DNA from: an uncultured Sphingomonas sp.
Lineage (GTDB): Bacteria > Pseudomonadota > Alphaproteobacteria > Sphingomonadales > Sphingomonadaceae
Reading direction: 5' to 3'
NCBI RefSeq assembly: GCF_913777625.1
Contig: NZ_CAJYTI010000003.1
Location: 62,001-126,000, forward strand
DNA length: 64,000 nucleotides
In this document: piece after piece, positions 1 to 64,000 of the stretch
How the letters are laid out: each line of letters starts with the position of its first letter
Numbering within the stretch: position 1 is the stretch's first letter
The notes under the pieces: model-generated
What the model saw: only the letters and a program-made list of their open reading frames with translations
Database searches by the model: none
Told to the model about the DNA's origin: nothing
Position numbers and translations under genes: made by a program

Positions 1-815
1 AAACCGGCGTGTACGAAGGCGCAGAGATCACCGGCTTCTACGATCCGATGATCGCCAAGATCGTGGTGCATGCGGAAAGCCGTGTCGAAGCTTGCGAGGC
101 GCTCGCCCAGGCTTGCGCCGCGACCGACATCTTTCCCGTCAAGACCAACGCCCCGTTTCTCTGGCGGGCGCTGGATGACGCGGACTTCCGAGCAGCGCAC
201 ATCAATACCGGCTTCATCGCCGAGAAAGGCGACGTGCTGCTGCCCCCGGCCGAGCCGACCGACGACATGATCAAGCAGGCCGCCGCCGCACTGATTGTCC
301 AGGAATATCGGGGCGAACCCACCATGCTGCACGGCTGCGACGACGATTTGCTGGGAGCACCGCAACCCAATCCGTGGCGCGGCGCCCTGGGGCTTCGCGT
401 GAATGCCGCTCAGAACCGCCGTGTCGCCGTGGCCGTCGACGGGAAGGTCCATGTTACCGAACTGCCCGCCAGTTGGCGGACGGCCACGGTCATTGCCGAG
501 CCGGTGACCGACGGGGTGGCGGTAAACGATGACGGCCTGTCGTTCCTCGCATCCCCGGCACGCGTCGGTCCGACGAGCGGCACCGCGGCCGGTGACGGCG
601 CCCTGCTCGCTCCGATGCCCGGGCGAATCACCGCGGTGGACGTCGCCCCCGGCGCGCAGGTCACCAAGGGCCAGCGGCTCGTCACGCTGGAAGCAATGAA
701 GATGGAGCATGCGCTCACCGCCCCGTTCGACGGCACCGTCGCCGAGCTGCCGGTCACTGCCGGCGGCCAGGTGACCGAGGGCAGCCTGCTCGTCCGCGTG
801 GAGAAGGCGGCATGA
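1..815 (+). CDS. Biotin-dependent acyl-CoA carboxylase alpha subunit, C-terminal part (probably methylcrotonyl-CoA carboxylase)
   Basis: This is the 3' part of a biotin carboxylase/carrier subunit, cut by the left window edge; the open frame continues upstream of base 1. The visible protein begins in the end of the biotin carboxylase domain (ITGFYDPMIAKIVV) and finishes with a biotinyl-lipoyl domain. The biotinylation motif EAMKMEH carries the lysine that would hold biotin (codon at 699-701). Such subunits carboxylate biotin and pass the carboxyl group to a partner beta subunit on an acyl-CoA. The motif context fits methylcrotonyl-CoA carboxylase of leucine breakdown, but propionyl- or acetyl-CoA carboxylase is not excluded. 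Its stop overlaps the next start (ATGA), so the two are translationally coupled. Confidence 0.85.
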   Translation, partial: TGVYEGAEITGFYDPMIAKIVVHAESRVEACEALAQACAATDIFPVKTNAPFLWRALDDADFRAAHINTGFIAEKGDVLLPPAEPTDDMIKQAAAALIVQEYRGEPTMLHGCDDDLLGAPQPNPWRGALGLRVNAAQNRRVAVAVDGKVHVTELPASWRTATVIAEPVTDGVAVNDDGLSFLASPARVGPTSGTAAGDGALLAPMPGRITAVDVAPGAQVTKGQRLVTLEAMKMEHALTAPFDGTVAELPVTAGGQVTEGSLLVRVEKAA

Positions 816-1276
816 TCTTCCGCGACGCAACCCTCGCCGATCTGCCCGCCATCGTCGCACTGCTGGACGATGACGACCTCAGCCGGGGCCGCGAGGATGC
901 TTCGCTGCCGCTCGATCCGCGCTACGAAATGGCCTTTGTGGATCTGGATTCCGATCCCAATCAGCGCCTGATTGTCGCAGAACGGGACGGTGTGGTGGTC
1001 GGCACGATGCAGCTGAGCTTCCTGCCCGGCATCGCTTTTCACGGTGCACGGCGGGGCCAGATCGAGGCGGTACGGATCGCCTCCAGCCTGCGCGGCCAAG
1101 GACTTGGCGGCGACATGATAGAATGGGCGGTGGAACAATGCCGCGGCCGGGGCTGCCGCCTGGTCCAGCTGATGTCGATGCGGGACCGGCTCGATGCGCA
1201 CCGCTTCTACGAAAAGCTCGGCTGGACCAAGAGCCATTTCGGCTTCAAGCTGAAACTGGATCAGGACCTGGGATAG
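812..1276 (+). CDS. GNAT family N-acetyltransferase
   Basis: This 154-residue protein has the GNAT fold signature: a central strand followed by the acetyl-CoA pyrophosphate loop RGQGLGG at residues 94-100, and a C-terminal FYEKLGW segment typical of the last strand-helix. GNAT enzymes move an acetyl group from acetyl-CoA to an amine; the acceptor here cannot be read from sequence. The start overlaps the carboxylase stop by 4 bases and its stop abuts the next ATG, so it is part of the same acyl-CoA operon. A role in acyl-CoA catabolism or in modifying a neighbouring enzyme is only inference. Confidence 0.85.
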   Translation: MIFRDATLADLPAIVALLDDDDLSRGREDASLPLDPRYEMAFVDLDSDPNQRLIVAERDGVVVGTMQLSFLPGIAFHGARRGQIEAVRIASSLRGQGLGGDMIEWAVEQCRGRGCRLVQLMSMRDRLDAHRFYEKLGWTKSHFGFKLKLDQDLG

Positions 1277-1726
1277 ATGGCGCGTTTCTTCGACGAATGG
1301 CAGCTCGGCGATCGTATCGAGCATGCCCTGCGACGCACGGTGACGGAGACCGACAATCTCCTGTTCACCACGCTCACCCACAATACCCAGCCGCTGCATT
1401 TGGACGCCGAGGCGGCCCGCGCCTCAGAATTCGGCCAGATCCTCGTCAACGGCACCTACACGTTCAGCCTGATGATCGGCATCAGCGTGGCGGACACCAC
1501 CGCGGGCTCGCTGGTCGCCAATCTCGGTTATGACAAGCTGACCATGCCGGCGCCAGTGTTCCTGGGCGATACGCTGCGCGCCAGCTCGGAAGTCGTGGAA
1601 CTGCGTGTCAGCAAATCGCGCCCCGGCCAGGGCATCGTCACCTGGCGGCACCAGATGCACAATCAACGCGACCAACTCGTATGCGAGTGTCTGCGTTCGG
1701 CGCTGCTACGCAGCCGACCGGCCTGA
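1277..1726 (+). CDS. MaoC-family hydratase/dehydratase
   Basis: This 149-residue single hot-dog domain protein starts directly after the upstream stop. It carries the hydratase-2 style segment NTQPLHLD near residues 36-43, followed by EFGQILVNG. MaoC proteins hydrate enoyl-CoA or related acyl-CoA double bonds, which suits the upstream carboxylase. In characterised R-specific hydratases an Asp five residues before the conserved His forms the catalytic dyad; here that position is Asn36 with His41. That change may alter the chemistry or mark a different subfamily. The substrate is unknown. Confidence 0.85.
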   Translation: MARFFDEWQLGDRIEHALRRTVTETDNLLFTTLTHNTQPLHLDAEAARASEFGQILVNGTYTFSLMIGISVADTTAGSLVANLGYDKLTMPAPVFLGDTLRASSEVVELRVSKSRPGQGIVTWRHQMHNQRDQLVCECLRSALLRSRPA

Positions 1727-1737
1727 TCGGGCGTTCG

Positions 1738-2961
1738 ATGCCCATGCAGAACCTCGACGTGATCGTAATCGGCGGCGGCGCAGCGGGCATCGGCGCCGCG
1801 CGAACGCTGGCCGATGCGGGCAAGGCGGTGCTGCTGGTCGAGGCCGATACACGGCTGGGCGGGCGGGCGCGGACCGAGCATGTCGACGGCATGGCGCTCG
1901 ATCTGGGGGCCGGATGGCTCCATTCGGCCGAGCAAAATCCCTGGGTGAAAATCGCCGCCCTGCACGGCTTCGCGCTCGACCAAACGCTGCCGCGCTGGCG
2001 CGAGCAATGGCGCGGCCTCGGCTTCGCCAAGAGCGAGCAGCGCGCCGCCGCGGCAGCATTCGAAGCGTTCGAAACGCGGCTGCGCGACGATCCGCCCCCA
2101 GGCGACCGGGCCGGGGCGGCGCTGGTGGCGGGCAGCCCCTGGAGCGTATGGATCGATACGGTCAGCGGCTTCGTCAACGGGACCGATACCGCCAAGCTCT
2201 CGATTGCCGACTACCTCGCCTATGAGGACGCCGCGACCGAAACCGATTGGCGTGTGCCCGCGGGCTATGGCGCGCTGGTCGCAGCCCAGGCGTACGGACT
2301 GCGGACCGCCCTGGCAACGCCGGTAACGGCGATCGATCGGTCCGGCACATCGCTGAAGATCGAAACGCCGCGCGGCACGCTCACCGCCGCGCAGGTGATC
2401 GTCACCGTCTCCACCGATGTGCTGGCGCGCGGTGCAATCGCGATCGGCGGCCATGACGCGGTGCTGCACGCCGCCGCCGCGCTGCCGCTGGGAATGGCCG
2501 ACAAGCTGTTCCTGGCGATCGACCATGGCGAGGACGAACTCGACGCCAACGCGCATCTGCTCGGCGATCCGCGCAACGTGATCACCGGCACCTACACGCT
2601 GCGGCCGTTCGGCCGTCCGGTGATCGAGGCGATGTTCGGCGGCGACGGCGCGCGCGAAATGGCCGAGCGGGGCCTGCAGGGTGCCGCCGATTTCGCGATC
2701 GAGGAACTGTGCGCGCTGCTCGGCGGCCAGTGGCGCCGGCGGCTGCGGCTGCTCGCGGGCTCTGCCTGGAGCCGCGAGACCCATATCCGCGGCGGCTACA
2801 GCCACGCCCTCCCCGGCCGCGCTGCCGCCCGCCAGGTGCTGGCAACCCCGATCGATCCGCGCATCCGCTTCGCAGGCGAAGCGTGCTCGACCAGTGAATT
2901 CTCGACGGTGCACGGCGCGTACAAGACCGGCGTGGCTTCGGCGCGGGCGCTGCTCGGGTAG
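1738..2961 (+). CDS. FAD-dependent amine oxidase family protein
   Basis: This is a flavin amine oxidase of about 407 residues. The N-terminal FAD-binding Rossmann motif GGGAAG lies at residues 12-17, with the ribose-binding Glu35 and a GGR motif at 41-43. The C-terminal FAGEACSTSEFSTVHGAY segment is the typical second FAD contact of this family. Members oxidise amines or act as desaturases; the substrate cannot be read here. The ATG at 1738 sits 12 bases after the MaoC stop and directly precedes the Rossmann fold; an in-frame ATG at 1744 and an extended start at 1681 inside maoC are less or equally possible alternatives. Confidence 0.85.
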   Translation: MPMQNLDVIVIGGGAAGIGAARTLADAGKAVLLVEADTRLGGRARTEHVDGMALDLGAGWLHSAEQNPWVKIAALHGFALDQTLPRWREQWRGLGFAKSEQRAAAAAFEAFETRLRDDPPPGDRAGAALVAGSPWSVWIDTVSGFVNGTDTAKLSIADYLAYEDAATETDWRVPAGYGALVAAQAYGLRTALATPVTAIDRSGTSLKIETPRGTLTAAQVIVTVSTDVLARGAIAIGGHDAVLHAAAALPLGMADKLFLAIDHGEDELDANAHLLGDPRNVITGTYTLRPFGRPVIEAMFGGDGAREMAERGLQGAADFAIEELCALLGGQWRRRLRLLAGSAWSRETHIRGGYSHALPGRAAARQVLATPIDPRIRFAGEACSTSEFSTVHGAYKTGVASARALLG

Positions 2962-3199
2962 GTCGAACCTCGCAGGGTAGCGCGCAGCTTGGTGCAATGG
3001 ACGGGGGATTATGGGTGGTTAGCCGCCGTTCGAGAACGCCGTGTCTCGGATGCCGAAGGCATTCACCTCACGGCCGTCATCGCCGGCGGTAGTCGCATAA
3101 TCGAGTAGGCCAACGGCATCGCAAGCAAGCGGTCTTCCATCAGCCCAAGTAATTCGCAACCGATCCAAATTGGGAAGCTCGCGCCCCTCCAACGCCGAT

Positions 3200-4666
3200 C
3201 TACGCCGCCGCCCGCTTCGCCGGTTCCGGGTTCGAGAACACCATCTCGTCGTCGATGCTGCCGAACTTCAGTGCCATCAGATCGCGCGTGTAGCTCTGGT
3301 GCACCCGCCAGGGCTTGCGATGCCCCTGGCGCGGCAGCAGCGCCAGCGCGCGCTGGACATAGCCCGAGGTGAAGTCGAGGAAGGGCTGTGCCTCCACCGG
3401 CGTGCTCGGCTGCGGTGTCACCTGGCGCATGCCGCGCTTGGCCATCGCGTTGAGCAGTCGCGCGACATAGCGGGCAGTCAGGTCGGCCTTCAGCGTCCAG
3501 CTGGCGTTGGTATAGCCGAACGCCATGGCGAAGTTGGGCACGCCCGAAAACATCATGCCCTTGTAGGCCAGCCGATCGGCCCAATCGACAGCCCGACCGT
3601 CCACCGTCACCGGCACGCCGCCCATCAGCTGCACCTCCAGCCCCGTTGCCGCGACCACCAGATCGGCGGGCAGTTCGCGCCCCGATTGCAGCCGCAGGCC
3701 CTGGGCGGTGAAGCGATCGATCCGATCGGTCACCACCTCGGCACGGCCCTCGCGGATCGCGGCGAACAGATCGGCGTCGGGCACCAGGCACAGTCGCTGG
3801 TCCCACGGATTGTAGCTGGGGGTGAAGTGGGTGCCGACGTCATAGTCGGGCCCCAGTTCGCAGCGGACCATCTCGACCAGCCGCTCCTTCGCCTTGGCAG
3901 GGTGCTTGCGGGCGAGCGCGTAGAAATATTGGGTGAGCAGCACGTTCTTCCAGCGGGTGAGGCTGTAGGCGCTCTTCGCCGGCAGATGCCGCCGCAGCCA
4001 GTTGGCGATCCCGTCCTGCGACGGGCGCGCGACGATATAGGTGGGCGAGCGCTGCAGCATGGTGACGTGCGCGGCCTGCTTGGCGAGTTCGGGCACCAGC
4101 GTCACCGCGGTGGCGCCGCTGCCGATCACGACGACGCGCTTGCCCGCATAGTCGATGTCCGGCGTCCAGAATTGCGGGTGTACGATGCGGCCCTGAAACG
4201 CCTCACGCCCGGCGAAATCGGGCAGATAGCCACGGGCGTAGTTGTAATAGCCGGCGCACAGGAACAGGAAGCTGCAGCTGAACTGGCGGGTGCGGCCGTC
4301 GGTCTCCACCGTCACCGTCCACAACGCCTCGTCGCTCGACCAGGCGGCGGCCGTCACCTTGTGGCGATAACGAATGTGCCGATCGATGCCGAAGTCGCGC
4401 GCGGTATCTTCCAGATAGCGCAGGATCGCATCGCCGTCGGCGATCGCCTTTGCCTCGGTCCAGGGACGGAATGAGAAGCCCAGCGTGTGCATGTCCGAAT
4501 CCGAACGGATGCCGGGGTAGCGGAACAGGTCCCAGGTGCCCCCCATCCGCTCGCGCCCTTCGAGGATAGCATAGGTGCGGCCGGGACAATCGGTCTGCAG
4601 GTGATAGCCTGCCCCGATCCCCGACAAGCCTGCGCCGACCACGAGAACGTCGAAATGTTCGCGCAT
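3200..4666 (-). CDS. Flavin-containing monooxygenase, Baeyer-Villiger type
   Basis: This 488-residue NAD(P)H-dependent flavoprotein has two Rossmann motifs, GAGLSG at residues 11-16 for FAD and GSGATA at 182-187 for NADPH. Between them lies FQGRIVHPQFW (157-167), an exact match to the Baeyer-Villiger fingerprint FxGxxxHxxxW. Such enzymes insert oxygen next to a ketone or oxidise heteroatoms. The ATG at 4666 is chosen because AGGAGAGG stands just before it; an upstream start would lack this site. It is a single gene between the amine oxidase and tamB and no ketone-degradation genes are adjacent, so the substrate is open. Confidence 0.9.
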   Translation of the reverse strand: MREHFDVLVVGAGLSGIGAGYHLQTDCPGRTYAILEGRERMGGTWDLFRYPGIRSDSDMHTLGFSFRPWTEAKAIADGDAILRYLEDTARDFGIDRHIRYRHKVTAAAWSSDEALWTVTVETDGRTRQFSCSFLFLCAGYYNYARGYLPDFAGREAFQGRIVHPQFWTPDIDYAGKRVVVIGSGATAVTLVPELAKQAAHVTMLQRSPTYIVARPSQDGIANWLRRHLPAKSAYSLTRWKNVLLTQYFYALARKHPAKAKERLVEMVRCELGPDYDVGTHFTPSYNPWDQRLCLVPDADLFAAIREGRAEVVTDRIDRFTAQGLRLQSGRELPADLVVAATGLEVQLMGGVPVTVDGRAVDWADRLAYKGMMFSGVPNFAMAFGYTNASWTLKADLTARYVARLLNAMAKRGMRQVTPQPSTPVEAQPFLDFTSGYVQRALALLPRQGHRKPWRVHQSYTRDLMALKFGSIDDEMVFSNPEPAKRAAA

Positions 4667-4717
4667 GTTCTGCCTCTCCTGGAGGCATGGTTGCACGACT
4701 ATTGCCGGCGCGCCACC

Positions 4718-7700
4718 TCAATAATCCCGCGAGTATCGGAGCGTTGCACCCGAGCCGCCGAACGAACTGGTCTGCGACAATACACTGAGCGCACGCGACA
4801 GCGAGACTTCCAGCTGCGTCGCGGTAAAGCCGCGGGCATCGGTGATGATCTCGATATAGATATTGCGCGTGATGTACTTGCCCGCCGCCAGAGAGGTGCC
4901 GCGCCCCGTCGTGTCGTCGGCGCCCAGCACCCGCAGCCGATCGATGCCGGTTGCGGACTTGAGCTGACCGAGCGGGTTGAGCCCGCCACCGGTCGCCCGC
5001 AGCGAATTGAGCGCGGCGGCCAGCTGGATTGCCTCGGTGGCGGAGAGATTGGTCACGTTGGTGCCGAAGAACAGCCGCGAGAGCACCTCGTCCTGCGGCA
5101 GCGCGGGATTGGAGGTGAAGGCGATCTGCGGCTTCTGCGCGGTGCCGGTGATGTTGAGGATCGCGGTCACGCCCTCCGCCGTGGTGCTCGCCGAAATGTC
5201 GATCGTCGGGTTGGTCAGCTCCGCCCCCTGGAAGCTGATCACGCCCTTGGTCAGGTCGAACCGGCGGCTGGCGAAGCTGTAGGTGCCGCGCACCACTTCC
5301 ATCGTGCCGCGGACCTGCGGGTTGAGCGTGGTACCGCCGATCGTGATGTTGGCCTGCCATTCGGATTCGAGGCCCATGCCGCTGACCATCAGGCGATTTT
5401 GTGCGCGAACGCGAATGGCGAGGTCGAAATTGCCGAAGGCACGCGCCGGCTTCTTTGCCTGCGCCTGCTGGTTCGGGTCGAGATCGCCCTTGCGGCGCAC
5501 GCCGGTCAGCTCCGGGATCTCCGCGGCACCCTGGCGGATGATCTGGTAGTTCGCTTCCGGAATGTTGATCTGGCCTTCGATCTTCTGGACGTCGGCGCTC
5601 TTGGTGATCGTCAGCGTGCCGGTCGCCGTCGCCCCCAGCGCCTCGCTGCGAGCGAGCCGGGCGTCGTCGAACTTCACGGTGATCGCCATCGGGAAATTGT
5701 CCGCCGACGACAGGCCCACCCGGCCGCTCGCGCTGACGCTGCCATTGCCGGCACGCGCGCTCAGCTGGTTGAGGACGAAGGCGTCGTTGGAGAACTGGCC
5801 GTCGATCTTCAGGTTGGTCAGCCGGGTGCCGGTGCCTTCATTGTCATAGGTGAGGTTGTCCGCCCGCACCACGCCGTTGAGCTGCGGGCGATCGACCCGG
5901 CCGCTAAAGTCCGCCGCCATGCCGATCGGGCCGGTCAGCTGCTGGTTGGGCAGCCCGGCAAAGGCGAAGGGCAAGGCTGCCGGGCCGTTGTAGCGGATGC
6001 CACCGGAAAGCGGGGCCGCCATCAGCCGTTCGGTCCAGCTGCCGGCGCCGGGGCCGAGCGGACGCAGCGTGGTGACCACACGGCCGATCGTGGTGCTCCC
6101 CTGGCGGATCAGCGCGCGAAGATCACCGCCGTCGGGCAGCAGCTTGCCGACCATGCTGATGTGCACCGGCGCCGAAACGCGCACCAGGCTGGAGCGGGTG
6201 AGGTCGTCGATCTCCAGCCGCGCATCGGCGCTGGGGAACGCGTCCGGCGAGGTCTGGGCAAAATCCAGGCTGCCGGTCGCGGTGCCGCCGATGCCGAGAT
6301 CGGGCACGAAGGCGTTGATGATCGCCAGGTCGAGCTTGTCGAGCCGTGCCTGCAGCACGGTGCCGTCGCCGTAGCGCCCGGCGAGGCGGACGCTGCCCTG
6401 GTCGAAGTCGATCTGCGTCGGCAGCAGGCGATAGACGCCCTTCTCGACGGCGACCCGGGCCGGCGTGGAGGTGTGGAACTTCACCCCGCTTGCCTGGCCC
6501 TGCAGCGCCGCCGTCCAGAGGTCCGGCGTCATCCGGCCATTGAGCGCCACGTCGAAGGCGACGCCCGAAGACCCGCTCGCCACCGCCTGCACCGTGCCGT
6601 TGCCGCCGCGATAGTCGATCTTGGCGCGCGCCGTGCGCAGCAGGAACTCGCCGCGCTTGAGGTTGGCGATCTGGACGTCGGCGACGACCTGCGGCTGATC
6701 CGCAAGGACGATGCTGGCATTGGCGACCGCCCGGCCGATGGTCAGCTCGGATACGCCGGGAATGGCGGCATTGTCCGCCGTCGCGCGAACATCGGCACGC
6801 TGGAACTTGCCCTCTGCCGCCAGCGTGGCGACGCCGTCGATGCCGGAGCCCCGGAAGGTCAGCTGGCCGGCGAACGGCCCCGCCGGCGTCGCCTGGAGCT
6901 GGCCGGCAATGTCCATGCCCGCGAACTTGGCGGCATTGACCTGGATGGCCAGCGCCTTGCCGGTGCGCACGAGGACATCGGCGCTGAACGGACCATAGTT
7001 GCTCTCGCCGGTGGCGGTGACGGCATAGGCATCGCCGCGACCGACCACCTTGGCCTCGACCTTGGCGAGGCCGACGCCCAGCCCCGGCTTTTCGGCGCGG
7101 AGTAGCAGCTGCGGTGCGTTGAGCGTGCCGGTCACGCGGGCGCTGAGCGGGCCATATTGATCGGAGACCGCATCGGCGGTCAGGCGGATCGGCCCGGCGG
7201 GGTCATAGGTCCCCTGCCCGCGCAGCACGCGGAACTGCGGCGCACGCATCCGCACGTCGGCAATGCCGATAACGCCCTTGGGATCGAGGTTGAGGCGCGC
7301 CGAGACGACGGTGTTGCCGCCGAGGAAGTTGCGCACCCCTTCGTTGAACAGCTTGCGGCTGCGCCCTGCCACCTTGCCGCGGATACCCCAGCCGCCGCCG
7401 GGGGCGGTGTACAGCTCGGCATCGGTGTTGAGATCGACCACGCCGACGCCGGCGATGGTATAGTCGTTGATCCGCCCCTTGAGCGCGCCGGTGTAGCGGC
7501 CCTTGGCCATGTCGGCGGCAACGATCGCGGTGGCGTCGATCTTGTCCGATTTCAGCCGGAGATTGTCCGACAGGATCCGGCTGCCGGAGATGGCAAGATC
7601 GCCGTTCACCGTCACGTTGGTGACCAGCCCGCCGGCCGCCGCGTTGAGGCCAGAGACGCGCGCCGCCCTGGCGCGCACCGGCACCAGGATGCGATCGGAG

Positions 7701-8935
7701 TCCACCCGTGCGCGGCCCTCGGCGTAGAGCTGCTCCACCACCGTCTCGCCAAAGCCGATCGCGCCGGCGGACAGCTTGTAATCGACCATCGGCGTCGCGA
7801 ACGCGCCCTCCAGCGCCAGCGAGGCACGCACCGATCGGCCGACCAGCTTCGGGGCGATCGTGCCGGGCTTGAGCAGCAGCGCATCGACATGCACGCCGTG
7901 GAACTGGTTGTTGCCGAGGTCGACCAGGCCCTGCGCCTGCGCGGAGAGCGCATCGGACTGGAGCTTGATCACGCCGTCGGCTTTGCGGTCCGCCCAGCGG
8001 AAATCGGTGTCGAGGCGCAGGCCGGGCGCGGTCAGCCGCGCCACCGGGCCTGCCATGTAGAGCCCAGGATGGGTCATGCCGCGGATCTGGAAGCGGCCAT
8101 TGTCGGCCGTCACCCCGAGATCGGCGAGGTTGCGGCCGCCCAGCGTGGCGAGGCCCTTGCCCTGCCAATGCTTCCAGTCCCCTGCTCCCTGCACGCTGGC
8201 GACGAGCGGCGCTTGCAGCTTGGCGAGACCGGCAACGAGCCCGCCCTTGGGCGCATCGAGACGGAGGTCGATGTCCAACCGATTGGCAGCCGGCACCGCG
8301 TCCAGCTTGAGCGACAGCCGGTCGCCGCCGGCAACGTCCCGCGCGGCGATCGTCCCGGCATCGGCCAGGATCTGCGCCCGCCCGTCGGACAGATGCGCAG
8401 CGCCGCTCAGCCGCGCGATGTGGCGCTGGCCGTCGACGGCAGGCGCGATGTCGATCCGCGCGACGTTCAATCGGGCAATGTCAATATTGAGATCGGGTAG
8501 CAGAGGGGCGTTGGGATCGCTCGAGGGCTTGAGCTCGGGAAGCCGCGCCAGGCGAATTTCCGGGCTCTCCAGGTTGCGGATGTCGATCCGGTTCTTGAGG
8601 TAGGACAGCGGGCGCCAGTCGATCTTGATCTCCTGCGCGGTGGCGAACACGCCCTTGGTGTCGCTCACCCGCACGTCGCGCAGGACCATCGCGCCGTAGA
8701 TCGAGCCCTCGATGCGCCCGATGCGGAACCCAAGCCCGGATTCCAGCTGCAGCTTGCCGAGCTGATCGGCGATCAACCGCCGCCCCGGCTGGGTGTCGAG
8801 GCCGAGCACGGCAAGTCCCGCCAGCGCGGCGAGCGACACCAGCCCCAGCGCCACCCACTGCACGATCTTCACCCACAGCGGCCTGCCGGTGCGCACTACC
8901 GTCACGGTCTCGGTTTCAGGCACGTCGTCCACCAT
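4718..8935 (-). CDS. tamB: TamB: inner-membrane component of the translocation and assembly module
   Basis: This is a very large protein of 1405 residues with one N-terminal membrane anchor (about residues 22-45) followed by a long periplasmic, beta-rich, repetitive body and the conserved DUF490/TamB C-terminus ending in a strand-rich domain. TamB-like proteins span the periplasm and are thought to help outer-membrane protein insertion or to carry phospholipids across the periplasm. Its ATG overlaps the tamA stop by one base (TGATG), the classical tamA-tamB arrangement. The length and layout are normal for alphaproteobacteria. Confidence 0.95.
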   Translation of the reverse strand: MVDDVPETETVTVVRTGRPLWVKIVQWVALGLVSLAALAGLAVLGLDTQPGRRLIADQLGKLQLESGLGFRIGRIEGSIYGAMVLRDVRVSDTKGVFATAQEIKIDWRPLSYLKNRIDIRNLESPEIRLARLPELKPSSDPNAPLLPDLNIDIARLNVARIDIAPAVDGQRHIARLSGAAHLSDGRAQILADAGTIAARDVAGGDRLSLKLDAVPAANRLDIDLRLDAPKGGLVAGLAKLQAPLVASVQGAGDWKHWQGKGLATLGGRNLADLGVTADNGRFQIRGMTHPGLYMAGPVARLTAPGLRLDTDFRWADRKADGVIKLQSDALSAQAQGLVDLGNNQFHGVHVDALLLKPGTIAPKLVGRSVRASLALEGAFATPMVDYKLSAGAIGFGETVVEQLYAEGRARVDSDRILVPVRARAARVSGLNAAAGGLVTNVTVNGDLAISGSRILSDNLRLKSDKIDATAIVAADMAKGRYTGALKGRINDYTIAGVGVVDLNTDAELYTAPGGGWGIRGKVAGRSRKLFNEGVRNFLGGNTVVSARLNLDPKGVIGIADVRMRAPQFRVLRGQGTYDPAGPIRLTADAVSDQYGPLSARVTGTLNAPQLLLRAEKPGLGVGLAKVEAKVVGRGDAYAVTATGESNYGPFSADVLVRTGKALAIQVNAAKFAGMDIAGQLQATPAGPFAGQLTFRGSGIDGVATLAAEGKFQRADVRATADNAAIPGVSELTIGRAVANASIVLADQPQVVADVQIANLKRGEFLLRTARAKIDYRGGNGTVQAVASGSSGVAFDVALNGRMTPDLWTAALQGQASGVKFHTSTPARVAVEKGVYRLLPTQIDFDQGSVRLAGRYGDGTVLQARLDKLDLAIINAFVPDLGIGGTATGSLDFAQTSPDAFPSADARLEIDDLTRSSLVRVSAPVHISMVGKLLPDGGDLRALIRQGSTTIGRVVTTLRPLGPGAGSWTERLMAAPLSGGIRYNGPAALPFAFAGLPNQQLTGPIGMAADFSGRVDRPQLNGVVRADNLTYDNEGTGTRLTNLKIDGQFSNDAFVLNQLSARAGNGSVSASGRVGLSSADNFPMAITVKFDDARLARSEALGATATGTLTITKSADVQKIEGQINIPEANYQIIRQGAAEIPELTGVRRKGDLDPNQQAQAKKPARAFGNFDLAIRVRAQNRLMVSGMGLESEWQANITIGGTTLNPQVRGTMEVVRGTYSFASRRFDLTKGVISFQGAELTNPTIDISASTTAEGVTAILNITGTAQKPQIAFTSNPALPQDEVLSRLFFGTNVTNLSATEAIQLAAALNSLRATGGGLNPLGQLKSATGIDRLRVLGADDTTGRGTSLAAGKYITRNIYIEIITDARGFTATQLEVSLSRALSVLSQTSSFGGSGATLRYSRDY

Positions 8936-11136
8936 CAGAATGCCTGTCCGATCGAGATGTAGAGCGCGATCTTGGATTCGTTCTTCTTGCGCGCGATCGG
9001 GGTCGCCACGTCGATGCGGAGCGGCCCAAAATTGGTGTAGAGCCGGCCGCCGATGCCGGCGCCGAAGCGCAAGTTGCGGCCGGTGGGCGTCACGCCCTCA
9101 TAGACCTGTCCCGCATCGAGGAAGGGGACGATGCCGTAATTACCGAAGCGGTAGCGCGCCTCGATACCGAACTCGTTGAACGCGCGGCCGCCCACCGGCT
9201 TGTCGTCCGGCGAGCGCGGCCCAAGCTCCTGATAGCCGAAGCCGCGGACCGAGCCGCCCCCGCCGCCATAATAGCGCCGAGAGGGTGGCAGGTCGTCGCG
9301 CGAAACGCCGTTGATCGAGCCCACACGCGCGCGTCCGGCAATCACGATGCTGCTGGTGATCGGGTAATAGCCATCCACCTCCAGCATCATCCGGGCATAC
9401 GGCCGCACCTGCCCGCGGACCGACGTCTCCGCGCTCAGATTGCCCTTGATGCGATAGCCGCGCGTCGGATTGAGCAGGTCGTCCGAGGTATCATAGCCGA
9501 GGAACGCCGGGATGGCGGCGATCAGCCAAGTGCCGCGATCGCGCTTGCCGGCCTCATAATTATACCGGTCCTCGTTCGATCCGACGAGCTCGGCGCCGTA
9601 ATAGTAGGTCCAGCGCTTCTGCCAGATCGGCGTCGAATCGCGCGAGATGCGGACCGACAGCGTCGACGTGAACGCTTCGAAGGCATCATAGTCGCTGTGG
9701 TTAAGCCCCGCCGTGATGAGCAGCGTCCGGTCACGCTGCCCGGCGTTGGAGCGGCGGAACGTGGTGGTCAACGCCTGCTCCTGCGTACCTAGAATGCTGC
9801 TGACCGTCAGCGCACCTTCGGGCGGGAACAGGTTGCGGTGCGCCCAGCTCGCCTGGAGCTTGATGCCCTGCCCCGTGCTGTAGCCGAGTTCGCCTGCTAG
9901 CGTCCGCGGTTTGCCCGCAACCTGGCGGACGAGGAGGTCGACCTGCTCGGTACCGTCGGGCCCCGGCTTGCCGGTACGCTGCGGTTCGACCGAGACGGTG
10001 GAAAACAGTCCCGTCGCAATCAGCGCCTGGCGCAGATCATCGACCTTGCGGCTGTCGTAGATCGCGCCGTCGCGGTAGCGGCGGAAGATGCTGATATGCT
10101 CGGGCGTGAACACCTGGCGGGTCCCCGCCGTCTGGATCTGCCCGAAGCTGGCGCGCGGACCCAGTGTGACCGGCAGGGTATAATCGCCGGTGTGCGTGGC
10201 ATCGTCGAGCACGATGTCGCGCTGGCCGAGCTCGATGAACGGGTAACCCTGCTGCGGCATCCGGAGGGAGACGTTCGCCTCGGCCGCCAGCACGCGATCG
10301 GCCTGGATGGGGTCGCCCGGGTTGAGGTTCAGCTCGCGATCGAGCAGGCCCGGCGGAGCGGTGGGATCGCTCTCGATCCGGATCGCGCCCAGGCGATAGA
10401 GCTTGCCCGGCGACGCGGTGATGCTTGCCTTCACCGTGCCGGAGTTCGGCGGATCCTGCGTGATCGACGATGCCGCGGTCGCATCATAATAGCCGAGCGA
10501 CTTCATCAGCCGCAGCGCCAGCTTCTCGTCCTCGCGCGCGCGGGCAGAGACCATCGCGGCGTTCGCGGCTTTGCCCTTGCCGTGCTGGAGCGCCGACAGT
10601 TGCCGGAACTGCCCATCGAGGCGCAGCCCGTCCAGGCCGGTCACTTCGGTGGTATAGCGGATGGCCGGCGCCTTCTCGCTGTCGTCCGGCGTCTCGCCGA
10701 CCGGCTGGACCTTGAAGTCGGCGAGCGGCGGCAGCGGCGCCGTGAGCTCCGCTGCCTCGGGACCCGCAGGCGCGAAGCCCTGCTCCCCGGTCGACGGTGC
10801 GGTGGGCGTTGACGGAATCGGCGCGGGAGCCGCGGGATTGTTCGGCTGCGCCGCCTGACCGGCTGCGGCGCCCTTCTTGTCGAACGCGTTCAACGGCTCC
10901 AGCGGCGCGTTGATATCGTCGCTGAGCTTGGGGAGCGCTTCCTCGAACGCCTTGTCCGGGACGATCGGCGCAGCCTGCTTCGCGTCCCCGGAGGTCCCAG
11001 GCTCGGCGGCGGGCGGCGCCGGTTGCGGCGCGCCCTGACCCGGCTTCGGATCGTTCAGCTGGGCATGGGCAATTGCGGGCAAAAAGCTCGCCCCTGCAAT
11101 CGCGGCGACCCAAACAACCCGAACCCCTTTAACCAC
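8935..11136 (-). CDS. tamA: TamA: outer-membrane BamA-family barrel protein
   Basis: This 733-residue Omp85-family protein has an N-terminal signal peptide ending near AHA, a Pro/Ala-rich stretch, POTRA-like repeats, and a 16-strand-type C-terminal barrel ending in a terminal Phe (GQAF), as expected for outer-membrane proteins. It works with TamB, the next gene. The start is the GTG at 11136: GGAGGAG stands just upstream and translation from there gives a clean signal peptide. An earlier in-frame ATG at 11226 would put about 30 Arg/Gly-rich residues before the signal peptide and is unlikely. Confidence 0.93.
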   Translation of the reverse strand: MVKGVRVVWVAAIAGASFLPAIAHAQLNDPKPGQGAPQPAPPAAEPGTSGDAKQAAPIVPDKAFEEALPKLSDDINAPLEPLNAFDKKGAAAGQAAQPNNPAAPAPIPSTPTAPSTGEQGFAPAGPEAAELTAPLPPLADFKVQPVGETPDDSEKAPAIRYTTEVTGLDGLRLDGQFRQLSALQHGKGKAANAAMVSARAREDEKLALRLMKSLGYYDATAASSITQDPPNSGTVKASITASPGKLYRLGAIRIESDPTAPPGLLDRELNLNPGDPIQADRVLAAEANVSLRMPQQGYPFIELGQRDIVLDDATHTGDYTLPVTLGPRASFGQIQTAGTRQVFTPEHISIFRRYRDGAIYDSRKVDDLRQALIATGLFSTVSVEPQRTGKPGPDGTEQVDLLVRQVAGKPRTLAGELGYSTGQGIKLQASWAHRNLFPPEGALTVSSILGTQEQALTTTFRRSNAGQRDRTLLITAGLNHSDYDAFEAFTSTLSVRISRDSTPIWQKRWTYYYGAELVGSNEDRYNYEAGKRDRGTWLIAAIPAFLGYDTSDDLLNPTRGYRIKGNLSAETSVRGQVRPYARMMLEVDGYYPITSSIVIAGRARVGSINGVSRDDLPPSRRYYGGGGGSVRGFGYQELGPRSPDDKPVGGRAFNEFGIEARYRFGNYGIVPFLDAGQVYEGVTPTGRNLRFGAGIGGRLYTNFGPLRIDVATPIARKKNESKIALYISIGQAF

Positions 11137-11239
11137 GCGCCTCCTCCGGGAGCCGCGTTCTATTCCGGCCCGCCCCCCTCCGTAACGGCCTGTTGCCGAT
11201 TTTGCTCCCCCGATGCGTCGCTCCAAGCAATGCGCGCGA

Positions 11240-13276
11240 TCAAACGCAAGGCTCTAGCGCCTTGGTACGGACGCGAAAGCGGTGCAACAACGGCTCGGTA
11301 TAGCCGTTCGGCTGGTCTACGCCGTCGAAGATCAGCGCCCGCGCCGCCTGATAGGCGAGGCTTTCGCGCTCCCGGCCTGCCATCGGCTGGTACAGTGGAT
11401 CGCCGGCATTCTGCGCATCCACCTTCGCCGCCATGCGCTGCAACGCCGCATCGACCTGCGCCGGCGTGGCGACGCCGTGCAGCAGCCAGTTGGCGATATG
11501 CTGCGAGGAGATGCGCAGCGTCGCGCGGTCTTCCATCAGCCCGACATCGTGGATGTCCGGCACCTTGGAGCAGCCGACGCCCTGGTCGATCCAGCGGACG
11601 ACATAGCCGAGGATCCCCTGGGCGTTGTTGTCCAATTCGCGCTCGATCTCCTCGTCGGCCCAATCGCGCCCACCGGCCAGCGGCACGGTCAGCAGATCCG
11701 CCAGCGGCGGAAACGCGGCCGGCAGCGCACGCTGGCAGGCGGCGACGTCGACCTGGTGATAATGCGTGGCGTGCAGCGTTGCCGCGGTGGGGCTCGGCAC
11801 CCAGGCGGTGGTCGCACCACTCTTCGGATGCGCGATCTTCTGGGCGAGCATGTCCGCCATGCGGTCGGGCGCCGCCCACATGCCCTTGCCGATCTGGGCG
11901 CGCCCGGCCAACCCGCAATCGAGCCCGATCCGGACATTCCGCGCCTCATAGGCGGCGATCCAGCGGGCCGCCTTCATCTCGCCCTTGGGGACCATCGCCC
12001 CGGCGCGCATGCTGGTGTGAATCTCGTCGCCGGTGCGATCGAGAAAGCCCGTGTTGATGAAGAACAGCCGGTCCCTCAGCGCGTGAATGCAGGCGGCGAG
12101 GTTGGCCGAGGTGCGGCGCTCCTCGTCCATCAGCCCGATCTTGATCGTGTTCGGGGCCAGGCCGAGCAGCGTCTCGACCGCGCCGTAGAGCCGGTCGGTG
12201 AACGCACACTCCTCCGGTCCGTGCATCTTCGGCTTGACGACGTAGATCGCGCCCGCGCGGCTGTTGCGGTAGCGGCCGAGTCCACGCACGTCGTGCAGTC
12301 CGATCGCGCCGGTGACGATCGCGTCGAGGATGCCTTCCGGCGCCTCGCTGCCATCCGCCAGCAGCACCGCCGGCGTGGTCATCAGATGCCCGACATTGCG
12401 GACCAGCAGCAACGCGCGTCCCGGCAGCGTGGTGCCGTCCGCCAGCATGCGATCGGGCGCGAGCGTGCGGGTGCGGCTGTGGCCGTTCTTCTCGAACGTC
12501 TCGGCCAGGTCCCCGCGCATCAGCCCCAGCCAGTTGGTATAGCCAAGCACCTTGTCCTCGGCATCGACCGCGGCGACCGAGTCCTCCAGGTCGATGATCG
12601 CGGTCAGCGCCGATTCGAGCAGCACATCGGCGACATGCTCGGGATCGTCCTTGCCGATCGGATGGGCGGGATCGCGGACGATCGCGAAGTGCAGGCCGTT
12701 CGCCCCACGATAGGTGATCGTCTGCCGCGCATCCTCGGCGATGCTGCCGATCTCGGTAGCGCCCGGCAGGACCTCATCGAGGAACGTGCGCGCCCAGGCG
12801 ATGACCTGCGCACCCCGCTTCGCATCATAGCCACCGGGCTGGGGGGATCCGGGGATGGCATCGGTGCCGTAGAGCGCATCGTACAGGCTGCCCCAGCGCG
12901 CATTGGCCGCATTGAGCACGAAGCGGGCGTTGAGCGCCGGAACCACCAATTGCGGCCCGGCAAGGGTGGCGATCTCGGCGTCGACCCCGGTCGTGGCGAT
13001 GGTGAAGGGCGCAGGTTCGGGCACGAGATAGCCGATCTCGCGCAGAAAGGCTTCGTCGGCGGTGTTGCCGGCGATCAACCGGGCGTCGATCGCGGCCTGA
13101 AGTGCATCGCGCTTCGCCAGCAATGCCCGATTTTCCGGCGCAAACCGCGCGAAGATTTCTGCGGCTCCCGCCCAGAAGACCTCCGGCGCAAGGTCGAGCG
13201 GCGGCAGCACCGCCTCTTCCACGAAGCGCGCCAGCGTCGTTGCAACCTTCAGTCCGGCGCGGTCCACATACGTCAT
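11240..13276 (-). CDS. glcB: Malate synthase G
   Basis: This 678-residue enzyme condenses glyoxylate and acetyl-CoA to malate. Its C-terminal block [20 protein letters not shown], followed by [13 protein letters not shown], is the hallmark of the G isoform and includes the catalytic Asp in the MEDRA motif. The single-chain length is slightly below the roughly 720 residues of the Escherichia coli enzyme. The ATG is preceded by AAGGAGGA. It lies 77 bases downstream of a MarR gene on the same strand. A glyoxylate-reductase-like gene lies about 4 kb away at 17020, so the window holds two glyoxylate-using enzymes. Confidence 0.97.
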
Positions 13277-13353
13277 TACGGAGTCCTCCTTGCGGTTCTT
13301 CGCTACACGCCTGGGGAGGGCCTGCCCTGCTTACGCGAGGGGCTATGCGCCGA

Positions 13354-13800
13354 TCAACCCCCGTCGAACGCCGTAGCCGCCGCCTCGATCCGCGCCAGCA
13401 TGGCGGCGAGCTGCGTCTTCTCCACCTCCGTAAAGCTCTCGAACAGGCGGCGTTCGAGTTCCAGTGCCTTGGGCGCCACCTGTTCGTACAGCTGCCACCC
13501 CTCTGGGGTGAGCGCCACGAGATGCGATCGCTGGTCGCTCGGGTTTGCCGCGCGGGCAATCAGGCCTCGCTCCACCAGGCCGATCGCCGCCCGGCTCACC
13601 GTCACCTTGTCCATCCGGGTGCGGCCGCACAGCGCCTGCTGACTCATCGCCCCGCCCTCCGCCAGCACCGCAACGAGTCGCCATTCCGGAATGCGCAAAC
13701 CGAAAAGGTTCCGGTACGCAGTGGCCACCGCGTCCGAAACCGCATTGGAGGCAATGGACATGCGGTACGGCAAAAAGTCGTTCAATTTCAACGCAGTCAT
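13354..13800 (-). CDS. MarR-family transcriptional regulator
   Basis: This 148-residue protein has the MarR winged-helix layout: N-terminal dimerisation helix, a helix-turn-helix around residues 52-75 (MSQQALCGRTRMDKVTVSRA), then a wing with the conserved DQRSHLVALTPEG. MarR dimers bind short palindromes and usually respond to aromatic or phenolic ligands. It stands upstream of glcB on the same strand and may control glcB, itself, or the region at 13801-13984. A dyad of TTGCAA hexamers lies about 50 bases before its ATG and is a good candidate for its operator. Confidence 0.9.
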   Translation of the reverse strand: MTALKLNDFLPYRMSIASNAVSDAVATAYRNLFGLRIPEWRLVAVLAEGGAMSQQALCGRTRMDKVTVSRAAIGLVERGLIARAANPSDQRSHLVALTPEGWQLYEQVAPKALELERRLFESFTEVEKTQLAAMLARIEAAATAFDGG

Positions 13801-13851
13801 CCACCCTCCTCAACCCTGATTAACCATTTTGAACGTGACAACGCTGGCAGG

Positions 13852-13866
13852 TTGCAAATTTTGCAA
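13852..13866. promoter_or_regulatory. Candidate MarR operator: paired TTGCAA hexamers
   Basis: The sequence TTGCAA-ATT-TTGCAA reads almost identically on both strands. It is AT-rich in a GC-rich background and sits about 50 bases before the MarR start codon, a usual place for autoregulation. The assignment to this MarR protein is inference from position and symmetry. Confidence 0.45.
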
Positions 13867-13885
13867 TGATACCGGTAACAGTTCG

Positions 13886-13984
13886 CACTTGCAGCACAAG
13901 CCTGTGCGATGCAGAAAGATCGGGCCTTTCAGGCATCCTCTCCTAAGACTTTCAAAGGCCGTCCTCCGGGGCGGCCTTTTTTTT
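13886..13984 (+). ncRNA. Candidate small RNA ending in an intrinsic terminator
   Basis: No open reading frame explains this stretch, yet it ends in a strong plus-strand intrinsic terminator (13954-13984). No plus-strand gene lies upstream between 2961 and this point, so the terminator appears to belong to a short transcript that starts in the 150 bases before it. It contains the unpaired pyrimidine-rich run CATCCTCTCCTAAG just before the hairpin, which would suit an mRNA-pairing seed. The 5' end is only estimated; promoter elements here are weak. Confidence 0.35.
13954..13984 (+). terminator. Strong intrinsic terminator
   Basis: The arms AAAGGCCG and CGGCCTTT enclose a 10-base loop and are followed by a run of Ts on the plus strand. 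In the other direction only three Us would follow, so it works best for plus-strand transcription, although it could also help end the prepilin peptidase transcript that stops at 14005. Confidence 0.8.
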
Positions 13985-14004
13985 CGCCTACCGCCGACGG
14001 CGGA

Positions 14005-14814
14005 TCAATGCTCTGCATAGCTGAGCTGGAGTTCGACCGGTACACCGAATGAAAATGTCAGCTGCGGCGGGACGAGTTGCCCGCCGATCCATACCGCCCA
14101 TGCACCGGCGGCCAGCATTACCCCGAAGGGCAGCCGGTCGGTCGCACGCACCCGTCGACCTGCGCTGATAAACCCGAGCACAGCCGCCAGGCCGATCAGG
14201 CTGGCCGCAAGCAGCACCAGCGGCAGCGCCTGCCATCCCAGCCAACAGCCGATCGCGCCGAACAGCTTGGGGTCCCCACCGCCCAATCCCTGCCGTCCGC
14301 GCAGCGCTTTGTAGACCTGCGCGACCAGCCACAGCAGCGCGAATCCGGCGCCGCCGCCGATCAGGCGCGCCGCCACGGGCGGATTCAGCCCGCTTGCACC
14401 CGCCGCCAGGCCGCACAGGGCAAGCGTCGCATTCAGCGCGTTGGGCAACCAGAACGCGGCGAGGTCCAGCGCTGCCAGCGCCAGCAGCAGCCAGCCGAAC
14501 ACCGCGCCGGCCGCCCCTTCGGCACCGGGGGCGAGCAGGCCCGCCCCCCCCCCGATCGCCAGCCCGATCAGCTCGGTATACCAGTGGCTCCGCGCGATCG
14601 GCGCCGAACAGCGGCCGCAGCGGCCGCGCTGCACGATATAGCTGACCACAGGCACCAGTTCCGCCGGGCGCAGCGTCGTGCCGCAGGCATCGCAGGCCGA
14701 TCGCCCGATAATGGTGCTCCGGCCTTCGGGCCAGCGAATCGCCAGCGTGGCGATGAAGCTGCCGAACACGGCGCCGAGCGCGCTCAGCAGCACCGGCCAC
14801 CCCCAGATCTCCAT
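14005..14814 (-). CDS. pilD: Prepilin peptidase (A24 family), type IV pilin/type II secretion
   Basis: This 269-residue multi-pass membrane protease cleaves and N-methylates type IV prepilins and pseudopilins. The N-terminal cytoplasmic loop has the two zinc-type CxxC pairs (Cys41/44 and Cys66/69). The catalytic aspartates are visible as Asp117 in the ALDLAAFWLP segment and Asp181 in the GGGDPKL motif. The ATG at 14814 gives the normal N-terminus with the first membrane helix and the GSF motif. No pilin or secretion genes lie nearby, so it acts on substrates encoded elsewhere. Confidence 0.93.
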   Translation of the reverse strand: MEIWGWPVLLSALGAVFGSFIATLAIRWPEGRSTIIGRSACDACGTTLRPAELVPVVSYIVQRGRCGRCSAPIARSHWYTELIGLAIGGGAGLLAPGAEGAAGAVFGWLLLALAALDLAAFWLPNALNATLALCGLAAGASGLNPPVAARLIGGGAGFALLWLVAQVYKALRGRQGLGGGDPKLFGAIGCWLGWQALPLVLLAASLIGLAAVLGFISAGRRVRATDRLPFGVMLAAGAWAVWIGGQLVPPQLTFSFGVPVELQLSYAEH

Positions 14815-14817
14815 CGC

Positions 14818-15055
14818 CGTCACGCGGCGGCCGCTTGCGGATCGGATAACGATAGACGCCGAACGGATCGATGCGGAACAGCACCGGCTTCCGGCTCCAC
14901 AAGGGCATGTCGGCGGTGATCCGGCAGAGGCGGGATCCCGCGAACAGCACCACGCCCCAGACGGTCGGCCGCCGCCCGCGATCGAGCGAACCAAGGAAGG
15001 CCGCAATCGTCCCGCTGATCGAGGCGCCCCATTTGCGAAGATCGAGAAGGTGCAC
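14818..15055 (-). pseudogene. Possible small gene with a disrupted 3' end, upstream of prepilin peptidase
   Basis: From a GTG at 15055, preceded by AGGAAGGG, one minus-strand frame reads about 78 residues with high G/C at third codon positions and a natural-looking composition (for example GVVLFAGSRLCRI and RIDPFGVYRYPIRKR). The frame then runs without a stop into the prepilin peptidase gene, where it is clearly non-coding. A stop in the neighbouring frame (TGA at 14820-14822) stands just before the peptidase ATG. This looks like a small coupled gene that lost its frame near the end. I do not recognise the family. The rest of the gap up to 15145 holds only the thiolase leader and its ribosome site. 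Confidence 0.3.
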
Positions 15056-15145
15056 GCACGATGCCCTTCCTGCGGGAGTGCGATGGCTTTTGCAAACCGG
15101 GCGCTGGCCCCCTAGATCCCCGGCAAACACCCGAGAGGAGCCTTT

Positions 15146-16333
15146 ATGTCCGCCGATCCTATCGTGATCCTGTCCTATGCCCGCACGCCGATGGGCAGCT
15201 TCCAGGGCAGCCTCGCCGATGCTTCCGCCACCGATCTGGGCGCCACTGCCGTCGGCGCCGCGGTCGAGCGCGCCGGGCTGAAGGGCGAGGCCATCGAGCG
15301 CATCTATATGGGCTGCGTGCTGCCCGCCGGGCTCGGCCAGGCCCCCGCCCGCCAGGCCGCGCTCAAGGCAGGGCTACCGCAGCACATCGAGGCGACGACG
15401 ATCAACAAGATGTGCGGATCGGGCATGCAGGCGACGATCATGGCGGCCGAGGCGCTGGCCGCCGGTTCGGTCGACCTGCTGATCGCCGGCGGCATGGAGA
15501 GCATGACCAATGCGCCCTACCTGTCGATGCGCCACCGCAGTGGCGCGCGGATCGGTCACGACGTTCTCAAGGACCACATGTTCCTCGACGGGCTGGAAGA
15601 TGCCTATGAACCCGGCCGCCTGATGGGCAGCTTCGCCGAGGAGACCGCGAAGGAATATCAGTTCACCCGCGAGGCGCAGGACGCCTTCGCCATCGCCAGC
15701 CTGGAGCGGGCCAAGGCTGCCCAAACCAGCGGCGCGTTCGATCGCGAGATCGTTCCCGTCGAGCTCCAGGGCCGAAAGGGGGTGACGACGGTGTCGCTCG
15801 ACGAGCAGCCGACCAAGGCCGATCCGGCGAAGATCCCGACGCTCAAGCCGGCCTTCGCCAAGGACGGCACGATCACCGCCGCCAATGCCTCGTCGATCTC
15901 GGACGGTGCGGCGGCGCTGGTGCTGGCACGCGCTTCGGTTGCCGAGAAGCTGGGCCTTACGCCGATCGCCCGGATCGTCAGCCACGCGGCCCACGCCCAT
16001 GCGCCCGCGCGCTTTACCACTGCGCCGGTGTTCGCGATGCGCAAGGCGCTGGAGAAAGCGGGCTGGGAGACCGGCGACGTCGACCTGTTCGAGGTCAACG
16101 AAGCCTTTGCCTGCGTGACGATGATCGCGATGCAGGAGCTCGGCCTCAGCCATGATGCGGTGAACATCCACGGCGGCGCATGCGCGCTGGGCCACCCGAT
16201 CGGCGCGAGCGGCGCGCGGGTACTGGCGACGCTGCTCTCGGCACTGGAGACCAGGGGGCAGAAGCGCGGGCTGGCCTCGCTGTGCATCGGCGGCGGGGAA
16301 GCAACCGCCGTGGCGGTGGAACTGATGGATTGA
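15146..16333 (+). CDS. Acetyl-CoA C-acetyltransferase (thiolase II)
   Basis: This 395-residue thiolase carries the full active site: nucleophile Cys90 in NKMCGSGMQ, His350 in GHPIGASG and Cys380 in LCIGGG. Biosynthetic thiolases condense two acetyl-CoA to acetoacetyl-CoA; the same fold also works in degradation. GAGAGGAG lies before the ATG. It stands alone, divergent from the prepilin peptidase and convergent with the SH3 gene. The window gives no polyhydroxyalkanoate or mevalonate partner, so the pathway cannot be fixed. Confidence 0.95.
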   Translation: MSADPIVILSYARTPMGSFQGSLADASATDLGATAVGAAVERAGLKGEAIERIYMGCVLPAGLGQAPARQAALKAGLPQHIEATTINKMCGSGMQATIMAAEALAAGSVDLLIAGGMESMTNAPYLSMRHRSGARIGHDVLKDHMFLDGLEDAYEPGRLMGSFAEETAKEYQFTREAQDAFAIASLERAKAAQTSGAFDREIVPVELQGRKGVTTVSLDEQPTKADPAKIPTLKPAFAKDGTITAANASSISDGAAALVLARASVAEKLGLTPIARIVSHAAHAHAPARFTTAPVFAMRKALEKAGWETGDVDLFEVNEAFACVTMIAMQELGLSHDAVNIHGGACALGHPIGASGARVLATLLSALETRGQKRGLASLCIGGGEATAVAVELMD

Positions 16334-16343
16334 AGCGAACTAT

Positions 16344-16451
16344 AGCCCCTCCCCTTCAGGGGAGGGGTTTGGGGTGGGGCAGTGTCTCACAGAGACCAAT
16401 TTCTGGTCTGGAATATCTCCACCCACCCCCCTTCTCCAAGGAGAAGGGGCT
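16344..16451. repeat. 108-bp palindromic repeat element, copy A
   Basis: The element begins AGCCCCT and ends AGGGGCT. It contains a 5' hairpin CCCCTCCCCTTCAGGGGAGGGG-type (arms CCCCTCCCC region), a central TCTC..AGAGA dyad, and a 3' hairpin CCTTCTCC-AA-GGAGAAGG. A second copy of identical length lies at 18032-18139. This copy fills the junction between the convergent thiolase and SH3 genes, where it could act as a bidirectional terminator. Confidence 0.85.
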
Positions 16452-16463
16452 TAGAGACGAGGA

Positions 16464-16946
16464 TTACCGCACTGTCTCGCCGGGATCGGTTCCCCAGATC
16501 CGTGCCTGCTCGACATAGCCCGCCCGCCCGCCGGCATCGAACCAGCACCAGCCGCCGCTGCAGGCGCTGATCTTGCCGACCACACCCGGCGCCGCACGCC
16601 AGCTGATGTGCGAATCCCTCGACGGGCCGCTGTGCAGTTCGGCCACGCCGCCGGCAACGATCGCGGTGCGCTTGTCCTCGAGCAGATTGGCCTGCATCCA
16701 GCCCTCGGCGCCGTCGGGATCGCGCACCTTCAGCCAGGCGCCGTAGCTCGCGATCACCTTCAGCGGCAGGCTGCGGCGCTGATAGAACCAGTTGGTGGGA
16801 TAGTTGCGTCCCGGCCCGGTGCGCATCCGCGCCTTGCTCGCCTTCAAGCTGGCATAATAAGGCGGCTTGCGCTCGGCATATGCGGGGGTAGCCAGCGCGA
16901 CGAGCGCCAGGGCCGAAAGTCCGATCGAGAAACGCCACTGCTGCAT
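16464..16946 (-). CDS. Secreted protein with two bacterial SH3 modules
   Basis: This 160-residue protein has a signal peptide ending at PAYA, then two consecutive SH3-type modules: one starting near ASKARMRTGPGRNYP and one near VAELHSGPSRDSHI. Bacterial SH3 (SH3_4) modules usually bind peptidoglycan or other wall parts in the periplasm. It has no catalytic domain, so it is probably a structural or regulatory binding protein. The ATG at 16946 is the one that gives the signal peptide. It faces the thiolase across repeat copy A and is divergent from the dehydrogenase gene. Confidence 0.85.
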   Translation of the reverse strand: MQQWRFSIGLSALALVALATPAYAERKPPYYASLKASKARMRTGPGRNYPTNWFYQRRSLPLKVIASYGAWLKVRDPDGAEGWMQANLLEDKRTAIVAGGVAELHSGPSRDSHISWRAAPGVVGKISACSGGWCWFDAGGRAGYVEQARIWGTDPGETVR

Positions 16947-17019
16947 GGGTCGTCTATCGGCCAGCACGCGCCACGCTTCAACCGTTGACTGCGCCCCCGC
17001 CACCCGCCAAGCCGGTGTC

Positions 17020-18018
17020 ATGGCCGATCCCAAGCGACCGTCCCGCCCCCGGGTGCTCATCACCCGCGCGCTGCCCCAGGCCAGCGAAGCGCGGATGGCG
17101 GAGCTGTTCGACTCGATTCCCAATCCGGGCGATTCGCCGATGGAGGCCGCCACGCTGGCGGCTGCCATGGCCGACGCCGATGTGCTCGTTCCCACCGTCA
17201 CCGATCGGATCACCGCCGACCTGCTCGCCGCCGCACCCGATCGACTGCGGCTGATCGCCAACTATGGCGCCGGCGTCGGCCATATCGATCTGAAGGCGGC
17301 GCGCGCACGCGGCATCATCGTCACCAACACGCCCGGCGTGCTGACCGACGACACCGCCGACATGGCGATGGCGCTGATCCTCGCGGTGCCGCGTCGGCTG
17401 GTGGAGGGCGACAAGCTGGTCCGCTCGGGAGACTGGCGCGGCTGGAGCCCGACCAGCATGCGCGGGCACCGGATCGGCGGGCGCAAGCTCGGCATCCTCG
17501 GCATGGGGCGGATCGGCCAGGCGGTGGCGCAGCGCGCCCGCGCCTTCGGACTGCAGATCCATTATCACGGCCGGCACCGGGTGCACGAGGTGCTCGAGCA
17601 CCAGCTGGGGGCTACCTATCACGAGGATCTCGATGCCATGCTCGAGGCGATCGACATCCTGACGATCCACACGCCCCACACCGCAACCACCAGTGGGCTG
17701 ATCGACGCACGGCGGCTCGACCTGCTCGGACCCGACGGTTGGCTGATCAACACCGCGCGCGGCGAGATCGTCAATCCCGAGGCGCTGGTAGCGGCGCTAA
17801 AGGACCGTCGCATCGCCGGCGCGGGCCTCGACGTCTATGTCGACGAGCCCAAGGTCGATCCGCGACTGATGGCGCTGGAGAATGTCGTGCTGCTGCCACA
17901 CCTCGGCTCGGCAACCTTCGAGGCGCGCGAGGCCATGGGAATGAAGGTGATCGCCAATATCCGCAGCTGGGCCGATGGGCATCGCCCGCCGGATCAGGTG
18001 TTCGAGGGGTGGCTTTGA
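17020..18018 (+). CDS. D-2-hydroxyacid dehydrogenase, glyoxylate/hydroxypyruvate reductase type
   Basis: This 332-residue NAD(P)-dependent dehydrogenase has the cofactor-binding motif GILGMGRIGQAVA and the catalytic Arg in NTARGEIV, Glu in DVYVDEPK and His in LLPHLGSAT. The segment ANYGAGVGHIDL and the NTPGVLTDDTADMA block match glyoxylate reductases. It likely reduces glyoxylate or hydroxypyruvate, which would link to malate synthase G in the same window. The ATG at 17020 is chosen because upstream residues are unlike the family; a GTG just before it is also possible. Repeat copy B follows its stop. Confidence 0.9.
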   Translation: MADPKRPSRPRVLITRALPQASEARMAELFDSIPNPGDSPMEAATLAAAMADADVLVPTVTDRITADLLAAAPDRLRLIANYGAGVGHIDLKAARARGIIVTNTPGVLTDDTADMAMALILAVPRRLVEGDKLVRSGDWRGWSPTSMRGHRIGGRKLGILGMGRIGQAVAQRARAFGLQIHYHGRHRVHEVLEHQLGATYHEDLDAMLEAIDILTIHTPHTATTSGLIDARRLDLLGPDGWLINTARGEIVNPEALVAALKDRRIAGAGLDVYVDEPKVDPRLMALENVVLLPHLGSATFEAREAMGMKVIANIRSWADGHRPPDQVFEGWL

Positions 18019-18031
18019 AATTCTGCACTTA

Positions 18032-18139
18032 AGCCCCTCCCCTTCAGGGGAGGGGTTGCGGGTTGGGCTGTGTCTCGCAGAGCCCAACAGGCGTTCTGGA
18101 ATCCCTCCACCCCAACCCCTCCTCCAAGGAGGAGGGGCT
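18032..18139. repeat. 108-bp palindromic repeat element, copy B
   Basis: This copy has the same termini and length as copy A. Its 3' hairpin reads CCTCCTCC-AA-GGAGGAGG, so both arms differ from copy A by matched changes that keep the stem paired. It also lies between two convergent genes (dehydrogenase and flavin oxidoreductase). Confidence 0.85.
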
Positions 18140-18151
18140 AAAAAGTGTCCA

Positions 18152-19555
18152 TCAATCCCCGGTCAGGATCCGATCGACCAGCTGCTTCACCGTCGGCACG
18201 AACCCGTTCGAATAGAAGGGATCGCGCTTGAAGTTGTACGCGGCGTGCCCCGCGAACATCAGGTTCTGGTCGGTATCGCCGCCATGGGCGATGTCCTGCA
18301 GCGTCTTTTGAATGCAGAAGCTGCGCGGATCGGCCAGGCGACCGGTCGAGTTGGTCTCCGTATCCGCCCAGGACGAGAACTGGCACTGGCTGAGGCAGCC
18401 CATGCAGTCGGCCTGGTCCTTGCGGATGATCTGCTGGTCCTCGCTCGTCACGAACACCAGCGTGTTGTCCGGCGTCTTGAGCGCGCTGGTGAAGCCGAGG
18501 CCATACCATTCGCGTGCGCGCAGCAGATCGTTGCGCGTCACCCAGAAATTCTTGCCCTTCACCCCCACGTCGAGCTGGAAGGTGTGATCCCCCGCCGCCT
18601 CGGTCGAATAGGGGATCTGGCGCTCGCTGCGCGCTTCCAGGTGGCGGAGGAACGGGTTGCGCACCGCGCTGGAATAGAAGCCGGTCGGCGAGAAGCGGTG
18701 CAGCAGCACATCGCCTTCCTCGATCTCCATCAGCTTGGCCTTCCACCCCTCGGGGATCGGGCTTTCCTGCGTCAGCAGCGGCCGGGTGCCGAACTGGAAG
18801 GCGATCGCGCCCAGCTCGGGATTGTCGATCCAGTCGTTCCAGTCGCGCAGGTACCAGACGCCGCCGGCCATCACGATCGGCACGCTGTCCGGCAGGCCGC
18901 CTTCGCGCATCACATCGCGCAGCGCCTTGACGCGCGGATAGGGATCCTGCGGGGCGCGCGGGTCCTCGGCATTGGACAGGCCGTTATGGCCGCCGGCGAG
19001 CCAGGGGTCCTCATAGACCACCGCTGCCAGCCATTCCTGCGCCTTCGAATATGCCCGCTTCCACAGCGCGCGGAAGGCGCGGCCGGAACTGACGATCGGC
19101 AGGTAGCTCACCTCGTGGTGCGCGGCGATCTCGCTCAGCTTGTAGGGCATGCCGGCGCCGCAGGTGACACCGGCCACCATGCCCTTGGTGCGCTCCAGCA
19201 CGCCCTGCAGCACGCGCTGCGCGCCGCCCATTTCCCAGAGCACGTTGATGTTGATCGCGCCCTTGCCGCCGGCGATCTCGAAGGCGCGCTTTACCTGCTG
19301 GACGGCGCCTTCGATCGCGTACTGGATCAGCTCTTCATGACGCTCGCGGCGCGTGAGGGCACGGTAGATCTGCGGAATGATCTTGCCATCCGCGTCATAG
19401 CTGTCGGCGTTGACCGCGCTGACCGTGCCGATGCCGCCGGCGGCGGCCCAGGCCCCCGCGCTCGCATGGTTGGTCGCTGCGACGCCCTTCCCACCCTCGA
19501 CCAGCGGCCATACTTCACGACCGTTGTAGTTGATGGGCGAAAGACCCTTGAACAC
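18152..19555 (-). CDS. NAD(P)H-dependent flavin oxidoreductase / nitronate monooxygenase-like, with C-terminal Cys cluster
   Basis: This 467-residue TIM-barrel flavoprotein resembles 2-nitropropane dioxygenase-type proteins, with the ATNHASAGAWAAAGGIGT N-terminal motif and phosphate-binding segments GVTCGAGMP and VMAGGVWYL. It is longer than simple nitronate monooxygenases. Near the C-terminus four cysteines (384, 387, 391 and 414) form a C-x2-C-x3-C-x22-C pattern that could hold an iron-sulphur cluster. The GTG at 19555 is preceded by GGAGG and starts directly at the barrel; a start at 19684 would add 43 unlikely residues. The physiological substrate is unknown. Confidence 0.85.
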   Translation of the reverse strand: MFKGLSPINYNGREVWPLVEGGKGVAATNHASAGAWAAAGGIGTVSAVNADSYDADGKIIPQIYRALTRRERHEELIQYAIEGAVQQVKRAFEIAGGKGAININVLWEMGGAQRVLQGVLERTKGMVAGVTCGAGMPYKLSEIAAHHEVSYLPIVSSGRAFRALWKRAYSKAQEWLAAVVYEDPWLAGGHNGLSNAEDPRAPQDPYPRVKALRDVMREGGLPDSVPIVMAGGVWYLRDWNDWIDNPELGAIAFQFGTRPLLTQESPIPEGWKAKLMEIEEGDVLLHRFSPTGFYSSAVRNPFLRHLEARSERQIPYSTEAAGDHTFQLDVGVKGKNFWVTRNDLLRAREWYGLGFTSALKTPDNTLVFVTSEDQQIIRKDQADCMGCLSQCQFSSWADTETNSTGRLADPRSFCIQKTLQDIAHGGDTDQNLMFAGHAAYNFKRDPFYSNGFVPTVKQLVDRILTGD

Positions 19556-19634
19556 ATTGCCTCCACAAAAATTGCCGCGCGACGCTAGCCGGATCGGCCG
19601 CAACAAGCGAGTAACAAATGGTACCGGCGCGGTC

Positions 19635-20768
19635 TCAGCCCAGCACGCCCGGCCGACCCATCGCCTGGGCGTAGAGCCGCGCATAGGCCGCGACCATCTC
19701 GGCCTCGTCGTACAACGCGACAGCGCGCAGGCGGTTCGCCTCGCCTACCCGCTTCCGCTCGTCGGGATATTGCGCGAGCAGATCCAGCCGATCCCGCAGC
19801 GACACCTCGGTCCTGTCAGCCGAGAGATATCGCCGATTGGGCTCTGATACCATCGCCGCAATATCCCCTACCTGGGGAGCTATTACGGGAAGCCCGGCGG
19901 CCATCGCCTCCAGGACGGAAACCGGCGCCTGCTCGCTCTTCGACGAGAGCGCGAACAGGTCGAACAGCCCCAGATAGCGATGCGGATTGGCGACGAAGCC
20001 GGGCAGGAATACCTGGTCCTCCACCGCCATCGCCTCGGCCTGATCGAGGATCGCCTGGCGTTCGGGCCCCTCGCCCAGGATCACAAGCTTGAAGCGCGAG
20101 GACATGCCGGCGACGGCGCGGACCAGCATCGGCAGGTCCTTGACCGGCCGGAGGCCTGCCAGACAGCCGATGAACACCTCGCCCTTCCGACGCTTCTCCA
20201 GCATCGGCAGGAGCGAAGGATCGATCTGGCCGGTGTAACGGGCCGTCGGCACGCCGTTGGCGATCCGCACCAGCCGCTCGGCCGGCTGCTTCCAGAACTT
20301 GGTCGCGACCTGTTCGAGCTTTTCCGAGGGCACCACCAGCGCGTTCGCGGCCGGCAGCGCCATGCGGCGATACATGTTGCGGACGGTGCTCAGCTTCTCC
20401 GCCTCGTCGGCGTTGAACCCGTCCTCGTGATGGATGATCGGCGGCAGGCCCTTGCCGAACACCCGCGCTGCCATCACCCCGTCGATCGCCCCCCAGTTAT
20501 AGGTGAGCACCAGGTCGAACCGCCGCATGAACCGCGCGATCTGCTCGTAGCGCTTGACCGAAGGCTTGCCGGTGAGCGGCGGCGGATCAAGCGCGATCTC
20601 GTACTTGATGCCGCGGTCGATCGCCTCGCGGGCGCCGAGCTGGTCGGGCATCGCCGAGACGATGGTGTGCCGCGCGCGGTCGCCGAACGCGTTCATCAGC
20701 TGCACTGCCCGCGCTTCCTTGCCGCCGAGCGCGAAGGTGGAATGTAGATGGAGGATGTGGATCGACAT
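19635..20768 (-). CDS. Glycosyltransferase family 4
   Basis: This 377-residue GT-B fold enzyme has an N-terminal acceptor domain opening with HLHSTFALGGKE and a C-terminal donor domain with the conserved E-x7-E motif in SEQAPVSVLEAMAAGLPV. GT4 enzymes transfer sugars from nucleotide donors, typically to lipid carriers, lipopolysaccharide or exopolysaccharide. No polysaccharide cluster surrounds it, so the product is unknown. It lies upstream of the flavin oxidoreductase and 12 bases downstream of the hydrolase gene on the same strand, suggesting a three-gene transcript. Confidence 0.9.
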   Translation of the reverse strand: MSIHILHLHSTFALGGKEARAVQLMNAFGDRARHTIVSAMPDQLGAREAIDRGIKYEIALDPPPLTGKPSVKRYEQIARFMRRFDLVLTYNWGAIDGVMAARVFGKGLPPIIHHEDGFNADEAEKLSTVRNMYRRMALPAANALVVPSEKLEQVATKFWKQPAERLVRIANGVPTARYTGQIDPSLLPMLEKRRKGEVFIGCLAGLRPVKDLPMLVRAVAGMSSRFKLVILGEGPERQAILDQAEAMAVEDQVFLPGFVANPHRYLGLFDLFALSSKSEQAPVSVLEAMAAGLPVIAPQVGDIAAMVSEPNRRYLSADRTEVSLRDRLDLLAQYPDERKRVGEANRLRAVALYDEAEMVAAYARLYAQAMGRPGVLG

Positions 20769-20780
20769 GGGGGCCGGGGT

Positions 20781-21665
20781 TTAGCGGGGGTTTGCGGCCA
20801 CCGCTACCTTCGCCAGCAGCCGCTCGATCCCCGCCACTGCCGCCGGCTCGTCGAGCGTTGGGGCATGACCTACCCGCTCGACCGTTACCAGCTCCGCCCC
20901 CGGCACCCGCGCGACCATCTTCTCGGCGGTCTCGGCGCGCAGGATGTCCGAGCGTTCGCCGCGCACCACGAGCAGCGGGCGGCCGGCGAGCGCATCAATC
21001 GTCGGCCACATGTCAGGGCCTGCCTCATTGCCGGGCACGCGGAACGGCTCGGCGATCTTCATGTCATAGTCGAGCACGATGCGGCCCTGGCTGTTCACCC
21101 GGTGGAGCCGCTTGGCCATCGCCAGCCAGTCCTCGATCGCATAGTCGGGATAGACGTCCGCATTGGCCTCGGCGACGCCGCGCGCCGCATGCATCCAGGT
21201 CGGATACCAGACCTGCTTGCCGACATATGTGCGGATCCGCGCCAGTCCTGCCGGGTTCAGCTCCGGGCCGACATCGTTCAGCACCGCGCCGGCCAGCTTG
21301 CCGCCGTCGGTCGCCGCGAGCAGCATCGTCACGATGCCGCCGAGCGAGGTGCCCACCGCCACGAACTTGTCGATCTTGAGCTCGGCTAGAAGCGCCTCGA
21401 CGTCCTGCAGATAGGTGAGCGGCACATAGCTCATCGGGTCCTTGGCATAGGCGCTCTCGCCGCGCCCGCGGAACTCGACGCACAGCACCCGCCATTCGCC
21501 CGAAAACCGCACGGCCAGATCGGCGAAGTCGCGGGCGTTGCGGGTCAGGCCGGGGAAGCAGATCAAAGGCGGGCGGTCGGCGCGGCCCGGATAGTCGCGG
21601 TAATGCAGCCGCAGGCCGTCTTTCGACCACCAAACGCCATCGGAGTAGTTGCGCCGAGCATCCAT
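20781..21665 (-). CDS. Alpha/beta hydrolase
   Basis: This 294-residue protein has the complete catalytic triad of the fold: Ser107 in the GTSLGG elbow, Asp in ERSDILRAE, and His in VGHAPTLDEP. The oxyanion region appears as CFPGLTRNARDF. Such enzymes cleave esters, lactones or C-C bonds; the substrate is unknown. The ATG at 21665 is only 18 bases from the divergent selo start at 21684, so the two genes' promoters must overlap or lie inside each other's coding region. The frame stays open far upstream, but that part lies antisense to selO and is not coding. Confidence 0.9.
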   Translation of the reverse strand: MDARRNYSDGVWWSKDGLRLHYRDYPGRADRPPLICFPGLTRNARDFADLAVRFSGEWRVLCVEFRGRGESAYAKDPMSYVPLTYLQDVEALLAELKIDKFVAVGTSLGGIVTMLLAATDGGKLAGAVLNDVGPELNPAGLARIRTYVGKQVWYPTWMHAARGVAEANADVYPDYAIEDWLAMAKRLHRVNSQGRIVLDYDMKIAEPFRVPGNEAGPDMWPTIDALAGRPLLVVRGERSDILRAETAEKMVARVPGAELVTVERVGHAPTLDEPAAVAGIERLLAKVAVAANPR

Positions 21666-21683
21666 CGCGCCCCATATCGCCGC

Positions 21684-23033
21684 ATGGCCTTCGCTCCGCA
21701 ACAGGCGATCCTCGAACTCGGGGATGGCTTCTACGATCCGGTGACCCCGGCGACCTTCCCGCAGACTATCCTGCGCTATCGCAACGACCGCGCGGCGGCG
21801 AGCGTGGGGCTCGAAGGACTGAGCGATGCCGAATGGCTCGCCCATTTCGGCCGGTTCGAGCCCCTGCCGGGCAGCCTGCCCCAGCCGCTGGCGCTGCGCT
21901 ATCACGGCCACCAGTTCCGCGTGTACAATCCCGAGATCGGCGACGGCCGCGGCTTCCTGTTCGCGCAGATGACCGACACTGCCGGGCGGCTGATGGACCT
22001 CGGCACGAAGGGATCGGGCCAGACCCCCTATAGCCGCTTCGGCGACGGGCGGCTGACGCTGAAGGGCGGCGTGCGCGAGATCCTCGCGACCGAGATGCTG
22101 GAAGCGCTCGGCGTCGAGACCAGCCGCACCTTCTCGCTGATCGAGACCGGCGAATCGCTCCATCGCGGCGACGAGCCCTCGCCCACCCGTTCGTCGGTGC
22201 TGGTGCGGCTCAACCATGGCCATATCCGCATCGGCGTGTTCCAGCGCCTTGCCTATTTCCAGGACGAGGGAGGGCTGCGAAAACTCACCGGCTACGTCCT
22301 TCGCCACTATTTCGGGGAGCCGGATGGCCCGGATGCCCCGCAGCGGCTGCTCGCCCATGTCGTCCAGCGCACTGCGCGGCTCGCCGGCCAGTTCATGGCG
22401 GCGGGGTTCGTGCATGGCGTGCTCAACAGCGACAATATCAACGTGACCGGGGAGAGCTTCGACTACGGCCCCTGGCGCTTCGCCCCGAGCTGGGCGCCGC
22501 ACTTCATCGCCGCCTATTTCGATCATCAGGGACTCTACGCCTTCGGCCGCCAGCCCGAGGCGATCTACTGGGACGTGATGCAGCTCGCCATCTCGCTGCG
22601 CCTGATCGCCGAGGAGGCGCCGCTGATCGAGGCGCTGGAGGGCTTCGCTCCCGCCTATCAGCGAGAGGAGGCCAGGGCGATCCTGTGGCGCCTGGGCGTC
22701 CAGCCGCGCGATGCGGCAAGCGACCGGGCACTCACCGAAGCGCTGGAAAAGGCGCTGCACCAGAGCGGCGCGCCGCTCGATCTTTTCTGTTTCGATGCCT
22801 TCGGGGGGCAGTTGCCCGACCACTATGGCGCCGAATTCGACGCGGTCCGCGGTCACCTCGCAAACTATCGGCCGCGCAAATCCCGGGATCACCCCTACTG
22901 GCGCGGCGCCCCCTGCGGGATGCACATCGACGTCGTCGAATCGCTCTGGTCCGCCATTGCCGATCGCGACGACTGGGCGCCGCTCACCGCCAAGATTACG
23001 GCCATTCGGGCAATGGGCGAGGCTCTGGCCTAG
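21684..23033 (+). CDS. selO: SelO family protein adenylyltransferase (AMPylase)
   Basis: This 449-residue pseudokinase-fold protein transfers AMP from ATP to Ser/Thr/Tyr of target proteins in redox control. Family hallmarks are visible: HGHQFRVYNPEIGDGRG, KGSGQTPYSRFGDGR, VREILATEM, NSDNINVTGESFDYGPW and DHQGLYAFGRQP. The length is a little short compared with the roughly 480 residues of enterobacterial SelO. It is divergent from the hydrolase and is followed by astD 61 bases downstream. Confidence 0.95.
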   Translation: MAFAPQQAILELGDGFYDPVTPATFPQTILRYRNDRAAASVGLEGLSDAEWLAHFGRFEPLPGSLPQPLALRYHGHQFRVYNPEIGDGRGFLFAQMTDTAGRLMDLGTKGSGQTPYSRFGDGRLTLKGGVREILATEMLEALGVETSRTFSLIETGESLHRGDEPSPTRSSVLVRLNHGHIRIGVFQRLAYFQDEGGLRKLTGYVLRHYFGEPDGPDAPQRLLAHVVQRTARLAGQFMAAGFVHGVLNSDNINVTGESFDYGPWRFAPSWAPHFIAAYFDHQGLYAFGRQPEAIYWDVMQLAISLRLIAEEAPLIEALEGFAPAYQREEARAILWRLGVQPRDAASDRALTEALEKALHQSGAPLDLFCFDAFGGQLPDHYGAEFDAVRGHLANYRPRKSRDHPYWRGAPCGMHIDVVESLWSAIADRDDWAPLTAKITAIRAMGEALA

Positions 23034-23094
23034 CGCTCAGAAATCGGGCAAGAGCGGACATAACGGGGCAACGAAGCAACAAAATAGAAGGCCC

Positions 23095-24510
23095 ATGCCG
23101 GACCAGGAACTCCTTTCGACCGAGCCCGCAACGGGCGCCGTACTCTGGCGTCATGCGATCGGGGATGCCGATGCCGAAGTAGCGATCGCCCGTGCCAGTT
23201 GGGCGCAGTGGGCCGCCAGGCCGCTTGCGGTGCGGATCGAGGCGCTGCGTCGCTTCGCCAACGTCGTGCGCCAAAAGGCCGATGCCTTTACCGACCTGAT
23301 CGCGCGCGAGACCGGCAAGCCGCTCTGGGAAGCGCGCACCGAGGTCGAAACGGTGATCGCCAAGGTCGATATCTCGGTCACCAGCTATTCGGAGCGCACC
23401 GGCCAGCGCCGGATCGAGGCACCGATGAACACGCGCCTCGCGCTCCGGCACAAGCCGCACGGCGTGCTGGCGGTGCTGGGCCCGTACAACTTTCCGGCGC
23501 ACCTGCCCAACGGCCATATCGTGCCCGCGCTGCTGGCCGGCAATGCGGTGGTGTTCAAGCCCTCCGAGAAGACGCCGGCCAGCGGCGCCTTCCTCGTCGA
23601 GTGCTACCGCGCCGCCGGCATTCCGGAGGGCTGTGTCCGCCTTCTGATCGGCGGGCCCGACCAGGGCAAGGCGCTGGCAAGCCATCCGGACATTGACGGC
23701 CTGCTGTTCACAGGGTCGGCGAACACCGGCATCGCGCTTAACCGCCAGTTCGCCGCGCGGCCCGAAAAGATCCTCGCGCTCGAAATGGGCGGCAACAATC
23801 CCATCGTGGTGTGGAACGCGCCCGATATCTATTCCGCCGCGGTGCTGGTGGTGCAGTCCGCCTTCACCAGCGCCGGCCAGCGCTGCACCGCCGCGCGCCG
23901 GCTGATCGTCGACCAGAAGCTGTTCGATCCGCTGATGGAGGAACTCAACAAGCTGATCGGCCGGCTGATCATCGGCGAGCCGCACGCCGATCCCCAGCCC
24001 TTCATGGGCCCGGTGATCGACAACAACACCGCCGACATGCTCACCGAGAGCTTCCTTGCGCTCTCCACCATGGGCGGGCGACCGCTGCGCCACATGGAGC
24101 GGCCGATCGAGAACAGGCCCTTCCTCACCCCCGGCGTGGTCGACATGACCGAGGCGCGCGAGAAGGTGGATGTCGAACTGTTCGGCCCGGTGCTCCAGGT
24201 GTTCCGCAAGACCAGCTTCGAAGAGGCGATCGCCGAGGCGAACGACACCCGCTATGGCCTGTCCGCCAGTCTGGTGAGCCAGGATCCCAAGCTCTACGAC
24301 CAGTTCTGGGCGAATATCCGCGCCGGCATCGTCAACTGGAACAAGCCGACCAACGGCGCCTCTTCGGCGGCACCGTTCGGCGGCGTGGGCTGGTCGGGCA
24401 ATCATCGGCCGAGCGCCTATTATGCCGCGGACTATTGCGCCTATCCGGTCGTTTCCTCGGAATCCGAGCAGGCACGCGCCGCCATGGGGGTGGGGTTGCG
24501 CGACGCCTGA
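23095..24510 (+). CDS. astD: Succinylglutamate-semialdehyde dehydrogenase
   Basis: This 471-residue aldehyde dehydrogenase has the AstD-type motif GPYNFPAHLPNGHIVPALL, the catalytic Cys264 in SAGQRCTAARR and general base Glu230 in LEMGGNNP. AstD oxidises N-succinylglutamate semialdehyde in the arginine succinyltransferase pathway. No other ast gene is in the window, so a different aldehyde substrate is possible in vivo. It follows selO on the same strand. Confidence 0.9.
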   Translation: MPDQELLSTEPATGAVLWRHAIGDADAEVAIARASWAQWAARPLAVRIEALRRFANVVRQKADAFTDLIARETGKPLWEARTEVETVIAKVDISVTSYSERTGQRRIEAPMNTRLALRHKPHGVLAVLGPYNFPAHLPNGHIVPALLAGNAVVFKPSEKTPASGAFLVECYRAAGIPEGCVRLLIGGPDQGKALASHPDIDGLLFTGSANTGIALNRQFAARPEKILALEMGGNNPIVVWNAPDIYSAAVLVVQSAFTSAGQRCTAARRLIVDQKLFDPLMEELNKLIGRLIIGEPHADPQPFMGPVIDNNTADMLTESFLALSTMGGRPLRHMERPIENRPFLTPGVVDMTEAREKVDVELFGPVLQVFRKTSFEEAIAEANDTRYGLSASLVSQDPKLYDQFWANIRAGIVNWNKPTNGASSAAPFGGVGWSGNHRPSAYYAADYCAYPVVSSESEQARAAMGVGLRDA

Positions 24511-24595
24511 GCATTAGGTGTTTCGAAACCCTCTCGCTTAACCGGCGCTTCAGTCGCGCCCCGGCATGGTTCCCGCCTTCGGACGGGACAACAAT

Positions 24596-25537
24596 ATGGA
24601 TTCGGGGCATACGTCCGCGACGATTTTCAGCCTGACGCACGATCTGCCGTCCCCCCGGCTGCCGGGGGCGGAGGCAGCGGACGGCCTCGATACGGCGCGT
24701 CTCGCGCTGAACGGCCAGACGCTCGCGTGCGGCATCCGCTGGATCGGGCGGGCCGGAGCGCGGCTGCGCGTCGAGGGCGAACTGGCCGAGCAGGTGCCGG
24801 CGCAGTTGCAGGTCGCCGGCGCGCCGCCGCTGATCGGTCGCACGCTCTGGTCCGATGGCGCCGAAGCCGGGCTGTTGTTCGACGCGCCGGTCGACATCCT
24901 GGGTCTGGTCGCGCGCAACCTCGCACGCGCCAGCGCCGAACGTCGCCGCCTGCCCCGCATCGAACTGCGCCAGACCGTCGGCATCCACCGCGGGGCCGAC
25001 GTGGAGCAGGTTCGCACCCGCGACATTTCGCAAGGCGGCGTCGGCGTCGAAGCGCGGTCGCTCGCCCCGGGCGAGGCCGTGCAGCTCACCTTCGACGGGC
25101 TGCGTCCGCTGGAGGGCTGCGTTCGCTGGGTCTCGGGCGAAACCGCCGGCATCGTCTTCGCCGAGGAACTGGGCTGGCAGATCCTTTTTCCCTGGCTGCG
25201 CGAGATCCAGCAAGCTCCGCCTGCCGCGCCTGGCGGCCCCGAGCCCGATGGCCTGCTGCAGGACAAGCTGGCGCTGCGGCTCGACTTGCCCGGCCGCGTT
25301 CGCGAAGGCGCACGCTGGTGGAACTGCCGCATCCATGCGCTTACCGCCCAGCAGGTGGAGTTCGAGGCGCGGCAGAGCTTCCCGCCCGGCACCGGTGTGT
25401 GGGTGGCATTGCCCGAAATCGGCGGTGGCCCGGTGCGCGTGCTCACCGCGCGCAACGGCCGTACCCTGGGCGAATTCCGCATGCCGCTCCGCGATACCGA
25501 CCTTCGGACCCTCACCGCCAGCCGACGCGCCGGCTGA
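24596..25537 (+). CDS. PilZ-domain protein, probably with flanking degenerate PilZ-like domains
   Basis: This 313-residue protein has a central PilZ domain with an intact cyclic di-GMP signature: the RRRLPR box at residues 116-121 and DISQGG at 143-148. The N-terminal part (about 35-105) and C-terminal part (about 220-305) show similar beta-barrel-like patterns without the binding motifs, so it may be a triple PilZ-like protein. It has no membrane segment or enzyme domain, which suggests it passes the cyclic di-GMP signal by binding partners. The ATG at 24596 follows a GACGGGA site. It precedes moeA by 41 bases. Confidence 0.85.
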   Translation: MDSGHTSATIFSLTHDLPSPRLPGAEAADGLDTARLALNGQTLACGIRWIGRAGARLRVEGELAEQVPAQLQVAGAPPLIGRTLWSDGAEAGLLFDAPVDILGLVARNLARASAERRRLPRIELRQTVGIHRGADVEQVRTRDISQGGVGVEARSLAPGEAVQLTFDGLRPLEGCVRWVSGETAGIVFAEELGWQILFPWLREIQQAPPAAPGGPEPDGLLQDKLALRLDLPGRVREGARWWNCRIHALTAQQVEFEARQSFPPGTGVWVALPEIGGGPVRVLTARNGRTLGEFRMPLRDTDLRTLTASRRAG

Positions 25538-25578
25538 ACCCGCTTGCATCGGCGCCCCCGTCAGCCCAAGCGGGGGAG

Positions 25579-26760
25579 ATGGCGCTCCTTCCCATTGCCG
25601 AGGCACAGGCGCGATTGCTCGCGCTCGCCGGCCCTACACCGATCGAGCTTGTCCCGCTGGCCCAAGCCGTCGGTCGCTGGGCCGCCGCGCCGGTGGTCGC
25701 GCGGCGTAGCCAGCCGGACCAGGATCTCTCGGCGATGGACGGGTATGCGATCCGCTTCGCCGACCTGCCCGGCCCCTGGCGGGTGATCGGGGAAAGCGCT
25801 GCCGGCGCCGTCGTTGCTGGGGCGGTAGGCGCGGGCGACGCGGTGCGCATCTTCACCGGCGCACCGATCCCGGCCGGGGCCGACACCGTACTGATCCAGG
25901 AGGAAGCCGCACGCGACGGCGCGGCGCTGCAGCTCGCCGGCGAGGGGCCCGGGCACGCCGGACGCAACGTCCGCCGGCGCGGCCTCGATTTCGCCGAGGG
26001 CGATACGCTGATCGCCGCCGGCGACCATCTTACGCCCGCGCGGATCGCCGTCGCTGCGATCGCCGGGCACGCCGAACTGCCGGTCCGCCGCAAGGTCCGC
26101 GTGGCGATCGCTGCGACGGGCAACGAGCTGGTGCCGCCCGGCGCGCCGGTCGGCACCGCCCAGTTGCCCGAGTCGAACCGCACGATGCTGGCGGCACAAT
26201 TGCGCGACTCTCCCGTGGAGATCGTCGACCTCGGCATCCTGCCCGACGATCTGGAGACGCTCACCCGCGCCTTCGCCACCGTCGAGGCCGACCTGCTCGT
26301 TACCAGCGGCGGCGCATCGGTGGGGGATCACGATCTGGTACGCCCCGCGCTGGAAGCGGCCGGGGCGACGATCGACTTCTGGCGGATCGCGCTGCGTCCG
26401 GGCAAGCCGATGATGGCCGGCCGGCGCGGCGACATGGTCGTGCTCGGCCTTCCGGGCAATCCGGTATCCGTGTTCGTCACCGCCTTGCTGTTTGCCCGGC
26501 CGCTGATCGCCCACCGCGCCGGTGCCACCGATCCTTTCCCTCGCTGCCGCACCGTCCCACTGGGCGAGCCGCTGCCGGCCAATGGCCCGCGCACCGACTA
26601 TATCCGCGCGGCGCTGATCGACGGCCGCGCTCACGCCGCGGCGATCCAGGACAGTTCGATGCTGCGCACCCTCGCGCGCAGCACCTGCCTGATCGTCCGC
26701 GAACCCCATGCGCCGCCAGCTAAAACCTCCGATCTGGTGGAAATCCTCGACATCGCTTGA
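25579..26760 (+). CDS. moeA: Molybdopterin molybdotransferase
   Basis: This 393-residue enzyme inserts molybdate into adenylylated molybdopterin, the last step of molybdenum cofactor synthesis. The family motifs are visible: DLSAMDGYA, IFTGAPIPAGADTV, the MoCF-type VTSGGASVGDHD and GLPGNPVS. The length is typical. GGGGGAG lies immediately before the ATG. No other cofactor gene is nearby; it stands between the PilZ gene and lexA. Confidence 0.96.
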   Translation: MALLPIAEAQARLLALAGPTPIELVPLAQAVGRWAAAPVVARRSQPDQDLSAMDGYAIRFADLPGPWRVIGESAAGAVVAGAVGAGDAVRIFTGAPIPAGADTVLIQEEAARDGAALQLAGEGPGHAGRNVRRRGLDFAEGDTLIAAGDHLTPARIAVAAIAGHAELPVRRKVRVAIAATGNELVPPGAPVGTAQLPESNRTMLAAQLRDSPVEIVDLGILPDDLETLTRAFATVEADLLVTSGGASVGDHDLVRPALEAAGATIDFWRIALRPGKPMMAGRRGDMVVLGLPGNPVSVFVTALLFARPLIAHRAGATDPFPRCRTVPLGEPLPANGPRTDYIRAALIDGRAHAAAIQDSSMLRTLARSTCLIVREPHAPPAKTSDLVEILDIA

Positions 26761-26785
26761 CAGCCTGCCGGAACATTGCATAAAC

Positions 26786-26800
26786 GTTCCCAGTCTGTTC
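26786..26800. promoter_or_regulatory. SOS box (LexA operator)
   Basis: The sequence GTTC-CCAGTCT-GTTC matches the alphaproteobacterial LexA site GTTC-N7-GTTC exactly and lies 17 bases before the lexA ATG, consistent with autorepression. Confidence 0.88.
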
Positions 26801-26817
26801 TGGACCCGGAGGATTGG

Positions 26818-27492
26818 ATGCTCACGCGCAAGCAGCACGAGCTGATCTGCTTCATTGCCGACCGCCTCGCCGAGACCGGCGTGTCGCCCTCGTTCGAGGA
26901 GATGAAGGAGGCGCTGGACCTGAAATCCAAGTCGGGCGTGCACCGGCTGATCAGCGCGCTGGAGGAACGTGAGTTCATCCGTCGGCTGCCCAACCGCGCG
27001 CGCGCGCTGGAGGTGCTGCGCATGCCCGAACGCGGCGAGCGCAAGCCCATTGCCAAGGCCGCCAAGGCCACCGCGCCCGCAACGGCCGCGGTACCGCCGA
27101 CGCCCGCCAACGACGTGGTGGAGATCCCGCTGCATGGCCGCATCGCCGCCGGTACGCCGATCGAGGCGCTGGAAGGCTCGACCATGCTCCCGGTGCCGGC
27201 CGCGCTGCTGGGTGCGGGCGAGCATTACGCGCTCGAAGTCGCCGGCGACTCGATGATCGAAGCCGGTATTCTCGACGGCGACTATGCGCTGATCCGCCGC
27301 ACGGAGACCGCGCGCGACGGCGAAATCATCGTCGCGCTGATCGACGAGGCCGAGGCGACGCTCAAATATTTCCGGAAGGAGGGCGCGATGGTGCGGCTCG
27401 ATCCTGCGAACCGGGATTATTCGCCCCAGCGCTATCGCCCCGATCAGGTGCGGGTGCAGGGGCGTCTGGCAGGGCTGCTGCGTCGCTACTGA
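26818..27492 (+). CDS. lexA: LexA SOS repressor
   Basis: This 224-residue repressor has an N-terminal winged helix (residues 1-65), a long Ala/Pro-rich linker (about 75-97) and a C-terminal S24 latent protease. The self-cleavage site is Ala111-Gly112 in GRIAAGT; the catalytic dyad is Ser145 in GDSMIEAG and Lys183 in TLKYF. RecA filaments trigger self-cleavage and derepress DNA repair genes. The ATG at 26818 is preceded by GGAGG and by a perfect SOS box. Its 3' end overlaps the convergent downstream gene by 7 bases. Confidence 0.97.
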
Positions 27493-28436
27493 TCGGCGTT
27501 CTTGCCCCGGGGCCGGTATCGGCCTCGGGTTGCGCGAGGATCGTCCGGGCGATCCGCCCCCCGGTGCATGGAGGCGAGCTGATTGGCGCTGCCGCTATAC
27601 AGACCTTTCAGATAGCCACGGTCGAAGCCGGTCAGTTCCTGCGGTGGGGCGGCGATGTTCGGGTCGAACAGCAAGAGGATCGTATCGGACGTGGCGGTAG
27701 CGCCGTCTTCCGGCCCGCGCAGGGGGTTGGCGTCGCCTAGTGCCCGCATGGCGACATAGTCTGCGATCTGCACCGGAGTCTTGCCGATGATGGCGGTGCG
27801 CTCGATCAATATCACGGACGCGAGGATATCACGCCGGATCGCTGCAAACAGGTGCGACGCAGTGGTAACTGCCAGCGTAGCGCTGAAGCTGCCCGAGGCG
27901 ACGTTCGCGCCGATCCGATCCCCGTCGCGGCTGCGGGTCTCGATGATGCGCCAGGCGCGGACCGGGCCACCCTGCTGGCCGATCGCATCGATCTCTTCCC
28001 GCGTTCGATACCCGAAGCGCAAGGGGTCGCGCTGACGAAGGCGCGAAAAAGCGGCATCGACATCTTCGACGAACACCAGCGTGACGTTCGGACGACAACC
28101 GGGGCCCGCGAGCGTGATCCCGGCTTGTGCCGCATCCTCCACTAGCCTGCCGCCGAGCTGTTCTAGGGTTCCACGGTCGAGCCCTGCCGCCGCGAAGCAG
28201 ATGGGGTCGCCGAAGCGCGGCAAGGGCTCGTCCGATGCGGTGCGCGGGGTGACCGCGCGTTGCAGGGCTTCGACGCGCATGCGAACGGGGGCGGCTCGGC
28301 CCGTGACGATGAGCGGATCGAGCGGGGTCGCTCCAGCGGGCGCGACCGCTGCGGGTGGCGACAGTTCCTTCTGTGCCTGGGCCGCGCCTGGCGCCGCCAG
28401 CAGCGCCGACATGCCCCACCATGCCCTTATCCGCAA
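27486..28436 (-). CDS. Secreted protein of unknown function, paralogue of the gene at 28786
   Basis: I do not recognise this 316-residue protein. It begins with a signal peptide ending AQAQ, then a Pro/Ala-rich stretch and the motif [11 protein letters not shown], followed by [12 protein letters not shown] and a C-terminal [12 protein letters not shown]. The TTG at 28436 is preferred because AAGGGG stands upstream and it gives a full signal peptide; the next ATG is eight codons later. It is clearly related along its whole length to the divergent gene at 28786: shared blocks include [11 protein letters not shown] and QAGI-LAG-GCRPNV. The product is probably periplasmic. Confidence 0.8.
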
Positions 28437-28785
28437 TCGTCTGCCCCTTCCCCACCACTGCCGAGGCGCGAACTTGGGCTTGCAAGGCGCGCGAGGGAAG
28501 AAAAATCGTGCGTCCCTCGGCTGTCCCTGGGGAACGATCGCTCGCGGCGTTCAACAGGCAATGCCGATCGGGCTCCTGCCGTCGCGGGAGTGTACGTGCC
28601 GGGCGGGCAATGCAGCGGCCTCCATAAAATCCTCGACGCCGTAGAGCTGCTGCTGCGGCCGCGCGCGGGCCGGTTCCCGCACTGTCGGACGACGCGTCCC
28701 CCGCGTCGCCACCCGGGCCTACTTCTTCCCTGGTGCACGGGCTTGTGGCAAATAGCGGTGACGTCGCACGTGTGGAGGACTAGCG
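28437..28785. other. Intergenic region between two divergent paralogues
   Basis: These 349 bases separate the two divergent paralogous secreted-protein genes. I see no convincing gene in any frame and no repeat. It must hold both promoters. GGAGGAC lies before the right-hand ATG. Confidence 0.6.
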
Positions 28786-29694
28786 ATGCGGGGATCCTGG
28801 TTGGCGGTACTTATCGGCCTGGGGCTGCCAGGACTTGCGCTGGCGCAGCAGGCCGAACCGCCCGCCAGCGCACCATCGCTTGTCAAGGAACATCCCGCGG
28901 TGCCCGGCGACCCGATCATCGTCACCGGCCGCCCGCTGCCGCCCAAGGACGAGATCCGCTCGCTGGCCCGCGCCATCACGCCTCCGACGATGGCGAATGA
29001 GCCGTTGCCGCGCTTTTTCGAGTCGGTGTGCTTCGGAAGCAAGGGTCTCGACCGCCAGACGCTTGTCGATATCGGCGATCGGCTGGCAGCCGATGCCGAC
29101 CAGGCCGGTATCAAGCTTGCGGGCGACGGTTGCAGGCCAAACGTCGTGATTTTGTTCGTGGACGGTATCGAGGGCGAGATCGACACGCTGGTAAAGCGCC
29201 GATGGTGGGTATTCGGCTATCGCTCGCCTTCCGAGATACGCGAGATCGTCGACGAACGCGGGCCTGTGCGCGCCTGGAGCAACATCGAGACGCGAAGCAG
29301 CGACGGAAATCGCATCGATTCCAACGGCGTTCTAAGGGTCTCCGTCGCCTCCCGCCTCGTTTCGTCGGTTCGCCAGGACGCGCTGGCATCTATCGTGCTG
29401 GTCGAGCGCAAGGCGCTGATCGGCAAGACTCCGGTGCAGATTGCGGACTATATTGCCATGCGCGCGCTGGCCGGCGCGCGGCCCCGACGGACCAGCGGCA
29501 GAGAAACGATCCTCACCCTCTTCGACGGCGCGACACGAAACGCGCCGCCGGAATTGACCGCGTTCGACCGTGGCTATCTGCACGGCCTGTACGCTGGGGA
29601 GGCAAATGCCCTTGCGTCGACCACGCAGGGCAGGATCGTTCGCGATATCCTGAAAGCCAAGGATCGGGAGATGACGACCGCAACGGGCAAATGA
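28786..29694 (+). CDS. Secreted protein of unknown function, paralogue of the gene at 27486
   Basis: This 302-residue protein has a signal peptide ending ALAQ and the same architecture as its divergent neighbour: [70 protein letters not shown] and FDRGYLHGLYAG. Two conserved Cys (in VCFGS and GCRPN) could form a disulphide, as both are also present in the paralogue. No enzyme motif is visible. The function is unknown. Confidence 0.82.
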   Translation: MRGSWLAVLIGLGLPGLALAQQAEPPASAPSLVKEHPAVPGDPIIVTGRPLPPKDEIRSLARAITPPTMANEPLPRFFESVCFGSKGLDRQTLVDIGDRLAADADQAGIKLAGDGCRPNVVILFVDGIEGEIDTLVKRRWWVFGYRSPSEIREIVDERGPVRAWSNIETRSSDGNRIDSNGVLRVSVASRLVSSVRQDALASIVLVERKALIGKTPVQIADYIAMRALAGARPRRTSGRETILTLFDGATRNAPPELTAFDRGYLHGLYAGEANALASTTQGRIVRDILKAKDREMTTATGK

Positions 29695-29764
29695 GCCCGC
29701 TCGGGCGCCTGTCCTCCGCATGGTTGCTCGACCGCGCAGTGCCTGGGCGGCCCCCGGGCGTGGC

Positions 29765-30625
29765 TTAGCGCCCTTGCTGTCGCCGTAGTTCGACGTCGAA
29801 CGCCTTCTGCGCCGCATCCAGCCGGCGTGCCAGTTCCGCCGGGTCCACGAATGCCTGCGTGTCACCACCAAGCTGTTTGGCGCGCTTGGCGGGGAGATCG
29901 AACTGCTCTGCATGGAAGCTCAGGAACACATCCGCCTGGGTCGCGCGCAGCTTGGCGAAGGTGGCACGAAAATCGGCGGCCGCAGCGTCATAGCCATGGC
30001 CCGGGGTCAATGGCTGGTCGGCCACCGTCAGGCTGCAGGCGAACAAAACGGTGAGGCTGTCGCCCCCCGAGGGGACCTGCATCGTGAAGCTGGTGCAGCC
30101 CTTGGTGTGTCCCGGCGTGAGGTGCGCGACCAGCGTATTGGTGCCGAGCCGGATTTCCTCGCCGTCCTTCAACTGCGCGTCGACCTTCACCGGCGGTGCC
30201 GAGATGGAAATATCGGGCCGATAGTCCGCGCGGCCCGCCTCCAGCGCGGCGGTATCGCCCGCGCTCGCCAGCAGCCGCGCGCCGGTGCGGCGCTTGAGTT
30301 CGGCAAGGCCGCCGTCATGGTCCCAGTGCGCGTGGTTGATCAGCAGGATCTTCACGTCGGTCAGCTTGAAGCCCAGCTTCTCGATATTGGCGGCAATCAG
30401 CGACGCGCTTTCGGGCATGCCGCCGTCGATCAGGATATGCCCTTGCGGGCTCGTGATCAGATAGGCGGAAATGCCCGCGGTGCCGACATAATGGACATTG
30501 CCGAGGATGCGGAACGGCGCCATGGGCTGGTTCCACTCGGTGCGGACCTTGGCCCAGTCGGTGCCTTGCGCCATCCCCGGCGAAGCCAGGCCAAGTGCCG
30601 AGGTTGCAAGCAGAATCCGGATCAT
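29765..30625 (-). CDS. Subclass B3-like metallo-beta-lactamase fold hydrolase
   Basis: This 286-residue secreted protein has a signal peptide (ending near GMAQG) and the complete zinc ligand set of B3 enzymes: HAHWDH with His98, His100, Asp102 and His103, His173 in TPGHTKGCTS, and His238 in LSFHAEQFD. B3 enzymes hydrolyse beta-lactams in the periplasm; relatives with other substrates exist, so the antibiotic role is a prediction. Its ATG overlaps the comEC stop (ATGA), so it is translated from the same message. GGGAG lies before the ATG. Confidence 0.87.
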   Translation of the reverse strand: MIRILLATSALGLASPGMAQGTDWAKVRTEWNQPMAPFRILGNVHYVGTAGISAYLITSPQGHILIDGGMPESASLIAANIEKLGFKLTDVKILLINHAHWDHDGGLAELKRRTGARLLASAGDTAALEAGRADYRPDISISAPPVKVDAQLKDGEEIRLGTNTLVAHLTPGHTKGCTSFTMQVPSGGDSLTVLFACSLTVADQPLTPGHGYDAAAADFRATFAKLRATQADVFLSFHAEQFDLPAKRAKQLGGDTQAFVDPAELARRLDAAQKAFDVELRRQQGR

Positions 30626-32736
30626 CGTCGATCTCCCTTCGCCGCCGTGGATGGCGGCTGGACGGTGGGCGGGTCAAGCCATGGATGGCGCCCCGCCCCG
30701 CGCACCGTGCGGACAGTGCCGCGCGCAAAGGTGATTGCGACGCCGCCGGTCTGGGCCAGCGCCGTCCGATCGAGCCGCAGCCAACGGGGCCGGCAGCCGC
30801 GCGGCAAGCGGCGATCGCTCACCACCACGTCGCTGGCGGCGCAGACCGCGACCAGGTCCTGCCACACGACGGGATAGGCGCTGCGGGTGGCAGCCACTCG
30901 CCAGCGGCGGCCGTGCCAGTCGATCTCCGCCAGGCAAAGGTCCGCGCTGCACCGCGCATCCGGCCGGTCGTCGAGCGCTGCGAGCGCATCGGGCTCCACC
31001 CCGCCATTCTCGCCCAGCACCTGCCGGGTGAAATCGCCGGCACGATCGCGCAGCAGCGCGAAGCTGCCGTCGGCCATCCGCAGCGCGACATGGCGGCCGT
31101 CTCCGGTTACCAGCAGGTCGGGGCCGGGCGTGACCAGCGCCCACACCGCTCCCGCGGCCAGCGGTACCAGCCCCGCCATACGGATGCGCGTCCGCCACAG
31201 CCCCAGCCAAAGTCCGCCCAGTACCATCAGCGCGAATGCCCCTGCCGGCATCACCGGTAGCGCGGCGACCGATCCGGGAGCGCTCGCCGCCGCGTGCGCG
31301 ATCCATAGCAGCAGTGCCATCGCCTTGCCGGTCAGCCACCAGAAGGGCGCGCCCGCCCCAACCAGGTCGGCAACCAGCGCCAGCGCCTCCAGGGGCATCA
31401 CCACGAAGGTGGTCAGCGGGATCGCGGCGATATTGGCGACCGCGCCGTACACGCCGCCCTTGTGGAAATGAAACAGCCCGATCGGCATCAGCGCCAGCTC
31501 GACCAGGATGCCGGTGAGCAGCAGCGATCCCGCCTCGCGCGCGATCCGCCGCGCGAGCCCCTCCTCGCGCGCCTCGAACCAGCGGTGCATGCGCGGGCTC
31601 TCGTGCAGCGCGACGATTGCCGCGACGGCGGTGAAGCTCAGCTGGAAGCTGGGGCCCGCCAGCGACTCGGGCCAGAGCAGCAGCACCACCATCGCGCCCG
31701 CCGCGACCAGCCGCAGCGTCAGCGCCTCGCGCCCCAAGCTGAGCGCCACCAGCACCAGCAGCGCGGCGGCACAGGATCGGATCGTCGGCACCTGCCCGCC
31801 GGTGAGCCAGGTATAGCCGATCGCCGCCAGCGCACCCGCACCCGCCGCTACCAATGGGAGCCGCACCCGCAGCGCCAGCCAGGAACTCAGCGCCAGCAGC
31901 CGCAGCACCACCAGCATCGCAGCGCCTGTGACGGCGGTGACGTGGAGGCCGCTGACCGAGAGCAGATGCGCCAGCCCCGCGCGCCGCATCGCCTCGCTGT
32001 CCTCCTCGGCGATCGCGCCCTCGTCGCCGGTCGCCAACGCACTGGCGATGCCGCCGGCGCTGCCGGGCAGCTTAGCCTCGATATGCGCGGAAAGCGCCGC
32101 ACGCAGATCCTGCCCGGCGTTGGGCGGCGGACGGCGCAATGTCACCGGATCCAGCGCCTTGCCGGTCGCGCCGATGCCGTCGAACCAGGCGACTCGGCGG
32201 AAGTCATAGGCGCCCGGCACCGAGGGCCCGGGCGGCGGCAGCAGGCGGGCCCGCAGCGCCACCCGCGCGCCGACGCCGATGTCGGCGGGCGCCGCGCCCA
32301 TGTCGACATTCACCCGCACCCGCGGCGGCAGGTCGGTCCGCGCAACGGGCGCCAGCACCAGGCGCACCAGCCCGCGCGCGGAGAGGCTGTCGACGCGCAG
32401 CACCTCCGCCTCGAACGTCATGATCGCGGGGCGCGCAAGTACCGGCGCGGAACCGCTTTCGGCCCGCCACCAGATCGCGCCGCACCCCGCCGCCAGCAAC
32501 AGGCCGAGCACCAGCAGCGCACGCCCCGATCGGCCGGGCACCACCACGCCTACCGCCGCCACGCCCAGCGCTGCCACGAGGAATCCGATCCACTGCCGTG
32601 CATCATCCAGCACGAACCAGGCGGTGATGCCGGCGCCGAACGCCACCGGCAGCCACAGCGGCAACTGCCCCCGCTCCGCCTCCAGCCAGCGCTCGATCGC
32701 GTGCCTCCCCTTGGGGAATCCCCTCCCCGCCCCCAT
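30622..32736 (-). CDS. comEC: ComEC/Rec2-family competence membrane protein, short form without MBL domain
   Basis: This protein of about 704 residues would form the inner-membrane DNA channel for transformation. It has N-terminal helices, a DUF4131-like OB segment, and the Competence domain with the conserved LAHLLSVSGLHVTAV block and many helices. After the last helix only about 160 residues remain (from DLLVTGDGRHV), without the HxHxDH nuclease-like domain of longer ComEC proteins. The start is uncertain: ATG at 32736 or 32787, neither with a strong ribosome site. It is divergent from gltX and coupled to the B3 hydrolase gene downstream. Confidence 0.9.
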   Translation of the reverse strand: MGAGRGFPKGRHAIERWLEAERGQLPLWLPVAFGAGITAWFVLDDARQWIGFLVAALGVAAVGVVVPGRSGRALLVLGLLLAAGCGAIWWRAESGSAPVLARPAIMTFEAEVLRVDSLSARGLVRLVLAPVARTDLPPRVRVNVDMGAAPADIGVGARVALRARLLPPPGPSVPGAYDFRRVAWFDGIGATGKALDPVTLRRPPPNAGQDLRAALSAHIEAKLPGSAGGIASALATGDEGAIAEEDSEAMRRAGLAHLLSVSGLHVTAVTGAAMLVVLRLLALSSWLALRVRLPLVAAGAGALAAIGYTWLTGGQVPTIRSCAAALLVLVALSLGREALTLRLVAAGAMVVLLLWPESLAGPSFQLSFTAVAAIVALHESPRMHRWFEAREEGLARRIAREAGSLLLTGILVELALMPIGLFHFHKGGVYGAVANIAAIPLTTFVVMPLEALALVADLVGAGAPFWWLTGKAMALLLWIAHAAASAPGSVAALPVMPAGAFALMVLGGLWLGLWRTRIRMAGLVPLAAGAVWALVTPGPDLLVTGDGRHVALRMADGSFALLRDRAGDFTRQVLGENGGVEPDALAALDDRPDARCSADLCLAEIDWHGRRWRVAATRSAYPVVWQDLVAVCAASDVVVSDRRLPRGCRPRWLRLDRTALAQTGGVAITFARGTVRTVRGAGRHPWLDPPTVQPPSTAAKGDRR

Positions 32737-32815
32737 TTGAAGGCCCGGAAACCCCGTGCTAGGGGCCGCGGCGGCTGAACTGGCCATCGAGACAACAGAC
32801 TGGGAGCATGCGCGC

Positions 32816-34240
32816 TTGAGCGCAACACAAGAAACCACCCCCGCCAAGCCCGTCGTCACGCGCTTCGCCCCCTCGCCGACCGGCTTCCTCCATATCGGCG
32901 GGGCGCGCACCGCGCTGTTCAACCTGCTGTTCGCCCGCCACCATGGCGGCAAGTTCCTACTGCGCATCGAGGATACCGATCGCGCGCGCTCGACCCAGCC
33001 GGCGATCGAGGCCATCCTCGACGGCCTGCGCTGGCTCGGGCTCGATTGGGACGGGGACGAGGTGTACCAGTTCGCCCGCGCCGCTCGGCATGCCGAAGTG
33101 GCCAACGAAATGATCGCGCGCGGCGCGGCCTATCGCTGCTACCTGACCCAGGACGAGCTCGCCGCGATGCGTGCCGAGGCGGAAGCCGCCAAGAAGCCGC
33201 TGCGCATCCGCTCGCCCTGGCGCGACCGCACCGATGGCGATCCCGCGATCCCGCACGTCGTCCGCCTCAAGGCACCGACCGAGGGTGCGGTGACGATCCG
33301 CGATCATGTCCAGGGTGAGGTGACCGTGCAGAATGCCGAGATCGACGATCTCGTGCTGCTGCGCTCGGACGGCACGCCCACCTATATGCTCGCCGTGGTG
33401 GTCGACGACAACGACATGGGCGTGACCCATGTGATCCGCGGCGACGACCATCTCAACAACGCCTTCCGCCAGTTGCCGATCTACCGTGCGATGGGCTGGG
33501 ACGAGCCGGAATACGCCCATATCCCGCTGATCCACGGCGCGGACGGTGCCAAGCTCTCCAAGCGCCACGGCGCGCTTGGCGTCGACGCGTATCGCGACGA
33601 ACTGGGCCTGCTGCCCGAGGCGGTATCCAACTATCTCCTCCGCCTCGGCTGGGGGCATGGCGATGACGAGATCATCAGCCGGGAGCAGGCGATCGAATGG
33701 TTCGATCTGGCAGGCGTCGGCAAATCACCAAGCCGGTTCGATCTGAAGAAGCTCGAGAACCTGAACGGTCACTATATCCGTCAGTCGGAAGACGATCGCC
33801 TCGCCGGTCTCGTCGCCGCGCGGCTGCCGTTCGAACCGAGCGACTCGCAAGCCGACCTTCTGCGCCGCAGCATGGCCGCACTGAAGCCGCGCGCCGCGAA
33901 TCTCCTCGAACTTGCGGATGGCGCAGGCTTTCTTTTTCGCACTCGCCCACTCGAAATGGACGAGAGCGCGGCCGCTCTGCTAGAGGGCGATGCACGCACC
34001 CTGCTCGCCCGGTTGCACACCGCGCTTGACGGATTGGCAACGTGGGATACGGAGGCGCTCGAAGCGGCGGTACGCACCGTCGCCGACGACGCGGGCGTGA
34101 AGCTCGGCAACCTGGCGCAGCCGCTGCGTGCGGCGTTAACCGGACGCCGAACTTCCCCGGGTATCTTCGATGTCCTGGCGTTGCTGGGGCGCGAGGAAAG
34201 CCTCGCCCGCATCGCAGATCAGATGCGTACGCCCGCCTGA
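32816..34240 (+). CDS. gltX: Glutamyl-tRNA synthetase
   Basis: This class I synthetase of about 474 residues charges tRNA-Glu. The HIGH-type motif is HIGG (residues 26-29) within [13 protein letters not shown], and the KMSKS-type motif is LSKRHGA. The TTG at 32816 is chosen because it gives the normal N-terminus and GGGAG lies about 10 bases before it; an upstream start at 32756 would overlap comEC's possible start region. It is followed by gltA 27 bases downstream, a gene order common in sphingomonads. Confidence 0.96.
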
Positions 34241-34267
34241 AAACGGGTCGAAGGAAAGGACGACTAT

Positions 34268-35551
34268 ATGAGCGAGACCGCCAAACTGCATGTTGCGGGG
34301 AAAGACGTCGAATATCCGGTCCTGAAGGGCAGCACCGGGCCGGACGTCGTCGATATCCGCAAGCTCTATGCGCAGACCGGCGCCTTCACCTACGATCCGG
34401 GTTTCACCTCGACCGCGAGCTGCGAATCGGGCCTGACCTTCATCGACGGCGATCAGGGCGTCCTGCTCCACCGCGGCTATCCGATCGGCCAGCTGGCCGA
34501 GCAGTCGAGCTTCATGGAAGTCTCGTATCTGCTGCTCAACGGTGAGCTGCCGACGCAGGACGAACTCACCAAGTTCGAAAGCACCATCACTCGCCACACC
34601 ATGCTGCACGAGCAGCTGGCGACCTTCTATCGTGGCTTCCGTCGCGATGCGCACCCGATGGCGGTGATGTGCGGCGTTGTCGGCGCGCTCTCGGCCTTCT
34701 ACCACGATTCGACCGACATCACCGATCCGCAGCAGCGCATGATCGCGTCGCACCGCCTGATCGCCAAGATGCCGACGATCGCGGCGATGGCGTACAAGTA
34801 CAGCGTCGGCCAGCCGTTCCTCTATCCGAAGAACGAGCTGAGCTACACCGGCAACTTCCTGCGCATGACCTTTGGCGTTCCGGCCGAGGAATATGAAGTG
34901 AACCCGGTGGTGGAGAAGGCGCTCGACCGCATCTTCATCCTCCATGCCGATCACGAGCAGAACGCCTCGACCTCGACCGTGCGCCTCGCCGGTTCGTCGG
35001 GCGCCAATCCGTTCGCCTGCATCGCGGCGGGCATCGCCTGCCTGTGGGGCCCGGCGCATGGCGGCGCGAACGAGGCCGCACTCAACATGCTGCAGGAAAT
35101 CGGCCGTCCGGAGCGAATCCCCGAGTTCATCGCCCGCGCGAAGGACAAGAACGATCCGTTCCGCCTGATGGGCTTCGGCCACCGCGTGTACAAGAACTAC
35201 GATCCGCGCGCCACGGTCATGCAGAAGACCGTTCGCGAAGTGTTCGCCGCGCTCAACGTTTCGGACCCCGTGTTCGAAGTGGCGCTGCAGCTCGAGGAAA
35301 TGGCACTCAAGGACGATTACTTCGTCGAGAAGAAGCTGTTCCCGAACGTCGACTTCTATTCGGGCGTGATCCTGTCGGCGATCGGTTTCCCGACCACGAT
35401 GTTCACCGCGCTGTTCGCGCTGGCCCGCACCGTCGGCTGGGTGGCGCAGTGGAACGAGATGATCTCGGACCCCGAGCAGAAGATCGGCCGTCCGCGCCAG
35501 CTCTACACCGGCCCGACCCAGCGCGACTACGTGCCCGTCAGCCAGCGCTGA
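34268..35551 (+). CDS. gltA: Citrate synthase
   Basis: This 427-residue hexameric-type citrate synthase condenses oxaloacetate with acetyl-CoA at the entry to the citric acid cycle. The active-site histidines appear in [15 protein letters not shown] and [23 protein letters not shown] precedes the ATG. It probably shares a transcript with gltX and ends at the strong hairpin at 35591. Length and motifs are normal. Confidence 0.98.
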
Positions 35552-35590
35552 GCCTGGCGTTCGGGGCTTCGGCCCCGGCAGCGTAACGAG

Positions 35591-35625
35591 AAACGGCGCC
35601 TCCGCTTGTGCGGTGGCGCCGTTTT
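35591..35625 (+). terminator. Intrinsic terminator after gltA
   Basis: The arms AAACGGCGCC and GGCGCCGTTTT pair around an inner TCCGC/GCGG step and are followed by Ts. A smaller GGGGC-TTCG-GCCCC hairpin stands just after the gltA stop at 35563-35576. Because the outer stem ends in A and T runs, it may also serve the convergent gene that stops at 35691. Confidence 0.75.
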
Positions 35626-35690
35626 CCGTTTTCAGCCCATGTGCGGCTGCCAACGCGACGACCGCACGAGGGCCGTCACGACGCCGGCAA

Positions 35691-36161
35691 TTACGCGCCT
35701 TCGAGCTCCGCGAGGTCTTCCTCGAGCGCCTTCAGGGTGACCGGGAACTGAATCCATTGCTGCGCCGGCGAGCCGTTGTTCGGGAAGAGCCAAACGGGGT
35801 TGCCCGTCTGCAGTACCCTATTCTTGTTGTCGACGACCATCCCAGGCGCCCCGACCGACGAGATGAAGCCCTGCTGCCCGTAGAAATTCCATTTCTGCAG
35901 GTCGTTGGCGATCTGGCGATTGTTGACGACGAGTTGCGTCTGCGCGGCGGCAGAAGGCGCCGTCAGCACGAGCGGCGTCGGGCTGGTCTGGCTGGCAACC
36001 AGAGTGATATACTGGTTGAAGACGTTCACATCCCACAGGATCAGCGAAGGATTGGTCACCTTCGACTGCTGCAGGATCACGATCGGCGAGCCGGCCTGCA
36101 CATTCTGCACGCCCAGCACGTAATTGGGATCGAACGCATATTGAATGATTGCCTGAGTCAC
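35691..36161 (-). CDS. Small beta-trefoil (ricin-B-like) protein without signal peptide
   Basis: This 156-residue protein falls into three similar strand-rich segments, each ending at a Trp: LILWDV (near 43), LQKWNF (89-92) and AQQWIQ (134-137). The last two match the QxW signature of ricin-B-type beta-trefoils, which often bind carbohydrate. There is no signal peptide or enzyme domain, so it is predicted to be cytoplasmic. The GTG at 36161 is preceded by GGAGAGGA; upstream residues in that frame are unlike the rest. It lies downstream of the ABC exporter on the same strand. The function is unknown. Confidence 0.75.
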   Translation of the reverse strand: MTQAIIQYAFDPNYVLGVQNVQAGSPIVILQQSKVTNPSLILWDVNVFNQYITLVASQTSPTPLVLTAPSAAAQTQLVVNNRQIANDLQKWNFYGQQGFISSVGAPGMVVDNKNRVLQTGNPVWLFPNNGSPAQQWIQFPVTLKALEEDLAELEGA

Positions 36162-36327
36162 TATCCTCTCCTCCGATTTGGAACGCGGCACCGTTGACGC
36201 CGCAGCGCGTTGGCGATCCTCTTCCCCGCCAACGGTGTAGCGACTAATGCCCAGGTGTTGCGACGGCGACCCCGTCCGTTCCGGCGGCGTTGCTGCCGAT
36301 AATGCTCGGGAGCGGAGCGTTTCGGCC

Positions 36328-38181
36328 TCACCCCGCCACCTGTCTTTCGACCAGTCGCAGTGCCGGACGCGGGCTGAGGCCGAACATGCGCCGGGCGGTG
36401 CCGGCGACGAAGCGCGGCAGCTCGCGACGCTCGGTCGGGGCATCGAGTCCCTCGGCCTGAAGCGACCAGAGCCGCTGGAACGCCCCTCCCGCCCGCAACA
36501 GCTTGAGCGGTGCGCCGTCCTCCACGATGCAGCCGTGCTCGACGACGATCACCCGGTCAAAGCCGACGACCGTCGAAAGGCGGTGCGCCACGGCCAGCAC
36601 CGTGCGGTGCGCCATCAGCGCATCGAGCGCCTGCTGCACCTCGATCTCCGAGCCGGTGTCCAGCGCCGAGGTAGCCTCGTCGAGCAACACGATCGGCGCC
36701 TTGCTCAGAAACGCGCGGGCGATGCCGATCCGCTGGCGCTGGCCGCCCGAGAGATTGGTGCCGCGTTCGCCGACCACCGTGTCGTACCCCTGCGGCAGCA
36801 GCGCGATGAAGCCGGCGCAGTGCGCAGCCTCGGCCGCGGTGCGAACCTCCGCGTCGCTCGCATCGGGCCGAGCGAAGCGGATATTCTCCAGGATGGAGCG
36901 ATGGAACAGCAGCACCTCCTGCGGCACCACGGCGACGGCCTGGTGGAGACTGTCCTGCGTCACCTGCTCGATCGGTTGGCCATCGATCAACACGCGGCCG
37001 GCCTGCGGATCGTGCAGGCGCTGAACCAGCTGGAGGATCGTCGACTTGCCGGCGCCCGAAGGACCGACGATGCCGATCTTCTGCCCCGGCGCAACGGCGA
37101 GCGAGAGATCGTGCAGCACCGGACGGCCAGGATGATGCCCGAAGGTCACGCCTTCGATCCGAACCTCGCCCTGCGTCGCCTTGAGCGGACGTGCATCCTC
37201 GGCGTCTTCAAGCGCGTGGGGCGCGCCGACGATCTCCAACGTCTCGCGCAGATAGCTGAACTGCTGACTCGTATCGATCAGCGCCATGGCAAGGTCGCGC
37301 GAGCCGTTGAGCATGCGGAAGGTCATCGCGCTCACGACGACCACGTCGCCGGCGGTGATGCCGCCCGCAATCCAGCGCTGGACCGCCCACAGCAATGCAC
37401 CGCCGACCAGCACGACCAGCGCCACGTCGTGCAGTACGCGGATCCGCTCGACGAACATCCAGCCGCGCTTCTGCGCCGCTGCCTCGGTCTCGAAGAAGCC
37501 GCGCAGCCGCTCCGACTCGCGGGCGCGGGCGCCGAACGACTTGATCGCGGCGATGTTGCTGACGAGGTCGACCATCTCGCCGCCGCTCTCGCTGGCGGCA
37601 CGGGCAAAGGCCTTGTGATATTTGTCGCCACGCGTGCCGAGGAACACCAGCCCCGAACTGGCCGCGACGAAGATGCCGGTGATGGCAACGGCCATGCGCC
37701 AGTCGATGGCGAGGAAGATCAGCAGCGCGCCGCCAAAGGCGATCAGCGGCGGCGTGATCTCCATCAGGATGCGGTGGGTAAGCGCCGCGAACGAGCCGGT
37801 GAGCGCACCCACCCGGTGGCCTAGCGAACCGCCGCGCTGGTTCTGGAAGAAACCGATATGATGGCCGGTCAGATAGTGGAACATGTCCAGCCGGATGCGG
37901 ACGCCGCTCGCCACGGTGATGTTGCACAACAACATTGCGGCGCCGCGGACCAGACCGTTCTCCAGCGCCACCAGCCCGACGAATGCCGCAAGCGCGAAAT
38001 AGACCGCAGCATGGGACGGCGCGGCGTTCGTCATCGAGTCGATTAGCAGCTTCATCGCATATTGCACGCCGACGGCGCTCGAAGCGCCTCCGACCACGAG
38101 CGCGGCAAGCAGCACGAAGGCGAGCGGCCGCCGCGTGACATAATGGAGCAGGAACCTTGCCGGGCTCTTCAGAAACGGCAT
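36328..38181 (-). CDS. ABC exporter, fused permease and ATPase
   Basis: This 617-residue half-transporter has a six-helix exporter domain (about residues 1-320) and a C-terminal ATPase with Walker A GPSGAGKST, signature LSGGQRQRIG and Walker B IVLLDEATSAL. It would work as a homodimer exporting lipids, peptides or drugs; the substrate cannot be read. The ATG at 38181 has GAAGGGGA just upstream. It lies 158 bases downstream of the GH97 gene on the same strand and could be the tail of that transcript or an independent unit. Confidence 0.93.
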   Translation of the reverse strand: MPFLKSPARFLLHYVTRRPLAFVLLAALVVGGASSAVGVQYAMKLLIDSMTNAAPSHAAVYFALAAFVGLVALENGLVRGAAMLLCNITVASGVRIRLDMFHYLTGHHIGFFQNQRGGSLGHRVGALTGSFAALTHRILMEITPPLIAFGGALLIFLAIDWRMAVAITGIFVAASSGLVFLGTRGDKYHKAFARAASESGGEMVDLVSNIAAIKSFGARARESERLRGFFETEAAAQKRGWMFVERIRVLHDVALVVLVGGALLWAVQRWIAGGITAGDVVVVSAMTFRMLNGSRDLAMALIDTSQQFSYLRETLEIVGAPHALEDAEDARPLKATQGEVRIEGVTFGHHPGRPVLHDLSLAVAPGQKIGIVGPSGAGKSTILQLVQRLHDPQAGRVLIDGQPIEQVTQDSLHQAVAVVPQEVLLFHRSILENIRFARPDASDAEVRTAAEAAHCAGFIALLPQGYDTVVGERGTNLSGGQRQRIGIARAFLSKAPIVLLDEATSALDTGSEIEVQQALDALMAHRTVLAVAHRLSTVVGFDRVIVVEHGCIVEDGAPLKLLRAGGAFQRLWSLQAEGLDAPTERRELPRFVAGTARRMFGLSPRPALRLVERQVAG

Positions 38182-38339
38182 GGCATTCCCCTTCGGGGTT
38201 TCCGGGCGCTGCGTTGCAACAAACATCGGCCGAAAAGACCCGTCAGGTCATGAACCCACTGTTAACTTTCGCGAACCGCCCGACGAGCAGAGGAGAAGCA
38301 GCGGCGAATTGCGGCGGAATCTGGGCAACCCTGCCCGGC

Positions 38340-40292
38340 TCAGCGCTCTTCGAGGATCGCCACGGCACCGCCTGTCGCCGCGAGATTGAGGGTAAGTCGA
38401 TCCTGCGCAGCCGCGCGGCGGGTTTCCAGCTGCACCGCATCGGGGGCACCCCCGTCGGTCCAGATCCGCGCCTCGCCGCCGCGCGAGCCGAGAAAGCCGA
38501 GTGGCACGGTCACGATGCGCGCCGTCTCGTTGTTCATCGCGCCGAGATACCAGCGCTTCCCCTTGCGTCGCGCCAGCACGATGTACTGACCGGTCTCGCC
38601 GGCGAGGAAGCGTGTCTCGTCCCAGCTTGCCGGCACCGCCTTGATGAAGTCGAACCCGGCGGGGCTCGCGGCATAGGTGTCGGGACTGTCCGCTACCGCA
38701 GCCAGCGGCGAAAGATAGACGACGTACATCGCCAGCCCATGCGCCCGCGTCGTCTGGACGAAGGGCAAATCGTTGCGAATTTGAAAGTCGGCAGGCGCGA
38801 CGTTGCGGAAGCCGCCCGGCGTATAGTCCATCGGGCCAAGCAACCCGCGCGTATAGGCCAGCATCACGTTGCTGCCAGCGGTCGCCCGCCGGCTCCACTT
38901 GTTATACTCGGCGCCCATCACGCCTTCCTGGGTCACGAAGTTCGGCCAGGTGCGGGTGAGGCCGCGCGGCGGGAAGGCGCCGTGCAGGTCGACCATCAGA
39001 TGGTGCCGCGCGGCCGCCCCCAGCAGCTTCTGGTACCAGTTGACCATCCACTGGTCGTCGCGGTCCATGAAGTCGATCTTGATTCCGGCGATGCCGAGCT
39101 TCTCGTAGAGCGCGAGCGCGTCTTCCATCTGCTCGTCGAGCGCCTGCCAGTGCGCCCAAAGCCACAGCCGCACCTTCCTGGTGCGCGCATAGTCGGCGAC
39201 GTCCTGCAGGTTGATCGCGTCGGACCATTTGGTGATGTCGACGCCCGGGCGGCGCACCCCGCCGCCGCCGGCACCGGCATACCAGCCCTCGTCGATCATC
39301 GTGTAGGGAAAGCCGTTCTCGGCGGCGAAGTCGATGAACGCCTTGGCCACCGCGGTCGTGGTGCGCTGTCCGGGCAGCTTCGCGATCACGGGCCCGTTCC
39401 ACCAGTCCCAGCTGGTCAGGCCCGGCTTGATCCAGCTGGTATCCTCGATCCGGCTCGGGCTGGAGAGGTTCGTCAGCAGCGTCGACTCGTGGAGCTTGCC
39501 GAGTTGGTCGGCCAGCATCACGACGCGCCACGGTGTCACGATCGGGCTGCCGATGCGGGTGTGGACCGCGATGCGCGGATCGTCGAGCGAGGGGGAGAGC
39601 TTGATCTGCAAGCCAGGCCCGCCATCGCCGCGCCCGGTGAGGTACATGCCGGCGAAGTCGATCAGGTCCGCCTCGGTCAGCGCGAAGGCGCCCTTGCCCG
39701 TTTCGCAGGCGAAGGGCAGGTCGAACAGATTGTGGTCGCGCAGCCTATTGGTGTCGACGGGATCGAACTCGCCCTCGTGGCTCGAGCCGAAATGGCCGAC
39801 ATTGAAGCCCCAGCATTTCCACGCCTGCGGAAAATAGAAGCCGGTGCGCTCATAGCGGACGATCGCGGCCGCCGTAGCAGCCTGCACAGGAACCACGGTG
39901 CGGAACGCCACGCCATCGTCATAGGCGCGCAGCACCAGGTCCATCCGCCGCTTGGCACCGCCACGCTCCTGCAGGTGGACGATCCGCTGGTTATAGTGGT
40001 CGCGGCCCTCGTCCGCCTTGCCGAGCACGATCTTGTAGCGCGTGTCGGCACTCGTCGCCTCGCTGCCGGTGATCGCCATGCCCCAGCCGAGCATGTCGCG
40101 ATCGAGATCCAGCGCGATCGGCGACGGCGCGAGGATCATCTCGCCGCGCCGCTGGACGAGGTAGTTCGGCGTGCCCTGGCGATCGAGCGCCACGACGATG
40201 CGGTTGGTACCATCCGGCGACACCACCTCCAGCGTCTGCCCGGCGGCCGGAGCCGCGACCAGCAGCGCGACCGAGCCGAGCAGCGCCTTCAC
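38340..40292 (-). CDS. Glycoside hydrolase family 97 (alpha-glycosidase)
   Basis: This 650-residue secreted enzyme has a signal peptide ending APAAG, an N-terminal beta-sandwich, a TIM barrel and a C-terminal beta domain, the usual GH97 order. The GIKIDFMDRDDQ motif puts Asp407 where retaining GH97 members carry their nucleophile, and Glu456/Glu462 (TQEGVMGAE) lie where the acid/base is expected. This favours a retaining, alpha-galactosidase-like branch over the inverting SusB type, but the sugar is uncertain. The GTG start overlaps the SGNH stop (GTGA), so the two are coupled. Confidence 0.9.
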   Translation of the reverse strand: MKALLGSVALLVAAPAAGQTLEVVSPDGTNRIVVALDRQGTPNYLVQRRGEMILAPSPIALDLDRDMLGWGMAITGSEATSADTRYKIVLGKADEGRDHYNQRIVHLQERGGAKRRMDLVLRAYDDGVAFRTVVPVQAATAAAIVRYERTGFYFPQAWKCWGFNVGHFGSSHEGEFDPVDTNRLRDHNLFDLPFACETGKGAFALTEADLIDFAGMYLTGRGDGGPGLQIKLSPSLDDPRIAVHTRIGSPIVTPWRVVMLADQLGKLHESTLLTNLSSPSRIEDTSWIKPGLTSWDWWNGPVIAKLPGQRTTTAVAKAFIDFAAENGFPYTMIDEGWYAGAGGGGVRRPGVDITKWSDAINLQDVADYARTRKVRLWLWAHWQALDEQMEDALALYEKLGIAGIKIDFMDRDDQWMVNWYQKLLGAAARHHLMVDLHGAFPPRGLTRTWPNFVTQEGVMGAEYNKWSRRATAGSNVMLAYTRGLLGPMDYTPGGFRNVAPADFQIRNDLPFVQTTRAHGLAMYVVYLSPLAAVADSPDTYAASPAGFDFIKAVPASWDETRFLAGETGQYIVLARRKGKRWYLGAMNNETARIVTVPLGFLGSRGGEARIWTDGGAPDAVQLETRRAAAQDRLTLNLAATGGAVAILEER

Positions 40293-41008
40293 GCGTGGCG
40301 GGCCTTGAGGATCGGCTCGATCACCGTCGCCATGGCATCATAGCCGGCTTCGGTCGGATGCACGCCATCGGAAGCGAAACCCGGCTTCATCGCGCCCTTC
40401 GCGTCGCCGAGCACGGGGGTATAGTCCACCCAGGTCAGCCGCTCGGACTTGGCGTAGCCCTGCAGCCAGGCGTTGATTGCGCGGATCGGCCCGACCACGT
40501 CGAGGCCGGGACGCCACGGGAAATGGTCCGCCGGCGGCACCGAGGCGAGGATCACGCCGATGCCGTTCGCCCTGGCGATCTGCGCCATCATGCGGAAATT
40601 GTCGTAGCTTTGTTCGCGCGTCATCTTGCCGGTGTTGCCGGCGATGTCGTTGGTGCCCGCCATGATGTGGACGAAGCGGGGCTTCAGATGCACCACGTCC
40701 GCCATCATGCGCAGGACCATCTGCGGGGTAGTCTGGCCGCTGATGCCGCGACCGACGCGGCCGGGGGTGAAGAAACCGGGCCGTTTGCCCTTCCAGCCCT
40801 CGGTGATCGAATCGCCCATGAAGACGATGTTCACCTTCTCGCCCGAGGCAAGGATCCGGGCATTGTCCGCAGCGTAGCGGCTGAGTTCGGGGAAGTCCTC
40901 GTGCAACAGCCGATCCTTGCGCTGCTCATAGCTTTCCTGCGTCTGTGCGCGGGCGACGAGGGGAAGCGCAAGGGCGCCGGCGAGCAGCGAGCGGCGACGG
41001 ACGGACAT
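40289..41008 (-). CDS. Secreted SGNH/GDSL hydrolase
   Basis: This 239-residue protein has an Arg-rich, Tat-like signal sequence (RRRSLLAG) and the four SGNH blocks: GDS with Ser67, the Gly in GRGISGQTT, the Asn in MAGTNDIAG, and the Asp/His pair in SDGVHP. Such enzymes remove acetyl or other acyl groups, here most simply from plant-type oligosaccharides before GH97 acts. AGGAGA stands before the ATG at 41008. It is in an operon with the upstream permease and downstream GH97 gene. Confidence 0.9.
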   Translation of the reverse strand: MSVRRRSLLAGALALPLVARAQTQESYEQRKDRLLHEDFPELSRYAADNARILASGEKVNIVFMGDSITEGWKGKRPGFFTPGRVGRGISGQTTPQMVLRMMADVVHLKPRFVHIMAGTNDIAGNTGKMTREQSYDNFRMMAQIARANGIGVILASVPPADHFPWRPGLDVVGPIRAINAWLQGYAKSERLTWVDYTPVLGDAKGAMKPGFASDGVHPTEAGYDAMATVIEPILKARHA

Positions 41009-41095
41009 CCCGAATCTCCTGGAGAAGCTGTTGTTTTGGCAGGACCGAGCGTGGCGCAACGTCGCGAAAGCGTCAAACCCGCTCGGCCCCTGCCC

Positions 41096-42424
41096 TCAAT
41101 GGAGCGAGGCGCCCCCGCTCACGCGCATCGGACGCGAACGCCCCGCCGCGATGGCGAAGCCGCACAGCACGACGTAGCAGAGCGCGGGCACGATCAGGGC
41201 GAAGGCATAGCCGTGCAGATCGGCCACCTTGCCGACGAGCAGCGGCAGCAGCGCGCCGCCGACGATCGCGGTGCAGAGCAGGCCCGAGGTCGCCTCCTCG
41301 CTCGCCGCCGAACGCTCGAGCGTCAGCGTGAAGATCACCGGGAACATGATCGAGTTGAACAGGCCGATCGACAGCGCGACGAAGCCGGCGGTCACGCCGC
41401 CCACCGCCACGACATAGAGGCACATTGCGGCCGCGATCACGGTGAACAGCGCGAGCAGCTTGTCGGCACGCACGCGGGTGAGCAGCAGCGAGCCGAGCGC
41501 ACGGCCGACCATCGCGCCGCCCCAGTAGAAGGCGACGGCCTTGCCGGCCTCCTGCAGCGAGACGCCGTGGACGCCGTCGCTGCCCATCAGCGTGCCGAGC
41601 AGCGGCACCCCGAACGGCGCGTCGGACTGGCCCCAGATGCTGTTGTCGTTGAGGAACAGCGCCATCTGCGTACCGATCGAAACCTCGGCACCGACATAAA
41701 GGAAGATGCCGAGCGCACCGAACAGCGCCCAGCGCGACGAAAAGGCATCGAGCAGACCCGGTGCGGCGGCCTGCTTGGGGGCGGCATCGGTCACGACACG
41801 GCGGCTGAGGAAGAAGAACACGGCCAGCGCTAGGATCAGCCCGCAGATCCACAAATAGGCAGTATCGATGCCCGCCAGCGCCTGCGACCGAACGCCTGCA
41901 TCGACCACGGCGCCGGACTTCACCTCGACGCCCTTCAGGAACAGATGCGCGCCGAGCAGCGGACCGAGGAACGTGCCGAAGGAGTTGAAGGTCTGGCTGA
42001 GCACCAGCCGGAAATGGCTGCCCTTGGGATCGCCCAGCGCCGCCGCCAGCGGGTTGGCGGCAACCTGCAGCACGGTGATGCCGCTGGCCAGCACGAACAG
42101 GCCGAGCAGCACCAGCCAGTAATTGGCGAGGTTGGCCGCGGTCAGCATGATCAGGCAGGCGACTGCCATGGTGCACAGCGCCAGCAGGATCGACGGCACC
42201 GCCTTGAGCCGCGAGACCAGCGCGGCCGCCGGCAGCGAGACGACGAAATAGGCGAAGAAGAAGGCGAAGGCACTCGCCTGGGCCTGCAGATTGGTGAGCG
42301 TGAAGATGCCCTTCACCGCCGCCACCAGCGGATCTACCAGCGAGGTGATGAACCCCCAGGCCAAGAACAGCGTTGTTACCGCGGCGAATGCCAGCGTGGT
42401 CTGCGTCGAACGTGCGGTGCTCAA
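41096..42424 (-). CDS. MFS sugar permease, FucP/GluP-like
   Basis: This 442-residue protein has 12 predicted membrane helices and family features of the fucose/glucose-galactose:H+ symporters, such as FLAWGFITSLVDPLV in helix 1 and LQVAANPLAAALG in helix 4. It would bring the monosaccharide released by the GH97 enzyme into the cell. The TTG at 42424 has GGAGGGGA just upstream; no ATG fits as well. A LacI-type dyad overlaps its likely -35 region. Confidence 0.9.
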   Translation of the reverse strand: MSTARSTQTTLAFAAVTTLFLAWGFITSLVDPLVAAVKGIFTLTNLQAQASAFAFFFAYFVVSLPAAALVSRLKAVPSILLALCTMAVACLIMLTAANLANYWLVLLGLFVLASGITVLQVAANPLAAALGDPKGSHFRLVLSQTFNSFGTFLGPLLGAHLFLKGVEVKSGAVVDAGVRSQALAGIDTAYLWICGLILALAVFFFLSRRVVTDAAPKQAAAPGLLDAFSSRWALFGALGIFLYVGAEVSIGTQMALFLNDNSIWGQSDAPFGVPLLGTLMGSDGVHGVSLQEAGKAVAFYWGGAMVGRALGSLLLTRVRADKLLALFTVIAAAMCLYVVAVGGVTAGFVALSIGLFNSIMFPVIFTLTLERSAASEEATSGLLCTAIVGGALLPLLVGKVADLHGYAFALIVPALCYVVLCGFAIAAGRSRPMRVSGGASLH

Positions 42425-42446
42425 GCGATCCCCTCCTGCCTGTAGC

Positions 42447-42484
42447 GTATAAATCGGGCGCGACGCTTCCCGACAACGTTGGCA
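42447..42484 (-). promoter_or_regulatory. Promoter with overlapping LacI-type operator for the sugar cluster
   Basis: On the minus strand a -10 like TTATAC (42452-42447) lies 18 bases after TTGTCG (42476-42471). The -35 sits inside TGCCAACGTTGTCG (42484-42471), an imperfect palindrome around a central CG, as bound by LacI/GalR-family repressors. A repressor there would block polymerase. No LacI gene is in the window. Confidence 0.5.
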
Positions 42485-42584
42485 AAAGTCAAGCAGGGGC
42501 CGGGTTTTCGCACTCGCATCCAAGGGCATGGCTCGCCTATAGGCGGTAGCGTTGGTAAATGACGCGACGAGTGGAGTATTGCGC

Positions 42585-44204
42585 GTGGACGAGATGAAGA
42601 AGGCGATCCGGATGAAGGTGCTCGGCGGCGGGGGAATGATGGCGCTGGCGCTCGCGGGGTCGATTGCGTCTCCGGCTGCTGCGCAATTTCGATTGATCCC
42701 GGCGCCGAAACAGACCCCAGCCGCGACGCAGGCGAGCAAGCCCGCCCAGACGCAGACGCCCGCTCCGCGCGCGCCGCAGGCCCAGACCCCGGTTGCCGCT
42801 CCCGCGGCAAGGCCCGTGACGCAGGCCGCGCCGGCACAGCCGCAGATAACGCCGCCACCGGTGGTGGCGCCGGTGCTGCCGCTGCCGACGCTGAGCACCA
42901 AGCAGATGGCCGAGCTGCGCCAGCTACTGCCCGATGCGAGCCTGGCCCAGGGCCTGCGCCGGATGACCAGCACGGTCACCCTGCCCAACGACAGCGACGG
43001 GCTGGTCCGCGCCGCGCTCGACTATGCCCGCGCGGTGCATTCCGGGCGTCTCGACAGCAGCGACTTCATCAACGACTGGGGCCTCCGCCCCGCCGCCTTC
43101 GATCCCCTGCCCGGCTTCATCGATGCGGTGAAGCGCGACCGGATCGCCGTCTGGATGCGATCGCTGCCCCCGCCCTATGCCGGCTATGACGGGCTGGAAA
43201 AGGGCCTGGTCGCCTATCGCGCCATCCTGACGAGCGGCGGCTGGCCGAAGCTCGCGGCCGGCCCGGACCTGGCCAAGGGCGCGAGCGGCGCCCGCGTCCG
43301 CGCGCTGCGCAAGCGACTGGCGGTCGAGGACAAGAAGGTCGCTTCGAGCGGCGACATGTTCGATCAGGACCTGCAGGACGCCGTGGTTCGTGCCCAGCGC
43401 CGCTATGGCCTGCGCCCCACCGGCGTAGTCTCCACCGGCACGCTGGCCGCACTCAACGTGCCGACGGAGGAGCGCGTCCGCCAGATCATGGCGAACATGG
43501 AGCGGTGGCGCTGGCTCCCGCAGGAACTGCCTGCAAAGCGCATCCAGGTGAACATCGCCGCCGCCGTGATGACGGTGTTCGAAGGCGACAGCCCGATCGC
43601 GTCGATGAAAGCGGTGACCGGCAAGCCCGGCCATGAAACGCCGATGCTCCAGTCGCGCATCCACTCGATCGTCCTCAATCCGCCGTGGAACGTGCCCACC
43701 GGCATCGCCGCGAAGGAGCTCTGGCCCAAGGGCGAGGCCTATCTGAAGGCGCACGGCTACCGCATCATCGGCACCGGTCCCGACCGCCGCCTGCAGCAGG
43801 AATCGGGCGCGAAGAGCGCGCTTGGCCGCTACAAGTTCGATTTCGACAATCCCTATGCCGTGTATCTGCACGACACGCCGGTGCAGTCGGGCTTCAACAG
43901 CTATAACCGGCTGGACAGCCATGGCTGCGTGCGGCTGGAAAAGCCCGGTCCGCTGGCCGAGATGCTGCTGAAGAACGATCCGAACTGGCAGCCCGATGCG
44001 ATCGCCGCGCAGCTGGAAGGCACCAAGACGGTCCGCGTGCGCCTGCCCGAAGCGGACCAGGTCGCAGTCTATCTGCTCTACTGGACGGCATTTGCGGGCG
44101 CGGACGGCGCGATGAATTTCCGCGATGATCCCTATAGCTGGGACAAGCTGCTCGCCGAGAAGATCGAGGCGCGCGCCGCCGTCAGCGCCTCCAGCGCCTC
44201 CTGA
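42585..44204 (+). CDS. L,D-transpeptidase, YcbB type
   Basis: This protein of about 539 residues has a signal sequence ending SPAAAQ, a Pro/Ala/Gln-rich linker (about 37-105), an all-helical scaffold, a peptidoglycan-binding domain and a YkuD catalytic domain. The active site is SHGCVR with Cys448, preceded by the HDTPVQSGF segment. Such enzymes form 3-3 crosslinks in peptidoglycan or attach proteins to it, and tolerate most beta-lactams other than carbapenems. The GTG at 42585 has a GGAG site; an ATG at 42594 is an alternative. A small lipoprotein gene follows. Confidence 0.93.
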   Translation: MDEMKKAIRMKVLGGGGMMALALAGSIASPAAAQFRLIPAPKQTPAATQASKPAQTQTPAPRAPQAQTPVAAPAARPVTQAAPAQPQITPPPVVAPVLPLPTLSTKQMAELRQLLPDASLAQGLRRMTSTVTLPNDSDGLVRAALDYARAVHSGRLDSSDFINDWGLRPAAFDPLPGFIDAVKRDRIAVWMRSLPPPYAGYDGLEKGLVAYRAILTSGGWPKLAAGPDLAKGASGARVRALRKRLAVEDKKVASSGDMFDQDLQDAVVRAQRRYGLRPTGVVSTGTLAALNVPTEERVRQIMANMERWRWLPQELPAKRIQVNIAAAVMTVFEGDSPIASMKAVTGKPGHETPMLQSRIHSIVLNPPWNVPTGIAAKELWPKGEAYLKAHGYRIIGTGPDRRLQQESGAKSALGRYKFDFDNPYAVYLHDTPVQSGFNSYNRLDSHGCVRLEKPGPLAEMLLKNDPNWQPDAIAAQLEGTKTVRVRLPEADQVAVYLLYWTAFAGADGAMNFRDDPYSWDKLLAEKIEARAAVSASSAS

Positions 44205-44227
44205 CCCCTTATTCGAAGGAAACACCC

Positions 44228-44545
44228 ATGAAACTGCGTACTCTCGCGATCCTGGCCGGTGCCGGTCTGACCCTGGCAGCCTGTGGCGGCAAGGATGACG
44301 GCCCGGCGGCGCCCGACGCCAACGTTACCGAGATCACCGTGCCGGAGACGCCGGCGGACGTGAACGTCTCGACCCAGGAACCGGCTGCCGTCGAGCCGGC
44401 GAACGCCCTGCCCGCGCCGGAGCCGACTGCAAAGCCGACGCCGTTCAGCGATCGCGAACAGACCGAAGCCGATGCGGCTGCCACCGGCATGACGTCGCGC
44501 GTCAACCGCGACAGCGACAGCGAAAATCAAGAAAAAAAGCAGTAA
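44228..44545 (+). CDS. Small lipoprotein of unknown function
   Basis: This 105-residue protein starts with a signal peptide and lipobox LAAC (Cys19), so the mature form would be lipidated. The rest is acidic, rich in Ala, Pro and Glu, and looks disordered. It follows the L,D-transpeptidase by 23 bases with its own GAAGGAA ribosome site, so it may be made with that enzyme and serve in the envelope. No family is recognised. Confidence 0.8.
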   Translation: MKLRTLAILAGAGLTLAACGGKDDGPAAPDANVTEITVPETPADVNVSTQEPAAVEPANALPAPEPTAKPTPFSDREQTEADAAATGMTSRVNRDSDSENQEKKQ

Positions 44546-44559
44546 GCTCGATCAACGAC

Positions 44560-44587
44560 GGCGGAGCGCGCATCCGGCGCGCCCGCC
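44560..44587. terminator. GC-rich hairpin between convergent genes
   Basis: GGCGGAGCGCGC pairs imperfectly with GGCGCGCCCGCC across a short loop, between the lipoprotein stop and the convergent hypothetical gene stop. There is no T run, so termination would be partial or bidirectional. Confidence 0.4.
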
Positions 44588-44589
44588 GA

Positions 44590-44955
44590 TCAGGCGATGG
44601 CCTTGCGTGCGACCTGCGCCAGCAGCAGCTGAAGCTGCGCGAGGGAGAAACCCGCTGCGTGAAAGCCGGCTAGTTCGTGCGCGGGGATCGCCTCGCCCTT
44701 GTGCCAGGCGTGAACCGCGACGCGGCGCAGCGCCTCAAGGCGCGGATCGGCGAGGCGCGGGCTGGCGCTTTCACGGCCGAAGAACAGCGCGACGAATTTG
44801 GACCAGCGGCCCGGCGCCTCCAGCGAGGACAGGCGGTCGCCTTGCGCGATCCCGACGACCTGCCATTCGAGCGCCGACAAGGTGGTGGACGCATCGACCA
44901 TGGCCGGCGCAGCTACCGCTTCACCGCGGAATTTGGAAAGATCGAGATACGCCAT
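44590..44955 (-). CDS. Hypothetical protein, 121 residues
   Basis: I do not recognise this protein. It has no signal peptide and no membrane segment. A Trp/Phe-containing core (ALEWQVVGIAQGD and GRWSKFVALFFG) is followed by two helices rich in Ala, Leu and Arg. The ATG at 44955 has GGAG eight bases upstream. The codon pattern matches its neighbours. It is convergent with the lipoprotein gene. Confidence 0.65.
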   Translation of the reverse strand: MAYLDLSKFRGEAVAAPAMVDASTTLSALEWQVVGIAQGDRLSSLEAPGRWSKFVALFFGRESASPRLADPRLEALRRVAVHAWHKGEAIPAHELAGFHAAGFSLAQLQLLLAQVARKAIA

Positions 44956-45267
44956 CACCTGCACTCCCTGTACACCGGCGGATGCAGGCCTCCCCTGGTC
45001 GCGCGCGAGTATGCGCACGGCACTGGCCGTTCCGCCAATTCAATCCAACCTGCCTGCCACCGCCACCAGGTCCCCCTGCGACTACTGGCAGCAAGTACCG
45101 GTATATCCCGGTTGCCTGAACCCGAGCTTGCAAAAGCGCACGGGTCGTTTCGGTATGCACCGCTATTTAGGCCAGCGTTCCGCAACGTCAAGCCAAAATC
45201 GTACTGCACAGTACTCTTTTAACCACCCCCCTCGATCGGGGGGCGAACATCGCGCATAACTGCCTGC
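44956..45267. other. Divergent intergenic region with a dyad and a GC hairpin
   Basis: These 312 bases hold no convincing gene. Two structures stand out near the right side: GTACTG-CA-CAGTAC at 45201-45214, a perfect dyad followed by TCTTTT, and a C-run/G-run hairpin around CGATCG at 45226-45243. Both stand just before the DUF885 gene and could regulate it or end a short leader. Confidence 0.5.
45201..45214. promoter_or_regulatory. Perfect 14-base dyad, candidate operator
   Basis: GTACTG and CAGTAC are exact inverted copies separated by two bases, 54 bases before the DUF885 start. The spacing suits a dimeric repressor. No regulator is assigned. Confidence 0.35.
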
Positions 45268-46758
45268 ATGAACGAGCTTTCCCGCCGCTCGCTGCTTGCC
45301 GGGTGCGCCGCCGCGATGGCCCTGCCACGTCCTGTTCGCGCCGCCGAAACATCCACCGAAGAGCGGCTACGCGCCGTGCTGGAGCATGCAGTACAGGATC
45401 GGGCAGGCGCGCTTGCACAGCTTTCCGGCTTCGACCCGGCGACACTCCCGCTGCCGCTGCGGCTCGACCTGTTGACGGCGCGGTCCGGACTGGCGATCGA
45501 TGTCGAGCTGGGCCGGCGCTTTCCGTTCGGTCGCGCGGGCCGCAGCCCCTATCTGGTCACGCCGGGCAGCGGCGCCTGGGCGAAGGCCGACGCCCCCGCC
45601 GAGACGGTGCTGCGCGAAACCGAGGCGCTGCGTGCCGATGCCGCCCGCGGCGTTCGCCTGCCCGCCGACCTGCTTGGCCGGACGATTGCGGCGGTCGAAA
45701 CCGCCCAGGCGGCGGCGCAGGACTCCCGCGCTGCGGCGCTGGCCGACCAGGCGGCGATACTGCGCGCACAGGCGAGCGACGCACCACGTGTCGGCGTCTC
45801 GCATCTGCCCGGTGGCGAAGACTATTTCGCGCTCCTCCTGCGGCGGACGACCGGGGACGACATCCTGCCCGCCCGCCTTCACGAGCGACTGGTGCGCGAG
45901 CAGGCGCGTACCCTTGCCCGTGCCGACCGGCTGTTCGCGCAAATCGGCCAGCGACATGGCAGCGTCGGCGCGCGCTATTCGGCGCTCTGGCGAGACTCCC
46001 GCTTTCTCTATCCGGACGATGATGCCGGCCGGGACGCGGCCGTGGCAGACATGAACCGGGCGCTGGCCGCCGTTCTGCCGGACCTCCCGGCATGGTTCGG
46101 GCCGCTTCCGCCCGAGGTCCTGAGCGCCCGCGCCGCGCGCATGCCGGCCGCGGAAGCGGCAGCGGGCAAGCAGGGCTATCGCACGGTACCCGATCGCGAA
46201 CGTCCCGGCCGCTACATCGTCGATCTCAAGGACATCCGCCGCCGCCCGCGCTGGACCTTGCCGGCCGTGGTCCATCACGAGTTGCTGCCCGGCCATATGG
46301 TGCAGTTGCCGCTCGAAACACGGGCCGCCCCGCATCCGCTGCGGATCGACTATGCCGCGTCCTTCGTCGAGGGCTGGGCGATCTATGCCGAGCAGCGCGC
46401 TGCCTCGGCAGGCCTGTATCGCGGCGATCCGCACGGCGAACTCGGCTATTGTCATTGGCGGCTGTTCCGCATCGAGCGCGCATTGGCCGATCTGGGCATC
46501 CATCTGCATGGCTGGAGCCTCGACACGGCGCTGGCCCACTGGCGCGAGACGATGGGCGAGCCCGCCTATTTTGCTCCCTTCGCCACCGACCTCGATCGCA
46601 TCGCCCTCGAGCCCGCCGCCCGTGCTGCCGAAGCCGCGGCATGGCTGGCGATCGAAGACCTTTCGCGCGGGCGTGCGCCGATCCCGTTTCATCGGGCGCT
46701 ACTTCGCCATGGACGGGCGCGCACGGATCAGCTGGCCTCCCTGACCCGCGCGGCATGA
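45268..46758 (+). CDS. DUF885 family protein, predicted secreted metallopeptidase-like
   Basis: This 496-residue protein has a Tat-like signal (SRRSLLAG) and the DUF885 zinc-binding pattern HHELLPGH with a later Glu in SFVEGWAIYAEQ. The arrangement resembles M3-like metallopeptidases, although few DUF885 members are characterised. It would act in the periplasm. The ATG lies after the dyad and hairpin described at 45201-45243. No operon partner is evident; the next gene is 93 bases downstream. Confidence 0.88.
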   Translation: MNELSRRSLLAGCAAAMALPRPVRAAETSTEERLRAVLEHAVQDRAGALAQLSGFDPATLPLPLRLDLLTARSGLAIDVELGRRFPFGRAGRSPYLVTPGSGAWAKADAPAETVLRETEALRADAARGVRLPADLLGRTIAAVETAQAAAQDSRAAALADQAAILRAQASDAPRVGVSHLPGGEDYFALLLRRTTGDDILPARLHERLVREQARTLARADRLFAQIGQRHGSVGARYSALWRDSRFLYPDDDAGRDAAVADMNRALAAVLPDLPAWFGPLPPEVLSARAARMPAAEAAAGKQGYRTVPDRERPGRYIVDLKDIRRRPRWTLPAVVHHELLPGHMVQLPLETRAAPHPLRIDYAASFVEGWAIYAEQRAASAGLYRGDPHGELGYCHWRLFRIERALADLGIHLHGWSLDTALAHWRETMGEPAYFAPFATDLDRIALEPAARAAEAAAWLAIEDLSRGRAPIPFHRALLRHGRARTDQLASLTRAA

Positions 46759-46851
46759 GATGAAGATGAACCCGGGCCTACGATCCGGTTCAGCCTAGCG
46801 AAGCCGCGACTCGACTAGCGTTTGTCCATCAAAGTTTGAGAGGACAGGCCC

Positions 46852-47124
46852 ATGAAACTGCTTCACCTTTTCGCCATCGCCAGTGTTGCGGCCACCGGCT
46901 TGACGGGCGCGACCGCCGCCCAGGCCCAGGACTGGGGCTATCGCGACCATCACGAGCGGCGCTGGGAACGCCATGAACGCGCCGAACGCTGGGCACGCCA
47001 CCATCGCTGGGAGCGCGAGCGCCATCATGGCTGGGATCGTGGCCATGGCTATGGGTACCGCGATCGCCCTGTCTGCTGGGAGGAATGGCGTCACGGGCGG
47101 CCGGTGCAGGTCTGCCGCCGCTGA
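46852..47124 (+). CDS. Small secreted His/Arg/Trp-rich protein
   Basis: This 90-residue protein has a signal peptide ending AQAQ. The mature part is dominated by His, Arg, Trp and Tyr (for example HHERRWERHERAERW), then ends with a two-Cys segment (VCWEEW and VQVCRR) that may form a disulphide. Similar small periplasmic proteins have been linked to metal binding or envelope stress, but I cannot assign one. GAGAGGA precedes the ATG. Confidence 0.75.
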   Translation: MKLLHLFAIASVAATGLTGATAAQAQDWGYRDHHERRWERHERAERWARHHRWERERHHGWDRGHGYGYRDRPVCWEEWRHGRPVQVCRR

Positions 47125-47128
47125 TCGT

Positions 47129-48553
47129 TCAGGGAGCGCCCGCCGGAGGAGACGGGCGCTCCACTCCCTCGCGCAGGGGCAGCATCAGCACGAACCGGGC
47201 GCCCTGCCCCGGTGCGCTGTCGACGGTGAGATCCCCGCCCATCGCGCGCGCCAGCCGGCGCGCGATATACAGGCCCAGGCCGCTGCCGCCGGGTTCCGTC
47301 GGGTCGACCCGCGCGAACTTCTCGAAGATGCGGGCCTGCTCGTCGGCCGCGATCCCCTTGCCCTGATCTGCGACGATCACGCAGGCGGTATCGCCATCGC
47401 GCTCCCCCCGCACCCAGACCGTACCGCCCCGATCGCTATAGCGGATCGCATTGCCTATCAGATTGACGAGGATCTGCAGCGTTCGACGGAATTCTGCGCG
47501 GATCGGCAGCTTCACCTCGGGCTCGGGTGCCTGGATCCGCACGCCGGCCTCGGCGGCCTGCAAGCCGAACAGGCCGGCCGCACGCCGCGCGACATCGGCC
47601 AGATCGATGGCCTCGGGCGTGGTGACGAAATCGGCATGGTCGATGGCATGAAGCTCGACGAGATCCTGCACCAGCCCCAGCAGGTGCCGCCCTGCCGCGG
47701 CGATGTCGGTGGCATAGGCCGCATAATCGCCGCGGATCGGCCCTTCGGTTTGCGCGCCGATCGACTCGGCGTTGGCGATGATCCGGGCGAGCGGCGCACG
47801 CAGCGCGCGTTCGAGCCGCTTGCCGAAGTCCCGCGGAAAGCCGCCGGTGGCGCTTCCGCGGCTTGGCGAGGCCTCGTTGCTTGCATCGGGTACCGGGTCG
47901 AGCAATTGCGCTGCGCCGACGAACCCGGCGAAGCGGCCGGCAGGATCGCTGCGCGGCCTCGCTTCCAGCCGCACCATCCGACCCGTGCCACGGAGCTCCG
48001 CATGTTGCCCGTCGAAGCGCGCGCGTGCGGCAATGGCGGAGTGGATCGGCAGTTGCCCCGCTTCGTCCCGCGCCAGCGCGAAAAGGCGCGTGAGAGGCTG
48101 GCCGAGAAGCGCCCGCAGATCGAAACCGTGGTGCGACGCGATCTCCGGCGACAGAAAGGTCAGGCGCAGCGCCGCATCGGTTTCCCACAGCCAGTCGCTG
48201 CTCGCCCGCAGGAAGTCGCCGTCACGATCGGTCGCCCCCGCTGGTCGCCAGGCCGGGCGCGACCGCCAGCCGCTGACCTCCAGCCGAACCCCGCCGCGCT
48301 CCGGCCCGGCCCGCACCCAGAGGTCCAGTTCCTCCTCGCCGTCCGCCGCGACCGCCGCTCGCGACACCGCAATGCCGAGCCGGTGGGCAAGCGCCGCAAT
48401 CGCCGCCACCCCCGGCAGGGCAAGCGGCGCGCCGATACCGCCGCCGGCGCGATCGTTGAGCGCACGCAGCCGCGGCTCGGCATCGACCAGCCGCCCTTCC
48501 GCATCCAGCCGCGCGATCGCGAGCGGAACCACCGGATCGAGCGAGCGCGTCAA
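47129..48553 (-). CDS. Sensor histidine kinase-like protein lacking the phospho-acceptor His
   Basis: This 474-residue cytoplasmic protein has a PAS-like region (about residues 112-215) and a kinase core. The ATPase domain keeps the N box (Asn364, Asn368), G1 (Asp396, Gly398, Gly400) and G2 (GGSGLGL, 422-428). In the dimerisation helix the usual SHELRTPL is replaced by ERALRAPL (248-255): Arg249 stands in the His position and Ala250 in place of the adjacent acidic residue. It cannot be a standard kinase and may act as an ATP-binding scaffold or phosphatase. The TTG start overlaps the DUF2336 stop. Confidence 0.88.
   Translation of the reverse strand: MTRSLDPVVPLAIARLDAEGRLVDAEPRLRALNDRAGGGIGAPLALPGVAAIAALAHRLGIAVSRAAVAADGEEELDLWVRAGPERGGVRLEVSGWRSRPAWRPAGATDRDGDFLRASSDWLWETDAALRLTFLSPEIASHHGFDLRALLGQPLTRLFALARDEAGQLPIHSAIAARARFDGQHAELRGTGRMVRLEARPRSDPAGRFAGFVGAAQLLDPVPDASNEASPSRGSATGGFPRDFGKRLERALRAPLARIIANAESIGAQTEGPIRGDYAAYATDIAAAGRHLLGLVQDLVELHAIDHADFVTTPEAIDLADVARRAAGLFGLQAAEAGVRIQAPEPEVKLPIRAEFRRTLQILVNLIGNAIRYSDRGGTVWVRGERDGDTACVIVADQGKGIAADEQARIFEKFARVDPTEPGGSGLGLYIARRLARAMGGDLTVDSAPGQGARFVLMLPLREGVERPSPPAGAP
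47133..47162. terminator. Perfect 10-bp inverted repeat at a convergent junction
   Basis: GGAGCGCCCG and CGGGCGCTCC flank a 10-base loop right after the small secreted protein gene and inside the kinase gene's last codons. It could stop plus-strand transcription, though no T run follows. Confidence 0.4.
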
Positions 48554-49620
48554 GGTATTGCCGCTCGCGCACCGCCGATCGCACTGCGCGCTGCGCGATA
48601 GTCGGCATCGAGCCGCAGCCGCGCGAGAAGATCGCGGCCGGCCCCGAAATCCTGCGCATCCAGGGCATCGAGCGCATCGACCAGCGCCGGAAGATCACGG
48701 CCGGGATCGGCGTCGCACAGCAGGAAGCCGATCTGCGCGAGCGAATCGCGGGGGATCGCAAGGGCATGCAGCACCAGCAGCAGCCGCTCGGCGCCGGGAT
48801 CGAGCACCAGCGCGCGTGCGTCCGCAAAGGCGATCCCGCCCGCCTGGGCAATCAGGGCGAGGAAGAGGGGCAACCGCCGATCGGCCAGGGCTTCCACCAG
48901 CATCGCCGCACGCTCGCGCGGGGCCGGCGCGAGCAGCGCCACCAGTTGGCACGAAGCCGCTTCGGGCTGGTCCTGCGCGCGCTGCTCGAACCGCGCATGT
49001 TCGGCGGCGACGGCAGCACAGAGTGCCTCGTCGAGTGCCACGCCGGCCAGGGTTCCCGCTTGTTCGCGCATGGCAGCGGCAACCCACCAAAGCAGCTGGC
49101 GATGCAAGTCCCGTGGCAACTGCCAATGTCCCGCTTCAGGACTGCGCGCGCTGCTTTCCGCGACCATCAGCGAGCGCGCCGCCCCTGCCAGCGCCTCGAC
49201 CGGGTGCTCGGCGAGCCGCCCGAGCAGGCTCGGCCGCGCCGGATCGCGCGGGGCATGGTGCGGCAGCCCCTGAGCGAGCTGATCAAGCCGCACCTGCGCC
49301 AGCACCTCGCCCACCAGCGCGGCGTCGGCCGCCAGCCCCGCGCGCCGCAGCAGCGGCAGCGTCGGCCCTATGCCGGGGAACCCGAGCGGCGCGACGGCGT
49401 ACAGCAGGCCCGCTTCGATCGAGGTGATGATGCTCTCGATCCGCAGTGCGATGCCGCTGCGGGTCCGTTCGTCCAGCCGCAGCGCCTCGGGGATCGCGAA
49501 GTCGCGGGCGGTCGCATCGCGCAGCGCATCGGCATGCGTTTCCGCCGCCGCGGCACGCGCGGCGAGGTCCAGTACCGCGCTGGGTCGCACCCCACGCGGA
49601 TCGGATGCATTCTGCGCCAT
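48550..49620 (-). CDS. DUF2336 domain protein
   Basis: This 356-residue protein is mostly alpha-helical and Ala/Leu/Arg-rich, with repeated helix pairs resembling the DUF2336 (HEAT-like) fold found near alphaproteobacterial two-component genes. No signal peptide or enzyme motif is visible. Its TGA overlaps the downstream TTG of the His-less kinase gene, so the two proteins are made together and may interact. The biochemical role of DUF2336 is not established. Confidence 0.82.
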   Translation of the reverse strand: MAQNASDPRGVRPSAVLDLAARAAAAETHADALRDATARDFAIPEALRLDERTRSGIALRIESIITSIEAGLLYAVAPLGFPGIGPTLPLLRRAGLAADAALVGEVLAQVRLDQLAQGLPHHAPRDPARPSLLGRLAEHPVEALAGAARSLMVAESSARSPEAGHWQLPRDLHRQLLWWVAAAMREQAGTLAGVALDEALCAAVAAEHARFEQRAQDQPEAASCQLVALLAPAPRERAAMLVEALADRRLPLFLALIAQAGGIAFADARALVLDPGAERLLLVLHALAIPRDSLAQIGFLLCDADPGRDLPALVDALDALDAQDFGAGRDLLARLRLDADYRAARSAIGGARAAIP

Positions 49621-49654
49621 CGGCCCTGTCTAACCGACAGGGCTTAAGCCCAGC

Positions 49655-50848
49655 CTAAGACTTGTCGCGAAGCCCTTCGATTGCCGCCGTTAATGTCGCC
49701 AGCGCATAGAGCGTCACGGCACCCAGCCCGAGCGTCGCATGGCCGAACAACGCAAAGGGAGAAAAGACCAGCAATTGCCCCGCGGCATTGGCCCACCAGC
49801 GGCGGCGAAGCACCGGCACCCGCTCGACCAGCAATTGCAAGGCGATCCCGCCGCCGGCGAGGAGCAGCGGCACACCGGTACCGATCGCCCGGAACTCGCG
49901 CCAGCCGACCGCCGTCAGCAGCAGACCGAGCAGCACCAAAACCGCCAACTCAGTCTTGCGCGCACGAATTTCCTCGCCGCGCAGGGCCGCGTGCGATGCG
50001 GCCGTTGCGAAGCTCAGCGTCGCGAACAGCGCCACCAATGCGCCGACGCCCTCCCAGCCGGCGAGAATGGTAAGCAGCGCAGCGACCGACACCACAGCGC
50101 CCAGCACCAGCGCCGCCCAGTCCGGCACCTCCCGCGCCATCAGCTGCGGGAGCACGAAGCGCGCGGTGCGGGTGAACACCCAGCGATCGGCCCAGATCGT
50201 GCGGCGATCGCTCAATGCCGCCAGCACCGCGTCGTTGCGGGTGGCAAGCCCCTCCCCGCTGCGTTCGACGGCATGGCCGGCACGCGCCCATCCCGGCGCC
50301 AACGACACCTGTAGTGCCCCCGATTGCGCCGCTACGCGCAGCAGCGCAGACTGGAAATCATAGTCCTCGGGCATGTTCGCGATTTGGGCAAGATGGCGCG
50401 TCTCGATCCGGGCGATGCCGGCCCAGCAATGGCGCATGTCCAGCCGCTCGATCGCGGCGGGCGACTCGGCATCGTCGGTAACGAGCAGCGCCGCGTGCGG
50501 CTCGGCCGCCATGCGCTCCATCACTGGATCGATCGTGACGAGGCCATCCGCCAGCACCAGCACATCGGCGTCGCGCAGCACCTTCTCCGCGGCTTCCTCG
50601 GCCGATCGGACGATGTCGACCTTCAGCTGCCCGCGCCCCGCCCGCTCGATCGCTGCGAGGAACTGCGGGGTCACCTTGCCCACCGCGACCAGCACCTGCT
50701 CCGCGCCGATTCCCGCGAGCAGGCGAATCTGGTATTCGAGCAGGGTCATGCCGCCGAACGGCAGGCTGGCGACCAGCGTGCCGGGCCGATCCTGCGCTTC
50801 CTCGACCGCAAAGATCAGGCCGCAGAGCGCGCGTTCGGGTGCCACCAT
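49655..50848 (-). CDS. Nucleotidyltransferase-like domain fused to a polytopic membrane domain
   Basis: This protein of about 397 residues has an N-terminal Rossmann-like domain (about 1-190) with the layout of NTP transferases and a C-terminal region with five or six membrane helices. The order recalls bifunctional cytidylyltransferase/CDP-alcohol phosphotransferases, but the signature of the first domain (GxGxR) reads as EEAQDRPG and the DGxxAR motif of the second is degenerate (ADRWVFTR). Enzymatic activity is therefore uncertain. The ATG at 50848 has GGAGGG; an ATG at 50860 overlaps the namZ stop (TGATG). Confidence 0.75.
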   Translation of the reverse strand: MVAPERALCGLIFAVEEAQDRPGTLVASLPFGGMTLLEYQIRLLAGIGAEQVLVAVGKVTPQFLAAIERAGRGQLKVDIVRSAEEAAEKVLRDADVLVLADGLVTIDPVMERMAAEPHAALLVTDDAESPAAIERLDMRHCWAGIARIETRHLAQIANMPEDYDFQSALLRVAAQSGALQVSLAPGWARAGHAVERSGEGLATRNDAVLAALSDRRTIWADRWVFTRTARFVLPQLMAREVPDWAALVLGAVVSVAALLTILAGWEGVGALVALFATLSFATAASHAALRGEEIRARKTELAVLVLLGLLLTAVGWREFRAIGTGVPLLLAGGGIALQLLVERVPVLRRRWWANAAGQLLVFSPFALFGHATLGLGAVTLYALATLTAAIEGLRDKS

Positions 50849-50859
50849 CGTGCCCTCCA

Positions 50860-52056
50860 TCAGTAGAGCAGGTGCGGCTGGCGAACGGAAGTCCAGGCGG
50901 ATTCGTCCGGCAGGGTGATCGCGTCGAGATCGGCAGGCGTCGCGGCGGCATCGTCGACCCATTCGCGCAGGCCAGGGCCGCCGTTGATCACGTCGATCGC
51001 CAGCTTGTCGAACACATATTCGTAGGGGAAGTCGCGCCAGAGCGCATAGTCGGGAGTAAGCGCGCGGATCGCCTTGAAGCCGAGCGCCTGCATCCGCCAC
51101 GGGCGGAACGCGGCATGGTCATAGGCCGGCCCCTCGGCATGGAGAAACACGCCGGCGCAGAGCTGGCCGACATGCTTGTGGAAGGTCGGCTGGAACCACA
51201 TGTCGCGCAGGGTGCAGCCGATCAGCCATTCGGGGGCAAGGCGCTGCATCTCGGCGATCACCGCCCGCGCATCCAGATCGGGCGCGCCGAACAGCTCGAG
51301 CGGGCGGGTGGTGCCGCGGCCTTCGGAAAGCATCGTGCCTTCGAGCATCACCGTGCCGGCATAGGCGCGCGCCATGTTGACGTTGGCGGCATTGGGGCTC
51401 GGGTTGATCCAGGGGCGCTCAGCAGGCCAGCCGTACCCAGGCCCCGCCTCGGGCTGCCAGCCCTGCATCGCGATGACGCGATATTCGACGTCGAGGCCAT
51501 AGTGCGCGATGAACCAGTGGCCGAGCTCGCCCAGCGTCATGCCGTGGCGCATCGGCATCGGCCCGGCACCCACGAAGCTTTCCCAACCCGGCAGCAGCGT
51601 CAGCCCCTCGACCGGGCGACCGGCGGGATTGGGGCGATCGAGCACCCATACCGCCTTGCCATGCTTGGCGGCGGCTTCGAGCACGTAGAGCAGCGTCGTC
51701 ACAAAGGTATAGATGCGGCAGCCGACGTCCTGCAGGTCGACCAGCATCACGTCGAACGTGTCCATCGACGCTTCGGTCGGGCGTCGGACCTCACCGTAGA
51801 GGCTGAACACGGGGACGCCGTACTGCGGATCGGTAAAGTCCGGCGACTCCATCATATTGTCCTGCAGGTCGCCGCGGACGCCGTGCTGGGGGCCGAACAC
51901 CGCCGAAATGTTGACGCCGGCGGTGACCAGCGCGTCCAAACTGTGCGTGAGGTCCGCCGTCACCGAGGCGGGATGCGCGAGCAGCGCGACGCGCTTGCCC
52001 TGCAGGGGGGCGCGGAGGTCGGGTTCGGCGAGGAGGCGATCGATTCCGAAAAGCAT
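50860..52056 (-). CDS. namZ: DUF1343 / NamZ-like exo-beta-N-acetylmuramidase (GH171)
   Basis: This 398-residue protein belongs to DUF1343; characterised members (GH171) release MurNAc from the ends of peptidoglycan fragments. Typical motifs are VALLAHPASVT, LVDLQDVGCRIYTF, PNPAGRPVEG and the NMARAYAGTVMLEGT block with EGRGTTRP. In the first motif the usual PEHG is PQHG here (Gln57). I see no signal peptide, so it would act in the cytoplasm unless exported otherwise. The ATG at 52056 is one base after the upstream stop. Confidence 0.85.
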   Translation of the reverse strand: MLFGIDRLLAEPDLRAPLQGKRVALLAHPASVTADLTHSLDALVTAGVNISAVFGPQHGVRGDLQDNMMESPDFTDPQYGVPVFSLYGEVRRPTEASMDTFDVMLVDLQDVGCRIYTFVTTLLYVLEAAAKHGKAVWVLDRPNPAGRPVEGLTLLPGWESFVGAGPMPMRHGMTLGELGHWFIAHYGLDVEYRVIAMQGWQPEAGPGYGWPAERPWINPSPNAANVNMARAYAGTVMLEGTMLSEGRGTTRPLELFGAPDLDARAVIAEMQRLAPEWLIGCTLRDMWFQPTFHKHVGQLCAGVFLHAEGPAYDHAAFRPWRMQALGFKAIRALTPDYALWRDFPYEYVFDKLAIDVINGGPGLREWVDDAAATPADLDAITLPDESAWTSVRQPHLLY

Positions 52057-52057
52057 G

Positions 52058-52582
52058 TCAGTCTGCTGGCGGCAGTTGGGCGACAAAGCAATCGGGATCG
52101 TGGAAATCGGGCGCATCTCCGCCATGGCGCAGCGCCCAATAGGATTTGGTGCCGTCCGTCTCCTCGATCACCGCAGTGATGCCGAGACGCAGCGGGCCGG
52201 GGCCGATGCCGGGGAGAACGACGGAAAGGATCGTCTCGCCCTCGCGGGCCACCAGCTGGATCGCGGGCGGCTCGGGCATCGCCAGCGGCGCGACGCCTTC
52301 GCGCCGGGCCGCGAAGCCATAGGCAGCCCATTGCCCCGATGGCGCGAAGTTGAACTCGCGATAGGCCGCGTGGGCATCTGCGACGAACAGTTCGAGGCAC
52401 GTCGTCTGCCACAGGCCGTCGGTGCGCACGGGCAACGCGCTTGCCGGGAGCAGCAAGGCGCCCGGCGCTGCGGCGACCGTATAGGTCAAGCGAAGCGCAT
52501 CGCCGTCCCGCTGGATGACGCATTGGACGGACGACACGGACTTCGGCGGCATCGCGGGGTGCGACAGCAGGCAATAGCGCAT
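52058..52582 (-). CDS. DOMON-like domain protein
   Basis: This 174-residue protein is a single beta-sandwich of the DOMON-like type, with the conserved GLWQTTCLELFV, EFNFAPSGQWAAYGF and DFHDPDCFVA segments. DOMON-like domains bind sugars or haem in other proteins; the ligand here is unknown. It is the first gene of the run that continues through namZ. No signal peptide is seen. Confidence 0.85.
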   Translation of the reverse strand: MRYCLLSHPAMPPKSVSSVQCVIQRDGDALRLTYTVAAAPGALLLPASALPVRTDGLWQTTCLELFVADAHAAYREFNFAPSGQWAAYGFAARREGVAPLAMPEPPAIQLVAREGETILSVVLPGIGPGPLRLGITAVIEETDGTKSYWALRHGGDAPDFHDPDCFVAQLPPAD

Positions 52583-52688
52583 CTCACCGCTCTAGCGTGG
52601 AAACGGAGCCGTCGTCAGCATCGATCGATGCGCTTGCCCGCATCGAAAGGCCATGGCAGCGCAACAATTCCTCCATAGAGCTGCACCG

Positions 52689-53405
52689 ATGAAGTTTCTC
52701 CACACCTTCCACCTCGCCGCCTATTGCGACACGCTGCTGAGTTACACCCTCGCGCTGGTCCTCGGCGCGGCGATCGGCGCGGAGCGACAGTTCCGCCAGC
52801 GCACCGCCGGCCTGCGGACCAATGCGCTGGTCGCGCTGGGATCCGCGGCGTTCGTCGATCTCGCCCAGCGCATCGCCGGCGATCTCGAGGCGGTGCGGGT
52901 GATCTCCTATGTCGTCTCGGGCATCGGCTTTCTCGGCGCCGGCGTTATCATGAAGGAGGGCATGAACGTCCGCGGGCTCAACACCGCGGCGACCTTGTGG
53001 TGCTCGGCGGCGGTGGGTGCCTGCGCGGGCAGCGACATGGCGGCCGAGGCGGCGACACTCGCGATCTTCGTGATTGCCGGCAACACCCTGCTGCGCCCCA
53101 TCGTCAACGCGATCAATCGCGTGCCGCTCGCCGGAGGGCAGGTTGAGGCGCATTATTTCGTCATGCTCACCACCGTCCCCGCCGAGGTCGACCGGCTGCG
53201 CGACCTGCTGACCGACCACTTGGAACTGATGCGCTATCCGGTCGCCGAGATCGAGACGATCGAGCGCCCCGACGAGCGCATCGAGCTGCGCGCGCGTCTC
53301 GTTTCCACCGCAGCACTCGATGCCGAGCTGGACAGCATCATCGCCCATCTCGCCAAGCGCCACGACGTGCAGCACGCGAGCTGGGAACTGCAGACGCAGG
53401 ACTGA
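52689..53405 (+). CDS. MgtC/SapB family membrane protein
   Basis: This protein of about 238 residues has four or five N-terminal membrane helices with the family motif [20 protein letters not shown] and [12 protein letters not shown], then a soluble C-terminal domain resembling a small ACT-like fold. MgtC proteins affect magnesium homeostasis and inhibit ATP synthase in some pathogens. The ATG at 52689 gives a normal N-terminus; an ATG at 52653 preceded by AAAGG is possible. It is divergent from the DOMON gene. Confidence 0.88.
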
Positions 53406-53454
53406 GCGGCCGGGGATGACGTGGGCGCCGGCTTTGGCTATGCGCCCTCCCACT

Positions 53455-54681
53455 ATGACCGAATACAGCTCCGATCTGCTCCGCCTGCTCGCCTCGCGCG
53501 GCTACATTCACCAGGTGACCGACGCCGAGGGCCTCGACGCGCTCGCCGCCAAGCAGATCGTGCCCGGCTATATCGGCTTCGATCCGACCGCACCGTCGCT
53601 CCACGTCGGCAGCCTGGTGCAGATCATGCTGCTGCGCCGTCTCCAGCAGGCGGGCCACAAGCCGATCGTGCTGATGGGCGGCGGTACCGGCAAGATCGGC
53701 GACCCCAGCTTCAAGGATGAAGCCCGCAAGATGCTGACGCTCGACACGATCAGCAGCAACATCGCCTCGATCAAGACCGTGTTCGAGAATTTCCTGACCT
53801 TCGGCGACGGCCCCAGCGACGCGGTGATGGTCGACAATGCCGACTGGCTCGACAAGCTCGAATACATCCCGTTCCTGCGCGACATCGGCCGGCACTTCTC
53901 GATCAACCGGATGCTGAGCTTCGATTCGGTCAAGCTGCGGCTCGACCGCGAGCAGTCGCTGAGCTTCCTCGAATTCAACTACATGATCCTCCAGGGCTAT
54001 GACTTCCTGGAGCTGTCGCGCCGCGCGGGCTGCCGCCTGCAAATGGGCGGATCGGACCAGTGGGGCAACATCGTCAACGGCATCGAGCTGTCGCGCCGCG
54101 TCGACGGCACCGAGGTCTACGGCGTCACCACCCCGCTGATCACCACGGCGGACGGCGGCAAGATGGGCAAGACCATGTCCGGCGCGGTGTGGCTCAACCC
54201 CGACCAGCTGCCGCACTATGATTACTGGCAGTTCTGGCGGAACACTGACGACCGCGACGTCGGCCGCTTCCTGCGGCTGTTCACCGATCTGCCGCTCGAC
54301 GAGATCGCCCGGCTGGAGGCGCTGGAAGGCGCCGAGATCAACGAGGCGAAGAAAATCCTCGCCAACGAAGCGACCGCGATGTGCCGCGGCCGCGCCGCCG
54401 CGGAGGAGGCCGCCGAGACCGCGCGCAAGACCTTCGAGGAAGGTGCCGCGGGCGGCGCGCTGCCGACACTGGCGGTAAACGGCAGCATCAGCGTGGTCGA
54501 TGCGCTGGTCGGCCTGGGTTTCTGCGCCTCCAAGGGCGAAGCGCGGCGGCTCATCAAGGGCGGCGGCGCGCGCGTCGAAGGCGAGAAGATCGACGACGAG
54601 GCCGCGACCATCGCCGTCTCGGGCGAGGTTCGCCTCTCCGCCGGCAAGAAGCATCACGGGCTGCTGACCCCGCAGGGCTAA
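53455..54681 (+). CDS. tyrS: Tyrosyl-tRNA synthetase
   Basis: This 408-residue class I enzyme charges tRNA-Tyr. The HIGH-type motif is HVGS (50-53) after [10 protein letters not shown], tyrosine-binding residues lie in [20 protein letters not shown], the KMSKS-type motif is KMGKTMSG, and an S4 RNA-binding domain closes the protein. The ATG at 53455 fits the family N-terminus; one at 53440 is possible. A short AAGCCG/CGGCTT hairpin follows the stop. Confidence 0.97.
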
Positions 54682-54722
54682 GCCGCATTAACCATCGGCT
54701 TTGCGTGCCCGTTTACCGCTTG

Positions 54723-54734
54723 AGACTATAGTCT
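54723..54734. promoter_or_regulatory. Palindrome overlapping a -10-like element before a PilZ gene
   Basis: AGACTATAGTCT is a perfect 12-base palindrome and contains TATAGT, a close match to a -10 box. It lies 33 bases before the PilZ gene's GTG. A dimeric regulator there would block transcription. Confidence 0.4.
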
Positions 54735-54766
54735 GACCCGTACCTCCAGTATGTGACGAGGGGCGT

Positions 54767-55087
54767 GTGAGCGTGACAGGTACTAATCTGGCGAGCCTCG
54801 AGGATCGGTTGCTTCGTCGTGACGAGGTGGAATATCGCACGCGCGCGGCAGGACCCGACGCGGCGTCGCTGGCCTTGCTCATCGTCAATGTCTCGCGCGA
54901 GGGGCTGATGGCCCGTAGCGGCGCGTCGCTGGAGCCAGGCGACCTCGTGCGCATCCAGCTGCCGCACCTCGGCGAAACGGGGGCGGAAGTCCGGTGGGCC
55001 CTGGGCGGCCGGATCGGCTGCCAGTTCCTTCAGCCGGTCGACCCTGCCGACTACGCCCCGCTGCTGGCGGAGCTGCGGCGCCGATAG
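54767..55087 (+). CDS. Short single-domain PilZ protein
   Basis: This 106-residue PilZ protein has the R-rich box RRDEVEYR (17-24) and NVSREG (41-46), matching the N/DxSxxG cyclic di-GMP site. It has no other domain, so it would act by binding a partner. The GTG has GAGGGG upstream. It ends directly against the convergent recG stop, with no spacer at all. Confidence 0.88.
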   Translation: MSVTGTNLASLEDRLLRRDEVEYRTRAAGPDAASLALLIVNVSREGLMARSGASLEPGDLVRIQLPHLGETGAEVRWALGGRIGCQFLQPVDPADYAPLLAELRRR

Positions 55088-57151
<2,064 letters not shown>

Positions 57152-57191
57152 CGCCCCGCCCTATCGTGCGGCGGGGCGGCTGACAAATGGC

Positions 57192-57434
57192 TCAGGCGTT
57201 GAGGAAGATCGGGCTGTGGCTGGCGAGCGCGGCTTCGATCGCCTGCACCACTTCCGGGACCGACGACCCGATCACGACTTCGTGATCCTTGCCGAACGAG
57301 ATCACGCCGACATCCTCACCGGCCATGTTGATCGTGCTGACGGTGCGGACGGCCGAGATGTTGACGAGCATCGGTTCGCCGTTGATCGACTTCAGCATCA
57401 CGAAACGCAGCTTGTTGGTCACCGAGTCGCTCAT
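57192..57434 (-). CDS. Small conserved-looking protein, FlbD-like fold suggested
   Basis: This 80-residue protein has a strand-rich layout: LRFVMLKSINGEPMLVNISA, then VGVISFGKDHEVVIGSS, closing with an amphipathic helix PEVVQAIEAAL. The NGxPxxVN-to-IxxG pattern resembles small FlbD-type proteins, but no flagellar genes are nearby, so the link is weak. AGGGTAGG precedes the ATG. It is upstream of recG on the same strand. Confidence 0.65.
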   Translation of the reverse strand: MSDSVTNKLRFVMLKSINGEPMLVNISAVRTVSTINMAGEDVGVISFGKDHEVVIGSSVPEVVQAIEAALASHSPIFLNA

Positions 57435-57626
57435 CCTACCCTAGCCCTAGAAGTCCCAAAGAGACTGGAGGTCTAGCGCAGTTGGGTTAACAACCCGTCC
57501 AAGCCCGGCCCCGGAAGAGCCCGCTGGCCTTTGCCCGCGGGGACACCTATCTGCAGGCAACGTGATCCACCAAGACCGGCCGCGCCTGGCGCGATGCCGG
57601 TGCTTTGCCGTTCGAAAAGGCCCATC

Positions 57627-57893
57627 ATGGACAGAGAAACCCGCCTCAAGCGCCTCCGCTTCCGCAGCTGGCATCGCGGCACCAAGGAAGCCGATCTGCT
57701 GATCGGCGGCTTCTTCGACCAGCATGGGGAGCGGTGGGACGAGGCGGAGATCACGTTGTTCGAAACGCTGCTCGAGGAGCAGGATGTCGATATCATGGCC
57801 TGGGCGATGGGAACCGCGGAAGCGCCCGAACGCTATCGGGGTACCATCCTCGAAGCGCTCAAGACCCTGAATTACGTTCCGATTTCCGAGTGA
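57627..57893 (+). CDS. sdhE: Succinate dehydrogenase assembly factor SdhE
   Basis: This 88-residue helical protein has the family motif RGTKEADLLIGGF, with Arg17-Gly18 and Glu21 matching the conserved RGxxE that helps attach FAD covalently to SdhA. The LWAMG-like AWAMGTAEAP segment is also typical. It would act in the cytoplasm on the flavoprotein subunit. The gap before it (57435-57626) contains a small GGGTT-AAC-AACCC hairpin at 57485-57497 but no gene. mfd follows 82 bases later. Confidence 0.92.
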   Translation: MDRETRLKRLRFRSWHRGTKEADLLIGGFFDQHGERWDEAEITLFETLLEEQDVDIMAWAMGTAEAPERYRGTILEALKTLNYVPISE

Positions 57894-57975
57894 TCCGTAC
57901 CCGTCGCGCGCCCTGTCCCGACGATGACGGCGGCGGATCGCGCGAACATCCTGATCGCTCCCGACACGAGATACC

Positions 57976-60900
57976 ATGCCCGACCTGAAGACGATCCTTT
58001 CCGCAAAGCATCCGCTCACGCTCGCCGGCGTGCCGGGCGGCTTCCTGCCCTGGATGCTGGCCGATCTCGCCCGCGCGAGCCGCACGACCGTGTTCATCGC
58101 CGCCGACGAGGCCGGCATGCGCGCGATCGCGGGAACGGCCGCCTTCTTCGCGCCGGAACTGGATGTCCTTACCTATCCGGCCTGGGACTGCCTCCCCTAT
58201 GACCGTGCCAGCCCGACCCTGCGCGTGATGTCGGAACGGCTCGCGACGCTGCATGCGCTGCAGGGCAAGAGCGAGGCACCCCGCCTGCTCGTCACCACCG
58301 TCAACGCTGCCACCCAGCGCACGCTCACCCCCTTCCGTATCCGCCAGTTGGTCGCGCGCCTCGCACCCGGTGAGAGGATCGGGCTCGACAAGTTGACGGG
58401 GCTCCTCCAGGCCAATGGCTACGTGCGGGTCGAGACCGTCAACGACCATGGCGAATTCGCGGTGCGCGGCGGCCTGGTCGACCTGTTTCCGAGCGGCGCC
58501 GAGCAGGCGCTGCGGCTCGACTTCTTCGGCGACGAAATCGAGAGCGTCCGCACCTTCGATCCGCAGGACCAGCGCACCACCGGCCGGGTCGACGGCTTTA
58601 CCCTGTTGCCCGCGAGCGAGGCGCTGCTCGACGAGGAAAGCATCAAGCGCTTCCGCAGCGGTTATCGCGACCGGTTCGGCGCGACCGCCACGGGCGATCC
58701 GCTCTACCAGGCGATCAGCGAAGGCCGCCGCCTGGCGGGCATGGAGCATTGGCTGCCGCTATTCGAAGAGCGGATGGAAACGCTGTTCGATCACCTGCCC
58801 GACACTACGGTGATCGTCCGCGACAGCGGCGCGCCCGCCGCCGCCGAACAGCGCTTCGACGCGATCAAGGATTATCAGGACAACCGTATCCGGGCGCAGT
58901 CCGCCGATCCGGGCAGCTATCGTCCGCTCAAGGCCGGCGACCTCTATCTGCTCGCCAAGGAGTGGCAGGCGCGGATCGACAGCGAGCCGATGCATCTCGC
59001 GACCGCATTCCACGAGCCCGAATCGGATCGCGTCGTCGAATTCGGCGTCGACGGCCCGCGCGATTTCGCGCCCGAACGTGCCGCCGGCAGCAACGTCTAC
59101 GAGGCGGTCGTCGCGCACCTCAAGGCACTGCGCAAGGAAGGCCGAAAGCCGGTGCTCGCCAGTTATTCCAACGGCGCGCGCGAGCGGCTGAAGGGCCTGC
59201 TCGAGGACCACGGCCTCACCGGCGCGGTGCCGGTCGACGGCTGGCAGCCGGCGCTGGGCGTGGCCAATCCCAATGGCAGCGGGCTGCAGGTGGCACTGGT
59301 CGTGCTGCCGCTCGACCATGGCTTCACCGCGCCCGACGTGGCGGTGCTCACCGAGCAGGATATGCTCGGCGACCGGCTCGTCCGCCGATCGAAGCGCCGC
59401 AAGAATACCGATGCCTTCCTGCAGGAACTGGCGACGCTGTCGCCGGGCGACCTTGTCGTCCACCTCGACCACGGCATCGGCCGCTATGAGGGGCTGACCC
59501 AGATCCCGGTACAGAAAGCGCCGCACGATTGCGTCGCGCTCGAATATGCCGGCGGCGACAAGCTCTACGTGCCGGTCGAGAACCTCGAAGTGCTGAGCCG
59601 CTACGGCTCGGGCGAGGAAGGCGCGAGCCTCGACAAGCTGGGCGGCGAGGCCTGGCAGCGCCGCAAGGCGCGGATGAAGGAGCGGATCCGCGAGATCGCG
59701 GGCGAGCTGATCGCCACGGCGGCCTTGCGCGCCACCCGCGGCGCCGATGTCGCCGAGCCCGATCATGGCGGCTATCCCGCCTTTGTCGACCGCTTCCCGT
59801 ATGAGGAAACCGACGATCAGGATCGCGCGATCGGCGACGTACTCTCGGACCTCGCCGCCGGCCGCCCGATGGACCGGCTCGTCGTCGGCGATGTCGGCTT
59901 CGGCAAGACCGAGGTCGCGCTCCGCGCCGCCTTCGTCGCGGCGATGGCCGGCATGCAGGTGGCGGTCGTGTGCCCCACCACCCTGCTCGCCCGCCAGCAT
60001 TACAACAATTTCAAGGCGCGCTTCGAAGGCTTCCCGCTCGAGATCGGCCGCCTCTCCCGCCTCGTCACCGCTGCCGAGACCAAGAAGGTCAAGGAAGGCT
60101 TGGCCGCCGGCACGATCGATGTCGTGGTCGGCACCCATGCGGTGCTGGCGAAGAACATCGACTTCAAGCGGCTGGGCCTCGTCATCGTCGACGAGGAGCA
60201 GCGCTTCGGCGTGACGCACAAGGAGCGGCTAAAGGCGCTCAAGACCGACGTCCACGTCCTCACCCTCACCGCCACGCCGATCCCGCGCACGCTGCAGATG
60301 GCGATGAGCGGCCTGCGCGAACTCTCGGTGATCCAGACCCCGCCCGTCGACCGCCTGGCGGTGCGTACCTATGTGATGCCCTGGGATCCGGTGGTGCTGC
60401 GCGAGGCGCTGCTCCGCGAACATTATCGCGGCGGCCAGAGCTATTTCGTCACCCCCCGCATCGCCGACCTGCCCGAGATCGAGGAATTCCTCCGCAACGA
60501 CGTGCCCGAGGTTCGCTATGTCGTGGCCCACGGCCAGATGTCACCAACGGAAGTCGAGGAGCGGATGTCCGCCTTCTACGACAAGAAGTTCGAGGTGCTG
60601 GTCTCGACCACCATCGTCGAAAGCGGGCTCGATATCCCGAGCGCCAACACGCTGATCATCAACCGCGCGGACAAGTTCGGGCTCGCCCAGCTTTACCAGC
60701 TGCGCGGTCGCGTCGGCCGCGCCAAGACGCGCGCCTATGCGTACATGACCACGCCGCCCGAGCGGCAGATGACCGAGGCGGCGGAAAAGCGGCTCAAGGT
60801 CCTGTCCGACCTCGAAAGCCTGGGCGCCGGCTTCCAGCTCGCCAGCCACGATCTCGACATTCGCGGCGCCGGCAATCTGCTCGGCGACGAGCAGTCGGGC

Positions 60901-61449
60901 CACATCAAGGAAGTCGGCTACGAACTCTACCAGTCGATGCTGGAAGAGGCGATCATGGAGGCCAAGGCCGGCGGCCTGCGCGACGATGCCCGGCCGAAGG
61001 ACCTGTCGCCGCAGATCACCGTCGATGCACCGATCATGATCCCCGAAGACTATGTGCCCGACCTCGACCTGCGCATGGGCCTCTATCGCCGCCTCAACGA
61101 GGTGGAGGAGACCGATGGCATCGAGAGCTTCGCCGCCGAGCTGATCGACCGCTTCGGCAAGCTGCCCGAGCCGACCGAGAACCTGCTGCGCCTGATCGAG
61201 ACCAAGCTCAACGCCAAGAACGCCTGCATCGCCAAGCTGGACCTGGGGCCGAAGGGCGCGCTGGTCACCTTCCACAATGACCAGTTCCCCAACCCCGCCG
61301 GGCTGATCGCCTATGTCGAGAAGCTGGGCGAAACGGCGCGGCTACGGCCCGACATGAAGCTCGTCATCAATCGTGCCTGGGCGAACCCGGCGGCACGGCT
61401 GCACGGCGCGCTCCAGCTCTCGCGGGGGCTCGCCAAGGCGGCGGGCTGA
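57976..61449 (+). CDS. mfd: Transcription-repair coupling factor Mfd
   Basis: This 1157-residue motor removes stalled RNA polymerase and recruits UvrA to transcribed-strand lesions. Visible domains are the N-terminal UvrB-like region (YPAWDCLPYD), the RNA polymerase-interacting CarD/Tudor domain (GDLVVHLDHGIGRYEGL), the RecG-like motor with GDVGFGKTEVAL and DEEQ box, the TRG motif region and the C-terminal D7 domain. The order and length are normal. Confidence 0.97.
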   Translation: MPDLKTILSAKHPLTLAGVPGGFLPWMLADLARASRTTVFIAADEAGMRAIAGTAAFFAPELDVLTYPAWDCLPYDRASPTLRVMSERLATLHALQGKSEAPRLLVTTVNAATQRTLTPFRIRQLVARLAPGERIGLDKLTGLLQANGYVRVETVNDHGEFAVRGGLVDLFPSGAEQALRLDFFGDEIESVRTFDPQDQRTTGRVDGFTLLPASEALLDEESIKRFRSGYRDRFGATATGDPLYQAISEGRRLAGMEHWLPLFEERMETLFDHLPDTTVIVRDSGAPAAAEQRFDAIKDYQDNRIRAQSADPGSYRPLKAGDLYLLAKEWQARIDSEPMHLATAFHEPESDRVVEFGVDGPRDFAPERAAGSNVYEAVVAHLKALRKEGRKPVLASYSNGARERLKGLLEDHGLTGAVPVDGWQPALGVANPNGSGLQVALVVLPLDHGFTAPDVAVLTEQDMLGDRLVRRSKRRKNTDAFLQELATLSPGDLVVHLDHGIGRYEGLTQIPVQKAPHDCVALEYAGGDKLYVPVENLEVLSRYGSGEEGASLDKLGGEAWQRRKARMKERIREIAGELIATAALRATRGADVAEPDHGGYPAFVDRFPYEETDDQDRAIGDVLSDLAAGRPMDRLVVGDVGFGKTEVALRAAFVAAMAGMQVAVVCPTTLLARQHYNNFKARFEGFPLEIGRLSRLVTAAETKKVKEGLAAGTIDVVVGTHAVLAKNIDFKRLGLVIVDEEQRFGVTHKERLKALKTDVHVLTLTATPIPRTLQMAMSGLRELSVIQTPPVDRLAVRTYVMPWDPVVLREALLREHYRGGQSYFVTPRIADLPEIEEFLRNDVPEVRYVVAHGQMSPTEVEERMSAFYDKKFEVLVSTTIVESGLDIPSANTLIINRADKFGLAQLYQLRGRVGRAKTRAYAYMTTPPERQMTEAAEKRLKVLSDLESLGAGFQLASHDLDIRGAGNLLGDEQSGHIKEVGYELYQSMLEEAIMEAKAGGLRDDARPKDLSPQITVDAPIMIPEDYVPDLDLRMGLYRRLNEVEETDGIESFAAELIDRFGKLPEPTENLLRLIETKLNAKNACIAKLDLGPKGALVTFHNDQFPNPAGLIAYVEKLGETARLRPDMKLVINRAWANPAARLHGALQLSRGLAKAAG

Positions 61450-61464
61450 GCCGCCGCGCTCAGC
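61445..61464. terminator. Hairpin between mfd and a convergent gene
   Basis: GCTGAG and CTCAGC enclose an eight-base GC loop and span the two stop codons. No T run follows on either strand, so its strength is unclear. Confidence 0.35.
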
Positions 61465-61870
61465 TGCTGTGATCGGCGATGATCTTCCAGCCCCCGGCCT
61501 CGCGGTGCAGCACGAGGCTGGTGGGCCCGGAGGCCGTACGTCCATCGGCATACCGCAAGGTGTAGCGGCCGATATACAAGGCATAGCCGGGCCCGAGCGG
61601 CCGATAGTCCAGCCGTTCGATGGTCAGCGCGCCGCGCTTGATCGGATCGGCGAAATCATATTTCGTCTGATATCGTACCTTCATCGCAGGCTTGCCGCGC
61701 ACAAGATCCGCTCCGGCGACGAAGCTGGTCTCCGGCCCATCCGAGTAAATCTGAAGGAATTTGTCGACATCGCCGCTGTTCCACCCAGCGACGCTTTGCA
61801 GCATCGCGGAATCGATGGCTGCAGCGTCCGGCTGTTGTGCCGCAACAACGAGCCCTATCAGCAGCAACAT
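61460..61870 (-). CDS. Secreted SnoaL/NTF2-like (DUF4440-type) protein
   Basis: This 136-residue protein has a short signal peptide (LLLIGLVVAA) and a cone-shaped NTF2-like fold pattern: helix-rich AMLQSVAGWNSGDVDKFLQI, then strands ending LVLHREAGGWKIIADHSS. Such small domains are used as enzymes or binding modules; no function can be assigned. The ATG at 61870 has GAGGGTGG upstream and yields the signal peptide. It is divergent from the chemoreceptor gene across 277 bases without a gene. Confidence 0.82.
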   Translation of the reverse strand: MLLLIGLVVAAQQPDAAAIDSAMLQSVAGWNSGDVDKFLQIYSDGPETSFVAGADLVRGKPAMKVRYQTKYDFADPIKRGALTIERLDYRPLGPGYALYIGRYTLRYADGRTASGPTSLVLHREAGGWKIIADHSS

Positions 61871-62147
61871 GTAGCCACCCTCTTGCAGATGATGCCAAAC
61901 AGGACGGATCGCCAGCGCCAGTCGATACCGCAACGAAACGATCCGATTGAGCAAACGTATTCCATCGGACACCGTCGGGCAACATCGGCGAAAGACAGGC
62001 TTTCAGGCACTTGTCGCCGACCCACCGCGCTATCCACAGGAATTATACTTAACGGGCCCACCTGCCCCAAGGGACATACTATGATGATTAAGATGGGTTA
62101 GTCGCGTTCGGCGCGAACCCCTGGCAGGCGTAGCAAGAGGATCGATT

Positions 62148-63626
62148 GTGCCCGAACAGATGAAGTCGCGGCTGACCTTCATGGAAATGGATGAACGCCA
62201 GCGCGATGCGCTGCGAGCAACCCAGCCCTGGGTGGAAGCGACGCTGGGGGATGCGCTCGATCAATTCTACGCGCGCGCCTCCGCCACGCCGGAGACGGCC
62301 CGCTTCTTTCGTGATCAGGCGCATATGTCGCGCGCCAAGTCTGCCCAGCAAAAGCATTGGGCGCGGATCGCAGCGGCGGAGTTCAACAACGACTACCACG
62401 CCAGCGCTCGCCGCATCGGCGCCACCCACGCGCATATCGGCCTGGAGCCGCGCTGGTATGTCGGCAGCTATGCGATCGTCCTGCAGCATCTGATCGCCGG
62501 CGTTCACCGCCTCAACAGCCCGTTCCGCCGCTTGCTGCGCCTGTTCCGCGGCCCCAGCACCGAAAAGGCCACGGTCGCGTTGGTGAAGGCCGCGCTGCTC
62601 GACATGGAAGTCTCGCTGTCAATCTATTTCGAAGAAGCGCAGGCGGAGCGCGATGCGGCGATCGCCGCCTTCGAAACGGCGCTCCATTCGCTCGCCGAGG
62701 GCGATCTCACCAACGAGCTGAACGGGATGCCGTCGAGCTTTGCCGGGCTGGAGAAAAGCTACAACAGGACGCTCACCCGCATCCGAGAGATGCTGGCCGC
62801 CGTGGGCGATGGCACGATGCGGATCCGATCGGGCATCACCGAGATTTCGCAGGCGGCCGAGGATCTGTCGCGCCGCACCCAGGGCAATGCCGCAAGCCTC
62901 GAGGAAACCACGGCCGCCGTCTCGCAGATGGACGCGCGCTTCCGCTCCACCGCGGAAGCGGCGAAGCACACCGTCACCCGGGCCGACCAGGCGATCGCCA
63001 CAGTCGGCCAGGGCCGGGCGATTGCCGAGGAAGCCGTGCAGGCGATGGGCCGCGTGTCCGAAGCCGCGAAGGGTACCGACAGCGTGATCGAGGGTCTCGA
63101 CAAGATCGCCTTCCAGACGCGCGTTCTTGCCATGAACGCCGCGGTCGAAGCCGGCCGCGCCGGCGAGGCGGGCCGCGGCTTCGCGGTCGTCGCAGACCTG
63201 GTGTCCGCGCTGGCGATGCGCGCAGAGGAAGAGGCCGGCCGCGCCCGCGAACAGCTCACCATGACCCAGGCGGAAATCGTCACCGCGGTCGATGCGGTGC
63301 AGAAGGTGGACGGTGCGCTCGCCAACATTTCCGGCGACGTCAGCCAGGTGCATGATCTGCTTGGCAGCATGGCGACGGACAATGGCGCGCAGTCGACGGC
63401 GATCAGCGAAATCTCCCACGCCATCGGCGACATGGACCGGGCGACGCAGCAGAACGCGGCGATGGTGGAGCAGACCTCGGCGGCCGCGCAGAACCTCACC
63501 CAGGAGGTGGGCGAGCTCGCCAATCTGGCATCGCAGTTCCGCACCGAGCGCACCGGTGCCCGCTTCGGCGGCTACCGGCCCCTGCCGGCTGCCGCGGTAC
63601 CGGCACTCACCCGCCCGGACCTCTGA
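62148..63626 (+). CDS. Globin-coupled methyl-accepting chemotaxis protein (soluble)
   Basis: This 492-residue receptor has an N-terminal globin-sensor domain (about 1-160) and a C-terminal signalling domain, with no membrane segment. The proximal haem ligand is probably His94 in THAHIGLEPRWYVGSY. The hairpin tip AAVEAGRAGEAGRGFAVVAD matches MCP signalling proteins, although nearby positions differ from the common form. It would sense oxygen, CO or NO and control CheA elsewhere. The GTG has AAGAGGA; no che genes are in the window. Confidence 0.9.
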   Translation: MPEQMKSRLTFMEMDERQRDALRATQPWVEATLGDALDQFYARASATPETARFFRDQAHMSRAKSAQQKHWARIAAAEFNNDYHASARRIGATHAHIGLEPRWYVGSYAIVLQHLIAGVHRLNSPFRRLLRLFRGPSTEKATVALVKAALLDMEVSLSIYFEEAQAERDAAIAAFETALHSLAEGDLTNELNGMPSSFAGLEKSYNRTLTRIREMLAAVGDGTMRIRSGITEISQAAEDLSRRTQGNAASLEETTAAVSQMDARFRSTAEAAKHTVTRADQAIATVGQGRAIAEEAVQAMGRVSEAAKGTDSVIEGLDKIAFQTRVLAMNAAVEAGRAGEAGRGFAVVADLVSALAMRAEEEAGRAREQLTMTQAEIVTAVDAVQKVDGALANISGDVSQVHDLLGSMATDNGAQSTAISEISHAIGDMDRATQQNAAMVEQTSAAAQNLTQEVGELANLASQFRTERTGARFGGYRPLPAAAVPALTRPDL

Positions 63627-63632
63627 TCGGGG

Positions 63633-64000
63633 TCAGCGGACCGGCACCTCGAGCAGGATCTCTTCCGAGAGTTCCTCGACGCTGAACCTTTCGCGTTCCA
63701 TCGCGAACGTGCCGGAATAGGTTGAAAAGCGCCATGTGCCGGTAATCCGCGTGGCGTCCTCGCGCACATCGCCCGCATAGTGGACGGCGTGGGCGAGCCG
63801 CCCGGCGCCGTCATATTGCTTGACCCAGTGGATCGCGCCGCCGCTGCGTGCGCCCCGCAGCATCGCATGCAGGGGCATGCCGCCCTGCAGATCCGGCTCG
63901 CTGACCGTGCCGCTAATCCTGCCGGCCTGCTCGTCGAGGAGCGCGATAAAGCGGTTCGGCGTCACCCAGGCCGTCTCCGATGCCCAGCGGCCGTACCAAA
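63633..64000 (-). CDS. Hypothetical protein, 5' end beyond the window
   Basis: The frame runs to the right window edge, so only the C-terminal part of about 121 residues is seen. It has a beta-rich pattern with SGGAIHWVKQYDG and DATRITGTWRFSTYSGTF, and the edge residues WYGRWASETAW look like coding sequence, supporting an upstream start. I do not recognise the family. It is convergent with the chemoreceptor gene, six bases apart. Confidence 0.6.
   Translation of the reverse strand, partial: WYGRWASETAWVTPNRFIALLDEQAGRISGTVSEPDLQGGMPLHAMLRGARSGGAIHWVKQYDGAGRLAHAVHYAGDVREDATRITGTWRFSTYSGTFAMERERFSVEELSEEILLEVPVR

Follow-up and report, generated by a model that had tools for sequence, protein, structure and literature searches.

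REPINs, described in Pseudomonas and E. coli, consist of two inverted REP hairpins with a short and diverse spacer between them, are about 100 bp long and lie dispersed between genes, with solo hairpins as remnants and with tandem arrays; they are recognised by a RAYT gene (Y1_Tnp) in the genome and by a GTAG-type foot at the hairpin. The CGTC-tagged REPs of alphaproteobacteria (S. wittichii and others) are not linked to a transposase, form inverted head-head dimers and occupy gene-end sites (PMC3733652); their marks are an unpaired terminal CGTC, TGTC or CCTC tag, a CCA tail and an AT-starting stem of 8-9 bp. In S. wittichii the CGTC-1 REPs are placed near ORF ends, at less than 20 bp where the junction is convergent (PMC3733652), and intragenic REPs and Rickettsia palindromic elements (RPE), the latter inserted in frame in unrelated genes, are already known within repair and tRNA synthetase genes. 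Correia repeat enclosed elements of Neisseria are short, palindromic and MITE-like, and according to a work cited in PMC10969869 those of Neisseria gonorrhoeae can be inverted at their site. The question of gene conversion as a route of REP spread and evolution has been raised at least since the 1988 review of Higgins et al., as cited in PMC3733652. The family described here is a new one of REP/REPIN-like palindromic repeats which carry neither the defining tags nor a transposase, and its turnover in place is unusual. No description of the family turned up when the literature outside subscription journals was searched for its sequence, its name and its host.

The window analysed is a 64-kb stretch of Sphingomonas DNA in which the first-pass annotation had pointed out two 108-bp copies of a palindromic element, both between convergent genes. 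Coordinates, length, end sequences and the convergent setting were all borne out: the copies are 82% identical and both have the 5' end AGCCCCTCCCCTTCAGGGGAGGGG and the 3' end GGGGCT. A paired arm change in the 3' hairpin, also noticed at that stage, is real, the arms being CCTTCTCC/GGAGAAGG in copy 1 and CCTCCTCC/GGAGGAGG in copy 2. The features are as follows.

15146..16333, + strand: thiolase gene, converges on copy 1 (Pfam PF00108/PF02803; stop at 16333)
16344..16451, + strand: copy 1 of the element (J1), flanked by the convergent thiolase and SH3-domain genes
16345..16368, + strand: terminal hairpin H1 of copy 1, GCCCCTCCCC-TTCA-GGGGAGGGGT, from the fold
16359..16379, + strand: G-quadruplex motif in copy 1, GGGG-A-GGGG-TTT-GGGG-T-GGGG
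16428..16449, + strand: terminal hairpin H5 of copy 1, which carries the paired change, CCCCTTCTCCAAGGAGAAGGGG, from sequence and fold
16464..16946, - strand: bacterial SH3-domain protein gene, converges on copy 1 (Pfam PF06347; stop at 16464)
17053..18018, + strand: D-2-hydroxyacid dehydrogenase gene, converges on copy 2 (Pfam PF02826/PF00389; stop at 18018)
18032..18139, + strand: copy 2 of the element (J2), flanked by the convergent 2-hydroxyacid dehydrogenase and nitronate monooxygenase-like genes
18034..18055, + strand: terminal hairpin H1 of copy 2, CCCCTCCCC-TTCA-GGGGAGGGG
18071..18083 (approximate), + strand: core hairpin H3 region of copy 2, GTCTC-GCA-GAGCC
18116..18137, + strand: terminal hairpin H5 of copy 2, CCCCTCCTCCAAGGAGGAGGGG
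18152..19684, - strand: nitronate monooxygenase-like gene, converges on copy 2 (Pfam PF03060; stop at 18152)

The element had been supposed to be a mobile one, and a search of the genome and its relatives confirmed a dispersed family of well over two copies. About 30 family copies, some 25 of them full or nearly full length, are found in this genome, and the element is present in 29 of the 61 genomes searched (this genome and 60 relatives), all of them Sphingomonas except for one weak case (G038) from another family; it occurs in the majority of the 36 congeners. Exact core matches come from Sphingomonas azotifigens, S. trueperi, S. pituitosa, S. pokkalii, S. liriopis and several further strains. 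Relatives of the element are carried by S. parapaucimobilis plasmids, all plasmid matches being from Sphingomonas, and a phage search gave no match. The family is dispersed and old.

Each copy is built of a terminal hairpin, a short core with a hairpin of its own and an inverted terminal hairpin, the core thus being flanked by a pair of strong hairpins in inverted orientation (AGCCCCTCCCC-TTCA-GGGGAGGGG with its partner). The consensus reads YYTA-AGCCCCTCCCC-TTCA-GGGGAGGGG-TT-GGGGTGGGG-C-N-GT-GTCTC-ACC-GAGAC-CAAC-NNNN-GTTCTGG-AATCCCTCCACCCC-AA-CCCCTCCTCC-NN-GGAGGAGGGGCT-TARR, with the flank consensus YYTA-AGCCCC, and an inverted terminal sequence is common to both ends (AGCCCCTCC / GGAGGGGCT). 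Copies from other congeners often have the CCCCTCCCC type at both ends, and their core is different. A long form, seen at thirteen loci (L021, L023, L025, L132, L138, L139, L153, L184, L189, L195, L198, L200 and L228), has a three-way junction of about 60 nt within the first hairpin; its inner arms covary (GGCGCTGC/GCAGCGCC, GGCCATGCC/GGCATGGCC, GGCACTGC/GCAGTGCC) and are found in either order (e.g. L023 vs L025). The element end bears a G-quadruplex motif of the form GGGG-A-GGGG-TT-GGGG-T-GGGG. It is present in 84 of the 116 clade copies and in 41 of the 45 from the genus, whereas this genome keeps the strict motif in just 10 of 25 copies; the motif of copy 1 is the sole match to its pattern in the window. 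Two side observations concern neighbouring repeats: in congener G022 the element stands in tandem arrays with units of about 190-240 bp (L095, L096), and in the right flank of L009 a second C/G-rich palindromic repeat (CCTCCCCC...GGGGGAGG) adjoins it.

Set beside the described systems, the element has the paired inverted hairpins, short variable spacer, size, intergenic dispersal, solo hairpins and arrays (here in G022) of a REPIN, but there is no RAYT gene in the genome and no GTAG foot at the hairpins, and orientation-random replacement at orthologous sites, which is seen here, was not found described for REPINs. It resembles the CGTC-tagged REPs in lacking transposase linkage, in its inverted arrangement and in its sites; in contrast to them it has no CGTC-type tag, CCA tail or 8-9 bp AT-starting stem, its C-rich stems measure 9-10 bp and its core is longer. 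Correia elements are similarly short and palindromic, whereas flipped copies here carry another core and show no target-site duplication, and the duplication typical of DDE-transposase MITEs is likewise missing, with a direct repeat of at least 3 nt at 0 of 46 junctions. With RPEs there is a likeness in placement, two copies being inserted in frame in unrelated genes (mutL and ileS), although copies here are mostly intergenic and stand beside stop codons. The marks of an intrinsic terminator and of an Rfam family are both absent.

Copies are situated mostly between convergent genes or 3' of the upstream gene in a co-directional pair, some lie in frame within genes, and the intergenic ones avoid divergent junctions. 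Convergent junctions hold 15 of 28 intergenic copies of this genome and 44 of 95 intergenic clade copies, against 11 of 49 window junctions (p = 0.006 and p = 0.004, respectively), a reference that contains the two elements themselves. Copies begin about 10 nt 3' of stop codons: of 48 co-directional cases, 42 have no more than 12 nt between the upstream stop codon and the aligned element, and the distances on the start side are broadly spread. Dimers of the CGTC type in the examined loci lie 14-228 nt from stop codons, with 0 of 19 distances at or below 12 nt, but this small control should not be over-read, since S. wittichii CGTC-1 REPs are themselves found near ORF ends; closeness to the stop codon is not unique to this Sphingomonas family (PMC3733652). 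The median starting distance of ordinary 3' hairpins in these genomes is 19 nt, and most of them have no T tract. Of the copies in co-directional pairs 17 were sense and 31 antisense to transcription, a bias that was not significant per junction, and pairing between the flanks outside the element did not exceed that in shuffled sequences.

The behaviour of the family at orthologous sites is the central result. When 96 elements of ten genomes were grouped into 31 orthologous junctions, 17 of the 31 were of mixed orientation at nearly the same position. Ten other junctions and the two of the window were traced in sister species (the ten in TDK1 and S. pituitosa), and their occupants were mixed too: an element in the same orientation, an opposite one, a solo hairpin, a CGTC REP dimer or another hairpin. 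At the copy 1 site the orientation is the same in S. azotifigens and opposite in NFR04, S2M10 and S. trueperi; at the copy 2 site it is the same in S2M10, TDK1 and S. trueperi, opposite in NFR04 and S. azotifigens, and S. pituitosa has a solo hairpin. In L129 and L130, orthologs of the L010 site, a CGTC-type REP dimer stands where this genome has the element. Parsimony on a tree built from flank identities (about 10% divergence) requires at least 20 flips at 29 sites, compared with 24.2 +/- 2.8 under fully random orientation, and the position relative to the stop codon is preserved through flips (median difference 2 nt). Shared occupancy reaches about 60% of examined sister alleles as against about 1% expected by chance, the latter value following from about 30 copies among several thousand gene ends. 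With tens of copies per genome random insertion is insufficient for such sharing, so the common ancestor already had an occupant at most of the sites; since then the occupant has often been replaced in place, in either orientation.

Two of the sites are within genes. The in-frame mutL copy (L014:1501-1607, in this genome C16:29803-29909) runs antisense to the gene in this genome and in TDK1, and S. azotifigens, S2M10 and NFR04 have it in the sense direction; the flanking codons are unchanged between orientations and the frame is open both ways. The in-frame ileS copy is at L022:1501-1607 (in this genome C15:58259-58365), and its site in congeners (L255-L284) holds this family in several, unrelated palindromes including a CGTC-type dimer in others, and nothing in others still, which makes it look like an insertion hot spot.

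Both window copies fold strongly (z = -4.5 and -3.6 on the two strands of copy 1, -5.6 and -4.8 for copy 2), and none of 200 shuffled sequences was as stable. The first-pass annotation had read the paired arm change as a sign of selection for a folded form, and of this the strong folds stand, whereas family-wide covariation is weak. Among 24 copies of this genome there are 4 double-changed pair cells versus about 40 unpaired ones (the latter including some alignment slips); 2 of the 4 are a whole hairpin swapped (L022, L030), and the change in the window is a single double-changed pair which does not recur. The 45 genus copies show 15 double-changed cells where shuffles give 3.8, and 8 of the 15 are one C-G to U-A pair type that may be inherited. 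Compensation in the stems exists but is thin, and inferring selection on the fold from one pair is too strong. Better evidence for structure is that the loops are nearly saturated (1.0-1.9 bits) while the stems stay at 0.12-0.32 bits, conservation being judged on this genome's copies and the genus set; the named loci were left out of the estimate because the pattern by which they were picked determines some of the core. Constraint acts on the sequence of the stems, which is conserved, and not on pairing alone. A structured RNA or bidirectional terminator selected for pairing, as the first-pass annotation preferred, and moved by ordinary rearrangement only would account for the folds, the contrast of stems and loops, the excess at convergent junctions and the double-changed cells of the genus copies, but it is rather unlikely: stem sequence is kept as well as pairing, the double changes are mostly of one pair type, U-tracts and Rfam matches above threshold are lacking, and orientation turnover is left unexplained. 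The arm change taken by itself could have another origin, compatible with the explanation favoured below. Quasipalindrome correction, in which a template switch between arms alters both without selection, occurs in perfect palindromes, and as a known process it is a tentative candidate for the single event in the window copy; alone, it cannot hold stems several times less variable than loops.

How flips arise is best judged from the cores. At variable columns identity was 0.624 for same-orientation orthologs, 0.541 for flipped orthologs and 0.535 for non-orthologous copies from the same species pairs (permutation p = 0.0004; p = 0.008 when stratified by species pair). As ortholog pairs are non-independent, a bootstrap over junctions was used, which gave intervals of 0.022 to 0.138 for same minus flipped and -0.039 to 0.056 for flipped minus background. 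With the hypervariable tetranucleotide loop excluded the values were 0.715, 0.611 and 0.612 (same, flipped, unrelated), and in the well-sampled pair of this genome and TDK1 they were 0.773 for the same orientation and 0.536 for flipped. Flipped copies are no closer than unrelated ones and same-orientation orthologs are closer, therefore the flips are not plain inversions. Simple inversion in place through the terminal inverted repeats (by template switch or recombination), on record for Correia elements and suggested by the repeats themselves and by the long-form inner arms in either order, should have retained the core, and it was rejected by this comparison as very unlikely. Repeated independent insertion, in which a transposase-moved element would re-hit the same tolerated sites behind stop codons, or solo hairpins, in either orientation, is in agreement with the different palindrome families and empty alleles at ileS and mutL, and at 9 sites where TDK1 or S. 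pituitosa has no element another hairpin is found instead. This explanation is nevertheless unlikely in view of the shared occupancy, and neither target-site duplications nor an autonomous element with the same ends (among family matches in this genome) nor a RAYT/IS200 gene (Y1_Tnp, PF01797; no match in this genome or in 20 of 22 other congeners) were found; the hairpin excess at element-free sites was not significant under a strict rule (6/9 vs 64/171, p = 0.08). A further possibility is a self-contained conversion cassette, in which the terminal G-quadruplex would start recombination that copies in any dispersed copy in random orientation, the family persisting transposase-free by conversion and capture. 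The pilE G4 of Neisseria gonorrhoeae starts recombination, and a G-quadruplex at the element end might possibly trigger replacement here, but the cassette as a whole is quite improbable.

The preferred explanation, to which a probability of roughly 0.6 is given, is a REPIN-like family whose copies are replaced in place, in random orientation and without a dedicated transposase, their hairpins being tolerated or useful at gene ends. Under this replacement model a palindrome would suffer a break or a stalled fork, and repair would copy another dispersed copy into the broken site; the donor could be copied in either direction owing to the inverted terminal sequence at both ends. Ectopic conversion or template switching between copies would be the simplest reading of the process. 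With about 0.7 flips per site across a sampled tree of roughly 0.15 substitutions per site, the rate would on this rough estimate be of the same order as that of neutral point mutation and would need no special enzyme. Copies that are nearly identical (95% or more over 44 variable columns) are in weak excess within genomes, at 1.26% versus 0.62% between them (p = 0.026), which agrees with copying between copies. Mean copy similarity, in turn, is equal within and between genomes, and this lack of strong homogenisation counts against conversion, as it fits only if each copy was replaced about once; for no single replacement is the donor identified with certainty. Homology-driven conversion cannot explain the unrelated palindrome families at ileS, thus true insertion or capture must take place as well and would be needed in addition for swaps between such families.

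As for a role at gene ends, no GC-rich hairpin followed by a T tract was found within 15000-19800, and the missing U-tract makes a canonical intrinsic terminator unlikely. Rfam gave no match above the gathering score at the elements, only microRNA-like chance matches; elsewhere in the window a suhB / mmgR small RNA scored above it at 13917-13992 (+). A terminator role at both window junctions is plausible, and placement behind stop codons, strong hairpins and stem constraint fit an mRNA 3'-end structure, which may limit read-through (with Rho) or block 3' exonucleases and so protect the mRNA. Hairpins tolerated or useful as such structures would leave stems conserved and allow loops to drift.

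The case also cautions that, where a palindrome is mobile, compensated changes are a weak argument for a functional RNA. Conversion, inversion and re-insertion can be distinguished by counting in this family, which has many orthologous sites, a hypervariable core, an orientation that can be read and no RAYT in the genome, and through the in-frame sites of mutL and ileS a repair gene and a tRNA synthetase gene are involved in the turnover. It is the orientation-random turnover in place which is worth pursuing; the element is of no new kind, but its turnover gives the well-known REP-type repeats a new twist.

Follow-up and report, generated by a model that had tools for sequence, protein, structure and literature searches.

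The window, by which we mean the whole stretch of 64,000 nucleotides that was analysed, comes from an uncultured Sphingomonas close to S. pituitosa/azotifigens; Sphingomonas are bacteria of soil and plants. It carries the DNA-uptake gene comEC and, directly behind it on the same strand, a gene for a metallo-beta-lactamase (MBL)-fold hydrolase, in the following setting:

26776-27492, plus strand: lexA, convergent, bounding the variable interval behind comEC
28786-29694, plus strand: a lineage-specific gene for a secreted-looking protein, between lexA and the MBL gene
29765-30625, minus strand: the MBL hydrolase gene, 286 aa, subclass B3 metallo-beta-lactamase-like (family search, ligand pattern) and secreted-looking, with B3 ligands at H98, H100, D102, H103, H173 and H238 (protein numbering)
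30622-30625, minus strand: the ATGA overlap between the comEC stop and the MBL start
30632-30639, minus strand: a Shine-Dalgarno-like motif, AAGGGAGA, inside the 3' end of comEC
30622-32736, minus strand: comEC, 704 aa, ATG at 32736, with DUF4131 and Competence domains and without a lactamase domain (Pfam)
30661-31155, minus strand: the conserved C-terminal region of ComEC (about residues 528-692), without a Pfam family
32756-34240, plus strand: gltX, the divergent neighbour on the 5' side of comEC, start codon uncertain

Pfam assigns to ComEC only the Competence (PF03772, 2.2e-56) and DUF4131 (2.2e-15) families, and neither a lactamase family nor an HxHxDH motif was found in the protein, which bears out the first-pass annotation of a short ComEC without MBL domain. 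DUF4131-Competence is the main ComEC profile of Alphaproteobacteria, where an MBL-less ComEC is the published norm (PMC6299819). The protein is also more than a plain truncation, since a conserved C-terminal stretch of about 150 aa remains. This region is conserved over 34 Sphingomonas sequences, and ComEC ends from other alphaproteobacterial families look related by eye. It contains four invariant cysteines (C596, C601, C632 and C648). We examined it with two AlphaFold models, two Foldseek searches, profile comparisons and a lax Pfam search. MBL-fold entries were among the weak Foldseek matches (best E 0.093), and the soluble part alone matched an MBL profile with an E of 0.09, a match that became stronger only when the membrane helices were included. 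Pfam at E<=10 returned no lactamase match for the region, and a solved ComEC was absent among the structure matches listed, though the PDB holds ComEC sequences. The region could possibly be a decayed MBL fold, an idea that leans on these weak model and profile matches.

The hydrolase passes the NCBIfam equivalog model bla_subclass_B3 (NF033105; score 329.6 bits, cut-off 240) and displays the B3 pattern HAHWDH...PGHT...H, in agreement with the earlier call of an MBL-fold hydrolase overlapping comEC by ATGA. Its nearest named B3 families in NCBIfam are SPG-1, CAU and BJP, and it scores below the cut-offs of the named B3 allele families in those results. Of the sequences with a solved structure, those closest to it belong to the MBL family, BJP-1 (3lvz), FEZ-1 and L1 among them, and several are B3 enzymes; the same search also matched lactonases, weakly. 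The six zinc ligands do not vary in any of 22 hydrolase sequences, and the N-terminus (MIRILLATSALGLASPGMAQ) resembles a signal peptide when judged by eye; of the two features first reported for this protein, the B3 ligands are firm and the signal peptide stands as a resemblance. In pairwise comparisons the MBL gene shows a dN/dS of 0.07-0.20 (comEC: 0.11-0.26), which, together with the invariant ligands, argues that the MBL gene is maintained by purifying selection. The hydrolase is indeed not a simple split domain, and the reading as a split-off piece of ComEC is rejected: it is a full, secreted-looking B3-type protein with relatives of its own. Within the window genome the second-best match to it has 29% identity (E 9.5e-8), and no relative at >=60% identity was found in the plasmid records searched. 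A role in anti-phage defence was also considered and rejected, the one weak Avs1a match being judged an MBL-fold cross-match.

We then asked how widely the linkage is kept, counting hydrolase relatives at E<=1e-20 in a sample of 201 Sphingomonas genomes. ComEC was matched in 198 of the 201 genomes and an MBL relative in 147. All MBL relatives of at least 53% identity (22/22) followed immediately after comEC in the same orientation, and each of the 22 genomes had a single MBL match at E<=1e-20; in one of them (G004) the adjoining comEC match lacks the first 207 residues. The matches at or below 50% identity that were compared by position were unlinked. A comEC-linked MBL gene is present in about 11% of the sampled Sphingomonas and about 89% do without one. 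A named scan added six linked species, including S. canadensis, S. caeni, S. liriopis and S. melonis, for a total of 28. With the most likely start codon chosen by eye, the junction measures -68 to +14 nt in 23 of the 28, mostly -4 or -1, and is looser (about +90 to +870 nt) in five. The linked gene was found in 0 of 99 genomes from other genera of the family; full-length ComEC matches are present in almost every Sphingomonas sampled, as well as in most of the family. The idea that the pairing is confined to one strain is therefore refuted by 28 species with the same order. The linkage spans deep divergence, with ComEC about 60-90% identical. The root of a ComEC tree made by a quick method is unsure, most intended outgroup rows being absent from it. 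Linkage of this age outlasts what pure hitch-hiking needs, and the arrangement may therefore bring some benefit.

By itself, the 4-nt overlap is ordinary, because overlaps occur in ~15% of co-directional gene pairs in most prokaryote groups (PMC6728339). What goes beyond chance is that the pairing is kept over 28 species while MBL identity falls to about 51-53%. A motif similar to AAGGGAGA is present in most close relatives, and motif and overlap would be compatible with termination-reinitiation, a mechanism described for overlapping genes (PMC6728339). A scan for promoters and terminators gave no signal exceeding shuffled background.

The place behind comEC proved to be a variable slot. In the MBL-less genomes fetched, comEC and lexA are mostly still convergent (in L048, lexA was not found within the stretch fetched), and the interval between them ranges from -127 nt to about 2 kb, being negative to 50 nt in some. 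Its contents, named by eye, include a protein with a LuxR-like end (L029, L031), a DMT-like membrane protein/transporter (L034) and, in an MBL-less sister lineage (L032, L035), an RHH/EF-hand-like gene, starting MRAPKKSDTIEVRLPHAVKRAF, that begins at or just past the comEC end. This variation among lineages is our main reason for treating the pairing as positional. It also leaves the suggested tie between ComEC's missing domain and the presence of the neighbour unsupported, as sister lineages carry unrelated genes in the same interval and most of the genus lacks the linked gene altogether. In the window, the interval further holds two paralogs (27486-28385, minus strand, and 28786-29694, plus strand) that are secreted-looking, about 300 aa long and about 50% identical. 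They have no Pfam or NCBIfam family, and one or two copies occur in close relatives, with none detected in others. On the other side of comEC, gltX of three genomes (L009, L011, L012) aligns over about 100-114 codons only, close to the 3' end and with 65-70% identity, looking as if reduced to a remnant.

A wider scan recovered unlinked hydrolase relatives at 53-63% identity (L063, L064, L065, L068, L073, L081, L105). Most of these branch among linked groups in the MBL tree, whose backbone is weakly resolved, and a single clade of linked genes is neither favoured nor rejected (p-AU 0.19). A LysR gene was seen within about 1 kb of the MBL gene in five of the unlinked relatives examined, L063, L081 and L105 plus the more distant L089 and L092; L064, L065, L068, L073 and L079, likewise unlinked, do not show it. 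The copies near other unlinked MBL genes share 64-73% identity with the L081 copy and, in a family search, the LysR proteins of two relatives had PenR as best match, below the NCBIfam allele-level (exception) cut-off. The PenR/AmpR-like LysR gene is absent from all linked loci, and a search of the window genome gave no ortholog, the best match there reaching 43% over half its length.

Altogether, these results suggest, with a probability of roughly 0.7, that the hydrolase is an ordinary B3 beta-lactamase whose gene forms the second cistron of a comEC transcript and which has no role in DNA uptake. The reading is drawn from the NF033105 score, the invariant ligands, the conserved short junctions and the low dN/dS, as well as from the variable slot and the LysR gene found near some unlinked relatives only. 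A chromosomal subclass B3 gene would have settled in the comEC-lexA slot and, its own regulator being absent, would use the promoter and ribosomes of comEC, the hydrolase being produced by translational coupling at the overlapping stop and start. The protein would then be exported, and beta-lactam hydrolysis in the periplasm is its most likely activity. We infer co-transcription with comEC, and likewise the direction of the regulatory change. Should the coupling be borne out in RNA, a B3 beta-lactamase would be controlled by a DNA-uptake gene and not by a beta-lactam sensor. The result accounts for a suggestive gene pair and speaks against a split ComEC nuclease; a functional tie between hydrolase and DNA uptake is not supported.

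It is conceivable, if unlikely, that part of Sphingomonas rewired a B3 beta-lactamase from a PenR/AmpR-type inducible switch to comEC, with protection accompanying the DNA importer. We give a similarly low chance to adaptive co-regulation, in which the linked enzyme provides beta-lactam tolerance during DNA import, for example when DNA is taken from cells lysed by antibiotic producers: the coupling is tight and long-lived in 23 species and the linked form has no PenR/AmpR-like regulator, but unrelated genes fill the same slot in other lineages, about nine-tenths of the sampled genus manages without, and the literature consulted contains no demonstration that these strains are competent. Slightly more doubtful is the idea that the enzyme works in the periplasm not on beta-lactam drugs but on another compound, for instance a lactone or one derived from peptidoglycan. 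Proteins with the MBL fold catalyse many different reactions, lactonases are weakly matched and a substrate cannot be told from sequence alone, yet the B3 equivalog score, the retained ligand set and the PenR/AmpR-like neighbour of near relatives all point to beta-lactams.

We consider it very improbable that the secreted protein replaces the missing domain in trans, as a nuclease degrading the non-transforming strand for the MBL-less ComEC. The nuclease activity of the ComEC MBL domain does matter in B. subtilis, the window ComEC lacks that domain, and the fate of the second strand in organisms with an MBL-less ComEC is described as an open question (PMC8579336); however, full-length ComEC matches do without such a neighbour in most Sphingomonas and in the 99 other-genus genomes, and the hydrolase scores as a B3 lactamase. 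The fate of the MBL nuclease is better sought in the C-terminal region of alphaproteobacterial ComEC. Finally, chance neighbours with no shared expression and an overlap due to annotation are hardly credible, common as short overlaps are among prokaryotes (PMC6728339), given the short junction kept by 23 species and the Shine-Dalgarno-like motif of most close relatives.

The proposed B3 second-cistron gene can be set beside three known systems. ComEC of the B. subtilis and L. pneumophila type shares DUF4131 and Competence with the window protein but carries a C-terminal MBL nuclease domain, whereas the latter has no lactamase domain. Chromosomal beta-lactamase genes under PenR/AmpR control resemble the relatives adjoining a PenR-like LysR gene (L063, L081, L105), and differ from the comEC-linked form in having a regulator as neighbour. 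With subclass B3 metallo-beta-lactamases the hydrolase shares equivalog score, ligand pattern, length and signal-like N-terminus; it differs in scoring below the named-allele cut-offs and in the placement of its gene behind comEC. The gene type is already known and the arrangement is new.
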